Below are positions 1 to 64,000 of a DNA stretch of 64,000 nt, piece by piece (position 1 is the first letter of the stretch; each line of letters begins with the position of its first letter). Under the pieces are notes generated by a model. It was not told the DNA's origin and did not search any database. It saw nothing but the letters and a program-made list of their open reading frames with translations. The translations under genes and the position numbers were made by a program. This DNA comes from an uncultured Pelagibacteraceae bacterium (GTDB lineage Bacteria; Pseudomonadota; Alphaproteobacteria; Pelagibacterales; Pelagibacteraceae), in NCBI GenBank assembly GCA_902595885.1, contig CACJRQ010000001.1, forward strand, positions 124,001 to 188,000, read 5' to 3'.

Positions 1-360
1 CATTAAAGTTGCTGCTATTTCAAGATCTATACCATCTGGTACCTTTACTAAATTCTTAGTTGGGTAATTTCTGTGGGAAGAATAAGATCCTAAGGGAATA
101 CCTGCGTAAGAAATTTTATCTCCAACTTTAAAGTCTTTTACGTTCTCACCAACATTAGTAATAACTCCGGCGCCTTCTAAACCTAAACCAATTGGTAGTT
201 TTAATGGGTACAAGCCTGATCTATGGTAAGTATCAATGTAGTTAAGACCAATTGCTTTTTGTTCAATTGTTACTTCATCTGAACCGGGCTTATCTAAAGA
301 TATAACTTTAACTTCTAAAATTTCAGGTCCACCAGTTTTATTAATTTCTACAGCTCTCAT
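1..360 (-). CDS. Zinc-type alcohol dehydrogenase / NADPH:quinone oxidoreductase, N-terminal part only
   Basis: This is the first 120 codons of a gene that runs off the left edge; the ATG is the reverse complement of bases 358-360. The translation opens MRAVEINKTGGPEILEVK and continues with GLNYIDTYHRSGLYP and a glycine-rich GLEAAGVITNVGENV stretch. This is the typical GroES-like N-terminal domain of QOR-type medium-chain dehydrogenases. The NADPH-binding Rossmann domain would lie outside the window. It is the last gene of a minus-strand run, three bases after the pirin stop codon, so the two are probably co-transcribed. Members reduce quinones or enones with NADPH; the exact substrate cannot be read from this part. 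Confidence 0.85.
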   Translation of the reverse strand, partial: MRAVEINKTGGPEILEVKVISLDKPGSDEVTIEQKAIGLNYIDTYHRSGLYPLKLPIGLGLEGAGVITNVGENVKDFKVGDKISYAGIPLGSYSSHRNYPTKNLVKVPDGIDLEIAATLM

Positions 361-363
361 AGT

Positions 364-1200
364 TTATTTTACAAATGTACCATTATGATAATCTTGAACT
401 GCTTGCAAGATTTCTGCTTTAGTATTCATCACAAATGGTCCACCCCTTGCTATTTTCTCATTTATTGGTTTACCCGAAATCACTAAAAACTTAGCATTTG
501 ATTTTGCTTTAACACTTAAATCTTCACCTTTAGTTAATAATATTAAAGTACTATCTATAACTTGATCGTGTTTATCTTTTCCAATTTCAATTTCACCACT
601 AATTAAATAAACAAAAGTGTTGTGGGTAGATGGTAATTTAAAATTAAATTCTTTACCTTTGTTGAGTTCAACATCAAAATAAACCGGTTCAACGTTATGA
701 CCTATTACTGGACCTTCAGCATTCTCAAATTTACCGGCAATAACTTTCACTTGTTTCTCATCATCTTTATGAACACTCATTTTATCAGCATCAATATAAA
801 GATATTCAGGCTTACTCATTTTTAATTTAGCAGGCATGTTAATCCATAATTGAAAACCATGAAGTCTTCCTTCTTTCATAGCAGGCATTTCTGAATGAAT
901 GATCCCACTTCCTGTTTTCATCCATTGAACATCTCCAACAGTCATTCTACCTTCACCACCTGTACTATCTTTATGCTCAAAATTTCCAGCCAACATATAA
1001 GTCACTGTTTCAATTCCTCTATGAGGGTGGGGTGGAAAACCCGCAATATAATCCTCACTATTTTCTGATCCAAATTCATCAAGCATTAAGAAAGGATCAA
1101 AATAATTTGGCTCAATACCAATACTTCTTTTTAATTTAACTCCAGCACCGTCAGAAGCTGGAATAGGATCAATAATTTTACTAACTTCAATATTTTTCAT
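364..1200 (-). CDS. Pirin family protein (bicupin)
   Basis: This 278-residue protein matches pirin in length and in its N-terminal cupin signature: PHPHRGIETVTYML, followed by GDVQWMKTGSGIIHSE and then LHGFQLWINMP. The histidines in the first two stretches and a nearby glutamate form the Fe(II) site in characterised pirins. The second cupin half is less conserved, as is usual. Bacterial pirins include quercetinases and redox-responsive regulators, so a biochemical role cannot be assigned. It lies between a HAD-family hydrolase (20 bases upstream) and a quinone oxidoreductase (3 bases downstream), which suggests a small redox or detoxification operon. Confidence 0.9.
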   Translation of the reverse strand: MKNIEVSKIIDPIPASDGAGVKLKRSIGIEPNYFDPFLMLDEFGSENSEDYIAGFPPHPHRGIETVTYMLAGNFEHKDSTGGEGRMTVGDVQWMKTGSGIIHSEMPAMKEGRLHGFQLWINMPAKLKMSKPEYLYIDADKMSVHKDDEKQVKVIAGKFENAEGPVIGHNVEPVYFDVELNKGKEFNFKLPSTHNTFVYLISGEIEIGKDKHDQVIDSTLILLTKGEDLSVKAKSNAKFLVISGKPINEKIARGGPFVMNTKAEILQAVQDYHNGTFVK

Positions 1201-1220
1201 ATTTCATAAATAAGAATTAT

Positions 1221-1883
1221 TTATATTATATCAAGTAACTTACTAAGATCTTTAATTTGATGTTTTGGTACATAATCTAGATTATCAAAAGAATTATTAT
1301 TTCTATTTACCCAAATAGCATTATAACCATAATTTCCACCACCAGATATATCCCAAGTATTAGAACTTAAAAAAGCAACTTCTTTTTTTTGAATTTGATA
1401 TTTCTTTATAGGAATATCATAAACTTTAGAATCTGGTTTATAAACTCCAACCTCCTCAATTGAAAAAATATCATCAAATATATTTTCTAAATTATTGCTC
1501 TTAACCAATTCATTAAGAAGGGAAGGAGTACCATTGGAAAGAATAGCAAGTTTTAAATTTTTTTCTTTAAGTGATTTTAAAACTGCAGGCACTTCTTTAA
1601 ATGTTGAGAGAATTTTATAAAGATCTAATAATTCATTTCTCATTGCAGAATCTATATCATAAGTTTTCATTGATTTATCCAAACTATCCTTTGTTACTTG
1701 CCAAAAATCCTTATGACGTTTCATTAAACTTCTCAGCCAAGTATATTCTAATTGTGTTATTCTCCAATAATTGGAGAAACCTTCCCACTTATCACCTATT
1801 TTATCTTGACATTTTTCAGCAGCTGAGTTGACATCAAACAAAGTACCGTAAGCATCAAAAATTATTGCTTTAATTTTTTTCAT
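1221..1883 (-). CDS. Haloacid dehalogenase type II-like HAD hydrolase
   Basis: The 220-residue protein begins with the HAD nucleophile motif DAYGTLFD. It has the second motif ILSNGT and the C-terminal SSNTWDISGGGNYGYNAIWVNR segment, which resembles the active-site region of L-2-haloacid dehalogenases rather than phosphatases. The family hydrolyses 2-haloacids through an aspartyl ester. Marine bacteria often carry such genes, but HAD proteins are promiscuous and the substrate is unproven. It heads the leftmost minus-strand run and is divergent from rsmE, with only 16 bases between the start codons. Any promoter must therefore reach into the rsmE coding region. Confidence 0.85.
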   Translation of the reverse strand: MKKIKAIIFDAYGTLFDVNSAAEKCQDKIGDKWEGFSNYWRITQLEYTWLRSLMKRHKDFWQVTKDSLDKSMKTYDIDSAMRNELLDLYKILSTFKEVPAVLKSLKEKNLKLAILSNGTPSLLNELVKSNNLENIFDDIFSIEEVGVYKPDSKVYDIPIKKYQIQKKEVAFLSSNTWDISGGGNYGYNAIWVNRNNNSFDNLDYVPKHQIKDLSKLLDII

Positions 1884-1899
1884 AAACTAACTTATCAAT

Positions 1900-2598
1900 A
1901 TGAGTAACATTAGATTATTTTATTCAAAAAGTTTATCTCTTAATTTGACTGACAAACTTGATAAATCTCAATCTCATTATGTTTCAAAAGTTATGAGACT
2001 TAAAGAGAAAGAAGTTTTTTCTCTTTTTAATAGCAGTGGTGAATGGGAAGCGAAAATCTCAAATGTCACAAAAAGTATAGTTGAATTTAATGTTACGAAA
2101 CAATTAAGACACAAAGAAAATACCAAAGACCTCTGGCTAGCTTTCTCTCCAATCAAATCAAATTACTTTAATTTTATGATCCAAAAAGCTACAGAGCTTG
2201 GTGTAACTAAGTTTTTACCAATTATCTTTGAAAGAACGATTGTTAGAAAGATAAATAAAGAGAGATTGGAAAAAGTAATCATAGAAGCAGCCGAACAGTC
2301 AAATAGAATAACAGTTCCATCAATTGAGGATCCTCAAAAATTAAAAAGTTTTCTAAATAATGATATGGATTTAATATTTACTGACCTCAATACTGCTAAT
2401 ACAAAAATTGATCTTATAAAGTTAACAACTAAACCCACTTGCGTAATCATAGGGCCTGAAGGAGATTTTTCTGAGCAGGAGAGGGAAGAGATTCTCAAAT
2501 TTAATGGTGTTCAGTCTGTTAAAATCAATGAAAACATCTTGAGATCTGAAACGGCTGTAATTTCTGCTCTATCAATCATAAATTACGCCATTAATTGA
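1900..2598 (+). CDS. rsmE: 16S rRNA (uracil-1498-N3)-methyltransferase RsmE
   Basis: RsmE methylates N3 of U1498 in the decoding region of 16S rRNA using S-adenosylmethionine. The 232-residue protein has an N-terminal PUA-like part (residues 1-70) and a C-terminal SPOUT knot domain. The knot signatures are visible as ATELGVTKFLPI, AAEQSNR, the loop IIGPEGDFSEQE and the final LRSETAVISAL. Length and motif order match the family. It precedes the cytochrome oxidase operon by 62 bases. In many alphaproteobacteria rsmE sits elsewhere, so co-regulation with coxB is not implied. Confidence 0.95.
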   Translation: MSNIRLFYSKSLSLNLTDKLDKSQSHYVSKVMRLKEKEVFSLFNSSGEWEAKISNVTKSIVEFNVTKQLRHKENTKDLWLAFSPIKSNYFNFMIQKATELGVTKFLPIIFERTIVRKINKERLEKVIIEAAEQSNRITVPSIEDPQKLKSFLNNDMDLIFTDLNTANTKIDLIKLTTKPTCVIIGPEGDFSEQEREEILKFNGVQSVKINENILRSETAVISALSIINYAIN

Positions 2599-2619
2599 TA
2601 TTTTGTCGCTAAAAGTAAA

Positions 2620-2651
2620 AGTGTATTTTTTTAAAAGACACTCTATATAGG
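2620..2651 (+). promoter_or_regulatory. Possible coxB promoter region with a -10-like hexamer and a short inverted repeat
   Basis: The 62-base gap before coxB holds TATATA at 2644-2649, immediately followed by GG and an A-run up to the ATG. No convincing -35 box is present at the right distance. AGTGT (2620-2624) and ACACT (2638-2642) form a 5-base inverted repeat around an A/T core and could be a small operator. This is pattern reading only. Confidence 0.25.
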
Positions 2652-2660
2652 TTAAAAAAA

Positions 2661-5112
<2,452 letters not shown>

Positions 5113-5145
5113 GTATAGCAAACAAGATTTTTTAACTTAAAATTA

Positions 5146-6057
5146 ATGATTAAGTCTAAATTAAAAAATAGAAACTTATCTCAAGAAGACGCCTTTAATT
5201 TATCTGAATTATTTAAATTAATGAAACCAAGAGTGATGTCTTTGGTTATCTTTACATGTGCAGTTGGATTGTTAATGGCTCCAAATATAATTCCAACAAA
5301 AGATGCAATCATTGGAATAATTTTAGTGTCAATTGGAGCAGGAGCAGCTGGGGCTTTAAATATGTGGTATGAGTCAGATTTAGATGCCCTTATGACACGA
5401 ACTTGTTTGAGACCAATTCCGACAGGCAAGGTAAATAGAAATCAAGCACTAGTATTTGGAATTTCTCTTTCGATTTTTTCTGTTATTGCGCTTGATTATT
5501 ATTCAAACAGAATATCAGCTAGTTTATTACTTTTTACTATTTTGTTTTATGTATTTGTTTATACAATTTGGTTAAAAAGAAAAACTCCGCAGAATATAGT
5601 AATCGGAGGAGCTGCAGGAGCACTGCCTCCAGTTATTGGCTGGACTATAGCTACTAATTCTTTGACTTTTGAACCAATTACTTTCTTCTTAATTATATTT
5701 TTTTGGACTCCTTCACATTTTTGGGCTTTAAGTTTGTATAAATCTGATGATTATAAAAAAGCTAAAATTCCAATGCTTCCTTTAACTAATGGAGTTGAGA
5801 GTACAAAATTAAACATATTTGTTTATTCTTTAACAATGATACCTGTAATTATCTTACCTTATGCAATTGGCTTTGTAGGTATAACTTTTTTAATCCCATC
5901 TTTAATTTTGACAATTTATTATAATTATTTATGTTTCGACCTTTATAAATTTAAAAAAAACAAATTTGATGCAAAAAAAGCAAAATCTATTTTTGGATAT
6001 TCAATTTTGTATTTATTTTTAATTTTTGTTCTTTTTTTAATTGATAAAATTTTATGA
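5146..6057 (+). CDS. ctaB: Protoheme IX farnesyltransferase (heme O synthase)
   Basis: CtaB attaches a farnesyl group to heme b, giving heme O on the way to heme A for the oxidase. The 303-residue protein is a UbiA-type prenyltransferase with about eight or nine helices. The diphosphate-binding motif is visible as NMWYESDLDALMTRTCLRPIPTG, where the DxxxD aspartates and the R-x-x-P-x-G tail are characteristic. A second acidic loop is YKSDDYKKAKIPMLPLTNG. The stop codon overlaps the start of the next small gene (ATGA), so the two are translationally coupled. The heme A synthase gene (ctaA) is not in this window. Confidence 0.97.
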   Translation: MIKSKLKNRNLSQEDAFNLSELFKLMKPRVMSLVIFTCAVGLLMAPNIIPTKDAIIGIILVSIGAGAAGALNMWYESDLDALMTRTCLRPIPTGKVNRNQALVFGISLSIFSVIALDYYSNRISASLLLFTILFYVFVYTIWLKRKTPQNIVIGGAAGALPPVIGWTIATNSLTFEPITFFLIIFFWTPSHFWALSLYKSDDYKKAKIPMLPLTNGVESTKLNIFVYSLTMIPVIILPYAIGFVGITFLIPSLILTIYYNYLCFDLYKFKKNKFDAKKAKSIFGYSILYLFLIFVLFLIDKIL

Positions 6058-6179
6058 TAACACCTGACAAAAAAACAAAGAAAAAAAATATTATAACTGC
6101 TATAGCAATTTTAGCATTTATGGTATTTTTATTTATTTTTACTTTATACAACGTTGGAGTATTTGATAGACAGATATGA
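6054..6179 (+). CDS. Small single-pass membrane protein, CoxF-like, in the oxidase operon
   Basis: This 41-codon gene is absent from the ORF track because of its size. Its ATG overlaps the ctaB stop (ATGA at 6054-6057), and its TGA at 6177-6179 overlaps the ctaG ATG at 6176 in the same way. The product starts with a basic cytoplasmic stretch, KKTKKKN, continues with one hydrophobic helix (about residues 13-33) and ends NVGVFDRQI. Alphaproteobacterial cox loci carry a short membrane protein, CoxF, exactly between ctaB and ctaG. Position and topology support homology, but the similarity is too short to prove. A role in copper or heme insertion is inferred from context only. Confidence 0.75.
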   Translation: MITPDKKTKKKNIITAIAILAFMVFLFIFTLYNVGVFDRQI

Positions 6180-6709
6180 TTAAAGGCAAAACATTAACTC
6201 CTTTACTTTTAGCTGGGATTTTTATCCTTATGTTAGGATTGTCTTTTGCAGCAGTGCCTTTATATGATTTGTTCTGTAGAGTTACTGGTTTTGGAGGAAC
6301 AACCCAGGTTTCAAAAGAAGCTCCAAAAATAGTTTTAGACAAGGTTGTAAGTGTGAGGTTTGATACAAATGTGAACAATCTTGATTGGAATTTCAAAGCA
6401 AAATCAAATGTTATTGATGTGAAAGTTGGCCAGGTCAACAGAATTGAATTTGAAGTTGAGAATTTAGGAAAAGAAACGACTCATGGTGTAGCTAGTTTTA
6501 ATGTTTCACCAGCAAGTTTTGGCAAATATTACAGTAAATTAGGATGTTTTTGTTTTGAAAAACAAGAGTTGAAGGCAGGAGAGAAGGCAACTTACGTAAT
6601 GACTTTCTATTTAGACCCTGACCTTGTGAACGATCCAACTACAAAAAATCTACAAGATGTAACTATGTCGTACACTTTTTTCTCGACAGATTACTATAAA
6701 CAATCATAA
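6176..6709 (+). CDS. ctaG: Cytochrome c oxidase assembly protein CtaG (Cox11)
   Basis: CtaG/Cox11 delivers copper to the CuB site of subunit I. The 177-residue protein has a short N-terminus, one membrane anchor (about residues 8-28) and a periplasmic immunoglobulin-like domain. The copper-binding cysteines are in LGCFCFEKQEL (CFCF), and a further cysteine lies in LFCRVTGFGGTT after the helix; both are family hallmarks. The start is fixed by the ATGA overlap with the preceding 41-aa gene. It is followed by coxC after nine bases, the usual alphaproteobacterial order. Confidence 0.97.
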   Translation: MIKGKTLTPLLLAGIFILMLGLSFAAVPLYDLFCRVTGFGGTTQVSKEAPKIVLDKVVSVRFDTNVNNLDWNFKAKSNVIDVKVGQVNRIEFEVENLGKETTHGVASFNVSPASFGKYYSKLGCFCFEKQELKAGEKATYVMTFYLDPDLVNDPTTKNLQDVTMSYTFFSTDYYKQS

Positions 6710-6718
6710 TCACGAAAA

Positions 6719-7507
6719 ATGTCAGTAGAAAAAAAACACGATTACCACTTAGTTGATCCAAGTCCCTGGCCAATCTATACATCTTTTGCATGCTTAGTAT
6801 TAGCTATAGGTGCAATTTTTTATATGCATAACGGTATTTCTTGGGGAATGTATCTTGGTTTAGCTTTGTTAATTTATGGTGCATATATGTGGTTTAGAGA
6901 TGTAGTGATCGAAGCTGAACATCAAGGTCATCACACTCCTGTTGTTCAAATTCATCATAGATATGGAATGACTTTATTTATTGCTTCAGAGGTAATGTTC
7001 TTTGTTGCATGGTTCTGGGCTTACTTTGATATAAGCTTGTTTCCAAATGAATTTGTTGGAAATGTATGGCCACCAAAAGATATTGAAACATTTGATCCTT
7101 GGGACATTCCTTTGATAAATACTTTAGTTTTATTATTATCAGGAACAACTGTAACTTGGGCTCATCACTCTTTATTGGAGGATGATAGAAAAGGATTTAT
7201 ACAAGGGTTAACTTTGACAGTAATACTAGGTTTCTTTTTTACGTTATTACAAGCATATGAATACCATCATGCTACTTTTACCTATTCGGGCCATATTTAT
7301 GGAGCAGTATTTTATATGGCAACAGGTTTTCACGGTTTTCACGTGATTATTGGAACAATTTTTTTGGCGGTATGTTTGTGGAGAGGAAGGCTTGGTCATT
7401 TTACAAAAGATCATCATTTTGGATTTGAAGCAGCTGCTTGGTACTGGCATTTTGTTGACGTAGTGTGGCTCTTCTTATTTGCTGCAATATATATTTGGGG
7501 AAGTTAA
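6719..7507 (+). CDS. coxC: Cytochrome c oxidase subunit III
   Basis: Subunit III stabilises the oxidase core and helps proton uptake to the D channel. The 262-residue protein has seven predicted helices. It begins with the typical HDYHLVDPSPWPIYTS, and the family signature HRYGMTLFIASEVMFFVAWF contains the membrane glutamate. Later GFHGFHVIIGTIFLAVC and AAAWYWHFVDVVWLFLF are highly conserved. The gene is also called ctaE. Bacterial operons often hold a DUF983 gene between coxC and surf1; none is present here, since surf1 starts nine bases downstream. Confidence 0.98.
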   Translation: MSVEKKHDYHLVDPSPWPIYTSFACLVLAIGAIFYMHNGISWGMYLGLALLIYGAYMWFRDVVIEAEHQGHHTPVVQIHHRYGMTLFIASEVMFFVAWFWAYFDISLFPNEFVGNVWPPKDIETFDPWDIPLINTLVLLLSGTTVTWAHHSLLEDDRKGFIQGLTLTVILGFFFTLLQAYEYHHATFTYSGHIYGAVFYMATGFHGFHVIIGTIFLAVCLWRGRLGHFTKDHHFGFEAAAWYWHFVDVVWLFLFAAIYIWGS

Positions 7508-7516
7508 TATTTATCC

Positions 7517-8170
7517 TTGAAGAATAAATTTCTATTTTCAGTATTTGTTTATTTTATTATTTTAACTCTTCTCTCACTAGGGTTTTGGCAAATTTATAGA
7601 TTAAATTGGAAATTAGAATTAATTGAGCAAATAGAAAATTCTCTAAAAAACGATCCAGTAGAATTATCCAACATTGAAAAAAAAAACTATCTTAGGATAA
7701 AGACAAGTGGAGATATTGATTTTGACAAACAAATTTACTTCTACAATTTAAATGATTCAGGGAAACCTGGATTTGAGGTAATTAATCCAATAAAAATTGG
7801 TGATGAAAATTACTTAGTGAATAGAGGATGGATACCTTTTGAAAAAAAAGACCTACCTGAAATAAATTTAGTTGATGAAAATCAAATAGTCGGCACTCTT
7901 ATGCTACAAACTAAACCAAGTACATTTAAGCCTGAAAATGATATTGAAAAAAATTATTGGTTTACTTTGGATAGAGAAGATATTTTAAAATTTACTGGTA
8001 GAAATTTTTCAGAGTATGTCATTTATTTAAACGGTGATTATAAAATTCCAAAACCAAGAGTGATTACTGCTAAAATTTCAAATAATCATAAGAAGTATGC
8101 AATTACTTGGTTTTCTATGGCGATTTCAATTCTTTTAATATATTTATATTTTAGGAAAAAAAATTATTAA
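7517..8170 (+). CDS. SURF1 family oxidase assembly protein
   Basis: SURF1 (Shy1) proteins help place heme A into cytochrome oxidase subunit I. The 217-residue protein has the expected two terminal membrane helices flanking a periplasmic domain. Hallmarks are GFWQIYRLNWK after the first helix and VNRGWIP in the centre; the second helix is near the C-terminus (WFSMAISILLIYLYF). The start codon is TTG at 7517, because no ATG precedes the conserved first helix in frame. The stop is directly followed by the thrC ATG with no gap. Confidence 0.93.
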   Translation: MKNKFLFSVFVYFIILTLLSLGFWQIYRLNWKLELIEQIENSLKNDPVELSNIEKKNYLRIKTSGDIDFDKQIYFYNLNDSGKPGFEVINPIKIGDENYLVNRGWIPFEKKDLPEINLVDENQIVGTLMLQTKPSTFKPENDIEKNYWFTLDREDILKFTGRNFSEYVIYLNGDYKIPKPRVITAKISNNHKKYAITWFSMAISILLIYLYFRKKNY

Positions 8171-9553
8171 ATGAGATACGTAAGTACAAGAGACACATCA
8201 AAAACCTTTGAATTTAAAGACGTTTTCATTAAAGGCCTTGCCGATGATGGAGGTTTATTTATTCCAGAAGCATTGGTGAAATATGGGGAAAATGAAATTA
8301 GAGATTTAAAAAAACTCAGTTATTCAGAGTTAGCAAAAAAAATTGTTTATCCATTTATTGGTAATTTTATGTCTGAATCTGAAATGAGTAAAATTATTGA
8401 TAAATCTTACTCCACATTTAGAAAAGATAACGTTGTAGATTTCATAAAGATTGGAGACAAAACAATATTAGAATTATTTCATGGTCCTACTCTAGCTTTT
8501 AAAGATGTTGCCATGCAACTTTTAGGTAACTTTTACGAATATTACCTAAACAATGAAAAGCAAAAAATTAATATTGTTGTTGCCACATCTGGAGACACTG
8601 GTGCTGCAGCAATTGATGCAATTAAAGGTAAAAAAAATGTTAATATTTTTGTGCTTCATCCAGACAATCGTATTTCACCAGTTCAAAGAAAATTAATGAC
8701 AACAGGTAAATATGAAAATGTATTTAATATAGCTATAAAGGGAAATTTTGATGATTGCCAAAACCTGGTTAAATCTATGTTTGCAGATAAGCAGTTTTCA
8801 AATGATATCAAAATGTCAGGGGTAAACTCTATTAATTGGGCGAGGATTATTGCTCAAAGTGTTTATTATTTTTATAGTTATTCATTGGTTGAAAACACAG
8901 GTGAACCAACAAATTTTTCAGTACCAACAGGAAATTTTGGAGATGTTTATGCTGGATATTTAGCCAAAAAAATGGGCTTGCCTATAAATAAATTAATTGT
9001 TGCAACTAATCAAAACGACATTTTACATAGAGCAATATCAAAAGGTAGTTATGAAGCAGAAAAGGTTTCAGAAACTATTTCTCCTAGTATGGATATTCAA
9101 ATAGCTAGTAATTTCGAGAGACTTATATTCGATCTTAATAATGAGGATGATAAACAGACTTCATTAGATATGAAAAATATTACAGAGAATGGAAAATATT
9201 TAATTGGTGATGATAAATTAAATAAAATTAGAGAAAATTTTTTATCAGCTAGTCTGAGCGAGAATGAGACCTTAGAGGTTATTAAAAAGGTGTATGAAAA
9301 ATTTTCTGTAGTTTTAGATCCACACACAGCAATTGGATATGGTGCTTTCGACAAACACAACCTAAAAGGAAATAATATTGTACTAGCAACTGCACATCCA
9401 TGTAAATTTCCTGATGCTGTTTCCAAAGCTATTAATTTAAAATCTGATTTACCAAAAGAACTTGAGTTTATTTTGAATGAAAAAGAAGATTATGATATAT
9501 TAGAAAATAATTTAGAAAAAATTAAAAACTATATTATAGGTAAAACAAAATGA
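8171..9553 (+). CDS. thrC: Threonine synthase
   Basis: ThrC converts O-phosphohomoserine to threonine with pyridoxal phosphate. The 460-residue protein has the N-terminal YVSTRD segment, the PLP-lysine motif HGPTLAFKDVAMQ, and the glycine-rich VATSGDTGAAAIDA and SVPTGNFGDVYAGY phosphate loops. Size and motifs match the long, bacterial/fungal-type enzyme. It sits at the end of the cox operon, an arrangement also seen in other alphaproteobacteria. Homoserine kinase (thrB) lies nearby on the other strand, so both last steps of threonine synthesis are local. The stop overlaps the next start (ATGA). Confidence 0.97.
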   Translation: MRYVSTRDTSKTFEFKDVFIKGLADDGGLFIPEALVKYGENEIRDLKKLSYSELAKKIVYPFIGNFMSESEMSKIIDKSYSTFRKDNVVDFIKIGDKTILELFHGPTLAFKDVAMQLLGNFYEYYLNNEKQKINIVVATSGDTGAAAIDAIKGKKNVNIFVLHPDNRISPVQRKLMTTGKYENVFNIAIKGNFDDCQNLVKSMFADKQFSNDIKMSGVNSINWARIIAQSVYYFYSYSLVENTGEPTNFSVPTGNFGDVYAGYLAKKMGLPINKLIVATNQNDILHRAISKGSYEAEKVSETISPSMDIQIASNFERLIFDLNNEDDKQTSLDMKNITENGKYLIGDDKLNKIRENFLSASLSENETLEVIKKVYEKFSVVLDPHTAIGYGAFDKHNLKGNNIVLATAHPCKFPDAVSKAINLKSDLPKELEFILNEKEDYDILENNLEKIKNYIIGKTK

Positions 9554-10038
9554 AGATTAAAGAAGGGGAACAACTTCCAAATTCAGAATTTTATTATTTA
9601 GACTCAAGTGGAGCAGCAAAAAAAATAACTACGGCAGAAGTTTTTAAAAATAATAAAACAATTGTGATTGGTGTTCCTGGAGCATTTACAAAAGTTTGTT
9701 CCGCAAAACATCTTCCAGGGTATGTTAATAATTACGAGGAAGCAAAGAATAAAGGGGTTACAAAAATTATTTGTGTTTCAGTTAATGATCCAAATGTGAT
9801 GAAAGCATGGGGTGATAGTCAAAAAGTTGAAGATAAAATATTTATGGCTGCAGACCCATATTGTGAATTTACTAAATCAATTGGAGCAGAAATAGATAGA
9901 CACGATCGGGGTCAGGGAATGAGGTCAGCAAGATATACAATGTTAATAGACGACAATGTTGTAAAGAAAATACAAGCAGAAGAAGATACTGCCACTTGTG
10001 AAATTTCAGCAGCTCAAAATTTTTTAAAATTAATCTAA
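9550..10038 (+). CDS. Peroxiredoxin, Prx5/glutaredoxin-dependent type
   Basis: This 162-residue thiol peroxidase reduces hydrogen peroxide and alkyl hydroperoxides. The peroxidatic cysteine is Cys50 in VPGAFTKVCS, the Prx5-type version of the PxxxTxxC motif. Downstream landmarks are CVSVNDPNVMKAWG and RSARYTMLIDD, typical of PRX5 and the domain fused to glutaredoxin in some bacteria. Here no glutaredoxin domain is attached. An additional cysteine near the end (EEDTATCEIS) occupies the position of the possible resolving cysteine. It closes the cox plus-strand run, and its 3' end overlaps rnhA by nine bases on the opposite strand. Confidence 0.92.
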   Translation: MKIKEGEQLPNSEFYYLDSSGAAKKITTAEVFKNNKTIVIGVPGAFTKVCSAKHLPGYVNNYEEAKNKGVTKIICVSVNDPNVMKAWGDSQKVEDKIFMAADPYCEFTKSIGAEIDRHDRGQGMRSARYTMLIDDNVVKKIQAEEDTATCEISAAQNFLKLI

Positions 10039-10455
10039 ATTTGCTGCTTTTTTAGCTAGTAAGTCCACCTCTTCATTTAAAGGGTTTCCATCATGAGCTT
10101 TAACCCAATTCCATTGAATATTAAGCGATTTATTTAAATTATATAGATCAATCCATAAATCTTTATTTTTAACATCTTCTTTTTTTGAGGTTTTCCAATT
10201 ATTAGCTAACCAAGTATTAATCCATTCAGTTATCCCATTTTTTACATATTGAGAGTCGGTATATATTTTTATTTCAACACCAGGCTTCATATCTTTCAAT
10301 GCATTAATTGGGGCTAACAACTCCATTCTATTATTTGTTGTATTTTTTTCGTTACCACTAATTTTTTTTATTTCTTTTCCATCATTTATAATCGCAGCCC
10401 ATCCACCATTACCTGGATTTGTTAAACAAGAACCGTCTGTATAAATTGTAATCAT
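10030..10455 (-). CDS. rnhA: Ribonuclease HI
   Basis: RNase HI cuts the RNA strand of RNA-DNA hybrids. The 141-residue protein contains all catalytic elements: the first aspartate in IYTDGSCLTNPG, the glutamate in NRMELLAPI, the second aspartate in IYTDSQYVKNGI, and the histidine/aspartate pair in KAHDGNPLNEEVDLLA. Length is slightly shorter than E. coli RNase HI (155) and the basic handle region is kept (WKTSKKEDVKNKDLW). It overlaps thrB by one base upstream. RNase HII is encoded separately at 25995. Confidence 0.97.
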   Translation of the reverse strand: MITIYTDGSCLTNPGNGGWAAIINDGKEIKKISGNEKNTTNNRMELLAPINALKDMKPGVEIKIYTDSQYVKNGITEWINTWLANNWKTSKKEDVKNKDLWIDLYNLNKSLNIQWNWVKAHDGNPLNEEVDLLAKKAANLD

Positions 10456-11420
10456 TAATTTAAATAATCTTTAAATGAACTTAAATTATTGTGAGAAAGT
10501 AATTTTTGATAATATTCATTAGGGTCTTTAATTTTAATCAATGCTGTTTTTGGTGTATTTGAGTAGTCATATAATCTTGTTAATAAATATCTTAATGCTG
10601 CACCTCTACACAAAATATTTATAGATTTTTTTTCTTTCATTGAAATTTTTTTAACGCTTTCATACCCTTTGATTAAATTTTTAATTTTTTTGTTATTTAA
10701 ATGGAATTTTCTCTTTTTATGATCAAAACAAAGAGCATTGATGCATATAGCAATTTCATACATAAAATAATCATTAGCGGCAAAGTAGAAATCAATTATT
10801 CCAGAAAGTTTATTTTTTTTGAAGAAGATATTATCTATAAATAAGTCACCATGGATAATACCTTTGGGCAATTGTTTAGGCCAATTTTTATTAATATCTT
10901 TTAGGTTATTGTTTAAGAATACTTTTAAATTTGAAAACTTTTTTGACTTAAATTTAATACTTTCCAACAAAGGTTTTAAATTCTTAATACCCATCGAATT
11001 TTTTCTATTAAGCTTCATTGTATTTGTGACCACATGCATTCGAGCAATTGTTTTACCAACTTTATAACAATCATTTATATTTAATATTTTTTTATCTTTA
11101 CCTTCTAAGAATGATACAATACATGCGGTTTTATTTTTTAATTTAATAAGATATTTATTATTTCTAGTTTTCAGAGGCTTAGGACAATTTATTTTTGAAT
11201 TATTTAAATTATCCATCAGTTTCATAAAAAAAGGTATTTCTTTTTGTAAAACTCTTTTTTCAAATATAGTTAAAATGTATTTTTTCTTTTTTGATTTAAG
11301 AAGATAGTTTGTGTTTTCTATTCCTTGCTTGATACCTTTAAAACTTATTACTTTATTAATATTAAAATTTTTATTAATAATATTAATTTCTTTTTGATTT
11401 ATTTTTGTATAGACAGCCAT
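10455..11420 (-). CDS. thrB: Homoserine kinase, ThrB2 (APH-fold) type
   Basis: This enzyme phosphorylates homoserine to supply threonine synthase. It belongs to the aminoglycoside-phosphotransferase fold rather than the GHMP fold used by E. coli ThrB. The evidence is GIIHGDLFIDNIFFKKNKL (catalytic HxDxxxxN) followed by GIIDFYFA (metal-binding aspartate). The N-terminus carries IKQGIENTNYLLKS, the nucleotide loop typical of this type. The 321-residue length fits. It sits between ispH (2 bases apart) and rnhA (1-base overlap); ispH-thrB-rnhA is a familiar alphaproteobacterial string. Confidence 0.94.
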   Translation of the reverse strand: MAVYTKINQKEINIINKNFNINKVISFKGIKQGIENTNYLLKSKKKKYILTIFEKRVLQKEIPFFMKLMDNLNNSKINCPKPLKTRNNKYLIKLKNKTACIVSFLEGKDKKILNINDCYKVGKTIARMHVVTNTMKLNRKNSMGIKNLKPLLESIKFKSKKFSNLKVFLNNNLKDINKNWPKQLPKGIIHGDLFIDNIFFKKNKLSGIIDFYFAANDYFMYEIAICINALCFDHKKRKFHLNNKKIKNLIKGYESVKKISMKEKKSINILCRGAALRYLLTRLYDYSNTPKTALIKIKDPNEYYQKLLSHNNLSSFKDYLN

Positions 11421-11422
11421 TT

Positions 11423-12367
11423 TTAATTTAATTTTTTCGGAGCTTTAAATACTACATCTTCTTTAATTATTTCAACTTCATCGATACTTATAGAAAATTT
11501 ATTTTTTAAATCATTAATAAAATTTTCAACCAATATTTCTGGCGCAGATGCTCCTGAAGATATACCTATAGTATTGCAATTTTCTATTTGATCAAATGGT
11601 ATTGAGCTTTCTGAGTGAATAAGTAGTGAATTTTCACAGCCTGATTTTTTTGCCACTTCAACTAGTCTAACAGAATTTGAAGAGTTTCTACTCCCAATAA
11701 CAAAAAACATATCACAATTTTTTGCAATATTTTTTACTGCCATTTGACGATTAGTAGTTGCATAACAAATATCTTCTTTCATTGGTTCTTTTAAACCAGG
11801 AAAATTAGTTTTTAAAATTTTGATTATTTCTTTTGTATCATCAACTGACAAAGTAGTCTGAGTAATATATGCCAATTTTTTATCTAGTTTATTTTGATAG
11901 TTTGTAGCATCTTCCTCATTTTGGATTAGATCTATAGAACCCTCATTTAATTGACCCATAGTTCCAATTACTTCTGGATGATTTTCATGACCAATTAAAA
12001 TTATATGGTAACCCGCTTTATTAAGATTTTCTGCTTCTCTATGAACCTTAGAAACAAGTGGACATGTAGCATCCACATAAGTCATTTTATAATTTTTTGC
12101 ATCTTCAGGTATTTTTTTTGGAACACCATGTGCTGAAAAAATTACTGGTCTTGATTTATCTTTTATCTCCTCCAGCTCTTCGACAAATATTGCTCCTTTA
12201 TTTTTTAAATCATCTACAACATACTTGTTGTGGACTATTTCATGACGCACATAAACTGGAGCTCCAAATTTTTGTATAGATTTTTCAACTATTTCAATTG
12301 CTCTTTCTACCCCGGCACAAAATCCACGGGGCGCAGATAATAATATTTTTAATTCTTTATTTTTCAT
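11423..12367 (-). CDS. ispH: 4-hydroxy-3-methylbut-2-enyl diphosphate reductase
   Basis: IspH performs the last step of the MEP pathway, reducing HMBPP to IPP and DMAPP with an iron-sulphur cluster. The three cluster cysteines are present: Cys17 in APRGFCAGVERAIE, the one in DATCPLVSKVH, and the one in EDICYATTNRQ. The substrate motif SGASAPE is intact. The 314-residue length is typical. It directly follows blh with an 11-base overlap, so an isoprenoid precursor enzyme is transcribed with the carotenoid and retinal genes. ispE, another MEP gene, is also in this window. Confidence 0.98.
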   Translation of the reverse strand: MKNKELKILLSAPRGFCAGVERAIEIVEKSIQKFGAPVYVRHEIVHNKYVVDDLKNKGAIFVEELEEIKDKSRPVIFSAHGVPKKIPEDAKNYKMTYVDATCPLVSKVHREAENLNKAGYHIILIGHENHPEVIGTMGQLNEGSIDLIQNEEDATNYQNKLDKKLAYITQTTLSVDDTKEIIKILKTNFPGLKEPMKEDICYATTNRQMAVKNIAKNCDMFFVIGSRNSSNSVRLVEVAKKSGCENSLLIHSESSIPFDQIENCNTIGISSGASAPEILVENFINDLKNKFSISIDEVEIIKEDVVFKAPKKLN

Positions 12368-13292
12368 TTTTTTCTAGAAAATATTCCAGCAATATATGTG
12401 GAAAGGTTAAAGACGCCAAACCTATAAATATTATTTTTAAAATTGCACTATCCAAATTGTATGAATTTTCTAGAAGATATAGAGCAATAAAAGAAAAAAT
12501 AGCTGTCAAAATTGTTAATGGTAAAGCTTTTTTAACAAATAATCTAAATCCATTAACTAAACTATTTGGATCAAGATCAATAGCTAGTGAAATTGAATGT
12601 CTAATCGAGTGTAAAAAACAGAAATAAACAGTAAAAGCTGTTAGTGGAGATAAATAGTAATTTAAAATTAAAATTGAAAAATAATCTAAAAAAACTACAA
12701 ATTTTTTGATTTCAAAATTCTTTAGGAAAAGAAAAATACTAGACAGGGTGCTAAAGAATATTCCTATTTGAATTACATTATTTGTCTCAATAAAATTTAA
12801 ACTTGAATAAAATGTCTCATTATCAATTAATAATAATTTAAAAATCGCTATTGTTTCCTGAAAATGAAAATATAAAGGAGCAAGTATAATTAAAAATCCC
12901 TTAAAAAAATAAAGTATTTGAGTGAAATAAGATCTATCATTAATCAAAAATTGTGTATCCTCTTTTCCAAAGTGATAGGAAGCGATAATTAAAAAAACAA
13001 TAAAAGTTATTGATGGCAATATTATCCAAGTTAGTATTACTATTGCTGCAATTAAAATATACGTGATATAGAATATATAAGTTGATTTTATATTAAATAA
13101 TCTTAGCAGTTTTTTTCCTTTTATATGGTCTAAAGACCCATGGGAAACACCTATAATTAAAATTAAAAGTAAACACAAAATTGATGAAATATTTAAATTA
13201 TTAAACTTAAATAGCAAAATACAAAAAAGGTTTACAACAAAGAAAAAAATAAATGAATGATTTAGATTTATTTTTTTTATTTTATTGATCAT
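12357..13292 (-). CDS. blh: Beta-carotene 15,15'-dioxygenase, Brp/Blh family (retinal-forming)
   Basis: Blh splits beta-carotene into two retinal molecules, the chromophore of proteorhodopsin. The 311-residue protein is an integral membrane protein with about eight helices. The histidine motifs that bind the active-site iron are clear: GVSHGSLDHIKGKK, ASYHFGKEDTQF and FLHSIRHS. It overlaps ispH by 11 bases downstream and follows crtY by one base. The local set crtI-crtB-crtY-blh covers phytoene formation through retinal. No rhodopsin gene occurs in this window, so the opsin must lie elsewhere in the genome; that it exists is inferred. Confidence 0.93.
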   Translation of the reverse strand: MINKIKKINLNHSFIFFFVVNLFCILLFKFNNLNISSILCLLLILIIGVSHGSLDHIKGKKLLRLFNIKSTYIFYITYILIAAIVILTWIILPSITFIVFLIIASYHFGKEDTQFLINDRSYFTQILYFFKGFLIILAPLYFHFQETIAIFKLLLIDNETFYSSLNFIETNNVIQIGIFFSTLSSIFLFLKNFEIKKFVVFLDYFSILILNYYLSPLTAFTVYFCFLHSIRHSISLAIDLDPNSLVNGFRLFVKKALPLTILTAIFSFIALYLLENSYNLDSAILKIIFIGLASLTFPHILLEYFLEKNEK

Positions 13293-13293
13293 C

Positions 13294-14358
13294 TTAAATT
13301 AATTCTTTTAAAAATTTCCACTTTGGCATTTTTAGAATTATTTCTAAATCTTCAAAAAAAGTGCTTTTATTTGATAAAAAATTGATAGCTGTTTTAGGTT
13401 TTGAATTAAAAACTTTGAAAAATATATTTCCCATTTCATTGGAATTGTTTTTAAGAACCCTCAATAAGATTTTATCTAAAAAATCATATTTTGAATTAAT
13501 TTTAAATAGATTTACATTTTTTATATTTTCTATGTTTTCTCTTATATATCTGCTTTGTTCTTGAATATTTAGGAAAGTATAGCCCGTACTTAATCTAGTC
13601 ATTCCTCCTGCTGAGCCTATATAAATTTCATTTAATTTGTTTACATTTTTTTGTCTAAAAAGTGGGATTGCTCCAGTTTCTTTGAAATTAATTTTACAGT
13701 TTCTTACATTTAGATGTTTACTTAAATAATTATCAATTTGTTCATCATAATCTTTTAGTTTTTTATCATTTAGTTCAGATATCCAAGTAGTTTCAACTAA
13801 GGCGTTTCTTTTTGTAAATGGTAGCGTATAAAAAAAATGAACTTTATTTCTTTGATCACAAGCAAAGTCCATCAAATTGAATATTTCTTCATCAAAGAAG
13901 TCTTTATCTGTTTCTATTTCAACTCCACAAAAGTGTTGCCATAACTCACTCTGTTTATTCTCAAAACTAGGTACACTATTAAAAACAACTGAATTTGATT
14001 TATCTATTTGATCAATACTTTTAAAAAACTGAATATTTTTATTTAATTTAAGTTTTGAAAGTATTTTTTTGTAGAACATACCACTATCTATCGTTTGATA
14101 TGGTGTAGGTTCGCAATTTACATATTTTGTATTATTGGGTGTATTTATTGTAAAATTATTCCAACTCTTTTTGATACAGTCATCGAAGTTATGTGAAAAA
14201 ACTTTCCAAAATGACCAAGTTTTATCTCTTTTATAATCTTCTCTTGGCTCAATAATTGCTAAAGTTTTATCTTTTAATTTATCATAAACTTCCAGCTCAT
14301 ATGCTAATGAAAGACCTGCGCAACCTCCACCTATAATTATGTAATCAAATTCTTTCAT
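13294..14358 (-). CDS. crtY: Lycopene beta-cyclase, CrtY type
   Basis: CrtY closes both ends of lycopene to give beta-carotene. The 354-residue flavoprotein has the dinucleotide-binding N-terminus YIIIGGGCAGLSLAYEL and the CrtY hallmark RDKTWSFW. The region GSAGGMTRLSTGYTFLNIQ matches the conserved G-x-T-R-P/L-S-T-G-Y segment of the family. It overlaps crtB by 14 bases, implying tight translational coupling. The product is the substrate of the neighbouring Blh. Confidence 0.95.
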   Translation of the reverse strand: MKEFDYIIIGGGCAGLSLAYELEVYDKLKDKTLAIIEPREDYKRDKTWSFWKVFSHNFDDCIKKSWNNFTINTPNNTKYVNCEPTPYQTIDSGMFYKKILSKLKLNKNIQFFKSIDQIDKSNSVVFNSVPSFENKQSELWQHFCGVEIETDKDFFDEEIFNLMDFACDQRNKVHFFYTLPFTKRNALVETTWISELNDKKLKDYDEQIDNYLSKHLNVRNCKINFKETGAIPLFRQKNVNKLNEIYIGSAGGMTRLSTGYTFLNIQEQSRYIRENIENIKNVNLFKINSKYDFLDKILLRVLKNNSNEMGNIFFKVFNSKPKTAINFLSNKSTFFEDLEIILKMPKWKFLKELI

Positions 14359-15196
14359 TTAAATTTATTTCTTCATTAATTAAATTATGATCATGATTAA
14401 TATTATCATCGTTTTTATTTATAATTGATAACTTAATTAAGTCAAAAATAGATAAAAAAGTTTCAATAATTTTTTCAATATTTGAAACATAAATTTTTCC
14501 TGACTTTTTATAATTTTCTATGTTTTGTTTATTTAAAATTTTATATCCTATTTTTCTATAAACCCTTCTTGCAACTAAAATAGAAAATCTGAAACTTAAT
14601 GGTATTTCTTTTATTGAGTAAAATGAGTTTTCATAAAACTTTTCTGAAAGCTTGATTGTAGTCTTTATGTCCTCAAAACTTTCATTGATATAAAATCTAC
14701 TATTTTTTTTATCTTCCATAACATCCCTAGAAATATTTGTTAATTGCATAGCAATCCCCAGATCAATAGCTGATTTAAGAGATTGTTCTTTGTGAACATT
14801 CAATATTTTAGCCATCATCAATCCAACTGTTCCAGCCACCCTATAGGAATAAATTAATAATTCTTTTTTTGAGTTAAGTTTAACATTTTCTTTTATATCA
14901 GAATTAATACCCTCAAATAAATCGTCTACAATTTTAGTTGAAATACTAAATTCATTAATAAGATCCCACATGTTTTTAATAACTGGATCATCATAATTTT
15001 TATTAACAAAATTGTTTCTAAATTTAATAAAATTATCTTTTTTTATTTCAATCTTGTTTGCCTCGTCAGCGATATTATCTGCTTCTCTACAAAAATCATA
15101 AAGCGCAGAGCATTTTTCATAGGTTTTTTTTGGTAAAAAAAAACCTGCCCAATTAAAAGATTTTGCGTAAATAGCTAAATAATTCTTTGTTAACAT
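14345..15196 (-). CDS. crtB: Phytoene synthase
   Basis: CrtB condenses two geranylgeranyl diphosphates head to head to form phytoene. The 283-residue protein has both aspartate-rich motifs of trans-isoprenyl synthases: DFCREADNIADE (DxxxD) and QLTNISRDVMED. RVAGTVGLMMAKIL, the conserved central helix, is also present. The C-terminal 30 residues are polar, Asn/Asp-rich and probably disordered. It shares one base with crtI. The geranylgeranyl diphosphate synthase (crtE) that supplies its substrate is not in the window. Confidence 0.96.
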   Translation of the reverse strand: MLTKNYLAIYAKSFNWAGFFLPKKTYEKCSALYDFCREADNIADEANKIEIKKDNFIKFRNNFVNKNYDDPVIKNMWDLINEFSISTKIVDDLFEGINSDIKENVKLNSKKELLIYSYRVAGTVGLMMAKILNVHKEQSLKSAIDLGIAMQLTNISRDVMEDKKNSRFYINESFEDIKTTIKLSEKFYENSFYSIKEIPLSFRFSILVARRVYRKIGYKILNKQNIENYKKSGKIYVSNIEKIIETFLSIFDLIKLSIINKNDDNINHDHNLINEEINLNERI

Positions 15197-16656
15197 TAAA
15201 ATAATTTATCTAAAACCTTCGCTGAAGAGAGAACACCTGGAACACCGGCCCCAGGATGTGTGCCCGCACCAACAAAGTACAAACCATCATATATTTCTGA
15301 TTTATTATGAAATCTAAAGTATGCTGATTGTGTAAATTTAGGTTGAATTGAAAACCCTGATCCAAATTTTGTATTTAATTCCTTTTCAAAGTAATCAGGT
15401 GTTAGATAAAAATCCTCAATTATATTATTCCTAAGATCGGGCATTAAGTCTTTTTCCATTTTTTCAATTACAAGATTTTTCATTTTTTCACCTTCAGTTT
15501 CCCAATTTATTTTTGACTGATTGTTAGGAACAGGTACTAACACATAAAAACAATCATTTCCTTCCGGGGCCATAGTTTTATCGGTTGCTGTAGGTCTATG
15601 AAGGTAATAGCTAATATCATTATTTAATTTTTTCTTATCAAATATATCATCCAGATGTTCTTTATACTTGTTTCCAAACTTTATTGTGTGATGTTCAACA
15701 TTCTCATAAATTTTTTTTGTTCCAAAATAGTAAACAAATAAACCCATAGAATATTCCATTCGATTTTTTTTCCAATTAAACAACATGGAATTTTCGTTGC
15801 TTTTGCTCAACATCTTCTCATAAAATGCAGGCGGATCTGCATTACAAACAACATTATCTGCACAAATTTCATTTTCATTATTTAATTTCACACCACTTAT
15901 TTTATTATTTTTTGTTATAATTTCCGTTACTTCACTTTTTTTTAATATTTCGATACCAACCTCATTCATTAACTTTTCAAAACCTTTAATTATATTTCCT
16001 GTTCCTCTAACTGAATAATGTATTCCCCATTTTTTTTCTAAATAAAGAATTAATCCATAAATAGAAGTGGTAGTAAAAGGATTTCCCCCAACTAGCAAAG
16101 GATGCATGCTAAGCATTCTTCTTAATTTTTCATTTTTTATGTAAGATGAAACAAGTGAGTAAACTGATTTATAACTTTTAAGTTTTAATAGAGCAGGTAA
16201 TTGTTGCATCATTACAAAAGGTTTATCAAATGGTACATCTGCAAGTTCTAAAAAACCTTTATCAAATATCTTTTTTGTAAAATTAACTAATTTTTCATAT
16301 CCATTTACATCTTCTTTGCTAAGCTTCTCAATTTGGTTTTTCATTTCTCTTTCATCACCAGAGTAGTTAAACTTGGTTTTATCTTCAAAAATAAATTGAT
16401 ACCAAATTTTAAGTGGGGTTAATTCTATATAATTTTTGGGATCTTTATTGAATAACTCAAATAATTCATTAATTAAGTAGGGTGCAGTAATTACCGTTGG
16501 TCCAGCATCATATATAAATCCATTTCTTTTAAAAACCCTAGCTCTACCACCTAGGTCTGGGTGTTTTTCTATTAATTTTACTTTATGTCCTTTTGCCTTA
16601 AGTCTTAGTGCTGCTGCGATCCCACCAAATCCTGATCCAATGACTATAGAGTTCAT
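15196..16656 (-). CDS. crtI: Phytoene desaturase
   Basis: CrtI converts phytoene to lycopene by successive FAD-dependent desaturations. The 486-residue protein has the FAD-binding start VIGSGFGGIAAALRL and the family motif LGGRARVFKRNGF. Its C-terminal FAD signature is YFVGAGTHPGAGVPGVLSSAK. It is the first gene of crtI-crtB-crtY-blh-ispH-thrB-rnhA and starts 39 bases after the atpF stop on the same strand. A weak -10-like element lies in that gap, so the cluster may be read both from its own promoter and by read-through from the ATP synthase genes. Confidence 0.97.
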   Translation of the reverse strand: MNSIVIGSGFGGIAAALRLKAKGHKVKLIEKHPDLGGRARVFKRNGFIYDAGPTVITAPYLINELFELFNKDPKNYIELTPLKIWYQFIFEDKTKFNYSGDEREMKNQIEKLSKEDVNGYEKLVNFTKKIFDKGFLELADVPFDKPFVMMQQLPALLKLKSYKSVYSLVSSYIKNEKLRRMLSMHPLLVGGNPFTTTSIYGLILYLEKKWGIHYSVRGTGNIIKGFEKLMNEVGIEILKKSEVTEIITKNNKISGVKLNNENEICADNVVCNADPPAFYEKMLSKSNENSMLFNWKKNRMEYSMGLFVYYFGTKKIYENVEHHTIKFGNKYKEHLDDIFDKKKLNNDISYYLHRPTATDKTMAPEGNDCFYVLVPVPNNQSKINWETEGEKMKNLVIEKMEKDLMPDLRNNIIEDFYLTPDYFEKELNTKFGSGFSIQPKFTQSAYFRFHNKSEIYDGLYFVGAGTHPGAGVPGVLSSAKVLDKLF

Positions 16657-16664
16657 TTTAATAA

Positions 16665-16670
16665 TTTATA
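16665..16670 (-). promoter_or_regulatory. Possible -10 box for the crtI-blh cluster
   Basis: The 39-base gap between atpF and crtI reads TATAAA on the minus strand, eight bases ahead of the crtI ATG. No good -35 match lies 16-18 bases upstream; the best is CTTACA at about 15. If real, the transcript would begin at or next to the ATG. This is weak support for separate control of the retinal genes. Confidence 0.25.
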
Positions 16671-16695
16671 GCTTTTTTGTAAAATTGTAAGTGTA

Positions 16696-17193
16696 TTATG
16701 AGTTAATTTTTTTTAACTCTTCTTTAGTTTCATCCAAATTTTTTTGAAACACAGCGTCTAATTTTGACTTGTCCACAGACGTAGTTATGATTTTTTTAAC
16801 TGAGTCGACTGCAATTTTTATTGATGCGTCCTTAATTTCTTTTAAAGCAGCCTCTTTCATCTGGCTTATTTTATTTTCAGCTAAATTTTTTTTAATTTCT
16901 GATGATTTGTGAAACTTATCGTTCATCTCAATTATCAATTTATCTGCATCTTTTTTGGCGTTCTCAAGAATTTCTTTACTAACAGATTTAGCTGTATCTA
17001 ATTTTTTTTGTGAGTTATCTAACAGTGTTTTTGCCTCTGTTCTTAATTTTTCACTTTCATCAATTTCATTTTTCATATCAGATATCATTTTATCTAACAT
17101 TTCAGAAATTTTATGAGGAATTTTAAGGTAAATTAACGCTCCAAAAAAAATAATAAATGATACGGCTACCCAAAATGTTGCATCAATTGCCAT
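16696..17193 (-). CDS. atpF: ATP synthase F0 subunit b
   Basis: Subunit b forms half of the peripheral stalk that holds F1 to the membrane. I start it at the ATG at 17191-17193 (MAIDATFWVAVSF), giving 165 residues. A GGAG sequence stands eight to nine bases upstream of this ATG, and the track start at 17232 would overlap the previous gene more deeply. One N-terminal helix (about residues 5-25) is followed by a long charged coiled coil rich in Lys, Asp and Glu. It overlaps the b' gene by 11 bases. The F1 genes are not adjacent, as is usual in alphaproteobacteria. Confidence 0.95.
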   Translation of the reverse strand: MAIDATFWVAVSFIIFFGALIYLKIPHKISEMLDKMISDMKNEIDESEKLRTEAKTLLDNSQKKLDTAKSVSKEILENAKKDADKLIIEMNDKFHKSSEIKKNLAENKISQMKEAALKEIKDASIKIAVDSVKKIITTSVDKSKLDAVFQKNLDETKEELKKINS

Positions 17194-17773
17194 AGTATTT
17201 ATCTCCATTTCTTTTAGATAGATCGTCAACAATTGCAGATATACTACTATTATTTACTTCAGCCCCAATAAGCTTTTGTAACAACTCAGATGAAGTCTCA
17301 ATAGCTATTTTATTTATTTTATCTGGCGCATTGTTTCTCAATGCATATATTTCTTTTTCAGCCTCAGAAATTTCATTATCAATTTGTTTATCAAGAACTT
17401 CTTTTTTTGCACTAATATCTTTTAGCGCTTTTTCTCTTGCTTGATTGAAAATACTATTAGCCTCAAGTTTGCTTTTAGATATAATTTCATCGTATTCTTT
17501 TAGCTTTACATCACTATCTTCTCTTTGTTTCTCAGCTGCCTCAATATTTTCTAATATTTGAGATTTTCTCGACTCTAAGTTGTTACTAATTTTTGGAAGA
17601 ATTAGTTTAGATAAAACTAAATACATAATACCAAAAGTAAGTATTAACCAAAAAATTTGAGAAACCCAAAACTCTGGATTTAATTGAGGCATACCTCCAC
17701 TTTCAGCTGCAAAAGTTTCTTTAATAAAAAAGAAGCTAAAAAATATTGACTGAAAATATATTTTTTTAACCAT
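17183..17773 (-). CDS. atpG: ATP synthase F0 subunit b'
   Basis: Alphaproteobacteria and cyanobacteria have a second stalk subunit, b', which pairs with b. The product starts MVKKIYFQSIFFSFFF, probably a signal-like or anchor segment, then AAESGGMPQLNPEFWVSQIFWLILTF. That last run is the classic b' opening with the real membrane helix. The rest is a coiled coil. The chosen ATG (17771-17773) lies just after the atpE stop; the track start at 17788 would overlap atpE by 11 bases and cannot be excluded, as neither has a strong ribosome site. Naming varies (atpF', atpG, atpX). Confidence 0.9.
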   Translation of the reverse strand: MVKKIYFQSIFFSFFFIKETFAAESGGMPQLNPEFWVSQIFWLILTFGIMYLVLSKLILPKISNNLESRKSQILENIEAAEKQREDSDVKLKEYDEIISKSKLEANSIFNQAREKALKDISAKKEVLDKQIDNEISEAEKEIYALRNNAPDKINKIAIETSSELLQKLIGAEVNNSSISAIVDDLSKRNGDKYYGN

Positions 17774-17777
17774 CAAT

Positions 17778-18005
17778 TTAAAACGCAAAAAGAATGATTA
17801 AGGCAACTACTAATCCAAATAATCCTGTGGCTTCTGCAAGCGCGAAACCTAAAAGCAAGTTAGGAAATTGTTTTTGTGCTGCAGATGGATTTCTCATTGC
17901 ACCAGACAAATAATTTCCAAAAATTATTCCGATACCAACACCGGCTCCAGCTAAAGCAATTGCCGCTAAACCTGCTCCGATCATTTTTGCTGCTTCTAAT
18001 TCCAT
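17778..18005 (-). CDS. atpE: ATP synthase F0 subunit c
   Basis: Subunit c forms the proton-driven rotor ring. The 75-residue hairpin has a first helix rich in Gly and Ala (GLAAIALAGAGVGIGIIFG), the polar loop RNPSAAQKQ, and a second helix. The ion-carrying carboxylate is Glu58 in GFALAEATGLFGL. The residues around it do not show the Q...E-S/T pattern of sodium-dependent rings, so proton coupling is expected. An unusually strong ribosome binding site precedes it, consistent with the many copies needed per complex. Confidence 0.99.
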   Translation of the reverse strand: MELEAAKMIGAGLAAIALAGAGVGIGIIFGNYLSGAMRNPSAAQKQFPNLLLGFALAEATGLFGLVVALIILFAF

Positions 18006-18010
18006 TATAT

Positions 18011-18016
18011 CCTCCT
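18011..18016 (-). promoter_or_regulatory. Strong Shine-Dalgarno sequence of atpE
   Basis: On the minus strand the sequence AGAGGAGGATATAATG places a full AGGAGG five bases before the atpE start codon. Most other genes in the window have weak or no such site. Subunit c is needed in about 10-15 copies per ATP synthase, so the strong site plausibly sets its higher translation rate within the operon. Confidence 0.8.
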
Positions 18017-18022
18017 CTGTTA

Positions 18023-18757
18023 TTAATGGTGTAAATTTAATGCATCATTTAAATAGATGCAGGTTAAGATTGCAAAAACATAAGCTTGAAGAAAAGCAAC
18101 TAAGATCTCCAAACCTGTTAACGCAACCGAAAAACTTAGTGGAAGCCACCCACCAACTACTCCAAGGCTAATTACAAAGCCTCCGAAAACTTTCATCATT
18201 GTATGACCAGCCATCATATTAGCAAATAATCTAACTGATAAACTTATAGGTCTACTTAAATAAGAAATAATTTCTATAACAACAATCAAAGGGAGTAATA
18301 CTGCAGGTACCCCACTTGGAACAAATAATTTTAAATACCCAAATCCATGTTTAATAAACCCAATCACTGTCACTCCAATAAATATAAACGCTGCAAGTAC
18401 AAATGTTACAATGATATGACTGGTTACAGTGAAAGTATAAGGTATCATTCCAAACATGTTGCAAAATAAAACAAACATGAATAGAGAAAATATAAATGCA
18501 AAGTATGGTTTAGCTTTTGAACCAGCTGTGTCACTAATCATTTTGGACACAAAGGTATAGCTAAGTTCTGCTAATAATTGAATTTTGTTTGGTAGTATTG
18601 AATTTTTTCTTGATCCTAAATTAAAGATTAACAAAATAGATACAGTACTTAAAATCATAAACAAACTTGCGTTTGTAAACGATATGTCGAATGCTCCAAC
18701 TTTAATTTCTGGTCCAATTCTATAAACGTCGAATTGGGACATAGGATTTGCTGCCAT
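18023..18757 (-). CDS. atpB: ATP synthase F0 subunit a
   Basis: Subunit a provides the two half-channels for protons beside the c ring. The 244-residue membrane protein has about six helices. The essential arginine is visible in SRPISLSVRLFANMMAGH. The C-terminal helix ALTGLEILVAFLQAYVFAILTCIYL carries the conserved Glu and Gln of the family, and the protein ends NDALNLHH. It lies between atpI (nine bases upstream) and atpE (17 bases downstream), the standard F0 order. Confidence 0.98.
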   Translation of the reverse strand: MAANPMSQFDVYRIGPEIKVGAFDISFTNASLFMILSTVSILLIFNLGSRKNSILPNKIQLLAELSYTFVSKMISDTAGSKAKPYFAFIFSLFMFVLFCNMFGMIPYTFTVTSHIIVTFVLAAFIFIGVTVIGFIKHGFGYLKLFVPSGVPAVLLPLIVVIEIISYLSRPISLSVRLFANMMAGHTMMKVFGGFVISLGVVGGWLPLSFSVALTGLEILVAFLQAYVFAILTCIYLNDALNLHH

Positions 18758-18766
18758 AATACTTAT

Positions 18767-19042
18767 TTATTTTTGCATTTTTTTTGCAGATCTAATCACA
18801 TTTGTTATTCCAGCAATTACACCAACAAAAAAAAATATTAATATAAACCAGGGTTTAGTACCAAAGGTCTTGTCAAAAATAAACCCAATAATTGTCCCCA
18901 CGGCCACTGCAGACACAAGCTCTGTGCTCAATTTGAATGCAGTTCCTATAGGTGAGGGGTCATTCTTCTTATTGTAGAGATTTTTCTTTGAAATCTTGCT
19001 TTTTGCAATCTCTAAGCGACTTTTGAAAGGGTCTTTTGGCAT
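18767..19042 (-). CDS. atpI: AtpI/AtpZ-type F0F1 ATP synthase assembly protein
   Basis: This 91-residue protein has a charged N-terminal half and two membrane helices (about residues 38-58 and 66-82). It heads the a-c-b'-b gene run. The motif FKLSTELVSAVAVGTIIGFIFD resembles the AtpI/AtpZ family of small proteins that help assemble the c ring or carry magnesium and calcium. The first 30 residues are Lys/Ser-rich and not conserved. Position is the strongest evidence. It begins nine bases after the smc stop codon on the same strand. Confidence 0.85.
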   Translation of the reverse strand: MPKDPFKSRLEIAKSKISKKNLYNKKNDPSPIGTAFKLSTELVSAVAVGTIIGFIFDKTFGTKPWFILIFFFVGVIAGITNVIRSAKKMQK

Positions 19043-19051
19043 TTATATAGT

Positions 19052-21625
19052 TTATGCAACCATACTCTCTGCTTTTTGTAAATCAACAGCTACAAGCTGA
19101 CTAATTCCTTTTTGAGGCATAGTAACCCCATATAGTCTGTTCATTTTTGACATGGTTAAAGCATGATGAGTTACAATTATGAATTTGGTATTGGTTATTT
19201 TTATTAATTCCTCAAGTAGACTACAAAATCTTGTTACGTTAGCATCATCAAGTGGCGCATCAACCTCATCTAATACACATATAGGTGAAGGGTTTGTTAA
19301 AAATACTGCAAATATTAAAGAGAGGGCAGTTAATGCTTGTTCGCCTCCAGATAACAAAGTTATAGATTGCAGTCTTTTTCCTGGAGGACTAACTAACATT
19401 TCTAAGCCTGCCTCAAGTGGATCATCAGAGTCCACCAATTCCAATTTAGCATTTCCACCATTAAAAAGTTTTGTATAAACTTCATTAAATTTTCTATTAA
19501 CTTTTTCAAAAGCTTCAATTAATCTTTCCCTTCCTTTTTGATTAAGTTCATTGATGCTATCTTTCAGTTTCACGATAGCGGTAACAAGATCGGCACGATC
19601 CTGTTCCATTTTTTTTATCTCTTCTTCATATTTACTCGTTTCTTCATCTGCTTTTAAATTTACAGACCCTAATTTTTCTCTTTCTTGTTTTTTTTTGTCC
19701 AAAGCATCTTCTTGATCAACTGGATTTGGAAGTTCTTCTACTCCATTTAAATTTGAATTTTCTAAAACATTATTTTCATTCAAGTTTAGCTCAGAACTAA
19801 TTCTATCAAGGAGATCACTTTTCCTTTTTTGAAGACCTTCTATTGTGGCACCTGAGCTTGCTTTTCTCTCTCTGATTTGAATTGATTGTTCTTGTATTTC
19901 ATTTAATTGTGTTCTCAACATTTCAATTTTTTGATCTGTTTCATCTATAATCGCTTCATTATCAATTTTTTCTTTGTCTGAAATTCTTAAATTTTCTGAA
20001 ATTTGACCTTTTCTTTCTGCTTGTGCTCTAGGTTGATTTTCTAAATCACTTAATTGTTTTGATAATTTTTCTTTCCTTTGTGTAAGTTCATTAACCATCT
20101 TTTCAGAGTTAGCTAATAAATTTTTCCAACTTTCTATTTCCGTTTCAATAGTTTTAATTCTTTCATTTCTTTTTATAGACTCGTTTTTAATTGATTGATT
20201 TTTACTATATGCATCTGCATATTTTTCTTGAAGTAATTTTATGTTTTCTGATTTTTCACTAACTCCCAATAGTTCACTTCTAGACCTCTCATTTTTTAAA
20301 TCATTTATAAAGCTATCTAGCTCCATATTACATCTATCTAGCAGTGTTACTGCTTGATTTATTTCATTAGTATCAATTAATTCTTTTATCCTTGATATTG
20401 TATTTTTTACATTTCTTATTGGACCAATACTTATATTTACAGTTTCTTCTGCCAAACTGTTTACAACTTCATCAACAGCTTTCTGTTCCTCTTTAAGTTT
20501 ATTTTTTGCACTTTCTAACTCTTCATTTGATAATTTTTCTGTTTCAAAGTACTTCGAGTCTGTTTCAATTAATTCAGTTTTTTCTTCCTTTAATCTTTTT
20601 TCATTTGAGTTAGCGTCTATAATTATCCCTTTTTCTCTAGTGATATCATCATCAAGTGTTTGAATTGATTTTTTGATGCTTTCTATCTCATCTTGAATTC
20701 TTGTATTTTCCTCATCTAAACTTTGAAGTTCTAAATTAAGTCTTTGAATACGAGATAGGTTTTCTATATTTTTCTCTCTTAACGGGTTCACTTTATCCGT
20801 AAAAGTTTTAATTGAATTTTCTAATTCAGATATTTTGTTGTTAAATCCTTCTACTTCTCCTTCTGCCTCAGTATTAATTTCATCTTCTATTCTAATTTCT
20901 TTGTCTATTTCCACTAATTTTAAATAATATAATCCTGCTTCAATTTTTTTAATTTGATCTGAAATTAGTTTGTATTTTGTTGCCTCTTCGGCTTGTTTTT
21001 GAAGGTTTGCTAATTGTTTTTCTTGTTGTCTTCTTAACTCATCTGCTCTTTTTAAGTTATTTTCAGCAGCACCTAATCTTAATTCTGCTTCATGTCTTCT
21101 AACGTGTAAACCTGAAATTCCTGCGGCTTCCTCTAAAATAGCTCTTCTATCTGTTGGTTTTGCAGTTACTAAAGCACCTATTCTTCCTTGACTAATCATA
21201 GATGGAGAGTGTGCACCAGTAGAAAGATCTGCAAAAAACATTTGCGCATCCCTTGCTCTTACTTCTTTATCATTTATGTAAAATTTAGATCCTTTATCTT
21301 TTTCTATTTTTCTTCTAATTTGAATTTGTTCTAATTCTCTATATTGAATAGGACCTTCTTTATCTTTATTTTCAACTTCGATTGAAACTTCTGCAATGTT
21401 TTTTGAGGCTTTATTAGATGTTCCTGAAAAAATAACATCCTCCATACCGGATCCACGCATACTTTTTGCAGAGGTCTCTCCCATTACCCACCTTAAAGAC
21501 TCTACAATATTAGATTTACCACAGCCGTTTGGGCCCACTATTCCCGTAAGACCATCTTCAATTAAGAAGTTGGTTTTTTCTGCAAAAGATTTAAATCCGT
21601 TTAATTGGATTTTTTTAAACTCCAT
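19052..21625 (-). CDS. smc: Chromosome segregation SMC-family ATPase, short form apparently without a hinge
   Basis: SMC ATPases organise and help segregate the chromosome. The N-terminal head has the Walker A loop GPNGCGKSN at residues 31-39, and the conserved start NGFKSFAEKT. The C-terminal head has the signature LSGGEQALTALSLIFAVF near residue 758 and Walker B CVLDEVDAPLDDANV near 783. The pre-head motif GSVNLKADEE is also kept. The protein is 857 residues against roughly 1150-1190 in most bacteria. The centre (about 390-500) shows heptad-like, charged sequence and no glycine-rich globular hinge. MukB and Rad50 are excluded by the head sequences. It lies between a DsbA-like gene and the F0 genes. 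Confidence 0.9.
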   Translation of the reverse strand: MEFKKIQLNGFKSFAEKTNFLIEDGLTGIVGPNGCGKSNIVESLRWVMGETSAKSMRGSGMEDVIFSGTSNKASKNIAEVSIEVENKDKEGPIQYRELEQIQIRRKIEKDKGSKFYINDKEVRARDAQMFFADLSTGAHSPSMISQGRIGALVTAKPTDRRAILEEAAGISGLHVRRHEAELRLGAAENNLKRADELRRQQEKQLANLQKQAEEATKYKLISDQIKKIEAGLYYLKLVEIDKEIRIEDEINTEAEGEVEGFNNKISELENSIKTFTDKVNPLREKNIENLSRIQRLNLELQSLDEENTRIQDEIESIKKSIQTLDDDITREKGIIIDANSNEKRLKEEKTELIETDSKYFETEKLSNEELESAKNKLKEEQKAVDEVVNSLAEETVNISIGPIRNVKNTISRIKELIDTNEINQAVTLLDRCNMELDSFINDLKNERSRSELLGVSEKSENIKLLQEKYADAYSKNQSIKNESIKRNERIKTIETEIESWKNLLANSEKMVNELTQRKEKLSKQLSDLENQPRAQAERKGQISENLRISDKEKIDNEAIIDETDQKIEMLRTQLNEIQEQSIQIRERKASSGATIEGLQKRKSDLLDRISSELNLNENNVLENSNLNGVEELPNPVDQEDALDKKKQEREKLGSVNLKADEETSKYEEEIKKMEQDRADLVTAIVKLKDSINELNQKGRERLIEAFEKVNRKFNEVYTKLFNGGNAKLELVDSDDPLEAGLEMLVSPPGKRLQSITLLSGGEQALTALSLIFAVFLTNPSPICVLDEVDAPLDDANVTRFCSLLEELIKITNTKFIIVTHHALTMSKMNRLYGVTMPQKGISQLVAVDLQKAESMVA

Positions 21626-21633
21626 GCACTAAC

Positions 21634-22212
21634 TTATATCAGTTTTTCCAGCGCTTTTTTTAAATTTTTATAATTAAGAGTTTTTTCAAATTTTTCGTTG
21701 TTAATAATAATCGTAGGAGTTGAGCTCACTTTGAAGTTTTTAGTACCATCGATTCGATCATTTAAAACAAAATCCTCAATTTCTTTATTGTTTACACAAG
21801 AATCGAAATCAATACTAAACCCTTCATTTTTCAAAAATTTTTGCAGATTTTTATTTGCCTCCTCTATTGAACTTCCTTTTACCCATTTTTGTTGATTAGC
21901 GTATAAACTCTCAAGGATATCAGAGTTTCCGTCATTTTTACATTGAGCAACTTTTGATGCATTGAAGGCTGCAATATCTAACGGAAAATGTCGAAATTCA
22001 ATCTTAGCGATCCCAGTATCAAGAAATTCTTTTTTAAGTTCAGGGAAAACATTTTTGTGAAAATTAGCACAATGACTGCAAGTTAACGATTCAAAAGCTA
22101 TAATGGTTATTTTTGCATCTTTATTACCAACAGTTATCCTTTTAATTTCTTCAGCTTGTACATTTAACACTGTAGTAAAAAGTATTAATAATAAGAATAT
22201 AATTTTTTTCAT
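21634..22212 (-). CDS. DsbA-like periplasmic thiol-disulphide protein
   Basis: The 192-residue protein has a cleavable signal peptide (KKIIFLLLILFTTVLNVQAE) and a thioredoxin fold with an inserted helical part. The active site is CSHC in SLTCSHCANFHKN. The cis-proline loop is SSTPTIIIN. Such proteins oxidise or isomerise disulphides in the periplasm. The similarity is to the DsbA/BdbD-like DSBA thioredoxin group (thioredoxin_4 type) common in alphaproteobacteria. It starts with an ATGA overlap on the dciA stop and ends eight bases before smc. Confidence 0.9.
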   Translation of the reverse strand: MKKIIFLLLILFTTVLNVQAEEIKRITVGNKDAKITIIAFESLTCSHCANFHKNVFPELKKEFLDTGIAKIEFRHFPLDIAAFNASKVAQCKNDGNSDILESLYANQQKWVKGSSIEEANKNLQKFLKNEGFSIDFDSCVNNKEIEDFVLNDRIDGTKNFKVSSTPTIIINNEKFEKTLNYKNLKKALEKLI

Positions 22213-22697
22213 TTCTCTCTAAAAACCTTGGTTAACTCTGTTAATGATTTTTTAATTTTTTCGTTTTTAACATCTTTAATTTTATCTTGATATTTACTAA
22301 TTGCCACATTTTTAACTTTTGTGTCACTCGAGCCTGTCATTTCATGTTCATCATCAAAACTTATGAATTTAAGCTTTTCAACAACAGAATAGCCAAAAAA
22401 GTTATTCATTTTATTTAAAATATCTTTCTTCGAATATTCTACGTCAACCTCATGTCCTCGTTTGACCATAACTACTAAGGTGCTAACACCAAATTTATTT
22501 GAGTTTTTAAATGTTTTTGGATAGCAAATTTTAAATAATTCACTTCCAACTAAATATTTCCAATTGCTCAGTGTTTCTGAATATACATGACCTTTTTTAT
22601 TAATTATTTTTTTGACATTTTTTGGCAAAGTGTCTTTGAAAGATCTTAATCCTTGAATGCTAGCGTTTCTCTGCTTAGTATTATTTTTAGATTGCAT
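22209..22697 (-). CDS. dciA: DciA family protein (DUF721), likely DnaB helicase loader
   Basis: The 162-residue protein contains the DUF721 core: NWKYLVGSELFKICYPKTF followed by STLVVMVKRGHEVDVEYSKKDILNKMNNFFG. DciA is the widespread bacterial operator of the replicative helicase DnaB in species without DnaC or DnaI. The C-terminal 45 residues are Lys/Asp-rich and look disordered. The start codon is back to back with that of mutY on the other strand (CATATG at 22695-22700). Assignment rests on domain resemblance; function in this organism is inferred. Confidence 0.82.
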   Translation of the reverse strand: MQSKNNTKQRNASIQGLRSFKDTLPKNVKKIINKKGHVYSETLSNWKYLVGSELFKICYPKTFKNSNKFGVSTLVVMVKRGHEVDVEYSKKDILNKMNNFFGYSVVEKLKFISFDDEHEMTGSSDTKVKNVAISKYQDKIKDVKNEKIKKSLTELTKVFREK

Positions 22698-23684
22698 ATG
22701 AAAGATCCAATAATAACAAATAATATTCTTAATTGGTATGATTTAAATAAAAGATCTTTACCTTGGAGAAAGAATGTTTCTCAAACAAAAAAGCAATACT
22801 ATACTTTAGTTAGTGAATTTATGTTGCAGCAAACCCAGGTTGCAACGGTAATACCTTACTTTAACAGATTTATAAAAAATATTCCTACAATTGAAAAATT
22901 GTCTAAATATGATGATAGAAAATTAATTAAACTTTGGGAGGGTCTTGGATACTATTCAAGAGTAAGAAATTTAAAAAAAACAGCTCAAATAGTTGTTAAA
23001 AATTTTAATAAAAAAATACCTAGAAATTTTGAAGATTTAAAGTCTCTTCCAGGTATTGGAGATTATACGGCAAGTGCAATTTCTGCAATTGCATTCAATG
23101 AACCAATAATCCCTCTAGATGGTAATATTGAAAGAGTTTTAAAGAGATACTTATTTTTAAAAAAACAATATCAAATAAAAAAAGAAAATCTACACGAGAA
23201 GAAAAAAATTTTTGGAACATCTATCAAAAGGTCTAGCGATTATGCTCAAGCTTTAATGGAATTAGGAGCACTAATTTGTAAACCTGTCAGTCCTAATTGT
23301 AAGAACTGTCCATTAGTAAAAAAATGTAAATCATTTAAAAATAAAAATTTTGATTTAGTAAAATTTAAGAAAAAAGATAAGGAAACATTTTACAAGCTAA
23401 ATGTTTATAAGAAAAATAATCATTATTTATTGATCAAAAATAACAAATTTAATTTTTTGAAAAATTTTAATATCTTTCCAATGGAGGAAGTAAATAATCC
23501 TAAAAATTTTGATAAAGATTTGAATTTTAAAATGTCTAATATGAGTATGAATATTAAAATTGAATTTAAAAATAAATATAATTTAAATGAAAATAATTAT
23601 TGGATTGATCCAACAAAGCTTCAAAATTATACACTGCCAACATTTACAAAAAAGATAGTAAAATTTTTAGAAAGTCATAAATGA
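22698..23684 (+). CDS. mutY: A/G-specific adenine DNA glycosylase
   Basis: MutY removes adenine mispaired with 8-oxoguanine. I place the start at the ATG 22698 (MKDPIITNNILNWYDLNKRSLPWR), since the track start lies inside dciA. The product has 328 residues. Visible motifs are FMLQQTQVATVIPYFNRF, the helix-hairpin-helix LPGIGDYTASAISAIAF with the catalytic aspartate downstream (PLDGNIERVL), and the iron-sulphur ligands CKPVSPNCKNCPLVKKC (C-x6-C-x2-C-x5-C). The C-terminal 100 residues, normally the 8-oxoG-recognising NUDIX-like domain, are diverged. The gene ends with an ATGA overlap on the next gene. Confidence 0.96.
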   Translation: MKDPIITNNILNWYDLNKRSLPWRKNVSQTKKQYYTLVSEFMLQQTQVATVIPYFNRFIKNIPTIEKLSKYDDRKLIKLWEGLGYYSRVRNLKKTAQIVVKNFNKKIPRNFEDLKSLPGIGDYTASAISAIAFNEPIIPLDGNIERVLKRYLFLKKQYQIKKENLHEKKKIFGTSIKRSSDYAQALMELGALICKPVSPNCKNCPLVKKCKSFKNKNFDLVKFKKKDKETFYKLNVYKKNNHYLLIKNNKFNFLKNFNIFPMEEVNNPKNFDKDLNFKMSNMSMNIKIEFKNKYNLNENNYWIDPTKLQNYTLPTFTKKIVKFLESHK

Positions 23685-24823
23685 AAAAAATAGCAATAAT
23701 TGGTGCTGGAATTTCTGGTTTGTATATTGCCAATTTATTTAAAGATCATAAGGATTATCAGGTTACGATTTATGAAAAAAGGAATTCAATAGAAATTGAA
23801 GAAGGCTATGGAATTCAGTTGTCGGTAAATAGCGTAAAGCTTTTAAATAAAATAGGCTTCACTTCTTTCACTGAAGAAGAAAAATTTAATCCAAAAAAAA
23901 TTGATTTTTATGAAATTAAAAATTCAAAAAAAATTTGTGACTTAGACATTTCAAAATTTAATTCTGAAGATTGTAAATACACAACATTGAAAAGATCAAA
24001 ATTACTTCAATTTTTAAAAAAACAAATAAACGAAGATATAATTAAATATAACCACAGTATTGAACAGATTGATTACGACAAAGATTCAATAAAATTAATA
24101 TTTGATAAAAATAATATAACTTGTGATTACTTAATTATTTCAGACGGTGTGTTTTCTAAGGGAAAGTTATTAATTTCAACTAATAAATCAAAACCAATTT
24201 ACAATGATACGATTGCTATTAGGGGCACTATATCGAGAGAAAATTTTCAAAATATAAATGAAGAAAATATTTCTTTGTTTTTAGGACCGAATTTTCATTA
24301 TGTCGTTTATCCAATTAATAATGATAAAAATTTAAATTTTATTGGCATTTTAAAACATAAATTAAATTCAAATGAGCAAGAGAACTATAATCTTTTTACC
24401 GATAGTTCTTTTATAAAAAATATTAAGTTTAAATTATCTCAAAAAGTTTCTCAAAGTTTTTTGGAAAGTCTTCAAAATATTAAATTATTTCCAATATTTG
24501 TAAGTAAAAATTTATATAATCCTCCAAAAAATATATTCCTTGTAGGAGATGCATTTTTTGCTTTTTCACCTTCATTTGCGCAGGGAGCTTCCCAATCAAT
24601 TGAGGGGGCTAATGAATTATATGAAAGTTTAATAAATAATAATAATTTTTATGATATCAGATTAAAGAGGGTAAAAATGATTAATAGTAGATCTAATTTC
24701 AATCAATATGCCTTCCATTTATCAAATCCAATTATGATCATATTTAGAAATATTTTTTTAAAACTTTTAACTAAAAATAAAAAATTTTTAGAAAGTTATT
24801 TGGGTAAAATTTATAAAAGTTAA
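23681..24823 (+). CDS. FAD-dependent monooxygenase (aromatic hydroxylase family)
   Basis: The 380-residue protein has the FAD-binding GAGISGLYIANLF start and a C-terminal FAD motif, FLVGDAFFAFSPSFAQGASQSIEGA. This resembles salicylate hydroxylase and zeaxanthin epoxidase-like enzymes; the usual GDAxH is GDAFF here. Substrates of this group include aromatic acids, carotenoids and ubiquinone precursors, so no specific function is assigned. It is translationally coupled to mutY. Its stop codon shares the palindrome TTAA with the ccrM stop on the opposite strand. Confidence 0.8.
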   Translation: MKKIAIIGAGISGLYIANLFKDHKDYQVTIYEKRNSIEIEEGYGIQLSVNSVKLLNKIGFTSFTEEEKFNPKKIDFYEIKNSKKICDLDISKFNSEDCKYTTLKRSKLLQFLKKQINEDIIKYNHSIEQIDYDKDSIKLIFDKNNITCDYLIISDGVFSKGKLLISTNKSKPIYNDTIAIRGTISRENFQNINEENISLFLGPNFHYVVYPINNDKNLNFIGILKHKLNSNEQENYNLFTDSSFIKNIKFKLSQKVSQSFLESLQNIKLFPIFVSKNLYNPPKNIFLVGDAFFAFSPSFAQGASQSIEGANELYESLINNNNFYDIRLKRVKMINSRSNFNQYAFHLSNPIMIIFRNIFLKLLTKNKKFLESYLGKIYKS

Positions 24824-25890
24824 TTTTTAGAAATTAATCTTTGTCTTAGATAATCAATAGGATAAGTTCGTCCATTTATATCACAGTGCCAAAAAGTCCA
24901 TCCGTTGCAACTTTCAGCTCCTAAAATAGTAGCCGCAACTTTGTGTATAGAACCCTCTGCTTGATTATGTTTTATACTACCATCAGCCATAATTCTGGCT
25001 GTTATTTTTTTCTTATTATCAAAAATATTAGTTCCAGGTTTAATTATTCCAAGCTCAACTAACGAACCAAAAGGAATTCTTGGTTTTGATCTATTATTTT
25101 TTAGCGTATCTAACAAATCATCCTCAATAGGCTTTGTAGTTTTTAAGCGTTGTTCAGCAGCTTTAAAATAATTTTTTTCTTTTTCTATTCCGAAATAATT
25201 TCTTCCTAGTTTTTTTGCTACGGTAGCTGTTGTTCCTGATCCTAAAAAAGGATCAAGAATGAGGTCATTTTTATTAGATGTAGCTAGTAAAATTCTATGT
25301 AAAAGTGCTTCTGGTTTTTGCGTGGAGTGAATTTTTTTTCCATCCTTTTTAAGTCTTTCAGATCCATTGCATATTGGAAGATCCCAATTAGATCTCATTT
25401 GCAAATCATCATTTAAACATTTTAAAGATTGATAATTGAATGTGTATTTTGATTTTTCACTTTTAGATGCCCATATTAATGTTTCATGAGCATTAGTAAA
25501 ACGTGTCCCTCTAAAATTTGGCATTGGATTATTTTTATTCCAAATAACATCGTTTAAAATCCAGAAACCTAAATTTTGTATTGCTGTGCCAACTCTAAAA
25601 ATATTATGGTAGCTTCCTATAACCCAAATTGCTCCATCTTTTTTTAAAATTCTCTTACATTCACTAAGCCATTCATAAGTAAAATCATCATATTTTTTAA
25701 AATTTTCAAATTGATCCCATTTATCATTTACCGCACTAACCTTTGATCTATCTGGTCTAGTTAATTCACTTTTTAATTGTAAGTTGTAAGGAGGATCTGC
25801 AAAAATTAAATCAAAAGTTTCACGTGGAATTTTTTTTAATTCTTCGAGACTATCTCCATTTATTATTTTATTTTTGAAATCAATTTTCAT
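24820..25890 (-). CDS. ccrM: CcrM-type adenine-N6 DNA methyltransferase (GANTC)
   Basis: CcrM methylates adenine in GANTC and couples gene expression to replication in alphaproteobacteria. The 356 residues match the Caulobacter enzyme in length. Beta-class motif order is seen: DPPYNLQL near residue 33, then DPFLGSGTTATVAKKLGRNY in the middle. The extra C-terminal domain begins PRIPFGSLVELGIIKPGT and ends NGWTFWHCDINGRTYPIDYLR, a region specific to CcrM-like enzymes. No restriction enzyme gene is nearby, so it is an orphan methyltransferase. Its promoter contains three GANTC sites. Confidence 0.95.
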   Translation of the reverse strand: MKIDFKNKIINGDSLEELKKIPRETFDLIFADPPYNLQLKSELTRPDRSKVSAVNDKWDQFENFKKYDDFTYEWLSECKRILKKDGAIWVIGSYHNIFRVGTAIQNLGFWILNDVIWNKNNPMPNFRGTRFTNAHETLIWASKSEKSKYTFNYQSLKCLNDDLQMRSNWDLPICNGSERLKKDGKKIHSTQKPEALLHRILLATSNKNDLILDPFLGSGTTATVAKKLGRNYFGIEKEKNYFKAAEQRLKTTKPIEDDLLDTLKNNRSKPRIPFGSLVELGIIKPGTNIFDNKKKITARIMADGSIKHNQAEGSIHKVAATILGAESCNGWTFWHCDINGRTYPIDYLRQRLISKN

Positions 25891-25902
25891 TTGTAAAAAT
25901 TA

Positions 25903-25931
25903 ATTAGACTCCAAATGGATTCCACGGTCAA
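25903..25931 (-). promoter_or_regulatory. ccrM promoter with GANTC sites
   Basis: On the minus strand TTGACC (25926-25931) and TCTAAT (25903-25908) are separated by exactly 17 bases, a good sigma-70 pattern. GANTC sites lie at 25907-25911 (overlapping the -10 box), 25918-25922 (spacer) and 25951-25955 (20 bases upstream of -35). The transcript would start only about five bases before the ATG. Caulobacter ccrM is known to be controlled by methylation of GANTC sites near its promoter, so autoregulation is plausible here. Confidence 0.7.
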
Positions 25932-25994
25932 CCTGAGATTGAAAAATTTGGATTCAATTAGTGTTTCTTAATTATTAAATAACTAGATGTAGTA

Positions 25995-26555
25995 TTAATT
26001 TATTTTAGATATTGGTGAAAAAGTTTTTCTATGATGTTTGGTAATACCTAATTTTTTTAACGCTTTTAAGTGCTGTTTTGTTCCGTACCCAAAGTTTTTA
26101 TCCCAGTCATAACCTTTATTTTTTTTTGATAAGGTGGTTATAAACTTATCCCTTGATACTTTTGCAATTATTGAAGCTGCCGAAATAGAGGGGATTTTTT
26201 TATCTCCTTTAATTACTGATTTTAAATTATAATTTTCTAACTCTGGAGTTTTGTTTCCATCTATCAGAACGTGTGTTGGTTTTCTATTAAGTTTTTTGAT
26301 GGCTCTTTTCATAGCCAGCAAACTTGCTTGAAGTATATTCAGTTTTTCTATTTCTTTGACAGAAGCTTTGCCTATAGACCAAGTAGAATTTTTTTTTATG
26401 TATCTACATAGATACTCTCTTTCTTTTTTACTTAATGATTTTGAATCTTTTAATAACTTTGAATTAATTGATTTTTTTAAAATTACTGCTGAAGCATAAA
26501 CAGGCCCAATTAAACTTCCTCTACCAACCTCATCAACCCCAGCAATTATCTTCAT
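25995..26555 (-). CDS. rnhB: Ribonuclease HII
   Basis: RNase HII excises ribonucleotides from DNA. The track begins at a TTG, but the following ATG (26553-26555) overlaps the upstream TGA (TGATG) and gives the standard start MKIIAGVDEVGRGSLIGPV. This holds the first catalytic DE pair. Further motifs are VLIDGNKTPEL with another catalytic aspartate and AASIIAKVSRDKFI. With 186 residues it is close to the usual size. It is coupled to the upstream UDG gene and 104 bases ahead of ccrM. Confidence 0.97.
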   Translation of the reverse strand: MKIIAGVDEVGRGSLIGPVYASAVILKKSINSKLLKDSKSLSKKEREYLCRYIKKNSTWSIGKASVKEIEKLNILQASLLAMKRAIKKLNRKPTHVLIDGNKTPELENYNLKSVIKGDKKIPSISAASIIAKVSRDKFITTLSKKNKGYDWDKNFGYGTKQHLKALKKLGITKHHRKTFSPISKIN

Positions 26556-27274
26556 CAAATTTTTAACTTAAGATCTTTGATTTTGTCTCTAATTTTCTTT
26601 AAATCTTCCCATGAGTGTTTTTTATTTTCTGGAAAACGGATTAAATAAGATGGATTAAAAGTTATCATTAAAGGGAATGTTTTGTTTTTTAAAATCACTT
26701 CCTTCCAATGTCCTCTTTCAGTAGTTATTTTTTCACTTATTCCTGTTACAGCCTCCATTGCCGAACTACCCATCAAAACAATAATCTTTGGGTTTATAAT
26801 GGATATATGCTCCTTCAAAAATACTGAGTATCTTTTAATTTCAGTTGAGGTTGGTTTTCTGTCATCAGGTGGTCTAAAATTGATTGCATAACTTGTATAA
26901 ATATTTTGTCTCTTAATGTTGATAGCTATAAGCATTTTGTTAAGAAGTTCGCCCACCTCTCCTCTAAATGGGACACCCAATTTTTCTTCTTCAGCCCCAG
27001 GAGATTCTCCAATTAACATTAAAGGGCTATTTATATTTCCCTCACCTAAAATGATTTTGTTTGAATTTTCTTTCAATTTACAATTTTCAATTGAATTTAT
27101 TTGATCTTTTAAATTTTTAAGTAATTCTTCTTTATTAATTTGCAGGGTGTCATTGTCCGTTTCTAAAATATTAAATCTATTTATTGGCTTATCTGCGAAT
27201 ATAAATTTTGGCTCAATAGTATTAATTAGTTCTTGGTTTAATTTGGTATTTTGATTTATCACTTTTTTAGTCAT
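26555..27274 (-). CDS. Uracil-DNA glycosylase family 4-like protein without the iron-sulphur cysteines
   Basis: Family 4 glycosylases remove uracil from DNA. The catalytic motif GESPGAEEEKLGVPFRGEVG (residues about 89-108) and the C-terminal FNPSYLIRFPENKK match the family's motifs. The extra N-terminal 60 residues are polar. The region that normally reads KCRPPGNR is NFRPPDDRKPT, and the fourth ligand position (C-x2-YL) is RYSVFL. Only one cysteine exists in the whole protein (ENCKL). So the 4Fe-4S cluster of classical members should be absent. It is divergent from the TPR gene with 11 bases between starts. Confidence 0.85.
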   Translation of the reverse strand: MTKKVINQNTKLNQELINTIEPKFIFADKPINRFNILETDNDTLQINKEELLKNLKDQINSIENCKLKENSNKIILGEGNINSPLMLIGESPGAEEEKLGVPFRGEVGELLNKMLIAINIKRQNIYTSYAINFRPPDDRKPTSTEIKRYSVFLKEHISIINPKIIVLMGSSAMEAVTGISEKITTERGHWKEVILKNKTFPLMITFNPSYLIRFPENKKHSWEDLKKIRDKIKDLKLKI

Positions 27275-27285
27275 AGTATGTTTAC

Positions 27286-28971
27286 ATGTTCCTAAAATTT
27301 CTAAAATTAGTACTATTAATATTCATATCTTATCAGACACCTTTGTATTCTAAAAGTGCTACTTTTAATGATTTCAACTCAAGAGATTTATCAAATTATT
27401 TTTCTGGAATTGTTGCATTTGAAAATCGAGATAATTCTGAAGCTTTAAAATTTTTTAACTTAACCAAAGTATTAATTAACAAACATGACAGTTATTTAAA
27501 AAGATATGTTAACTCTTTAGTTTTAGATAACAAAGTACCTCAAGCAATTAATGTATTAAATAATAATGCAAACAAATCTAATTCAGATTTTTATGATGCT
27601 TATATAATTTTAATAATTGATAGTTTAAAAAAAAATAACCTTAAAAAGGCTGATGAATATTTAACACAAAGTTTAAAATTTCAAGATGAAGATAGGATAA
27701 ACCTAGTTATATTTGAAACTTTAAAACAGTACATTTATACATTTAAAAACAAAAAAATATTAGACAACAAAAAAAATTTTGGGAACCTGTCTCTTATAGC
27801 TGAGACATTCCAAAGATGTTATATTGAAGATAAAAGAACCTCATCATTTTTTCTTAATTTAATAAATAATCAACAAGGTGATTATTCAAGATACATTTTC
27901 TTTTATCTTAATCATTTAATTGACAACGATAAATTAAATGAAGCAAGATTAGTTGTTGAACAAATTGATTATATAAATTCAACACTTTTACTTTCACAAA
28001 GTAAAAGTTGGGTAGACAAAGAAAAATTCGATGATTTTGGAAAAATTTTTTCATGCAAAGATCATAATGATCTTGTAAGTGAGTTTTTATTTTTAATCTC
28101 TAATCTTTATTCTTCTCAGGATAATTTTGAAAAATCAAATTTTTATTTAAATTTGTCAAACTATTTAAATCCTAAGTTTGAATTTAATTTGTCATTAGTT
28201 GCAGAAAATTTTTATCTTAATGATGAATTTGATAAAGTACAAAGAATTTTAAAAAACTTTAAAAAAGAAGATGAATTTTATTATTGGTTTAGATTAAAAA
28301 AAGAAGCTCAAATAATAATTCAAGAGCAGGATTATGAAAATGGAATTAAATACATAGATTCAAAATTTAATAAAATTGAAAATCCAAATATAAAAATGAT
28401 TTTTGATTTAGCTAATTTTTATAAGAATTCTAAAAATTATGAAAAAGCAATAGATCGTTATACGGAAATTATTTTAACACTGGATGACAATTCACTTATT
28501 AAATCAGATGTATTGTATCGTAGAGGTGGTAGCTATGAAAGAATGGGTTATTATGAAAAGTCAGATGAAGATTTATTGCATGCGCTTAAAATTGATCCTA
28601 GTGATGCATATATTTTGAATTACCTTGCTTACTCTTGGTTAGAACGTGATTATAAAATTAATGAAGCAATGGATATGTTGAAAACAGCATATGATTTAAA
28701 AAGCAATGATCCATATATTATTGATTCAATTGGATGGGCTTATTTTTTAATAGAGGATTATGTAGAAGCTGAAAAGTATTTAAAAAGAGCTGTAGAATTA
28801 ATGCCAGATGACCCAATCGTGAATGATCATTATGGAGACATTTTATGGAAATTAAATCGAAAAATTCAAGCAAGATATTTTTGGAACAACGTATTAAGTT
28901 TTGATGACACCGAAGATGATATGATAGAAAAAATCAATATTAAAGTAATTGAGGGTCTCAAAAATTCCTAA
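27286..28971 (+). CDS. Tetratricopeptide-repeat protein with signal peptide
   Basis: This 561-residue protein has an N-terminal hydrophobic segment ending near TPLYSKSA, likely a signal peptide or lipoprotein-free export signal. It is followed by helical repeats. Clear TPR units occur from about residue 385: KNYEKAIDRYTEIILT, DVLYRRGGSYERMGYYEKSDEDL, DAYILNYLAYSWLERDYKINE, DPYIIDSIGWAYFLIEDYVEAE and DPIVNDHYGDILWKLNR. The N-terminal half has degenerate repeats. The same kind of TPR protein precedes ispE in other alphaproteobacteria. A scaffold role at the periplasmic side is inferred; no enzyme activity is expected. Confidence 0.88.
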   Translation: MFLKFLKLVLLIFISYQTPLYSKSATFNDFNSRDLSNYFSGIVAFENRDNSEALKFFNLTKVLINKHDSYLKRYVNSLVLDNKVPQAINVLNNNANKSNSDFYDAYIILIIDSLKKNNLKKADEYLTQSLKFQDEDRINLVIFETLKQYIYTFKNKKILDNKKNFGNLSLIAETFQRCYIEDKRTSSFFLNLINNQQGDYSRYIFFYLNHLIDNDKLNEARLVVEQIDYINSTLLLSQSKSWVDKEKFDDFGKIFSCKDHNDLVSEFLFLISNLYSSQDNFEKSNFYLNLSNYLNPKFEFNLSLVAENFYLNDEFDKVQRILKNFKKEDEFYYWFRLKKEAQIIIQEQDYENGIKYIDSKFNKIENPNIKMIFDLANFYKNSKNYEKAIDRYTEIILTLDDNSLIKSDVLYRRGGSYERMGYYEKSDEDLLHALKIDPSDAYILNYLAYSWLERDYKINEAMDMLKTAYDLKSNDPYIIDSIGWAYFLIEDYVEAEKYLKRAVELMPDDPIVNDHYGDILWKLNRKIQARYFWNNVLSFDDTEDDMIEKINIKVIEGLKNS

Positions 28972-29817
28972 ATGAAAATTAATACAATTAAATCTAATGC
29001 AAAGTTAAATTTAGCATTAAATATCACTGGAAAGAAAAAGTTTTTACATAAAATTGAAAGTATAATTGGTTTCATAGATTTACATGATCTTATTTCAATC
29101 AATCAACATAATGGAAAAAAACATCATATTTCTTTTTATGGAAAGTTTTCTAAAAATATTGGAAAAAAAAATACTGTTCAAAAATTATTTCAAATACTAG
29201 ATAAAGAAAATTTATTAAAAAATAAAAAATTTAAAGTTAAAATTAAAAAATTAATCCCTCAAGAAGCTGGGTTGGGTGGGGGATCGATGAACGCAGCTAG
29301 CGTGTTTAATTATCTGGTTAAAAAAAAAATTATTAATCCTAATCATCAAAAAACTCGAAGTATCTGTGACTGGGTTGGTTCTGATGTTATTCTGGGAACC
29401 ATTTCATCCAGCTGTGTGTTGTCATCAAGTGGTAGAATAAAAAAGATTTATAATACTCCAAAATATTACTCTACTTTAGTAAAGCCTGATTTTGGGTGCT
29501 CAACTAAAAAAATATACTCAGCTGTTCGAAAGTATACAAAATCAAAATATAACAAACCTAAAAAAAACATGTTTGGAGTAAAATATTTGATTGATCAACA
29601 AAATGCCCTTGAAACAATAGCACTTAAAAAATATCCAAAACTTAAAAAAATAAAGTTGTTCTTAGAAAGTACAAATAATCCATTGTTTGTAAGAATGACT
29701 GGTTCAGGATCAACAATTGTTGCCTATTATAATTCATTAAAGAGTTGTAAATTGGCAAAAGCTAAATTTAAAAGAAAATATAAAAATTATTGGTGTGTTA
29801 CAGCAAAAACTATATGA
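28972..29817 (+). CDS. ispE: 4-diphosphocytidyl-2-C-methyl-D-erythritol kinase
   Basis: IspE phosphorylates CDP-ME in the MEP isoprenoid pathway. The 281-residue GHMP kinase starts with KSNAKLNLALNITGKK. It has the phosphate-binding loop PQEAGLGGGSMNAASVF and the third motif VRMTGSGSTIVAYY. The catalytic aspartate lies in SICDWVGSDVILG. It begins one base after the TPR gene stop codon, so the two form an operon. With ispH this makes two MEP enzymes in the window; they feed the carotenoid genes and ubiquinone. Confidence 0.95.
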   Translation: MKINTIKSNAKLNLALNITGKKKFLHKIESIIGFIDLHDLISINQHNGKKHHISFYGKFSKNIGKKNTVQKLFQILDKENLLKNKKFKVKIKKLIPQEAGLGGGSMNAASVFNYLVKKKIINPNHQKTRSICDWVGSDVILGTISSSCVLSSSGRIKKIYNTPKYYSTLVKPDFGCSTKKIYSAVRKYTKSKYNKPKKNMFGVKYLIDQQNALETIALKKYPKLKKIKLFLESTNNPLFVRMTGSGSTIVAYYNSLKSCKLAKAKFKRKYKNYWCVTAKTI

Positions 29818-29850
29818 ATTTTATATTTTTATGTTATAGGAAGCTAGTAT

Positions 29851-29924
29851 TGGGGCGTAGCCAAGCGGTAAGGCACGGGTTTTTGGTACCTGCATCCTAG
29901 GTTCGAATCCTAGCGCCCCAGCCA
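29851..29924 (+). tRNA. tRNA-Gln (anticodon UUG)
   Basis: The 74-base sequence folds fully. Acceptor stem TGGGGCG pairs with CGCCCCA, the D stem is GCC/GGC, and the anticodon stem CGGGT/ACCTG closes the loop TTTTGGT with anticodon TTG. A four-base variable region and T stem CTAGG/CCTAG around TTCGAAT follow. The discriminator is G and CCA is encoded in the DNA (29922-29924). It lies 33 bases after ispE and only three bases before the ATG of the CCA-adding enzyme gene. Confidence 0.97.
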
Positions 29925-29927
29925 TTT

Positions 29928-31202
29928 ATGAAAAATTTTTTAGATAAATTTTTTTCCAGATCAAAAAATCTTGATTATATAAGTCAAAATTTAAAACAAA
30001 TTACTTTAACAACACCAGCAAATAAAATTTTTGAAGCAATAAATAATTTTTCAGAGAAAAGTGAAATCAGATATGTGGGTGGGTGTGTAAGAAAAGTGAT
30101 AAAAAAAGAAAATGTTGATGATATTGACCTAGCAACAAATTTAACTCCCCTGGAAGTTTGTGAGGCTCTTAAAAACAAACAAATAAGTTATTACGAAACG
30201 GGAATTGAACACGGAACTATAACCGCAATAGTTGATGAATATAAATATGAAATTACTTCTTTAAGGAAAGACGTCTCAACTGATGGAAGGCATGCTGAAG
30301 TAGAATTCTCTTTAGATTGGAAGGAAGATGCCTCTAGAAGGGATTTTACTATCAATTCAATTTATGCAGATAGTGAGGGTAATTTATTTGATCCATTTAA
30401 CGGTAAAAAAGATTTGGAGGAGGGTTATATTAATTTTATTGGCAATGTGGAAAAAAGAATTCAAGAGGATTATTTACGTATTTTGAGGTATTTAAGATTT
30501 TATTTAAATTACTCAAATCATAAGCACCAGCCAGAAATATTAAAAAACATAAAAAAAAATATTGATGGAATTTCAAATATATCATCTGAAAGATTAATCG
30601 ATGAACTAAAAAAAATAACTAGTTCAAATGGATTTTTAAAACTCTTCAAAGATAAAGAAAGTTTAGAACTCATAGAAATAATTTTCCCTCAATTAAAGAA
30701 TATTAAAAATTTTAAAAAACAAAATTCTTATGCTGCAGAGAATTTTTTAAAAATTGACTTTATATTCTTAATTGCGCTTTTAGTGATTGATGGGACTGAT
30801 AATGCAGATTATTTTTTTTATAAATTTAAAATATCTAACAAAGATAAGAAAAGACTAAAATTGATAGATCTTTTTTATAGAGAAAAAGTAACTATAAACA
30901 ATTTTACAGAGAAAAATTTGAATAAATTGTTTTATTTTAATGGGCGACAAGCTGTAATAGATATAATTAATTTTAAAATTTTTACGTCAAACAAAGTAGA
31001 GAAAAAACTAATCAAACTATTAGATACTTATAAAAAGAAAGTAATTCCAACTTTGCCAATTGGGGCCGATCTTCTAATGTCTAAATTTCAAATTCCAGAG
31101 GGTAAAACTTTAGGTAATAAATTAAAAAAGATAGAAGAAATTTGGGTTCAAAACGGATTTCAAATTTCAGATAAGCAAGTACAGCAAATAGTTAAAAGTT
31201 AA
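29928..31202 (+). CDS. cca: CCA tRNA nucleotidyltransferase / poly(A) polymerase family
   Basis: This class II nucleotidyltransferase adds or repairs the CCA end of tRNA. The 424 residues include the catalytic motif [20 protein letters not shown] with the DxD carboxylates, the template motif [23 protein letters not shown], and the [20 protein letters not shown] equivalent ([17 protein letters not shown]). These distinguish it from HD-type or pcnB enzymes only partly, as alphaproteobacteria usually have one multi-purpose copy. The start follows the tRNA-Gln CCA end by three bases. The stop overlaps greA by four bases on the opposite strand. Confidence 0.92.
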
Positions 31203-31675
31203 ATATATTTAACGTCTTTAATTTCAAAATTTTTTACACCAGAGGGTGTATTTATTTCAACTAAATCACTTTTATTTTTTCCAATCAAACCTTTGCCAAT
31301 TGGTGATTGAAAGAAAATTAGTTTTTGTTTTAAATCCGCCTCATCTCTTCCAACAATTTTATAATTAATTTTTTCACCAGTATCTAAATCTTCTAAATAA
31401 ACTGTAGATCCAAAAATTACTTTTCCTTCATTGTTTAGTTTTGTAACGTCAATAACATTTGCTCTTGCAATTATGTCGTTAATTTCGGTTATTCTTCCTT
31501 CGTTATGAGACTGTTCTTCTTTAGCTGCATGATATTCAGCATTTTCTTTAAGATCTCCATGGGATCTCGCTTCAGCAATTGCAGCTACTATCTCAGGTCT
31601 TTTTTTTTCTTTTAAAAAAACTAATTCTTCCTTTAGTTTATTTAATCCGTTTAATGTTATTGGCTCTTTATCCAT
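31199..31675 (-). CDS. greA: Transcription elongation factor GreA
   Basis: GreA rescues backtracked RNA polymerase by stimulating transcript cleavage. I start at the ATG 31673-31675 ([18 protein letters not shown]), giving 158 residues; the track start lies inside hemF. The N-terminal coiled coil with its acidic tip is [20 protein letters not shown], where the D-L-K-E-N-A-E-Y signature is diagnostic. The C-terminal FKBP-like domain holds [15 protein letters not shown]. It follows hemF by four bases and its stop shares TTAA with the cca stop. Confidence 0.97.
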
Positions 31676-31679
31676 TTTT

Positions 31680-32507
31680 TTATTTCCATTTTGCAATCGG
31701 AGGTAATGACATCAAAATTCCTTCAACATTACCACCAGTTTGTAGCCCAAATTTTGTTCCTCTATCATAGAGCAAATTAAATTCAGCGTATCGACCTCTT
31801 TTAATATACTGAAACTCTTTATCTTTTAAAGTCCATTTTCTTTTTAATTTTTTTTTAATTATTTCATTAAATAGCATTTGAAATGTAACACCAACATCTC
31901 TGACAAATTTAAAGTCATTTTCAAAATTATCATTTTTATAGTCAAAAAATATTCCACCTATACCTCTGGCTTCTTTTCTGTGAGGTAGATAAAAATATTC
32001 ATCACACCACTTTTTATATTTTTTATAATAATTTTTATTATGTCTATCGCACATTGCTTTTAATATTTTATGAAAGTTTTTCTTCTCTTTTTCATCTTTT
32101 ATTGCTGGGGTTACATCCATACCTCCACCAAACCAATTCTTTGTTGTACAAATAAATCTGGTATTAAAATGCATTGCAGGAATATGGGGATTTTGCATGT
32201 GCATAACTATTGAAATTCCTGATGCCCAAAATCTAGGATCTTTACTTGCGCCTGGTATATTCTTTTGAAATTGCTTAGGAAATTTTCCATAAACTTTTGA
32301 AAAATTTACTCCTACTTTTTCAAAAATTTTTCCATTTTTAAGAATTCTATATTCACCACCACCCTCATCTTTTTTATTGTTTCTTTTCCAAGAAGTTGAT
32401 TCAAAATTTACTTTATTTTTTTCAATTTTTAAAATGTCGTCGCATATTGCATTTTGCAATAGCTTAAACCAGTTATTTGCTAGGTCTTTTTTGATTGAAA
32501 TATCCAT
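31680..32507 (-). CDS. hemF: Oxygen-dependent coproporphyrinogen III oxidase
   Basis: HemF decarboxylates coproporphyrinogen III to protoporphyrinogen IX using O2, in heme synthesis. The 275-residue protein has the conserved [17 protein letters not shown] region, [26 protein letters not shown] and [20 protein letters not shown]. Its aerobic mechanism fits an obligately aerobic lifestyle with the aa3 oxidase in this window. It is flanked by trmL upstream (one base gap) and greA downstream. Confidence 0.97.
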
Positions 32508-32508
32508 T

Positions 32509-32982
32509 TTATATTAATTCTATTTGACGCAAACTTTCTGCCAAAACAATGGCAACTGACGATGCAATATTAAGAGATCTTACTTGGTTATTCATTGGTA
32601 TTTTTAAACGATTTTTAATTATTTTATGAACCTCTTCGGGTACTCCAGCACTTTCTCTTCCAAACAAAATAGTATCATCAGGCTTAAATTTAAATTTAGT
32701 ATAATTTATTGAACCCTTAGTTGTCATTAATACTATTCTCTGTTTTTTCTTTGCCTCAAAAAATTTTTCCGAACTTTGATAAAACTCTATTTGACTATAG
32801 TCCATATAGTCCATAACCACTCTTTTAAAGCGTTTGTCTGATAATAGAAAGCCACATGGTTCAATTATTTCTAGTTTAGCACCCAAACAAGCACAGGTTC
32901 TAATAATTGCAGCAGTATTCTGAGGTATATCAGGCTCATACAAAGCTATTTTGGGTCCTAAAATTGTTGAATTCTGTGTCAT
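32509..32982 (-). CDS. trmL: tRNA (cytidine/uridine-34-2'-O)-methyltransferase
   Basis: TrmL methylates the ribose of the wobble base in certain leucine tRNAs. The 157-residue SPOUT protein begins with IALYEPDIPQNTAAIIRTCACLG, the TrmL signature. It has FGRESAGVPEEVHK and the C-terminal knot segment MNNQVRSLNIASSVAIVLAE. Length and motifs match closely. It is divergent from petA, with a 92-base gap containing a palindrome. Confidence 0.96.
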   Translation of the reverse strand: MTQNSTILGPKIALYEPDIPQNTAAIIRTCACLGAKLEIIEPCGFLLSDKRFKRVVMDYMDYSQIEFYQSSEKFFEAKKKQRIVLMTTKGSINYTKFKFKPDDTILFGRESAGVPEEVHKIIKNRLKIPMNNQVRSLNIASSVAIVLAESLRQIELI

Positions 32983-33012
32983 TCTTTCAGTAGTAAAATA
33001 ATTATTTTATAT

Positions 33013-33028
33013 TATATGAATTCGTATA
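33013..33028. promoter_or_regulatory. 16-base near-perfect palindrome between trmL and petA
   Basis: TATATGAATTCGTATA is an inverted repeat with a single mismatched pair (T/G at positions 5 and 12). It is centred in the 92-base gap between the divergent trmL and petABC genes. It could be an operator controlling one or both. AT-rich DNA produces such patterns by chance fairly often, so support is limited. Confidence 0.3.
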
Positions 33029-33074
33029 TTAACTATTTTAAATCAAAAAGAGATAATAATAAAAGCTACTAAAA

Positions 33075-33584
33075 GTGTCTGAAAAAAAAACAAAAAGAAG
33101 AGATTTTTTATTTACAGCTACCACAGCTGTAGGTGCTGTTGGTGCCGCAGCAGTAGTGTGGCCAATGATAGATCAAATGAATCCAGATGCTTCCGTTAAA
33201 GCATTGGCTAGTACAGAGGTTGATGTAAGTTCATTAACACCTGGAAATACATTGACTGTTTTATGGAGAGGTAAACCAGTATTTATAAGAAGAAGAACTC
33301 AAGAAGAAATTGATGAGGCAAGAAAAGTTAAAATGGAAGATTTAATTCATCCAGAAAAAGATGAAGATAGAGCAAAAAACCCCGAGTGGCTTGTTATGTT
33401 AGGTGTATGCACCCATCTTGGATGTGTACCTCTAAATGATAAAGGTGATTATAATGGTTGGTTCTGTCCATGTCATGGATCTCATTACGATACTTCTGGA
33501 AGAATAAGAAAAGGACCGGCACCTTGGAATATGGAAGTGCCTAAATATGAATTCGTTGATGCAAACACAATTAAAATTGGATAA
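33075..33584 (+). CDS. petA: Ubiquinol-cytochrome c reductase iron-sulphur (Rieske) subunit
   Basis: The Rieske protein passes electrons from ubiquinol to cytochrome c1. The 169-residue protein starts at GTG and carries a twin-arginine-like N-terminus ([11 protein letters not shown]) ahead of its single membrane anchor. The 2Fe-2S ligands are in [10 protein letters not shown] and [11 protein letters not shown] (C-x-H and C-x-x-H) with the two structural cysteines. The Tat export route is inferred from the RR-x-F-L pattern. It is the first gene of petABC and precedes petB by six bases. Confidence 0.97.
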
Positions 33585-33590
33585 AGAAAA

Positions 33591-34853
33591 ATGAGTGACC
33601 ATGATTACAGACCAAAATCGAAGGTAGGACAATGGTTTAATGATCGATTGCCACTATTAACTCTTGCAAATCATTTAACAGATTATCCAACTCCTAAAAA
33701 TTTAAATTATTGGTGGACATTTGGTGGAATTTTAACTTTTTGCTTAATCACTCAAATTGTTACCGGATTAACTCTTGCAATGCATTACATTGCTCATGCA
33801 GATATGGCTTTTGAAAGTGTTGAGCACATCATGCGTGATGTTAATTATGGTTGGTTAATTAGATACATTCATGCAAACGGCGCTTCAATGTTTTTTTTAG
33901 CTGTTTATATTCATATATTTAGATCATTATTCTACGGGTCTTATAAATCTCCAAGAGAAATAATATGGATTTTAGGAATAATAATATATTTATTAATGAT
34001 GGCTGCAGCCTTTATGGGTTATGTCTTGCCATGGGGTCAAATGAGTTTTTGGGGAGCAACAGTTATTACAAATTTATTTAGCGCTATTCCTCTGGTAGGA
34101 GAGGGAATAGTTACTTGGTTATGGGGTGGTTATTCAGTTGACAACCCTACGTTAACTAGATTTTTTACTTTGCATTATTTAATTCCATTTTTAATTTTAG
34201 GATTAGTTGTTTTACATATATGGGCTTTACATGTTCCTGGTAATAACAATCCAGTTGGAATAGATATAAAAAAACCATCTAAAGACACAGTACCTTTCCA
34301 TCCCTACATTGTAATTAAAGATGGTTTTGCTTTATTAATGTTCATGATTGTGTTTGCTTTCTTTGTATTTTACGCACCAAATATTTTAGGACATGCAGAC
34401 AATTATATAGAGGCCAACCCAATGGTAACACCTGCACACATTGTTCCTGAATGGTATCTGTTACCGTTTTATGCAATATTGAGATCTGTTCCTGATAAAT
34501 TGCTAGGAGTTGTGGCTATGTTATCTGCAATATTAATATTAGCAGTTTTACCTTGGTTAGATACTTCAAAAATAAGATCAGCAGTATTTAGACCTTTATA
34601 CAAACAATTTTACTGGATATTAGTTGCAGATGTTTTGATACTTGGTTATGTGGGTGCGATGCCAGCTGAAGGACTTTACTTGTTGATAGCACGAGTTGCA
34701 ACAGCGTATTATTTTTTACATTTTTTAGTTATTCTTCCTGTTTTAGGGTTTAAAGAAAAAACTTTACCAGTGCCTTTGAGTATTACTGAACCCGTTCTAG
34801 GTGGTTCACCAAATTTAGCTGCCGCCAGAAATAAAGAAAGTAAAATAGAATAA
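33591..34853 (+). CDS. petB: Cytochrome b of the bc1 complex
   Basis: Cytochrome b holds two b hemes and the two quinone sites. The 420-residue protein spans the membrane eight times. It shows [19 protein letters not shown], the quinol-oxidation loop [17 protein letters not shown], and the [18 protein letters not shown] motif (PEW). Paired histidines for the hemes are in [20 protein letters not shown] and [16 protein letters not shown]. It is the full-length bacterial type, not split b6/subunit IV. petC follows directly after one base. Confidence 0.98.
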
Positions 34854-34854
34854 G

Positions 34855-35634
34855 GTGAAAAGTTTATTTAAATTATTTTCTATAATAATCATAATTATTG
34901 CTTCAAATTCATATTCTTCTGCTGCTGAAAAAGTAGAATATTTAAAAACTGATTGGAGCTTTAAAGGTCTATTTGGAAAATTTGATAGAGCTTCTCTTCA
35001 AAGAGGTTATCAAGTTTATACTGAAGTATGTGCTTCATGTCATTCGATGAAGTATTTAAGTTATAGAAATTTAGCAGAGCCAGGTGGGCCAGAATTCTCT
35101 GAAGTTCAAGCCAAAGCTATAGCAGCCTCATTTGAAGTAACCGATGGCCCAAATTCTGATGGGGAAATGTTTACAAGGCCAGGTAAATTATCTGATAAAT
35201 TTGTAATGCCGTACGATAATGTAAAAGCAGCTCAAGCTGCAAATGGTGGTGCGTATCCTCCTGATATGTCTGTTTTGGTAAAAGCAAGAGGAGGTGGTGT
35301 TGACTATATCTATTCTTTATTACAAGGATATGATGAAGCCCCTAGTAACGTATCTTTAGATGATGGAGTTTATTACAACAAATATATGTATGGTAATAAA
35401 ATCAGAATGGCTGCTCCATTATCAGATGGATTAGTAGAGTATGGTGATGGAACTAAAGCTACTGTTGAACAAATGTCAAAAGATGTAACGACTTTTTTAA
35501 TGTGGTCTGCTGAACCTCATTTAGAAGCTCGACATCAAATGGGCTTTAAAGCAATTGTGTATTTGATTATTCTGACAATATTAGTTTACTTCAGCATGAA
35601 AAAGTTATGGTCACGTATTGAATCTGAAGTTTAA
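34855..35634 (+). CDS. petC: Cytochrome c1
   Basis: Cytochrome c1 transfers electrons from the Rieske centre to soluble cytochrome c. The gene starts with GTG at 34855. The 259-residue protein has a signal peptide (LFSIIIIIIASNSYSSAA), the heme site CASCHSMKYLSYRNLA (CxxCH), the axial methionine in KIRMAAPLSDG, and a C-terminal membrane anchor (AIVYLIILTILVYFSMKKLW). Its last 24 bases overlap the end of ychF on the opposite strand. Confidence 0.97.
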   Translation: MKSLFKLFSIIIIIIASNSYSSAAEKVEYLKTDWSFKGLFGKFDRASLQRGYQVYTEVCASCHSMKYLSYRNLAEPGGPEFSEVQAKAIAASFEVTDGPNSDGEMFTRPGKLSDKFVMPYDNVKAAQAANGGAYPPDMSVLVKARGGGVDYIYSLLQGYDEAPSNVSLDDGVYYNKYMYGNKIRMAAPLSDGLVEYGDGTKATVEQMSKDVTTFLMWSAEPHLEARHQMGFKAIVYLIILTILVYFSMKKLWSRIESEV

Positions 35635-36684
35635 TACATCTCCATCTTTCACAATATAATCTTTACCTTCTAATCTCATTTTTCCGTTAGCTTTAGAATT
35701 TACCCATCCATCATTAGCTATGAAATCTTCATAAGATATAGTTTCAGCTCTAATAAAACCTTTTTCAAAATCAGTATGAATTTCTCCTGCTGCTTTAGGG
35801 GCAGTACAATTTTTTTGTATAGTCCAAGCCCTTGTTTCTTCAGGTCCAGATGTAAAATACGTATCAAGTTCTAATATTTTATAACCCTTTTGAATTAACA
35901 TACTCAGACCTGTTTCTTTTAAACCAATCATATCCATATAATTTTTTTTTTCGTCTTCTCCCAACTCATTTATTTGGTTTTCTATGTCTGCAGAAACTAT
36001 CAGAGTGTTATCTTTTTCAAATTTTTCGATGAAGTTTTTAGTATAATTGTTTCCATTTTGGATACTTTGTTCATCTACATTGCAAACAAAAATTTTTGGT
36101 TTAATTGATAACAAGCCACTTTGATTAAGTTGCTTTTTATCAAATTCAGATTTTAATATTGATATATCTTTATCATTATTAATGCAGTCTAATGCAATCT
36201 CCAAAATCTTAAGTTGATTTTCGTCTACATTTTTTTTATTATTTTTTTCAAGTCTTTTTTGGATAGACTCTAGGTCAGCCAACATCATCTCAGTTTCAAT
36301 GATCTCAAGATCTCTTATAGGATCAACGTCTGGATTAACGTTTTGAATATCGTCTGAGTCAAAGCATCTAATCATATGAATAACTGCATCAACTTCTCTT
36401 ATATGGGATAAAAATTTATTTCCTAAGCCTTCGCCTTTAGATGCCCCTTTCACAAGACCAGCTATATCTACAAATGAAATAGTTGTATTAATTGTTTTTT
36501 TTGATTTTGAAACTTTTGATAATTTGTTTAATCTTTCATCTGGAACAGGAACTACTCCAACATTAGGATCTATTGTACAAAAGGGAAAATTTGCAGCTTG
36601 AGCTTTGCTTGAGTTTGTAAGAGCGTTGAATAGGGTAGATTTACCCACATTAGGCAAACCAACAATACCGCATTTAAAACTCAT
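35611..36684 (-). CDS. ychF: Redox-regulated ATPase/GTPase YchF
   Basis: YchF (Ola1) is a ribosome-binding Obg-family P-loop NTPase that prefers ATP. The 357 residues include G1 GLPNVGKSTLFNALTNS, G3 DIAGLVKGASKGEGLGNKFL, and the TGS domain with TSGPEETRAWTIQKNCTAPKAAG and FEKGFIRAETI. The C-terminus KDGDVLNFRFN is typical. The NKxD motif is replaced, as in the family. It follows pth with a one-base overlap; pth-ychF neighbours are widely conserved. Confidence 0.98.
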   Translation of the reverse strand: MSFKCGIVGLPNVGKSTLFNALTNSSKAQAANFPFCTIDPNVGVVPVPDERLNKLSKVSKSKKTINTTISFVDIAGLVKGASKGEGLGNKFLSHIREVDAVIHMIRCFDSDDIQNVNPDVDPIRDLEIIETEMMLADLESIQKRLEKNNKKNVDENQLKILEIALDCINNDKDISILKSEFDKKQLNQSGLLSIKPKIFVCNVDEQSIQNGNNYTKNFIEKFEKDNTLIVSADIENQINELGEDEKKNYMDMIGLKETGLSMLIQKGYKILELDTYFTSGPEETRAWTIQKNCTAPKAAGEIHTDFEKGFIRAETISYEDFIANDGWVNSKANGKMRLEGKDYIVKDGDVLNFRFNT

Positions 36685-37244
36685 TATTTATTGTTTACAG
36701 TGCTAGAGAATAAATCTAATTTTTTATCCATTAGAATTGAAATAGAGTCTGTAATGTTGTTTGTAATTTTTTCTAAACTAGGTATTTCATCTTCATCAAA
36801 ATTTTGTAGAACAAAATCACTAACTTCCATATTATCTTTAGGTTTGCCAATTCCTATTCGTACTCTTGAATAATCTTTACCAATAAATTTATCTATAGAT
36901 GCAATACCATTATGACCTGCACTAGATCCACTAAATTTTGTTTTTATTTTCCCAAACTCTACATCTAGATCATCATGAAAAACAATTACGTTTTCTGCGT
37001 CTATTTTAAAATATTCAATTAATTCTCTTATACAAATTCCAGAATTATTCATAAAAGTTAAAGGTTTTATTGCATAAACTTTTTGGTCACCAATATTTCC
37101 AGTCGTAAGAAGTCCTTTAAATTTTGGTTTTTGTTTTGAAAGACCAAACTTTTTATTTATTGCGTCGATAATTTTGAAACCAATATTATGTCTATTGTTT
37201 TCACTGTCTGGGGTTGGATTACCTAATCCTACAAGTAGAAGCAT
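36684..37244 (-). CDS. pth: Peptidyl-tRNA hydrolase
   Basis: Pth frees tRNA from peptidyl-tRNA dropped by ribosomes. The 186-residue protein shows VGLGNPTPDSENNRHNIGF with the catalytic histidine, KPLTFMNNSGICI, VFHDDLDVEFGKIKTKFSGS with the catalytic aspartate, and SAGHNGIASIDKFIG. Length matches the bacterial norm. It lies between rplY and ychF in the same direction. Confidence 0.98.
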   Translation of the reverse strand: MLLLVGLGNPTPDSENNRHNIGFKIIDAINKKFGLSKQKPKFKGLLTTGNIGDQKVYAIKPLTFMNNSGICIRELIEYFKIDAENVIVFHDDLDVEFGKIKTKFSGSSAGHNGIASIDKFIGKDYSRVRIGIGKPKDNMEVSDFVLQNFDEDEIPSLEKITNNITDSISILMDKKLDLFSSTVNNK

Positions 37245-37285
37245 AAAATATTAATATTGGAGGATAAAATTCAAATTTAAATAAC

Positions 37286-38002
37286 TTATTTTTTCTCTTC
37301 AGCAGGTTTTTTATCTTCACCTTCTTTCTTATCACCTTCAGCTGCTGGTTTATCTCCACCTTCCGCTGCGGTTGCTTCAGTACCTTCAGCACCTTCTTCA
37401 CCTTCAGCTCCTTCAGCTTCAGCAGGTTTTTCAGGTTCTTTCATAACAGTTGGAGCTGCTAGTGTTGCAATTACAAAGTCTCTTCCTTGAATAGTGGGTG
37501 TAACTTCGCTATCAAGATTTATAGAAGAAATTTTAAAACTTTCTCCAATATCAACACCTTCAAGATCTATCACTAGATTTTCAGGAATTTTTTCACTTGG
37601 ACATTTTAGTTCAACTTTTCTTCTTACTATATTTAAAACTCCACCTCTTTTTAAACCAGGAGATTTCTCGTGATTTAAAAATTTTACTGGTACTTCAATT
37701 CTGACTTTTATTCCTGCAACAATTCTTAAAAAGTCTACATGAATTGGATCATCTGAAATAATGTCATATTTTATTTCTCTTGGAAGAACTTTTTGAGTTT
37801 TACCATCAATATTTAAAGTTATGATGCTTGATAAAAAGTTTTCGTTCTCAATTAAAGATTTAAGTATTTTTTTTGATATAGAAATCTTTTCGTTTTGAGC
37901 CTCACCTCCATAAATAATAGCAGGCACGCTGCCATTATCCCTAAGTAAATTCAGCTCACCCTTAGTCTTAGTATTTCTGATATTAGCATCTAATGAATTC
38001 AT
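37286..38002 (-). CDS. rplY: 50S ribosomal protein L25 (CTC/TL5 form) with acidic tail
   Basis: L25 binds 5S rRNA. The 238-residue product contains the N-terminal L25 domain (residues 1-90: LNLLRDNGSVPAIIYGG, VLPREIKYDIISDDPIHVDF). A second beta domain (about 95-190) is typical of the long CTC/TL5 form. The last 45 or so residues are a low-complexity Ala/Glu/Gly/Lys tail with repeats such as EGAEGEEGAEG. The tail's codons are visibly more GC-rich than the surrounding DNA. The gene follows prs on the same strand, as commonly seen in alphaproteobacteria. Confidence 0.96.
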   Translation of the reverse strand: MNSLDANIRNTKTKGELNLLRDNGSVPAIIYGGEAQNEKISISKKILKSLIENENFLSSIITLNIDGKTQKVLPREIKYDIISDDPIHVDFLRIVAGIKVRIEVPVKFLNHEKSPGLKRGGVLNIVRRKVELKCPSEKIPENLVIDLEGVDIGESFKISSINLDSEVTPTIQGRDFVIATLAAPTVMKEPEKPAEAEGAEGEEGAEGTEATAAEGGDKPAAEGDKKEGEDKKPAEEKK

Positions 38003-38020
38003 AAAAACAAGGGTTTTTAG

Positions 38021-38043
38021 CTTAAGTTCCTTAATAACTCAAG
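38021..38043 (-). repeat. Stem-loop between prs and rplY
   Basis: On the minus strand CTTGAGTT and AACTTAAG pair over eight positions (one G-U) around a seven-base loop, in the 45-base gap after the prs stop. No run of U follows, so it is unlikely to be an intrinsic terminator. An RNA-processing or leader role for rplY is possible. Confidence 0.3.
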
Positions 38044-38047
38044 GTTT

Positions 38048-38980
38048 TTATTTAAATAAATCTGATACTGAGGTTGAATTAGATATTCTTTTAATTGCCT
38101 CACCCATAAGTCCCGAAATAGAGAGAACCTCAATGTTTTTAACACCTTTAACTCTGCTTATATTATCAATTGTATCAGTGATAACTAAATTTTTAATTAC
38201 AGATTTTTTAATTTTTTTTACCGCTTCTCCACTAAGAACACCGTGAGTAATATATACATAAACTTCTTTAGCACCTCTATCTTTAAGAGCTTTAGCTGCG
38301 TTTACTATTGTTCCACCTGAATCGATTATATCATCAACAATAATACAAGTTTTTCCTTTTACATCTCCAACAATATTCATTACTTGAGATTGACCTTGTT
38401 TAGGTCTTCTTTTATCTACAATTGCTAATCCAACATTCAAAATTTTTCCAAGTGCTCTAGCTCGCTCAGTGCCACCTACATCTGGAGCAACACAAATAAG
38501 ATTTTTACTTTTTATCTTTTTTTTTGCGTGCCTTGCAAAAATGGGAGTTGCAAACAGGTTGTCTACTGGGATATCAAAAAATCCTTGAATTTGACCAGCA
38601 TGCAAATCAACAGTTACAACTCTATCTGCTCCTGCTTTCGTAATTAGATTTGAGACTAGCTTGGCCGATATTGATGTTCTTGGTGCAACTTTTCTATCCT
38701 GCCTCGCATAACCAAAGTAAGGGATAACGGCAGTAATATTTTTCGCAGACGACCTTTTAAGTGCATCAATACACAACAATAATTCCATTAAGTTATCATT
38801 TGCTGGAGATGAAATAGATTGAATTAGAAAAATACTATTTCCTCTGATATTTTCATTAATTTCAACGTAGATCTCTCCGTCAGAAAAATTTCTAATGCTA
38901 GAGTTAACTAATTTAGATTTTAAATATTTAGCAATACTCTTGCTCAAAGGTTTATTGCTATTTCCGGATAATAATTTCAT
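38048..38980 (-). CDS. prs: Ribose-phosphate pyrophosphokinase
   Basis: Prs makes PRPP from ribose 5-phosphate and ATP for nucleotides, histidine and tryptophan. The 310-residue protein has [29 protein letters not shown], the metal site [20 protein letters not shown], the flexible-loop and catalytic region around SAKLVSNLI, and the PRPP loop [14 protein letters not shown]. It is the standard class I enzyme. It follows pgeF by nine bases and precedes rplY. Confidence 0.98.
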
Positions 38981-38989
38981 TAAAAAAAC

Positions 38990-39748
38990 CTAATTAAGCA
39001 TAATTATTGAAATATTTCTACCATAATCATCATGATTTAATCTTAATGCTCTTCTCGCACTAAAAAAATTATTTTTAACATCAAATGTATCAATATTTAA
39101 AGATTCAATATTTTTTATTTTATTATTTAAAAGGCATGATTTCACATACCTAGGCAAATCAAAATAAAGCTTTTTGTACTTAATTTTAAAAAATTTAATA
39201 TTTTTTTTATCTTTTTTAATAAATTTTCTTTTAAAATCTTCTTTTACTTCATAATTTTTAGATGAGATCGCAGGTCCGATAGCTGCGGTAATATTTTTTG
39301 GATTGGATCCTTTCTTGATCATAAATTGGATTACTTTGCTAATTATATCTTTGTATGCGCCTTTCCACCCCGCATGAACTGCTGCGACTAATTTTGTTTT
39401 TTCATCACATATTAAAATTGGCACACAGTCAGCGGTTAAAACACCAATAGGAATGTTTTTTTGGTTTGTAATTACTGCGTCTGCTCTTCGTTTTGAATTA
39501 AATGTATTTCTTTTATTAATATAAACAAACTTATTACTATGTATTTGGTGGAGCAAAAAAATACTTTTAGCGGTGCTTTTTATTTTTTTTTTAACTATTT
39601 GTAAATTTTTTTTAACATCGGACGGATTATCTTTAGAACCAGGACCACAGTTTAAACTTTTATAAATTTTTTTTGATTTACCACCAGTTCTGTTAAAAAA
39701 CCCATGCTTTAATATTTTAATTTTTAGGAGTTTTTTTGATTTTATCAA
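38990..39748 (-). CDS. pgeF: Peptidoglycan editing factor PgeF (YfiH family)
   Basis: PgeF hydrolyses wrongly incorporated L-Ser from UDP-MurNAc-peptide precursors; the fold was earlier called multicopper polyphenol oxidase. The 252-residue protein has the zinc/catalytic residues in LHQIHSNKF, VLTADCVPILICD and AAVHAGWKGAYKD (H, C, H). It begins with a TTG codon whose TTGA overlaps the upstream midA stop. The order lgt-midA-pgeF is common in alphaproteobacteria. The protein is unusually lysine-rich. Confidence 0.93.
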   Translation of the reverse strand: MIKSKKLLKIKILKHGFFNRTGGKSKKIYKSLNCGPGSKDNPSDVKKNLQIVKKKIKSTAKSIFLLHQIHSNKFVYINKRNTFNSKRRADAVITNQKNIPIGVLTADCVPILICDEKTKLVAAVHAGWKGAYKDIISKVIQFMIKKGSNPKNITAAIGPAISSKNYEVKEDFKRKFIKKDKKNIKFFKIKYKKLYFDLPRYVKSCLLNNKIKNIESLNIDTFDVKNNFFSARRALRLNHDDYGRNISIIMLN

Positions 39749-40797
39749 TTTTGAAAACCTGTTCTAAAATTATTTTTCTTATTTTTTATAAGCATGACTT
39801 TGAATAATTCACCCATTTGCTTTTCATCTATCAAACGTCTTACCCTATAAAATAAATCTGCTTTTTTGGAAAATGCTATATTTTTGCTGATAATTTCTGC
39901 TCTTTGAAGAATACCCATACTTGTTAAAAATTTTTTTTGATTTGTAAAAATTGAATTAATTTCTTTAAACTGATTTATAAATTTCTCAAAAAAATGAAAG
40001 TTTATGTTGTAAGTAATATCAGAGTCTCCAATATTTTCTAAAATGTTAGAATATTTATGATTATTAACTGCCTGAAGAGTTTCATGCATTTTGCTGTCTG
40101 CATAACCATAATCAATAACTAGCATTCCTCCATCATTTTTTTGTAATAAATCACAAATTGTTCTTAAATATTTAAATGAATCTGGTGAATATTCTATAAC
40201 GCTCTGATTTTTTGATATTTCGAAATTTAGATGTTTTTCAATTTTTTCTATATCAATTTTTTCTTCTTTAAATTCAGCTTTTTTTGGATCATTCAAATTT
40301 ACGAATCTTTCAAACCAACTGTCTTTTTTTTTAAAAAATTGTTTGATTGGTATGGCATCAAAGAATTCATTAGCTAAAAAAATTGTCGGGTTTGAATTTA
40401 ATTTTTCAATATCATTTAACCATGAAAATTTTTTAGAATTTAAATTTTTTTTTTGTTCATTTATTAAAAAATCACTTTTTTCATGAATTACAAAACTACA
40501 GGCATTATAACAATCTGGAAAATTTATAAGTGTCTCATCTATGACTTTCATCATTTCACCATTTCCAGCTCCCAGTTCTAGCAAATTAAATTTTTTCGGA
40601 GAGCCTATACTTTTCCAAAAAGTAATTGTCCAAATTGCAATTATTTCTGAAAATAATCTTGTGATATTAGGTGCGGTAATAAAGTCTCCATCTTTACCAA
40701 AAGGACTCCTCTTCATATAATAACCTTTGTCTTTATCGTAAAGAGCTAAATTTATAAATTGATCTAATGATAAATTATTTGTCTTTGTGACTTTCAT
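39745..40797 (-). CDS. MidA/NDUFAF7-family SAM-dependent methyltransferase
   Basis: The 350-residue protein belongs to DUF185. It opens with SLDQFINLALYDKDKGYYMKRSPFGKDGDFITAP, the family's highly conserved N-terminus. The SAM loop is FNLLELGAGNGEMM, followed by IFLANEFFDAIPIKQF and MLVIDYGYAD. The mitochondrial homologue NDUFAF7 methylates an arginine of a complex I subunit; a similar role here is inferred. It overlaps lgt by 23 bases and pgeF by four. Confidence 0.92.
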   Translation of the reverse strand: MKVTKTNNLSLDQFINLALYDKDKGYYMKRSPFGKDGDFITAPNITRLFSEIIAIWTITFWKSIGSPKKFNLLELGAGNGEMMKVIDETLINFPDCYNACSFVIHEKSDFLINEQKKNLNSKKFSWLNDIEKLNSNPTIFLANEFFDAIPIKQFFKKKDSWFERFVNLNDPKKAEFKEEKIDIEKIEKHLNFEISKNQSVIEYSPDSFKYLRTICDLLQKNDGGMLVIDYGYADSKMHETLQAVNNHKYSNILENIGDSDITYNINFHFFEKFINQFKEINSIFTNQKKFLTSMGILQRAEIISKNIAFSKKADLFYRVRRLIDEKQMGELFKVMLIKNKKNNFRTGFQN

Positions 40798-41554
40798 ATT
40801 TTAAATAAAATAAGATTACCCCTGATAGTATAAATATTAAACTTACTACTTGCCCCATCGTTAGGTTTAAAAATAGATAACCTAGCTGTTCATCTGGAAC
40901 TCTATAAAATTCAACAATAAATCTAAAGATTGAGTAAATTATTAAAAATAATCCTGAAATTACACCAGCTTTGTTTGAAAATTTACTTCTAAAATAAATT
41001 AACAATAAGAATAGAAACAAACCTTCTAATAGTGCTTGATATAATTGTGAGGGATGTCTAGGAAGATTATCTACTTGAATAAATGTTACTGCCCAGGGTA
41101 CATTAGTTACTGTCCCGTATAACTCTGAATTTATAAAGTTTGCTATTCGTCCAAAAAATATTCCAATTGGAGCAACCAAGGCCACAATATCCATATATAA
41201 AAATGAGTTTTGATTATTTTTTTTAGCAAAAATTATACTTGCAAAAATAACTCCGATTAAACCACCATGGAAAGACATTCCACCTTGCCAAATTTTAAAT
41301 ATATCTAAAGGATTATTTATATAAAAACTTAAATTATAAATGAAAACATAACCAAGTCTACCTCCTACAATTATCCCTATAATTAAATATGTTAAATAAT
41401 CATCAAATTTATTTTTAATTTCTATGTTTTGGATAAATAAATTTTTAGCAAGTATCCAGCCTAATAAAATACCAAATATATAAGCTAGAGAATACCATCT
41501 GACTTCTAAAGAAAATATTTGTAAAGCTACTGGGTCAAAATTATTAATGAACAT
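40775..41554 (-). CDS. lgt: Prolipoprotein diacylglyceryl transferase
   Basis: Lgt attaches diacylglycerol to the lipobox cysteine of prolipoproteins. The 259-residue membrane protein has about seven helices. Signature motifs are WQGGMSFHGGLIGVI, FGRIANFINSELYG (the Lgt signature with the essential Asn and Glu) and RHPSQLYQALLEG. The N-terminus LEVRWYSLAYIFGILLGW is typical. It heads lgt-midA-pgeF-prs-rplY-pth-ychF and is divergent from ubiK, with 32 bases between starts. Confidence 0.97.
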   Translation of the reverse strand: MFINNFDPVALQIFSLEVRWYSLAYIFGILLGWILAKNLFIQNIEIKNKFDDYLTYLIIGIIVGGRLGYVFIYNLSFYINNPLDIFKIWQGGMSFHGGLIGVIFASIIFAKKNNQNSFLYMDIVALVAPIGIFFGRIANFINSELYGTVTNVPWAVTFIQVDNLPRHPSQLYQALLEGLFLFLLLIYFRSKFSNKAGVISGLFLIIYSIFRFIVEFYRVPDEQLGYLFLNLTMGQVVSLIFILSGVILFYLKYESHKDK

Positions 41555-41586
41555 TTATTATAATACTTATAAAGTATATCTTAAAT

Positions 41587-41838
41587 ATGAAAAATTCTAA
41601 ATTTATAATTGATAAGTTTGCTAAGTTGTTAGAGCAAGGTATAATATCTTCAAAGGATTTAACCACTGAACTTTTCACTATTTTCAAATCTAAAAGAGAT
41701 GAATTTGTTTTTAAAATGAAACTTACCAGTAAGGACGAATTTGAAGTACTATCCAAACGTGTTGACAACCTTGAAATTAAAATAAATAAGCTTGAAAAAA
41801 AAAAAATTAAAAAAGTTAAACAGGTAAGAAAATCTTAA
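41587..41838 (+). CDS. Ubiquinone biosynthesis accessory factor UbiK-like (BMFP family)
   Basis: This small 83-residue protein has an N-terminal amphipathic part (FIIDKFAKLLEQGIIS) and a C-terminal coiled coil, EFEVLSKRVDNLEIKINKLE. The order and the phrase EFEVLSKRVD..LE match the BMFP (YqiC/UbiK) family, which assists ubiquinone synthesis and forms trimers in vitro. The tail is Lys/Arg-rich. It stands alone on the plus strand between lgt and the two-component genes, with its last 23 bases overlapping the histidine kinase 3' end. Similarity is modest because the protein is short. Confidence 0.75.
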   Translation: MKNSKFIIDKFAKLLEQGIISSKDLTTELFTIFKSKRDEFVFKMKLTSKDEFEVLSKRVDNLEIKINKLEKKKIKKVKQVRKS

Positions 41839-43135
41839 CTCTTAATCCGTTCATTTTTGATTTTTCAAGCATTATATTTCCTCCGTGAGATTTAATAATA
41901 TCAGAGGCAATTGATAGCCCCAAACCTACACTGGATTTTGAGTCTGCACGACCTTTATCTATTTTATAAAAAGGTTTAAATACATTTTCATATTCTTTTT
42001 TTTCAATTCCAGGCCCATCATCATCAATATTAATAAATAAATTTGTCTTTTTTTTATTTAAACTTACATCAACTCTGTTTGCATATTTAAGTGCATTATC
42101 AATTAAATTATTTAAACATCTATTTATTAAATTTTTTCTACCACTAAAGTAAATTCTTGGTATTAAATTGTGTGAAATCTTTTCATTATTATATTTCTCA
42201 ATAACATCTGAAATCAATTCAGATAAATTAAACATTTCATCGTTTTCAACATATGATGAGCTGGTGAATTGTAAATATTCATTTAACATTTTTTCCATTT
42301 CATCAATATCCTCAGTCAATTTTTTTATTGTATCTTTATCCTTTATAAAAGCTATTTGAAGTTTCATTCTTGTTAAAGGTGTTCTTAGATCATGACTAAT
42401 GCCTGACAACATTTCTGTTCTTTGATTAATGTGCCTTTCAATTCTTTTTCTCATTTTATCAAATTCGTGACCTGCTTGTCTTATTTCAAGCGCACCTGAC
42501 GGTTTAAACTCATCTATCTCTTCTCCTTTACCGAAACGTTCTGCAGCACGAGCTAAGTTAGTAATAGGTCTAGTTTGATTTTTTAGAAATATTAGAGAAA
42601 TAATTACCATTATAATTGCAGGAACTGTTATCCAGAGTGCAAATATTCTCGCTGACGAACTTGTTACACGATCTTTAGGTACTAGAAATTTAAAATATCC
42701 TTTTTCATATTTAATTCTTAAATCAATTAACTCTTTATAACTTGTAGTATCAAACCAATAGTTTTTTAATCCAAATTTTGGTTTTAATTCTCTCCTTAAG
42801 GTTCTATCTATTGGACTAAACCATCTTTCGGTATCTGTGTTTTTTAATTTTTCGTCTTTAACTAATTCAATATTTAAATCTAAAAATAGAGAGAAAAGAT
42901 CTATAAGTTCTTGTTTTTTAGATTGTTCATTCTCATAAGCTTCAACAAATGTGCTAATTTCATTTACTAAAGTTCGAGTCATTCCTTTATTTGTTTTAAT
43001 CCAGAGACTATCAAAAAAAACTATAGTTATTACTAGTTGTAAAACTAATACTGGTATAGCAACGATTAATAGCGCTCTATAAAATAATCTTTTTGGTAAT
43101 ATTTTTTTTAAAAAATTAGTTAATCCATAAAACAT
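41816..43135 (-). CDS. Sensor histidine kinase, EnvZ-like
   Basis: The kinase is started at the ATG 43133-43135 (MFYGLTNFLKK), which has AGAGGT eight bases upstream; the track start would overlap the regulator by 74 bases. The 439 residues have a first membrane helix (about 15-37), a periplasmic sensor of about 125 residues, and a second helix near 180-200. A HAMP region (TRPITNLARAAERFGKG) follows. The phosphorylated histidine is in LSGISHDLRTPLTRMKL. ATP-lid motifs are NLIDNALKYAN and VGLGLSIASDIIKSHGG. Order MarR, regulator, kinase suggests one operon. The stimulus is unknown. Confidence 0.92.
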   Translation of the reverse strand: MFYGLTNFLKKILPKRLFYRALLIVAIPVLVLQLVITIVFFDSLWIKTNKGMTRTLVNEISTFVEAYENEQSKKQELIDLFSLFLDLNIELVKDEKLKNTDTERWFSPIDRTLRRELKPKFGLKNYWFDTTSYKELIDLRIKYEKGYFKFLVPKDRVTSSSARIFALWITVPAIIMVIISLIFLKNQTRPITNLARAAERFGKGEEIDEFKPSGALEIRQAGHEFDKMRKRIERHINQRTEMLSGISHDLRTPLTRMKLQIAFIKDKDTIKKLTEDIDEMEKMLNEYLQFTSSSYVENDEMFNLSELISDVIEKYNNEKISHNLIPRIYFSGRKNLINRCLNNLIDNALKYANRVDVSLNKKKTNLFINIDDDGPGIEKKEYENVFKPFYKIDKGRADSKSSVGLGLSIASDIIKSHGGNIMLEKSKMNGLRVKIFLPV

Positions 43136-43793
43136 AACCCACACCTCTAATTGTTTGTAAAAATTTTGGATTTTTTGGATCAACTTCAATTTTTTTCCTT
43201 AATCTTGTAATAATTACATCTATTGACCTTTCTTTATTTAAATTAATTAATTGACCAATATCCTCTCTTGAAAAAGTTTTTCCTGGATTATTTATCATTT
43301 TTTCTAAAATTGTTTTTTCTGTTCCGTTAATTTTAAACTCTTTATTATTTTTAATAATTAAAAGTTTATTTAAATCTATTTTAGCATTTTCAAATTCTAT
43401 AATTCTTTTTTGTTCCTTTTTGATCGTTTTATTTAAAATGTTTTGCATTCTTAAAATTAACTCTTTTGGCTCGAAAGGTTTGGGTAAATAATCATCTGCT
43501 CCAGTTTCAAGACCTTCAATTCTTTCATTTGGTTCACCTTTAGCTGTCAGAAGAATTATTGGGGTTTCTAATTTTTTTTTGTTTTCTTTTATAAACTCAA
43601 GTCCATTTTTACCTGGCATCATGATATCCAATACTATAAGATCGAATTTAATTAATTTTATTTTTTCAACAGCATTTTCTGAACTATCTGCAGTTGTAAC
43701 TAAGTAATTATTTTCATTTAAGAATTTTTTTACAAGTGATCTAATTCCATCATCATCATCAACTACAAGAATATGTGCAATAAATTTATCCAT
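43116..43793 (-). CDS. OmpR-family response regulator
   Basis: The 225-residue protein has a receiver domain (VVDDDDGIRSLVKKFL; phosphoacceptor Asp in LIVLDIMMPGKNGLEF; LTAKGEPNERIEGLETGADDYL). A winged-helix DNA-binding domain with NNPGKTFSREDIGQLIN and RSIDVIITRLRKKIEVDP follows. This is OmpR/PhoB architecture, close to OmpR itself. It overlaps the MarR gene by eight bases and the kinase by 20 bases. Pelagibacter genomes have very few two-component systems, so this is one of a handful of signalling routes. Confidence 0.94.
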   Translation of the reverse strand: MDKFIAHILVVDDDDGIRSLVKKFLNENNYLVTTADSSENAVEKIKLIKFDLIVLDIMMPGKNGLEFIKENKKKLETPIILLTAKGEPNERIEGLETGADDYLPKPFEPKELILRMQNILNKTIKKEQKRIIEFENAKIDLNKLLIIKNNKEFKINGTEKTILEKMINNPGKTFSREDIGQLINLNKERSIDVIITRLRKKIEVDPKNPKFLQTIRGVGYVLWIN

Positions 43794-44223
43794 TTATAAT
43801 TTTACTTAATACATTATCAAAATTAATAACTTCTTCAGAACTAGAATTTAATAGGGCATTATAGATTCTTTTCTTTTGTAAATTAAAAATTTCACTAAAT
43901 ATTCTTTTTCCTTTATCGTTCAGATAAACATGTTTAATTCTTGTATCTTGTTCATCTTTTTTAAATTTAATAATTTCAAGTTTGATTAAATCTTTTAGAA
44001 CTCTGTTTAAGCTTTGCTTTGTTACTTTTAGTCTTTTTAGAAGCTCAGAAATTGAAATTCCCTCGTACATTGATAATAAATGAATTACTTTGTGATGTGC
44101 TAATCCTATTGAATATCTATCTAGTATTTTTTTTGAATCGGAAAATGTTTCCCTGTAACTTACAAATAGTTTTTCAATTAGGTCTTTAAGCTGGTCATCT
44201 TTTAAATATAAAAGTTCTTTCAT
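43786..44223 (-). CDS. MarR-family transcriptional regulator
   Basis: The 145-residue protein is a MarR-type winged helix: ISISELLKRLKVTKQSLNRVLKDL is the recognition region and IIKFKKDEQDTRIKHVYLNDKGKRIF is the wing. The N-terminal helices (LAHHKVIHLLSMYEG) fit dimerisation. It is the first gene of the MarR-regulator-kinase string and divergent from ilvE across 72 bases. It may control itself or ilvE, but no operator could be identified. The ligand is unknown. Confidence 0.88.
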   Translation of the reverse strand: MKELLYLKDDQLKDLIEKLFVSYRETFSDSKKILDRYSIGLAHHKVIHLLSMYEGISISELLKRLKVTKQSLNRVLKDLIKLEIIKFKKDEQDTRIKHVYLNDKGKRIFSEIFNLQKKRIYNALLNSSSEEVINFDNVLSKIING

Positions 44224-44238
44224 TATAGGTAAGTTATA

Positions 44239-44267
44239 TTGACATATTAAAGATACAAAGATATTTT
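44239..44267 (+). promoter_or_regulatory. Probable sigma-70 promoter of ilvE
   Basis: A perfect -35 TTGACA (44239-44244) is followed after 17 bases by TATTTT (44262-44267, four of six matches). Transcription would begin near 44274, leaving a leader of about 22 bases without an evident Shine-Dalgarno site before the ilvE ATG at 44296. Confidence 0.55.
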
Positions 44268-44295
44268 TCAGTAATAAATAAAAAAATTTTCACAC

Positions 44296-45177
44296 ATGAT
44301 ACCTTACGATAAGAGATCTGGAAAAATATGGTACAACAACGAGTTAGTTGAATGGGCTGACGTTAAGCTTCATGTTTTAAGCCATGGGATGCACTATGCT
44401 AGTTGTGTATTTGAAGGTGAGAGAGTTTACGATGGTTCAATTTTCAAATTAGAAGAGCACACGGCTAGATTTTTTCATTCTGCTAAAAGAATGGGTTTTG
44501 AAATTCCATATACGGAAGAAGAAATCAATAATGCATCAAATAAAATTGTAGCAACCCAAAAAGTGGAAAATGGTTATGTTAGACCAGTTGCATGGAGAGG
44601 AAGTGAGATGATGGCTATTTCTGCGCAACAAACAAAAATACATGTTGCGATTGCAACATGGGAATGGGGATCATATTTTGACCCCAAACTCAAAGTAGAA
44701 GGAATTAGATTAAATATCTCAAATTGGAGGAGACCAGCGCCTAATACAATCCCATGGGATACGAAGGCTTCAGGTCTTTACATGATTTGTACTCTCTCAA
44801 AACATGAGGCAGAAAAGCAAGGATATACAGATTCTTTAATGCTTGATCACGAAGGGAATATTGCTGAAGCAACTGGAGCCAACATATTTTTCAAAGATAA
44901 AAATGGAGAAATTCATACCCCAATACCAGATTCTTTTTTAGATGGTATTACAAGAAGAACTGTAATTGGAATTGCAAAATCAAAAAATATAAAAGTATAT
45001 GAAAGAAAGATTAGTCCAACGGAACTACCAAATTTTGTTGGATGTTTTTTAACAGGAACAGCAGCAGAAGTAACTCCAGTATCTTGTATTGCTGAAAATC
45101 AATTTAAAGTTTGTGATACTATTATTGATTTAAATGAAAGTTATCAGGCATTAGTTAGAAAGAAAAAAGCAGCTTAA
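44296..45177 (+). CDS. ilvE: Branched-chain amino acid aminotransferase
   Basis: IlvE interconverts Leu, Ile and Val with their 2-keto acids using PLP. The 293-residue fold-type IV enzyme has VLSHGMHYASCVFEGERVY, RPVAWRG, and the PLP-lysine region TIPWDTKASGLYMICTLSKHEA. It also has LMLDHEGNIAEATGANIFF and FLTGTAAEVTPV. All fit the bacterial BCAT. It is a single-gene unit on the plus strand whose stop shares TTAA with the pgsA stop. Confidence 0.96.
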   Translation: MIPYDKRSGKIWYNNELVEWADVKLHVLSHGMHYASCVFEGERVYDGSIFKLEEHTARFFHSAKRMGFEIPYTEEEINNASNKIVATQKVENGYVRPVAWRGSEMMAISAQQTKIHVAIATWEWGSYFDPKLKVEGIRLNISNWRRPAPNTIPWDTKASGLYMICTLSKHEAEKQGYTDSLMLDHEGNIAEATGANIFFKDKNGEIHTPIPDSFLDGITRRTVIGIAKSKNIKVYERKISPTELPNFVGCFLTGTAAEVTPVSCIAENQFKVCDTIIDLNESYQALVRKKKAA

Positions 45178-45758
45178 TCTTTATTATCTTCAGACATAGC
45201 ATGATCAATACCTTTTCGCATATAATCATAACCCGTAAAAAGCGTTAAAGCAGCAGACAACCATAGAAGAATTATACCAATTGTTTGAGCATTATAATCT
45301 TGAAAATTAATTATTTTATTTCCTGTATCTCCAGATAATAAAAGGGCTATAGATACCATTTGCAAAACTGTTTTAAGTTTTGCAAGATTTGAAACAGGAA
45401 GTTTTATTTTCCCTTTTGCTAAAAATTCTCTTAAACCTGAAATTAAAATTTCTCTTGTAAGTATAATAATTGCTGCAATTACCTCATAATTTCTGATTGT
45501 TCCATCCATTACTAAAAGTATAAGTGCTGTTGCAACAATAATTTTATCAGCAATAGGATCTAATAATTCACCCAGCTTTGACTCTACTCCAAACATTCTT
45601 GCTAACATACCATCTAGAAAGTCTGTAAATGATGCAACAATAAACAATATTAAGGCAGTAAGATCACCATAAAATCCCGGAAGATAAAAAGCCAAAACAA
45701 AAAAGGGAACAATTATTATTCGACCAATGGTTAATATATTTGGAATTTTTTTAAGCAT
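45174..45758 (-). CDS. pgsA: CDP-diacylglycerol-glycerol-3-phosphate 3-phosphatidyltransferase
   Basis: PgsA makes phosphatidylglycerol phosphate. The 194-residue membrane protein has the full CDP-alcohol phosphatidyltransferase motif: DFLDGMLARMFGVESKLGEL followed by LDPIADK (D-x2-DG-x2-AR-x8-G-x3-D-x3-D). Five to six helices are evident, with the N-terminal IPNILTIGRIIIVPFFVLAF. It lies two bases downstream of uvrC, an order common in proteobacteria. Confidence 0.97.
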   Translation of the reverse strand: MLKKIPNILTIGRIIIVPFFVLAFYLPGFYGDLTALILFIVASFTDFLDGMLARMFGVESKLGELLDPIADKIIVATALILLVMDGTIRNYEVIAAIIILTREILISGLREFLAKGKIKLPVSNLAKLKTVLQMVSIALLLSGDTGNKIINFQDYNAQTIGIILLWLSAALTLFTGYDYMRKGIDHAMSEDNKD

Positions 45759-45760
45759 AA

Positions 45761-47596
45761 TTATTCGTGAAAAAAGTTATATATCTTTTTGGCTACTTTT
45801 TCTTCAACACCTTCAACAGATTTAATTTCATCTAGGCTAGCTGACTCAACTGATCTTGCCGATCCAAAATGGTTTAATAAAGCCCTTTTTCTTATGGTTC
45901 CAATTCCTTCTATTTGATCTAATAAAGATTTGCTAATACCTTTCTTTCTTTTAGCTCTGTGAGCGCTTATAGCAAATCTATGTGATTCATCTCTAATTCT
46001 TTGAAGAAAAAATAGGGTAGGGTCGTTTCTTGTAAATTTGTATTCTTTGCCATTATGAAAAAAGGTTTCATTACCACTATTTCTAAATTTACCTTTTGCT
46101 ATCGCAATAATTGGAATGTCGTGAAGTCCTAGTTCGTTAAGGCTTTCTCTAGCAACAGAATATTGACCTTTTCCTCCATCTACTACAACCAAATCTGGAA
46201 AAGCAAGGTAGTTGTCTTTTTCTTGAACTGCTCTTTTAAACCTTCTATTCAACACTTCTCTCATCATTCCATAGTCATCTTGCTCATTTTTTTTGTGTTT
46301 AATATTAAATTTTCTATATCTTTTTTTAATAAATCCTTCATCACCGTATGCTATTAAGGCTCCTACACTATTCGTACCTTGAATATGACTATTATCGTAA
46401 ACCTCAATTAAATTTATATTGTTTTCTAAATTAAATTTTTGAGCTACTGCATCGAACAATTGTTTATTATTCTGACTTTCATAAAGTTTTCTATTAAGAC
46501 TATCTTTTGCATTTTTTATTGCTTGATTAATAACCTTGAGTTTTGATCCTTTTTTTGCAACTGAAATATTTATCTGTTTACCTTCTTTTTGTGTCAGCGT
46601 TTTTTCAATCAATGCTTTTTCTTTTATTTCCTCTGAAAGAATAATTGATGAAGGAACACTTTTATTTTCATAAAATTGAGAGACAAATGAATTTAGGATT
46701 TCACTAAATTTTTCATCTGGATCATGTTTTGGAAAAAAAGCTTGATTACCCCAATTTTGTTTTGATCTATAAAAAAACACTTGAATACAAGTTTTTCCAG
46801 ATTCTTTATACCCAGCAATAACATCTGCCTCAACTAAATTTGCTTCATTAATTCTCTGTGAAGATTGAATTATGTTTAACGCTTTAATTCTATCTCTTAG
46901 TATTACGGCTTTTTCAAAATCAAGATCATCACTTGCTTTTTCCATCTGATTAGAAAGATTTTTTTGAATTTTCCTAGATTTACCTGAAACAAATTCAATA
47001 GCATCTTCTACTGTTTGATTATAATCCTCTTTTTTTACGTACCCTACACAAGGCCCAGAACATCTTTTTATTTGATATAAGATACACGGTCTTTCTCTAT
47101 TCTTGAAGACGGTATCATCACAAACTCTTAAATGAAAAATCTTTTGGATCATTTTGATTGTCCAATTAGCAGAACCAGCAGAAGCAAAAGGTCCAAAGTA
47201 AAAACCTTCTTTTGTTTTTTTCCCTCTATGTCTTTTTATTTGAGGCCATTTATCTTTATTACCAATAAATATAAACGGAAATGACTTATCATCACGCAAT
47301 AGGATATTAAATTTTGGCTTATGCTTTTTAATTAAATTTGCTTCTAGAAGCAATGCTTCACTTTCATTAGATGTTGTTGTTATCTCTAATTTTCTTGTTT
47401 GAGACAACATTCGTTCAGTTCTAATTATATGATTTTTTTCTGCAACATAACTCTTTAATCTATTAGGTAAGTTTTTGGCTTTACCTACATAAAGAATTTC
47501 ATTCTTTTCATTAAGCATCCTATATACGCCTGGAAGTTTTGGTACTAGAGGTAGCTCTTTTTTAATTACTTCTTTTCCTATTTCAGAGCTTATCAT
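45761..47596 (-). CDS. uvrC: Excinuclease ABC subunit C
   Basis: UvrC makes both incisions in nucleotide excision repair. Using the ATG at 47594-47596 ([15 protein letters not shown]) gives 611 residues; the track start overlaps folB more deeply. The GIY-YIG nuclease domain is near the N-terminus ([20 protein letters not shown]). The UVR motif ([18 protein letters not shown]) and the RNase H-like second nuclease ([32 protein letters not shown]) follow. The C-terminal helix-hairpin-helix pair is [20 protein letters not shown]. uvrB is a few genes upstream. Confidence 0.97.
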
Positions 47597-48008
47597 GACT
47601 TCTCTTTTTGGTAATTTGAATACCAACAGATGAACACTGTTTTAAGATTTCTAATTTTTCAATTTTCAACATTATTTTAGCAATCCTTTTGTCTTTAAAT
47701 AATTCGTCAAAAACAGCTTCTGCTAAAGTTTCTAGGAAATTATAATGTGTCTTTTTTACAAGTTTTGTTATTAATTTCACAATAGTTCCATAATTAACAA
47801 TGGATTTTATATCTTTATCGCTTGAAGGTTTTTTGTCCTCATAATCTATCTCAAGACTAAATTTAACTTTCTGTTGTTTTTCTTTTTCAAAATCGTAATA
47901 ACCAAGTTTTAAATCTAAAATTAATTCATTAATTAGGATTTTTTTCTCATAATTAAATAGGCTTTTATTTTTATCTATTTTGACAATTTTCAAATTATTT
48001 TTTTTCAT
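47583..48008 (-). CDS. folB: Dihydroneopterin aldolase
   Basis: FolB cleaves dihydroneopterin to the folate precursor 6-hydroxymethyl-dihydropterin. The 141-residue protein has the tunnelling-fold features [43 protein letters not shown] and [13 protein letters not shown]. Its last 14 bases overlap uvrC, and its start overlaps the SDR gene by four bases. The N-terminal 20 residues are Lys/Asn-rich and not part of the core. Confidence 0.9.
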
Positions 48009-48757
48009 TCCTTGCCCATTACATCTGGTGTTTGCCAGTTAAGATTTTGACCACTATCAATAGCCAAAACTTGACCAGTAATAGATATATTTTTAATAAA
48101 AAAGTCAACAGCATTACATATTTGCTCCACATCAACTTGTCTTTTCAGTGGTGTTGCTAAATATTGCTTTTTGAAATGTTTTTCAGATTGTCTTTGATTT
48201 TTTATAGTGGGTCCAGGTGCAATAGCGTTTACTCTTACACTTGGAGCTAAGCTCATAGCACTAGTTTTAGTTAAAGTATACAAACCTGTTTTACTTATTG
48301 TATAAGAAAAAAAATATGGAGTTAATTTAAAAACTCTTTGATCGATAATATTAATTATATTGTTATTTCCTTTCTTAACATTTTTTGCAAATTCTTTGGA
48401 TAATAATGCTGGTGTTCTTAAATTAGTTCTAAGATGTTGTCCCCAGCTATCAGTTGTAAAATTATCTAATTTGTCATTTTCAAATAAAGAAGCATTATTA
48501 ATTAAACAATCAAAATATTTAAGTTTAGATTTTGCAAATTTTATAATTTTATTAACTTCATTTTCTTTACTTAAGTCACCTTTAACTAAGTAAACTTTAG
48601 TGCCTTTGTTAGATAATTCTTTTTTTAATTTTTCTGCTTTTAATTTTGATTTGTTATAATGGATTAAAATTTCTATATTTGGGCCAGATAATTTTCTTGC
48701 AATTGAAGCACCCATTCGAGTTGCTCCACCAGTAATAATTATTTTCCGTGCTTCCAT
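48005..48757 (-). CDS. Short-chain dehydrogenase/reductase, pteridine reductase-like
   Basis: The 250-residue SDR has the cofactor loop [16 protein letters not shown], the INNASLFE segment, and the catalytic S/T-Y-K set in [16 protein letters not shown]. The opening TGGATRMG resembles pteridine reductases (TGAARRIG-like) that prefer NADPH. It directly precedes folB with a four-base overlap. By context it may be a FolM-like dihydromonapterin or dihydrofolate reductase, but sequence alone cannot prove the substrate. Its start overlaps the uvrB end by 19 bases. Confidence 0.85.
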
Positions 48758-50913
48758 TTTTTATCTCTTTTTTTTGTAACTTTAGTTCCTGGCATACCCA
48801 TAGTCGATCTACCTTTTGGATAAAGCTTATTTTTTACATCATACTGCCTTATTTTTGGATTTAATGTAATTTCTAATTCAGTACTTTCTAATTTTCTTAT
48901 TTCATCTCGTATTTTAGCTGCTTCCTCAAACTCTAAATTAGATGCAGCCTCTTTCATTTTTTTATCCAAGCCTTTGAGATGTTTTTTAAGATTTCCACCA
49001 ATATTTGAACCCTCGCTTATTTTGACGTAATCTTTCTCATAGACACTTTCTAGAATATCGCTGATATCTTTTTTGACCGACTTTGCATCTATTTTGTGTT
49101 TCTTGTTATAAGCTAATTGAATTTTTCTTCTTCTATCAGTTTCAGCAATTGCTTTTTTTATACTTTTTGTCTCTTTGTCAGCATATAAAATTACTTTGCC
49201 ATCAACGTTTCGTGCTGCTCTTCCTATTGTCTGTATTAAAGAAGTTTCAGATCTCAAAAAACCTTCCTTATCAGCATCTAAAATTCCAACTAATGCACAT
49301 TCAGGAATATCCAATCCTTCTCTCAATAAATTAATACCAACCAAAACATCAAATACACCCATTCTTAAATCTCTCATGATTTCAATTCTTTCTAGTGTAT
49401 CAATATCTGAGTGCAGGTATCTTACTTTGACTCCATTCTCATGAAGATATTCAGTTAAATCCTCAGCCATTTTTTTAGTTAGTGTGGTTACTAATACTCT
49501 ATGATTATTTTCTATAACTCGTTTACATTCATGCATTAAATCATCCACTTGATTTTTTGCAGGTCTTATTTCTACAGGAGGATCAATTAATCCTGTTGGT
49601 CTAATTACCTGATCTATAAAATTACCTTTTGTTTGTTCCAACTCCCATGGTCCAGGAGTTGCTGAAACAAATACTGTTTGGGTTCTCATTAAGTCCCATT
49701 CTTCAAATTTTAATGGTCTGTTATCCATACACGAAGGAAGTCTAAATCCATATTCTGCTAGAGTACTTTTTCTTGATCTATCTCCTTTATACATTCCATT
49801 AAGTTGAGGAACTGTAACGTGGCACTCATCTACAAATATTAAAGTATTATCAGGAAAGTATTCAAAAAGAGTAGGAGGGGGTTCGCCTGGTTTTCTTCCT
49901 GACAAAAATCTTGAATAGTTTTCAATACCAGCACATGAACCAGTTGCTTCAATCATTTCAAGATCAAATTTAGTTCTTTCTTCTAATCTTTGTGCCTCTA
50001 ATAATTTATTTTCAGCACGGTGTTTTTTTAAAGTAACTTCTAATTCTTTTTTTATATTAATTACTGCTTGCTCAATCGTAGGTTTTGGAGTGATGTAGTG
50101 ACTATTTGCATAAACTTTTACCAAACTTAATTCTCTTACTTTATCACCTGTTAAAGGATCAAATTCTTCTATCTGTTCAAGTTTATCTCCAAACAAACAC
50201 AATCTCCACGCTCTATCCTCTAAGTGTGATGGAAAAATTTCTAAGTATTCTCCTCTTGCTCTAAATGTACCTCTATAAAAATTTTGATCATTACGTTTGT
50301 ATTGGAGAGCGACTAAAGACTTAATTATTTCTTCTCTATTATAATCATAATTTTTTTGGAGTGTTAAAGTCATTTTGCTATATGCCTCAACAGATCCAAG
50401 ACCATAAATACAAGAAACGCTCGCAACAATTAATACATCATCTCTTTCTAATAGAGATCTTGTTGCAGAGTGTCTCATTCTATCAATTTGTTCATTAATT
50501 GAGGCCTCTTTCTCAATATATGTGTCAGATCTTGGTACATAAGCCTCAGGAGTGTAATAGTCATAGTATGAAACGAAATATTCAACAGCATTGTCAGGAA
50601 AAAAGGTTTTCATTTCCCCATAAAGTTGAGCAGCAAGTGTTTTATTTGGAGCCAATATCAAGGCAGGTCTATTAGTAGCTTCAATAACTTTAGCCATAGT
50701 AAAAGTTTTTCCAGATCCTGTTACACCAAGTAATACTTGATTAAATTGATCTTTGTTAGCACCATTAACTAATTTTTTAATTGCTTCAGGCTGGTCACCA
50801 GCAGGTTTAAAATCAGATTTAATTTTGAATTTTTTTCCACCTTCAAGTTTTCCACCTATTTTTGGATTTTTACTCTGTATATCTGTAATTAAATCTTGAT
50901 AAGTATTTTCCAT
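48739..50913 (-). CDS. uvrB: Excinuclease ABC subunit B
   Basis: UvrB verifies DNA damage and recruits UvrC. The 724-residue helicase-like protein has Walker [15 protein letters not shown], the beta-hairpin region [40 protein letters not shown] (DECH box), QTIGRAARN and a C-terminal UVR domain ([17 protein letters not shown]). A 50-residue tail ends in basic [11 protein letters not shown]. No LexA-box-like element was recognised in the 36 bases upstream. Confidence 0.98.
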
Positions 50914-50949
50914 ATATTAAACAACGTAGTAGAATTTATTTATATTTCA

Positions 50950-52149
50950 ATGAGCATAATATCAGACAGTTTAAAGAAGATTAAACCATCACCTACTATT
51001 GCTGTTACTCAAAAAGCAAGAGAATTAAAAGCAGCTGGAAAAGATGTTATTGGACTTGGTGCAGGTGAGCCAGATTTTGATACCCCAGACAATATTAAAC
51101 AAGCAGCTATAAAAGCTATTAATGATGGTGATACCAAATACACTGCAGTAGATGGAACTCCAGCACTGAAAAAAGCAATCGTTGAAAAATTTAAAAAAGA
51201 AAATAATTTAGTTTATACAACTGATCAAATTACAGTTGGTGCAGGAGGAAAGCACGTTATCTATAATGCTATGATGGCAACACTAAACGATGGAGATGAG
51301 GTAATAATTCCAGCTCCTTATTGGGTGTCTTATCCAGATATAGTTTTATTGGCTGGTGGAAAACCAGTTGTAATGGAATGTGACGAGAAACAAGGCTTTA
51401 AAATAAATCCATCAGACTTAGAAAAATTTATCACTCCAAAAACAAAATGGATAATTTTAAATTCTCCATCTAATCCAACTGGAGCTTGTTATTCCGAAAA
51501 TGATATAAAAGCAATTGCTGCTGTTTTAGAAAAACACAAGCATATTTACATTTTAAGTGATGATATTTATGAACACGTCACCTACGAAGGGTTTAAATTT
51601 TTTACCATTGCGCAAATAGAAAGTTTAAAAGAAAGGGTTCTTACAATGAATGGTGTAAGTAAAGCTTACTCAATGACAGGTTGGAGGATAGGGTATGCAG
51701 CTGGTCCAAAAGATATTGTTAAAGCTATTGCAAAAATTCAATCACAATCAACAACTAATCCTTCGTCAATTAGTCAAGCAGCATCAGTTGAAGCACTAAG
51801 TGGGACACAAGAATTTATTAAAAAAAGAGCTGACTCTTTTCAAGAAAGACGAGATTTTGTTGTTAATGCTTTAAATGCGATAGATGGAATTGAATGTCTG
51901 ATACCAGATGGAGCGTTCTATGTTTTTCCAAGTTGCAAAGGTTTAATGGGTAAAAAAGATTCAAATGGAAATGAAATTAAATCTGATACTGATTTTGTTC
52001 AATCATTATTAGAGAATAGTGGAATTGCTGTAGTCCAGGGTTCTGCATTTGGTTTAGAAGGTTTTTTCAGAATTTCTTATGCAACATCAATGGATAATCT
52101 TAAGAAAGCAATGGATAAAATATCTAGTTTTTGTAAATCCTTAAGTTAA
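50950..52149 (+). CDS. Aspartate/tyrosine-type class I aminotransferase
   Basis: The start is the ATG at 50950 (MSIISDSLKKIKPSPTIAVTQKA); the track extends it into the uvrB 5' end. The 399-residue PLP enzyme has GLGAGEPDFDTPDNIKQAA, the NSPSNPTGACY segment and the cofactor lysine in MNGVSKAYSMTGWRIGYAAG. The C-terminal arginine is in FFRISYATSMDNL. It is subgroup I-gamma, usually called AspC/AatA, transferring amino groups from Asp; prephenate activity is possible in this subgroup. Confidence 0.93.
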   Translation: MSIISDSLKKIKPSPTIAVTQKARELKAAGKDVIGLGAGEPDFDTPDNIKQAAIKAINDGDTKYTAVDGTPALKKAIVEKFKKENNLVYTTDQITVGAGGKHVIYNAMMATLNDGDEVIIPAPYWVSYPDIVLLAGGKPVVMECDEKQGFKINPSDLEKFITPKTKWIILNSPSNPTGACYSENDIKAIAAVLEKHKHIYILSDDIYEHVTYEGFKFFTIAQIESLKERVLTMNGVSKAYSMTGWRIGYAAGPKDIVKAIAKIQSQSTTNPSSISQAASVEALSGTQEFIKKRADSFQERRDFVVNALNAIDGIECLIPDGAFYVFPSCKGLMGKKDSNGNEIKSDTDFVQSLLENSGIAVVQGSAFGLEGFFRISYATSMDNLKKAMDKISSFCKSLS

Positions 52150-52802
52150 TGAAAACAGCCCTAGTGTTTGGTTCATCAGGTTTAGTTGGGGGGCATCTTG
52201 TTAATCAACTTATCCTGAATTCAAATTATTCAAAAATAAAGATTTTTGTTCGTTCAAAAATAGAACTTATTAATCCAAAAATTGAAATTATTGAAATTGA
52301 TTTTAATGATTTAGAAAAGTATAGAAATTATATTACAGGTGAAGACTGTTTTTTTTGTATTGGTACAACAAGAAAAAATTCACCTAATAAAAATGAATAT
52401 GAAAGAATTGAACTGAATATTCCTAGACAGATTGCTCAAATCGCTAAATCAAATTCAATTAAATCATTTTTTTTTGTTTCATCTGGGTATGCAGACCCAA
52501 AAAGTTCAGGTGATTATTTAAAATTCAAAGGATTAGTTGAGCAAGAAATTAAAAATCAAAATTTTGATAAAATTGGGATCATGAGACCATCTTTCTTATT
52601 GGGAAACAGAAAAGAAAAAAGAGTAGGTGAAAAAATTGGTATAATATTATTTAAATTTTTAACTCCAATATTAGTTGGACCTTTAAGAAAAATGAGACCA
52701 ATTAGGGCAGAAATAGTCGCCAAAGCAATGGTAAAGCTGGCAAATGAAAATATTAATCAAAGTATATTTGAATCAAATGAGATTGCTGAATTAGTGAGAT
52801 AG
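52149..52802 (+). CDS. NAD(P)-binding protein, TIP30/HTATIP2-like atypical SDR
   Basis: The 217-residue protein has the Rossmann motif VFGSSGLVGGHLVNQL and a central DCFFCIGTTRKNSPNKNEYERIE segment. SFFFVSSGYADPKSSGDYLKFKGLVEQEI follows and contains the Y-x-K pair (Y-L-K-F-K region). This pattern is that of TIP30-like oxidoreductases of unknown substrate. It is coupled to the aminotransferase (TAATG) and overlaps trxB at its 3' end by 12 bases on the opposite strand. Confidence 0.82.
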   Translation: MKTALVFGSSGLVGGHLVNQLILNSNYSKIKIFVRSKIELINPKIEIIEIDFNDLEKYRNYITGEDCFFCIGTTRKNSPNKNEYERIELNIPRQIAQIAKSNSIKSFFFVSSGYADPKSSGDYLKFKGLVEQEIKNQNFDKIGIMRPSFLLGNRKEKRVGEKIGIILFKFLTPILVGPLRKMRPIRAEIVAKAMVKLANENINQSIFESNEIAELVR

Positions 52803-53735
52803 GAATTTTTCAGCCTCTAATGCTGCCATACATCCCATACCTGCAGCGGTCACAGCTTGTCTAAATGTTTTGTCTTTTACATCTCCAGCTGCATAAACAC
52901 CAGGAACATTAGTTTCTGTTGAGTCAGGTTTGGTAATTAAATATCCCTCATTATCCATTTTTAATTGATCTTTAAAAAGTTGAGTAGCTGGATCATGACC
53001 AATAGCAATGAATACGCCATCAAGTTTCAATTCTTGTATTTTATTTGTTTTAACATTTTTAATCTTTATTCCTTTGACATTTTTAGGATCTTTATCACCT
53101 AACACATCTTCAACTACAGAGTCCCAAATTATTTCTATTTTTTTATTTTCCATTAATTTTTTTTGAAGCATTTTTTCAGCTCTTAAACTATCTCTTCTGT
53201 GGATTAATTTTACTTTAGATGCAAACTTTGTAAGGAACATTGCTTCCTCAACCGCTGCATTACCCCCTCCAACTACAGCAACTTCTTTATTTTTAAAAAA
53301 GAAACCGTCACAAGTTGCACAAGCAGAAACTCCAAATCCTCTAAATTCCTGTTCTGATTTTATATTTAACCATCTTGCTTGAGCTCCAGTAGAAATAATA
53401 ATGCTATCAGCAGTATATTTCTGACCACTATCACCAATTGCTTCAAATGGTGAACTTTTTAAATTTACAGATCCAATATGGTCTTCAATCATTTCAGTTC
53501 CAACTGCTTTTGCTTGTTCTTTCATTTGATCCATTAACCATGGCCCTTGAATAACTTCAGAAAATCCTGGATAATTTTCAACATCAGTTGTCGTTGTTAA
53601 TTGTCCTCCTGGCTCAGATCCATAAACTAAAATTGGATTTAACATTGCACGAGCAGCATAAACTGCTGCAGTGTATCCAGCTGGACCTGATCCAATTATT
53701 AACACTTTTGTGTGTTTAGTTGGATTTTGACTCAT
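52791..53735 (-). CDS. trxB: Thioredoxin-disulphide reductase
   Basis: TrxB reduces thioredoxin with NADPH. The 314-residue flavoprotein has GSGPAGYTAAVYAARA, the redox pair ACATCDGFFF (CATC), the NADPH motif VVGGGNAAVEEAMFLT and GVYAAGDVKDKTFRQAVTAAGMGC. Length and motifs are those of the low-molecular-weight enzyme. It is a single gene divergent from the ELM1-like gene by 21 bases. Confidence 0.98.
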   Translation of the reverse strand: MSQNPTKHTKVLIIGSGPAGYTAAVYAARAMLNPILVYGSEPGGQLTTTTDVENYPGFSEVIQGPWLMDQMKEQAKAVGTEMIEDHIGSVNLKSSPFEAIGDSGQKYTADSIIISTGAQARWLNIKSEQEFRGFGVSACATCDGFFFKNKEVAVVGGGNAAVEEAMFLTKFASKVKLIHRRDSLRAEKMLQKKLMENKKIEIIWDSVVEDVLGDKDPKNVKGIKIKNVKTNKIQELKLDGVFIAIGHDPATQLFKDQLKMDNEGYLITKPDSTETNVPGVYAAGDVKDKTFRQAVTAAGMGCMAALEAEKFLSH

Positions 53736-53756
53736 ATGAAAGCTATATAGTGATTA

Positions 53757-54701
53757 ATGACTAAATTAAAAGGTATTTTATTAACTCAAGGTATGCACGG
53801 CATGATAAGCCAGGTAGAAGGTTTAGCTAAAGCTTTAGATTTGGATTTTGCACACCATAAGGTTGAACTAAATAATTTTTGGAAAATTGTTCCTCCAAAA
53901 TTAACTCCAATATCACAAAATGTTTATCAAAAAATAAACGAGTATGATTTTGATGTAATTATTTCATGTGGAAGAAAAAGTGTGATTCCATCAATCCACT
54001 TAAAAAGTATCTCAAAAAAAAAAGTTTCAAATATTCATATTCAAGATCCAAAGGTAGATTTTAATCATTTTGATTTTATTGTTGCTCCCGAACATGATGG
54101 GATAAGCGGTAGAAATATAATTAAAACAAAAGGTGCAATTCATTATTTAACGGAAAATGAAATTGAAGAAAATAGAAGTTATTTAAATTCATATATCAAA
54201 CAGGATAATAGAAAAGTTTGGTGTTTGATAATGGGTGGTCCTACAAAATATTATGACTACTCAACAAAAAATATGAAGCATATATTTTCAATTTTTTACA
54301 AACTATTGAAAAAACATGATTTTCAACTTGTGGTGATACCTTCAATGAGAACACCATTAAATACTATACATTATGCAAAAGAGTTTTTTGGAGAAAATCA
54401 CACTGTGATTATGAATGTTGACAAAAAAGCTTATCTTTCAGCTTTAGCAATTTCGGAAAATATAGTTGTTACCTGTGACTCTAGCTCAATGATATCTGAA
54501 GCTGCTTTAACTGGAAAACCAATTTATGTTGCGAATATTTTACCAAAAAAAAAAGACGTGAGATTTCAAAATTTTAGAAATTTATTCAGAGAATTAAATA
54601 TTACTAGAAACTTAGGTGAAGAAATTGAAAATTGGAACTATCAAAAATTAGATGAAACGAATAGAGTAGCAAAAATTATTAAAGAAAAAATTCAATTATA
54701 A
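53757..54701 (+). CDS. ELM1/DUF1022-family protein
   Basis: The 314-residue protein starts LKGILLTQGMHGMISQVEGLAKAL and has IISCGRKSVIPSIHL, IHIQDPKVDFNHFDFIVAPEHDG and TCDSSSMISEAALTGKPIYV. This is the DUF1022 family that includes the plant mitochondrial fission factor ELM1. The fold is expected to be like GT-B glycosyltransferases. Its bacterial function is unknown; the D-S-x-S-M-x-x-E-A loop resembles the sugar-nucleotide site of such enzymes. It is coupled (TAATG) to the following putative oxygenase. Confidence 0.85.
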   Translation: MTKLKGILLTQGMHGMISQVEGLAKALDLDFAHHKVELNNFWKIVPPKLTPISQNVYQKINEYDFDVIISCGRKSVIPSIHLKSISKKKVSNIHIQDPKVDFNHFDFIVAPEHDGISGRNIIKTKGAIHYLTENEIEENRSYLNSYIKQDNRKVWCLIMGGPTKYYDYSTKNMKHIFSIFYKLLKKHDFQLVVIPSMRTPLNTIHYAKEFFGENHTVIMNVDKKAYLSALAISENIVVTCDSSSMISEAALTGKPIYVANILPKKKDVRFQNFRNLFRELNITRNLGEEIENWNYQKLDETNRVAKIIKEKIQL

Positions 54702-55366
54702 TGTCATTTTTAAATTCAATTAAAAATAATTCGAAGCAACACAATTTCCCTTTCGATCACTGGGAGTATAGCGATGCCTTGTCAGAAGATGCTATTGATG
54801 AAATAGTCAAAGCAGATATTCCTGATGTCAGTAAACATAATCTTAATTATGATGGAACAAGAGCAATAGATGGTGGAGCTGCAGAATTTAGAAAAGGTAT
54901 AGCTTCAGGTGGACAAGCAATAAAGTTTAGATGTTTTATTAATAAAGAAAACTCATCTCAATTTCCAAATTTAGTAAAATTTATAAATGAACTTCAGTCT
55001 AAAGAAACATATGAAACAATTTCTAAAATGATAAATAAAGATTTATCAAATTCCTACGTTAGGGTTGAGGTTATATGTGACCGAGAAGGTTTTTGGTTAA
55101 AACCTCATTGCGATATAAAAGAAAAACTTATGTCAGGCTTAATATTTGTTAATAAAACAAATGAATCAGAAGATTTAGGAACTGATTTTTATAATGAAAA
55201 ATTAGAAAAGGTTAAGACTCTTCCTTACAAACATAATTATGGTTATCTTTTTACTAGCGGACCAAACACATGGCATGGTATGGAAAAGAAAAAGATCGTT
55301 AAAGAAAGACGATGTATTCAAGTAAATTATGTTACCTTTGAAACTGATTGGAAAGTAAATTCCTAA
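54701..55366 (+). CDS. Putative 2-oxoglutarate/Fe(II)-dependent oxygenase
   Basis: This 221-residue protein is not clearly a member of a named family. It has an H-x-D pair in [20 protein letters not shown] and a distal histidine followed by Arg in [20 protein letters not shown]. Together they match the facial triad and 2-oxoglutarate-binding arginine of double-stranded beta-helix oxygenases. The fit [17 protein letters not shown] at the start recalls other small oxygenases. It follows the ELM1-like gene by a one-base overlap, so the two probably act together. Substrate unknown. Confidence 0.65.
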
Positions 55367-58300
55367 ATTTCCTGAAGAGAAGTCACTTCTAATTTTTTTG
55401 TTTTTAGTGATCTAATTGCCTCTAAACATGCTTGAGCAGTAGACATATTAGTACAATAAGGAACTTTATTTTTAAGTGCTGCTCTTCTAATAGCGATAGC
55501 ATCACTGACTCTATACTCTCTTTTCCCACCGCCCGTATTAATAACGAGTGCAATTTTTTTAGAGTCCAAGACATCAACAATATGAGGAGATCCTGTGCTT
55601 ACTTTATTTATAATTTTACATTTCATTCCATGTTTTCGAATATATTCAGCAGTTCCTTTTGTTGCACATAATGTAAACTTTAGTTTAATAAGTTCTTTTG
55701 CTAAATCTATTCCTTCATCTTTGTGACTATCTTTGAGAGATATAAAAGCTAATCCTTGTTTTGGTAATGAGTTAGCAGCTGCGATTTGACTTTTGGCAAA
55801 AGCCATTCCAAAATTTTTATCAAATCCCATCACTTCCCCTGTCGATTTCATTTCAGGTCCTAACAATAAGTCACTATTTGGAAATTTATTAAATGGGAAC
55901 ACAGCTTCTTTAACTGCATACATACCTTTAGATTTATCTTTTAAATTAAACTTAGATAACTTTTCACCAGCCATTACTCTTGATGCAATTTTAGCTAAAG
56001 GAAGACCTTTTGCTTTTGATACAAAAGGAACTGTTCGACTAGCTCTTGGATTAACTTCAATCACGTAAATTTCATCTTTTTTTATTGCAAACTGTATGTT
56101 CATGAAACCTTTTACGTTCAAAGCTATCGCTAATTTTTTTGTTTGATTTTCAATTTCTTTAAGAAGGTATGGTTTAATTGATACAGGGGGTAGGCTACAT
56201 GCAGAATCTCCTGAATGAATTCCTGCTTCTTCGATATGTTGCATAATACCTGCTACATGAACCTGTTTTCCATCTGATATGGCATCCACATCCACTTCCA
56301 TTGCATGATCGATAAATTTATCAATTAAAATTGGATTATCTTCTGCAGCTTTAAAGGCTTCATCAACAAATTTTTTAAGCTGATTTTTTTCATGAACAAT
56401 TTCCATTGCTCTTCCACCCAAAACATATGAAGGTCTTACCATTAATGGCAACCCTATTTTATCTGCAATTTTAATTGCCTGATTAAATGTCTTTGCAATT
56501 CCACTCTCTGCTTGTTTTAGTTTTAATTTATTTAATAAATTTCTAAATCGGTCTCTATCTTCTGCTAAATCGATCGATGTATATTGCGTTCCTAAAATCG
56601 GAAGCTTGTTATCATATAAAAATTTAGCAAGCTTAATCGGAGTTTGGCCACCAAACTGAGCAATTACACCTATTAGGTTTCCTTTTTCTTGTTCTTTTTT
56701 AATTATGTTGAAAACGTATTCTTCTTTTAAAGGTTCAAAATATAATCGATCACTCGTATCATAGTCTGTTGATACTGTTTCAGGGTTACAATTAACCATT
56801 ATCGTCTCAAATCCCGCGTCTTTTAATGAAAAACTAGCCTGACAACAGCAATAATCAAACTCAATTCCTTGTCCAATTCTATTTGGCCCTCCTCCAAGAA
56901 TAATTATTTTTTTCTTATTAGATGGATCAGCTTCACATTCAGAGTTAATTGAAAAATTTCTTTGATAAGTTGAGTACATATATGGAGTAAAAGATTTAAA
57001 TTCAGCCGCACAAGTATCTACTTTTTTATAAACTGGAAGTATTTTAAGCGCTGATCTTTTTCTTCTAACAACGTCTTCAGAAGTTTTAGTTAATTCCGAA
57101 AGTTTTTTATCTGAAAATCCAATTGATTTTATTTTATTAAATTCTACAAAATCTTTAGGAAGTCCCTTGTTTTTGATCAGTGCTTCACAATCAACTATTT
57201 CTTTAATTTGTTCTAAAAACCAAGGGTCAATTTTAGATAAATTGTATATTCTCTTTAAGTTTATTTTTTTTCTAATTGCTTCAGCGACTAGCAATAGCTT
57301 ATTCGGAATAGTTTCTTTAAGTTTCTTTTCAATTTGTTTTTTATTTAAATCAAAAATTCTGTCTAAACCTGAAAAACCTGTCTCCAGAGACACTAAAGCC
57401 TTTTGTAGAGATTCTTTAAAGTTTCTTCCTATTGCCATTGCTTCACCTACTGATTTCATAGATGTTCCTAAAGTTGCAGGAGAAGTCGAAAATTTTTCAA
57501 AAGTAAATCTTGGAATTTTAGTCACTACATAATCTATACTTGGCTCAAATGATGCAGGTGTAACTTTAGTTATTTCATTTTTTAATTCATCCAGAGTATA
57601 ACCAACTGCTAATTTTGCAGCAACTTTTGCAATTGGAAATCCAGTTGCTTTTGATGCAAGTGCTGATGATCTTGATACACGTGGATTCATTTCAATGACA
57701 ACCATTCGTCCATTTTTAGGATTGATAGCAAACTGAACATTTGATCCTCCAGTTTCAACTCCAATTTTTCTTAAACATGCAATAGATGCATTTCTCATTA
57801 CCTGGTACTCTTTATCAGTAAGAGTGAGAGCGGGCGCAATTGTAACCGAATCACCAGTATGAATTCCCATCGGATCTATATTTTCAATAGAGCAAATTAT
57901 GATACAATTATCTTTTTTATCTCTTACTACCTCCATTTCAAATTCTTTCCATCCTTCCAAACATTCCTCAACAAGAACTTGGCTTACAGGAGACTCGTGC
58001 AATCCGTTTTTAACAATCTTAAAATAATCTTTTTTAGTTTTAGCTATTCCTCCGCCGAGTCCACCAAGTGTAAATGCAGGTCTTATAATTGCAGGTAAAC
58101 CAATTTTTTTTAATACTTTTGATGCTTGGTTGTTGTTATTAACAATTTCAGATTTTGGTAAATCTAAACCAATATCAATCATATTTTTTCTAAATTTCTT
58201 TCTGTCTTCAGCGTTAGAAATTGCTTTTGAATTTGCTCCGATCAATTCTATTTTGTATTTTTTTAAAACTCCTTTTTTCTCAGCTTCCATTGCAAGATTA

Positions 58301-58587
58301 AGAGCAGTTTGACCACCCATGGTAGGTAGAATTGCGTCTGGCTTTTCCTTTTTGAGTATTTTTTCTAATACGCCTAGTGTAATTGGCTCAATGTAAGTTT
58401 TGTCCGCAACATCTGGATCTGTCATAATAGTTGCAGGATTTGAGTTTATTAAAACTACTTTATAACCTTCATCTTTCAGAGCTTTACATGCTTGCGTTCC
58501 AGAATAATCAAATTCACATGCTTGCCCTATAATTATTGGACCAGCGCCTACGACTAAAATTTTTTTAATATCTTTTCTTTTTGGCAT
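55363..58587 (-). CDS. carB: Carbamoyl-phosphate synthase large subunit
   Basis: CarB makes carbamoyl phosphate for arginine and pyrimidines. The 1074-residue protein holds two ATP-grasp halves: [20 protein letters not shown] at the start and the repeat [20 protein letters not shown] in the second half. Further hallmarks are [20 protein letters not shown] and [20 protein letters not shown]-terminal MGS allosteric domain ([20 protein letters not shown]) follows. It overlaps carA by 23 bases. Confidence 0.99.
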
Positions 58588-59761
58588 TTTTTTTCATGTT
58601 GTTAATAAATTCTTGAAACAAATAAACACTATCTTGGGGTCCTGGATTAGACTCTGGATGATATTGAACTGAAAATATTGGTTTATTTTTGAGCTTTATT
58701 CCTTCAATAGTATTATCAAAAAGAGATTTATGAGTTACTTCAATTTTTTTTGGTAAAGTTTCTTCAACTACTACAAACCCATGATTTTGACTGGTAATTT
58801 CAACTTTGTCATGAACTAAATTTTTAACAGGATGGTTTGCGCCTCTATGGCCTAACTTCATTTTTTTTGTTTTGCCACCTAAAGCTAATGCCAAAATCTG
58901 ATGACCTAAACAAATACCAAATATAGGTAAATTATTTTTTATAAGTTCATTAATTATAGCGATTGAATATTTTCCAGTTGCAGCTGGATCTCCTGGTCCA
59001 TTGGATAAAAAAATTCCATTTGGTTTCAAACCTAGTATTTTTTGTGCATTTGTTTTACAAGAAACAACAGTAACCTTGCAGTTGAAGTCGGAGAAATATC
59101 TTAATATATTTTTTTTTATTCCATAATCAACCGCAACTACATGAAATAAATTTTTATTATTCTTTTTATATCCTGTCTCTTTTTTCCAGGTTTGAAGACC
59201 TCTCCAAGTATAATTTTTCTTAGTTGAAACTACTTCTGCAAGATCTAAATTTTTTAATCCACTCCATTTAATTGTGTTATTAGTTAGTTTATTAATATTA
59301 AACTTTCCATTTTTTGAATAAGATATTGTTCCCTTAGGTGCCCCTTTATCTCTTATAAAGTTTGTAAGGCTTCTTGTGTCTAAGCCAGTAATTCCAACAA
59401 TTTTATTTTTCTTTAGCCAAGCATCTAAATGTAGAAAAGATCTATAGTTTGAGGGTGACGTTATTTCTGAGTTAATTATTACTCCTTTTGCCCATATTTT
59501 ATCAGACTCATGATCTTCTTTATTGGTTCCAACATTTCCTATATGAGGAAAGGTAAAGTTGATAATTTGACCCGCATATGAAGGATCAGAAATGATTTCC
59601 TGATACCCTGTTAATGATGTATTAAAGCAAACTTCGCCTGTAGCCTCTCCTTGGTATCCAATTCCAATTCCTTTAAATACCTTTTTATTTTCAAGAACTA
59701 AAACGCCTGTATTGATTTGTGATTTTGTATTTGAGTTAGTTTTTTTTGCTTTTTTCTTCAA
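58565..59761 (-). CDS. carA: Carbamoyl-phosphate synthase small subunit
   Basis: CarA supplies ammonia by glutamine hydrolysis. The 398-residue protein has [26 protein letters not shown] and the class I amidotransferase triad: Cys in [16 protein letters not shown], His and Glu in [15 protein letters not shown]. The first 17 residues are basic and not conserved. The start must be TTG at 59761, because a TAA directly precedes it in frame and no ATG or GTG follows before the conserved [15 protein letters not shown]. Confidence 0.97.
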
Positions 59762-59765
59762 TTAC

Positions 59766-59811
59766 AACTCATGAGTTAAAGGTTAATACAATAATTGCTT
59801 TATTATCGCAA
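59766..59811 (-). promoter_or_regulatory. carA promoter with a 12-base perfect palindrome
   Basis: On the minus strand TTGCGA (59806-59811) and TATTAA (59783-59788) are 17 bases apart. The perfect palindrome AACTCATGAGTT (59766-59777) covers the expected transcription start, four bases ahead of the TTG start codon. It could be an operator for a repressor of carbamoyl-phosphate synthesis. Which protein binds it is unknown. Confidence 0.45.
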
Positions 59812-59825
59812 CAGAGATGTAATAT

Positions 59826-59847
59826 AAAATTGTAAAAAAACAATTTT
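59826..59847. repeat. Inverted repeat upstream of yqeY and carA
   Basis: AAAATTGT and ACAATTTT pair perfectly over eight bases around a six-A loop, in the 126-base gap between the divergent carA and yqeY genes. On the plus strand it is followed by TCTTTT. No gene ends here, so it is not a normal terminator; it may be an operator or a chance AT-rich pattern. Confidence 0.3.
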
Positions 59848-59887
59848 TCTTTTGAAGAATTTTTTCTTTAAAGTAGATTTAAAAATT

Positions 59888-60349
59888 ATGTCATTAAAAC
59901 AAACTATCGAAAACGAATATAAAAACGCTCTAAAATCTAAAGATAAAAATAAAATATCAACCTATAGGTTAATATTATCTTCTATTAAGGATTTGGACAT
60001 TGTTAATAGATCGGGCCCCAATAAAAAAGAAACAGATGATGAGGATATTAAGAAACTTTTAAAAAAAATGGTTAAACAGAGGGCCGAATCGATCGATATT
60101 TATAAAAAAAACAATAGAACAGATCTTTTAGAGGTTGAGCAAAATGAATATGATATTTTAACAAGTTTTTTACCAAAGCAGCTTAGTGAAGAGGAAACCA
60201 AGAAAATTTGTGCAGATGTTATCTCAAAAATTGGAGCAAATTCATTAAAAGATATGGGAAAAGTTATGGGTGAACTCAAAAAAACTCATGCAGACGAAAT
60301 TGATTTTTCCAAAGCAGGATCAATGATCAAAGAATTGTTGAACAAATAA
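59888..60349 (+). CDS. GatB/YqeY domain protein
   Basis: The start is the ATG at 59888 (MSLKQTIENEYKNALKSKDK); the track uses an upstream TTG. The 153-residue protein has the YqeY pattern KISTYRLILSSIKD, KMVKQRAESIDIYKKNNRTDLLEVEQNEYDIL, FLPKQLSEEE and GKVMGELKKTHADEIDFSKAGSMIKELL. YqeY resembles the tRNA-binding tail of GatB. It takes the place of rpsU in the rpsU-dnaG-rpoD operon, an order known from other alphaproteobacteria. The stop overlaps dnaG (TAATG). Confidence 0.93.
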   Translation: MSLKQTIENEYKNALKSKDKNKISTYRLILSSIKDLDIVNRSGPNKKETDDEDIKKLLKKMVKQRAESIDIYKKNNRTDLLEVEQNEYDILTSFLPKQLSEEETKKICADVISKIGANSLKDMGKVMGELKKTHADEIDFSKAGSMIKELLNK

Positions 60350-62124
60350 TGAAATACCCAAAAGAATACCTTGATGAAATCAAAAATAGGTTGAAAGTTT
60401 CAACGGTAGTATCAAAAACTGTTTCCTTAAAAAAAAGAGGTAAAGAATTTGTGGGTCTATCACCTTTTAAAAATGAAAAAACACCTTCATTTACAGTGAA
60501 TGATGAAAAAGAATTTTATCATTGTTTTGCAACTTCTGAACACGGTAATATTTTTGATTTTGTCATGAAAACTCAAAATTTAAAATTTGGCGAAGCAATC
60601 AAATATTTAGCTCAGTTAGCAGGTATGCAGCCATATATGTTTTCAAAACAAGATGAGGAAAGAGAGAAAAAATGGAATGAGTATAAATCTATTTTTAATA
60701 ATTACGTAGATTTTTATCACAATGAACTTTTAAAAAATGAAGATTATTCAATTGCTAGAGTTTATTTAAAAAAAAGATCACTAGGTAAGGATGAGGTAAA
60801 AAAATTTAAAATTGGATACATAGAAAAAAATCCAAATTTTTTTGAAAAATTAAAAAAAGACCATAGCGAACAAACTTTAGTAGAAACTGGTTTATTTTAT
60901 TTAGACGAGAAAAAAAAAATATATGTTGAAAGATTTAGAGGTAGATTAATATTTCCAATCAATAATATTTCAGGCCAACCAATAGCTTTGGGTGGAAGAA
61001 TAATTGAAAATTTAGATTACTTAGCTAAATATATAAATTCACCTGAAACAAATTTTTTTAAAAAAGGATCTAATTTATACAATTTAGACTTAGCAAGGAA
61101 ACTATCTAATAAAATTGATCATATTTATCTGGTTGAAGGATATATGGATGTTGTAGGTCTCAGCAAAAATGGAATCGATAATGTAGTAGCAAATCTTGGT
61201 ACGTCTTTAACTGAAAAGCAAATTTTAACTTTAAATCAATTTTTTGATGATATCATAATATGTTTTGATGGTGATGAAAGTGGATATAAAGCTGCTGTTA
61301 GAGCTGCTGAAAATTCAATAAAGGAATTGAAACCTGAAAAACAAATTTCATTTTTGTTTCTACCAGATAAAGAAGATCCAGATAGTTATGTAAATAAAAA
61401 TGGTAAGGCTAATTTTGTAGATTTTACAAAGCAGAGCAAACTATCAATTCATCAATTTATTTTTAGTCATTATAAAAAGCAAACTAAAAATAATCCTTCA
61501 TCGATGGCTATTTTTGAAAAAAAACTAAGAGAAATTGCAAATACAATAAAAGATGATTTTATAAAAAAATATGTTTTAGAATATTTTTTAGAAAAAATTG
61601 CTGAGTTAACACCACATTCCAATCAAAATAATAAAAGATTTTATTCAAAGAAAACAAAATCTTTAGAAAGCACAAAAAAATATTTTAAAGAAAGTCAGTC
61701 TTTGACTGGAGTAGAATTAAAGGAGTTTTCTTTATTATACTTGGTGATAAATAATCTTGATTTGTTGCAAGCAAATATTCATTTGATTGAAAATATTAAA
61801 TTATTTACTGAGTTTAATAAAAAAATATTTGAAATGATTGTTGAAAAATTAAAATCTGGTTCTAAAATTACAATTGAAGATCTTAATTTGGATATTCAAT
61901 TAACAGAAAAAATAAATAAATTTGCTCCAATCAAACATATTCTAAAAAATCAGTCTAATGATGATCAAAAAATAATAGAATTATTAGAGGATATCTCTAG
62001 GGATTTAATGAATTATGATCTCGAGTTCAGAATTCAGGAATTAGAATCGAAGTTTTCAGTGGACATGAGTGAGTCTACATTTAATGAGTTAAAAGAGCTC
62101 AAAAAAAAGCAGAATCTCAATTAA
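60349..62124 (+). CDS. dnaG: DNA primase with a degenerate zinc-binding domain
   Basis: DnaG synthesises RNA primers for replication. The 591-residue protein has the three usual parts: an N-terminal domain, a TOPRIM core (LVEGYMDVVGLSKNGIDNVVA and IICFDGDESGYKAAVRAAE) and a diverged helicase-binding C-terminus. The N-terminal zinc ribbon normally has the ligands Cys, His, Cys, Cys. Here they read Ser38, Lys41, Cys59 and Thr62 (GLSPFKNEKTPSF and YHCFATSEHGN), so three of four are lost although the surrounding family sequence is intact. I checked the codons directly: TCA, AAA, TGT, ACT. Confidence 0.96.
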   Translation: MKYPKEYLDEIKNRLKVSTVVSKTVSLKKRGKEFVGLSPFKNEKTPSFTVNDEKEFYHCFATSEHGNIFDFVMKTQNLKFGEAIKYLAQLAGMQPYMFSKQDEEREKKWNEYKSIFNNYVDFYHNELLKNEDYSIARVYLKKRSLGKDEVKKFKIGYIEKNPNFFEKLKKDHSEQTLVETGLFYLDEKKKIYVERFRGRLIFPINNISGQPIALGGRIIENLDYLAKYINSPETNFFKKGSNLYNLDLARKLSNKIDHIYLVEGYMDVVGLSKNGIDNVVANLGTSLTEKQILTLNQFFDDIIICFDGDESGYKAAVRAAENSIKELKPEKQISFLFLPDKEDPDSYVNKNGKANFVDFTKQSKLSIHQFIFSHYKKQTKNNPSSMAIFEKKLREIANTIKDDFIKKYVLEYFLEKIAELTPHSNQNNKRFYSKKTKSLESTKKYFKESQSLTGVELKEFSLLYLVINNLDLLQANIHLIENIKLFTEFNKKIFEMIVEKLKSGSKITIEDLNLDIQLTEKINKFAPIKHILKNQSNDDQKIIELLEDISRDLMNYDLEFRIQELESKFSVDMSESTFNELKELKKKQNLN

Positions 62125-62156
62125 ACTGACCAAATTAGTAATAGATTTTTATATAT

Positions 62157-62186
62157 TTGACATTATATAAGATCTCTAAATCAAAT
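62157..62186 (+). promoter_or_regulatory. Possible rpoD promoter
   Basis: A perfect TTGACA (62157-62162) is followed after 18 bases by TCAAAT (62181-62186, four of six matches) in the 66-base gap after dnaG. The transcript would begin at or just after the GTG start codon of rpoD, which weakens the case unless the ATG at 62227 is used. Confidence 0.35.
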
Positions 62187-62190
62187 TATC

Positions 62191-64000
62191 GTGGAAAGAA
62201 TTATTACAAAATCATTTGCTAGACTAATGGGTCGAGGAACTCATAGAGGCTTTATAACTTATGAAGAATTAAGCAAGTCATTAGGTAAAAGAAATTTGTC
62301 AGATGAAAATTTAGCTCAAGCTTTTATTCATATATTAGATGAAAACATTTCATTAGTTCAGAAAAAATCTGATTTTAAGGTTTTAAGAAAAAAAGAGAAC
62401 TCAAATAAAGAAGAGGGTAAAACAATTGAAAAAAGTGATGACCCTATAAGAATGTATTTGCGTGAAATGGGTGGTGTAGAACTTCTTTCAAGAGAAGGTG
62501 AGATAGCAATAGCAAAAAGGATTGAAGCTGGAAAAGATGTAATGCTAATAGCTCTTTCTCAAAGTCCAATTACTGCACAACAGTTTTTTGAATGGAATAA
62601 TCAACTCCAAAAAGACGAAATCTTGGTTAGAGAAATAATTGATATTGATACAAATTATATGGAAGATGAAAGTACAGGACCAAGTGCAAAACAGAAAAAT
62701 TCTGGTGAACTAGAAAAAGATGAGGGTCAAACGGAGGAAGATGAAGATTTTAATCCTACCCTTGCGGCAATGGAGTCCGAGATAAAACCAAAAGTTTTAA
62801 AAACAATCAATACACTAACTAAAGAATATTCAAAACTAATAAAGTACCAGAAGGAAAAACTAGAATGTATTTTAAATAGTCAAACATTTTCAACAGCTAA
62901 AGAAAAAGGGTATGAAAAAGTAGTTAATGATATCCTGGAGAATATAAAATCACTACAATTATCTCCCTCAGTTCTAGAAGAGTTAGTTCAAAAACATTAT
63001 ATTGAAAACAAAAAAATAATTTCACTTGAGGGAAATCTTTTAAGACTTGCAATGGATCAAAAAATCTCAAGAAATGAGTTTATTAAATTTTATGTTGGAA
63101 ATGAAATAAATCCAAATTTAAAAAAATTTTTAGATACCAATGTTGTCTGGAAACAATTTTTCAATAAGAATAAAGAAGAATTTAAAAATATAAGAGAAAG
63201 GTTAATTGAAATTAGTTATAAACTTGGAATATCTGTAACTGATTTCAAGAAATTAGTAAGCAGAATTCAAAAGGGAGAAAAGGAATCAAGAATAGCAAAA
63301 AAAGAAATGGTAGAAGCCAATTTAAGATTGGTAATTTCTATTGCAAAAAAATATACAAATAGAGGATTGCAATTTTTAGATTTAATTCAAGAGGGAAATA
63401 TTGGTTTAATGAAAGCTGTAGATAAATTTGAATACAGAAGAGGTTATAAATTTTCTACATATGCAACGTGGTGGATTAGACAAGCGATAACTAGATCAAT
63501 TGCCGATCAAGCTAGAACTATACGTATTCCTGTTCATATGATTGAAACAATAAATAAAATTGTGCGAACTCAAAGATTAATATTAAGTGAATTTGGTAGA
63601 GAAGCTACCCCTGAAGAATTAGCAAAAAAACTGAGAATGCCTTTAGATAAAGTTAGAAAGGTACTAAAAATATCTAAAGAACCTGTTTCTTTAGAAAAAC
63701 CTGTAGGAGATGAAGAAGATAGTAGCTTGGGGGACTTTATTGAAGATACAAAAGCTTTGGCTCCTCTTGAACAGGCAATAAAATCAAATCTAGGCGAAGC
63801 AACAACAAAAATACTTTCCACATTAACTCCAAGGGAAGAAAGAGTTTTGAGAATGAGATTTGGAGTAGGAATGAACACCGATCATACCTTAGAGGAAGTT
63901 GGATTACAATTTTCTGTAACGAGGGAAAGGATTAGACAGATTGAAGCTAAAGCACTTAGAAAATTAAAACATCCTAGTAGATCTAAACAATTAAAAAGTT
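62191..64000 (+). CDS. rpoD: RNA polymerase primary sigma factor, truncated at the window edge
   Basis: This gene is absent from the ORF track because its stop lies beyond 64000. The likely start is GTG 62191, since [28 protein letters not shown] aligns with region 1.1; the ATG 62227 is an alternative. Region 1.2 is [20 protein letters not shown], followed by an acidic insert (EDEDFNPTL). Region 2 ([50 protein letters not shown]), region 3 and region 4 ([36 protein letters not shown]) follow. About 603 codons are present, and only a few residues seem to be missing. Confidence 0.96.

Follow-up and report, generated by a model that had tools for sequence, protein, structure and literature searches.

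Textbook DnaG primases carry an N-terminal ribbon whose zinc ligands are CHCC (Cys-x2-His ... Cys-x2-Cys). In a 64,000-nucleotide stretch of an uncultured Pelagibacteraceae (SAR11) genome (the window; assembly GCA_902595885.1, contig CACJRQ010000001.1, positions 124,001 to 188,000), the corresponding residues of dnaG are Ser38, Lys41, Cys59 and Thr62. Is this the ordinary primase of its host, how far does the change extend, and what does it imply for zinc in the primase ribbon?

The primase of the window and its ribbon

Features are given in window coordinates, all on the forward (+) strand, with their basis in brackets.

59852-60349, +, yqeY-like gene directly upstream of dnaG (PF09424, 146.7 bits)
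60349-62124, +, dnaG, DNA primase of 591 aa with an ATG start (TIGR01391 and Pfam matches)
60349-60630, +, N-terminal ribbon domain, residues 1-94, without zinc ligands (PF01807 and 1D0Q superposition)
60451-60453, +, Val35, linked site; Val, Ile or Ala in zinc-less forms, Thr, Lys, Ser or Trp in CHCC forms (alignment)
60460-60462, +, Ser38, codon TCA, ligand position 1; Cys in CHCC forms (alignment)
60469-60471, +, Lys41, codon AAA, ligand position 2; His in CHCC forms (alignment)
60523-60525, +, Cys59, codon TGT, ligand position 3, retained in SAR11 (alignment)
60529-60531, +, Ala61, linked site; Ser or Ala in zinc-less forms, Gly in 99% of CHCC forms (alignment)
60532-60534, +, Thr62, codon ACT, ligand position 4; Cys in CHCC forms, Ser or Thr in zinc-less forms (alignment)
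60538-60540, +, Glu64, linked site adjoining His65; Glu or Lys in zinc-less forms, mostly Ala in CHCC forms (alignment)
60661-61488, +, RNA polymerase (TOPRIM) domain with E263, D307 and D309 (Pfam, alignment, Foldseek)
61657-62118, +, C-terminal helical domain, probably DnaB-binding (predicted helices, residues 437-590)
62191-63999, +, rpoD (sigma-70), extending past the window end (PF04546, PF04542, PF04539, PF04545)

The start of dnaG overlaps the yqeY-like gene by one base, and rpoD follows in the usual dnaG-rpoD order. The 591-aa product scores 392.5 bits against the NCBIfam dnaG equivalog TIGR01391 (cut-off 283.6) and matches the Pfam models Zn_ribbon_DnaG, Toprim and DNAG_N. The TOPRIM acids E263, D307 and D309 and the DNA-binding residues, aligned to the E. 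coli core, are invariant in an alignment of 99 sequences, and the modeled catalytic domain matches the E. coli, Pseudomonas and Staphylococcus primase cores (Foldseek). The C-terminal domain returned no match in a Pfam search; its predicted helices resemble the E. coli DnaG domain bound to DnaB (9eco_G; TM 0.70 to target, with a weak E of 0.41). A PF01807 search of the genome, whose assembly is about 84% complete, revealed a single DnaG, and no second, compensating primase was detected with this model in the host genome or in the best SAR11 assemblies. Gene order, equivalog match and intact TOPRIM residues identify this DnaG as the ordinary and sole primase of its host.

Elsewhere in the window, positions 12357-16656 hold a probable carotenoid/retinal cluster, in which a beta-carotene-dioxygenase-like membrane protein and crtY-, crtB- and crtI-like genes were recognized by eye from translations. 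Such genes are expected in proteorhodopsin-bearing SAR11.

Aligned with PF01807 and other DnaGs, Ser38, Lys41, Cys59 and Thr62 fall in the CHCC columns, and they do not form the Cys-x2-His plus Cys-x2-Cys pattern of that family. A sequence-only reading of this DNA had proposed that three of the four ligands are gone while flanking family residues are kept, and codons and alignment bear this out: SPF, NEKTPSF, HCF and HG are all retained. The domain still matches PF01807 over residues 4-94 at 102.1 bits (cut-off 24.9) despite the missing ligands. A search of residues 1-94 for a substitute Cys/His set, which the same reading had raised as a counter-explanation, found only His58, Cys59 and His65; because the domain holds no further Cys or His, no replacement metal site is evident.

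The change is fixed in SAR11. The ligand sites read S-[K/S/T/N]-C-[T/S] in 102 of 102 sequences, with Cys59 invariant, site 62 always Thr or Ser, and His58, Cys59 and His65 conserved; dnaG itself is present, one copy each, in 51 of 61 genomes of the genus and 121 of 147 of the family. Ser38 is encoded by TCT, TCA, TCG, TCC, AGC and AGT across the group. Since the TCN and AGY serine families are not one step apart, this constancy points to purifying selection on the replacing residues rather than drift. Sequencing error at the ligand codons, a possible objection to the original observation, is ruled out by loss in all 102 sequences with synonymous turnover. From its residues, we infer that the SAR11 DnaG ribbon contains no bound metal.

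Structure prediction indicates a ribbon that stays folded without metal. In a full-length ColabFold model (99 sequences) pLDDT is 94-97 over most of the ribbon, and in a model of residues 1-105 built from zinc-less sequences only it is about 93. Both superpose on the zinc-bound Bacillus stearothermophilus domain 1D0Q at 0.9-1.0 Å over 92 columns (Foldseek; TM 0.86-0.87 to target), although these are predictions and may owe the ribbon shape to zinc-bound homologues. The earlier suggestion of a preserved metal-free fold thus stands at the level of prediction.

Distribution and signature of zinc-less ribbons

The sequence-only reading implied a change peculiar to SAR11, which is wrong: the same replacement occurs in other alphaproteobacterial groups. 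In an even draw of the class Alphaproteobacteria, with low-scoring matches also read and one representative taken per family, 15 families plus two SAR11 families were zinc-less versus 110 CHCC representatives; most alphaproteobacterial families retain CHCC. Scanning the GTDB genome collection with the exact pattern of the zinc-less second motif half returned at least 120 stretches. Among the matches listed, nearly all are Alphaproteobacteria, including Hyphomicrobiales (Bradyrhizobium, Methylobacterium, Microvirga, Nitrobacter, Xanthobacter, Ancylobacter, Parvibaculum), Caulobacterales (Caulobacter, Brevundimonas, Asticcacaulis), Maricaulales, some Rhodobacterales, part of Rhodovibrionaceae, and Pelagibacteraceae. 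Among 398 genomes drawn from the phylum, 31 matched the zinc-less pattern, every one in the class Alphaproteobacteria, and 140 matched the CHCC pattern, of which 36, as counted among the matches listed, belong to that class. These patterns miss variants, namely f133 members (WFDFSSG) and f134 members (CHCC with an extra loop), which were read directly instead. Zinc-less DnaGs (L285, L336, L259, L282) also come from assemblies that bear the names of Hydrocarboniphaga (gamma), Bordetella (beta) and Marinimicrobia; the one named Bordetella looks like misbinned Caulobacteraceae.

This distribution bears on the idea, also from the sequence-only reading, that SAR11 shed its primase zinc because ocean water is zinc-poor. 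The host is indeed a marine SAR11 with a small genome, and the change is fixed across the order. The zinc-less state, however, is also found in Alphaproteobacteria that live in soil, in freshwater or with plants and have genomes of 3-9 Mb, such as Bradyrhizobium, Methylobacterium, Caulobacter and Brevundimonas. In addition, the zinc cysteines of ClpX (CSFC...CDEC), DnaJ and a UvrA-like protein are intact in this SAR11 genome, leaving a general shedding of zinc by SAR11 unsupported. Non-marine distribution and these intact sites together contradict ocean metal economy, which we regard as highly improbable.

Ligand state is all-or-none: more than 350 sequences carry either CHCC or S-x-(C/D)-(S/T/A), and none has a partial set. 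One apparent mixture, CHDC in L131, proved to be a misread pattern. Three further sites covary with the ligands (i.e., site 61 from Gly to Ser or Ala, site 64 from mostly Ala to Glu or Lys, and site 35 from polar or Trp to Val, Ile or Ala). Site 59 is Asp in many Caulobacterales and Hyphomicrobiales, including Bradyrhizobium-like groups, and at site 62 a single one of 264 sequences departs from Ser or Thr.

Could the ribbon still hold metal through His58, Cys59 and His65, or through ligands shared between two proteins? All three residues are conserved in SAR11. His58 and His65, however, are also present in CHCC forms and so are not new ligands, many zinc-less relatives carry Asp in place of Cys59, some (f133, f53) lack both histidines, and the ribbon domain has gained no Cys or His; metal retention is thus very unlikely.

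The opposite possibility, that the ribbon is a decaying, functionless remnant, could draw on the altered ligand positions and on groups that are short of further family residues. Against it, Ser38 is invariant despite its codon-family switches, site 62 is nearly as constrained, predicted confidence is high, and 52 zinc-less sequences share 12 invariant ribbon columns with 23 more at least 90% conserved. We consider a functionless ribbon extremely unlikely.

Several unusual ribbons were observed beside these main types. Further decay is seen in L426 and L428 (f133, genomes of 7.5-8.8 Mb) and in L427 and L430 (f53), with Cys59 changed to Asp, His58 to Phe and His65 to Asn or Thr; the motifs read WFDFSSGLNGN in f133 and FFDFSSGKTGD in f53. 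In a second CHCC type, an additional loop lies ahead of the first Cys (KKSNPxRGDYWACCPFH; L412-L416, L419, L421-L423, L425, L202, L207, L210, L221, L225, L231, L237); this type is concentrated in families with catalytic domains near the zinc-less ones. In L242 (G277, f73), a CHCC genome, an intein-like insertion lies in the ribbon directly before the third ligand (HCFAAETNVITRDG ... NCFGCG).

Repeated change on the catalytic-domain tree

Alignment across the Alphaproteobacteria, which the sequence-only reading had advised for dating the loss, placed it far beyond SAR11; as to how often it happened, the catalytic-domain tree indicates several changes. Quick trees of wide samples gave 12-16 changes of zinc state and a careful 38-row tree gave 7, with a single change in no bootstrap tree; the deep part of the catalytic-domain tree is weakly resolved, with long branches. 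Constraining all zinc-less forms to one clade was rejected on the catalytic domain (p-AU 3.4e-5), as was placing the zinc-less Rhodovibrionaceae with the zinc-less forms of Hyphomicrobiales and Caulobacterales (p-AU 1.3e-4), and the zinc-less Rhodovibrionaceae nest among CHCC members of their own family with 99-100% support. Zinc state has therefore changed more than once on the catalytic-domain tree.

Repeated change on this tree need not mean repeated loss. The zinc-less ribbon may have arisen once, early in the Alphaproteobacteria, and then spread or been replaced by exchange of the 5' part of dnaG. With the six signature sites removed, ribbon-only data favored a single zinc-less group (lnL +38.9, p-AU 0.88), and 88 random catalytic-domain columns opposed such a group (lnL -50.7, p-AU 0.08). 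Furthermore, the zinc-less L374 and the loop-type CHCC L423 are catalytic-domain sisters (100% SH-aLRT) with different ribbon cores. The preference of the ribbon for one group disappeared, however, when five more covarying sites were removed (lnL -7.9, p-AU 0.39), and the one-group signal may thus be convergence; likewise, L238 combines the zinc-less state with a background resembling the loop type (RGDWWGNSPF...SFHV), pointing to a loss of its own. We hold a single early origin followed by exchange to be possible, though less likely than not. As a separate observation, the ribbon cores of L374 and L423 differ between similar flanks, which suggests segment exchange. The best reading is a recurrent transition in Alphaproteobacteria, by repeated loss, ribbon-segment exchange, or both.

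Function of a probably metal-free ribbon

Taken together, these data make it very probable that the window encodes an ordinary SAR11 replicative primase whose ribbon is metal-free, folded and most likely doing the same job, as one case of the recurrent alphaproteobacterial transition. The metal-free ribbon would still hold template DNA beside the catalytic domain, and a conserved set of small, polar or hydrophobic residues (Ser38, Lys/Thr/Ser41, Cys59, Ala/Ser61, Thr/Ser62, Glu/Lys64 and Val35) would take the place of the zinc site.

A related proposal is that zinc loss accompanies an altered start-site preference or an altered contact between ribbon and catalytic domain. In its favor, site 64, where Glu or Lys replaces Ala, covaries with ligand loss and adjoins the column matching Lys70 of the Clostridioides difficile primase, which we take to be His65 here by its place in the motif rather than by alignment; changing Lys70, beside the zinc ribbon, to His alters trinucleotide use in that enzyme (PMC5204125). 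The N-terminal domain is required for stable template binding in Bacillus subtilis DnaG (PMC5429622); it also governs recognition in T7-like primases, and sets it in Arabidopsis Twinkle (PMC10557236). However, no catalytic-domain column separates the two zinc states as cleanly as the ribbon sites do, and most non-ligand ribbon residues are retained in zinc-less forms. We regard an altered preference or contact as possible but rather unlikely. A broader version, in which Alphaproteobacteria switch repeatedly between zinc-bound and metal-free ribbons, partly by segment exchange, and in which the metal-free type differs in start-site preference and in its contact with the catalytic domain, is likewise doubtful.

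Known systems place this primase in context. With the bacterial DnaGs of E. coli, B. stearothermophilus (1D0Q) and Aquifex (2AU3), the SAR11 form shares domain order, TOPRIM core, the predicted ribbon fold, rpoD gene order and the motifs around the metal site; it differs from them in lacking three of the four ligands and in its residues at sites 35, 61 and 64. Topoisomerase I offers a parallel for the loss itself: some ribbons of this replication-related enzyme (PF08272, Topo_Zn_Ribbon; D8 and D9 of E. coli TOP1) have lost their cysteines, with the DNA-binding mode reported to be kept (PMC9369019), so a metal-free DNA-binding ribbon has precedent. There, however, the ribbon is an accessory repeat among intact ones, whereas in SAR11 DnaG it is the sole ribbon of an essential primase. 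The N-terminal domain of animal Twinkle is a fold neighbor of the SAR11 DnaG model (Foldseek); this primase-type region has lost its primase residues, and the human domain is reported still to bind DNA (PMC9860392). Animal Twinkle lost primase activity, whereas SAR11 DnaG retains its catalytic residues as the sole primase. TtDnaG2, another DnaG-type primase, has an atypical ribbon-catalytic arrangement and low start-site specificity; its conserved ribbon sites are described as sequestered, and the consulted part of that report mentions no ligand loss (PMC5634424). A review describes the role of the primase zinc motif in template recognition as unresolved (PMC6163395). Searches of the open-access literature turned up no report of zinc-ligand loss in alphaproteobacterial DnaG.

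In an essential enzyme, the zinc-less ribbon is a real and fixed form of a known domain; judged by its residues it is probably metal-free, and it is widespread in Alphaproteobacteria. For annotation it carries a warning: a 'CHC2 zinc finger' match can score far above its cut-off in proteins without the ligands. For primase biology, the class would offer natural pairs: primases with probably metal-free ribbons occur beside zinc-bound ones, in Rhodovibrionaceae inside a single family, and models such as Caulobacter can be cultured. The role of zinc in primase may thus be tested by comparing such pairs.
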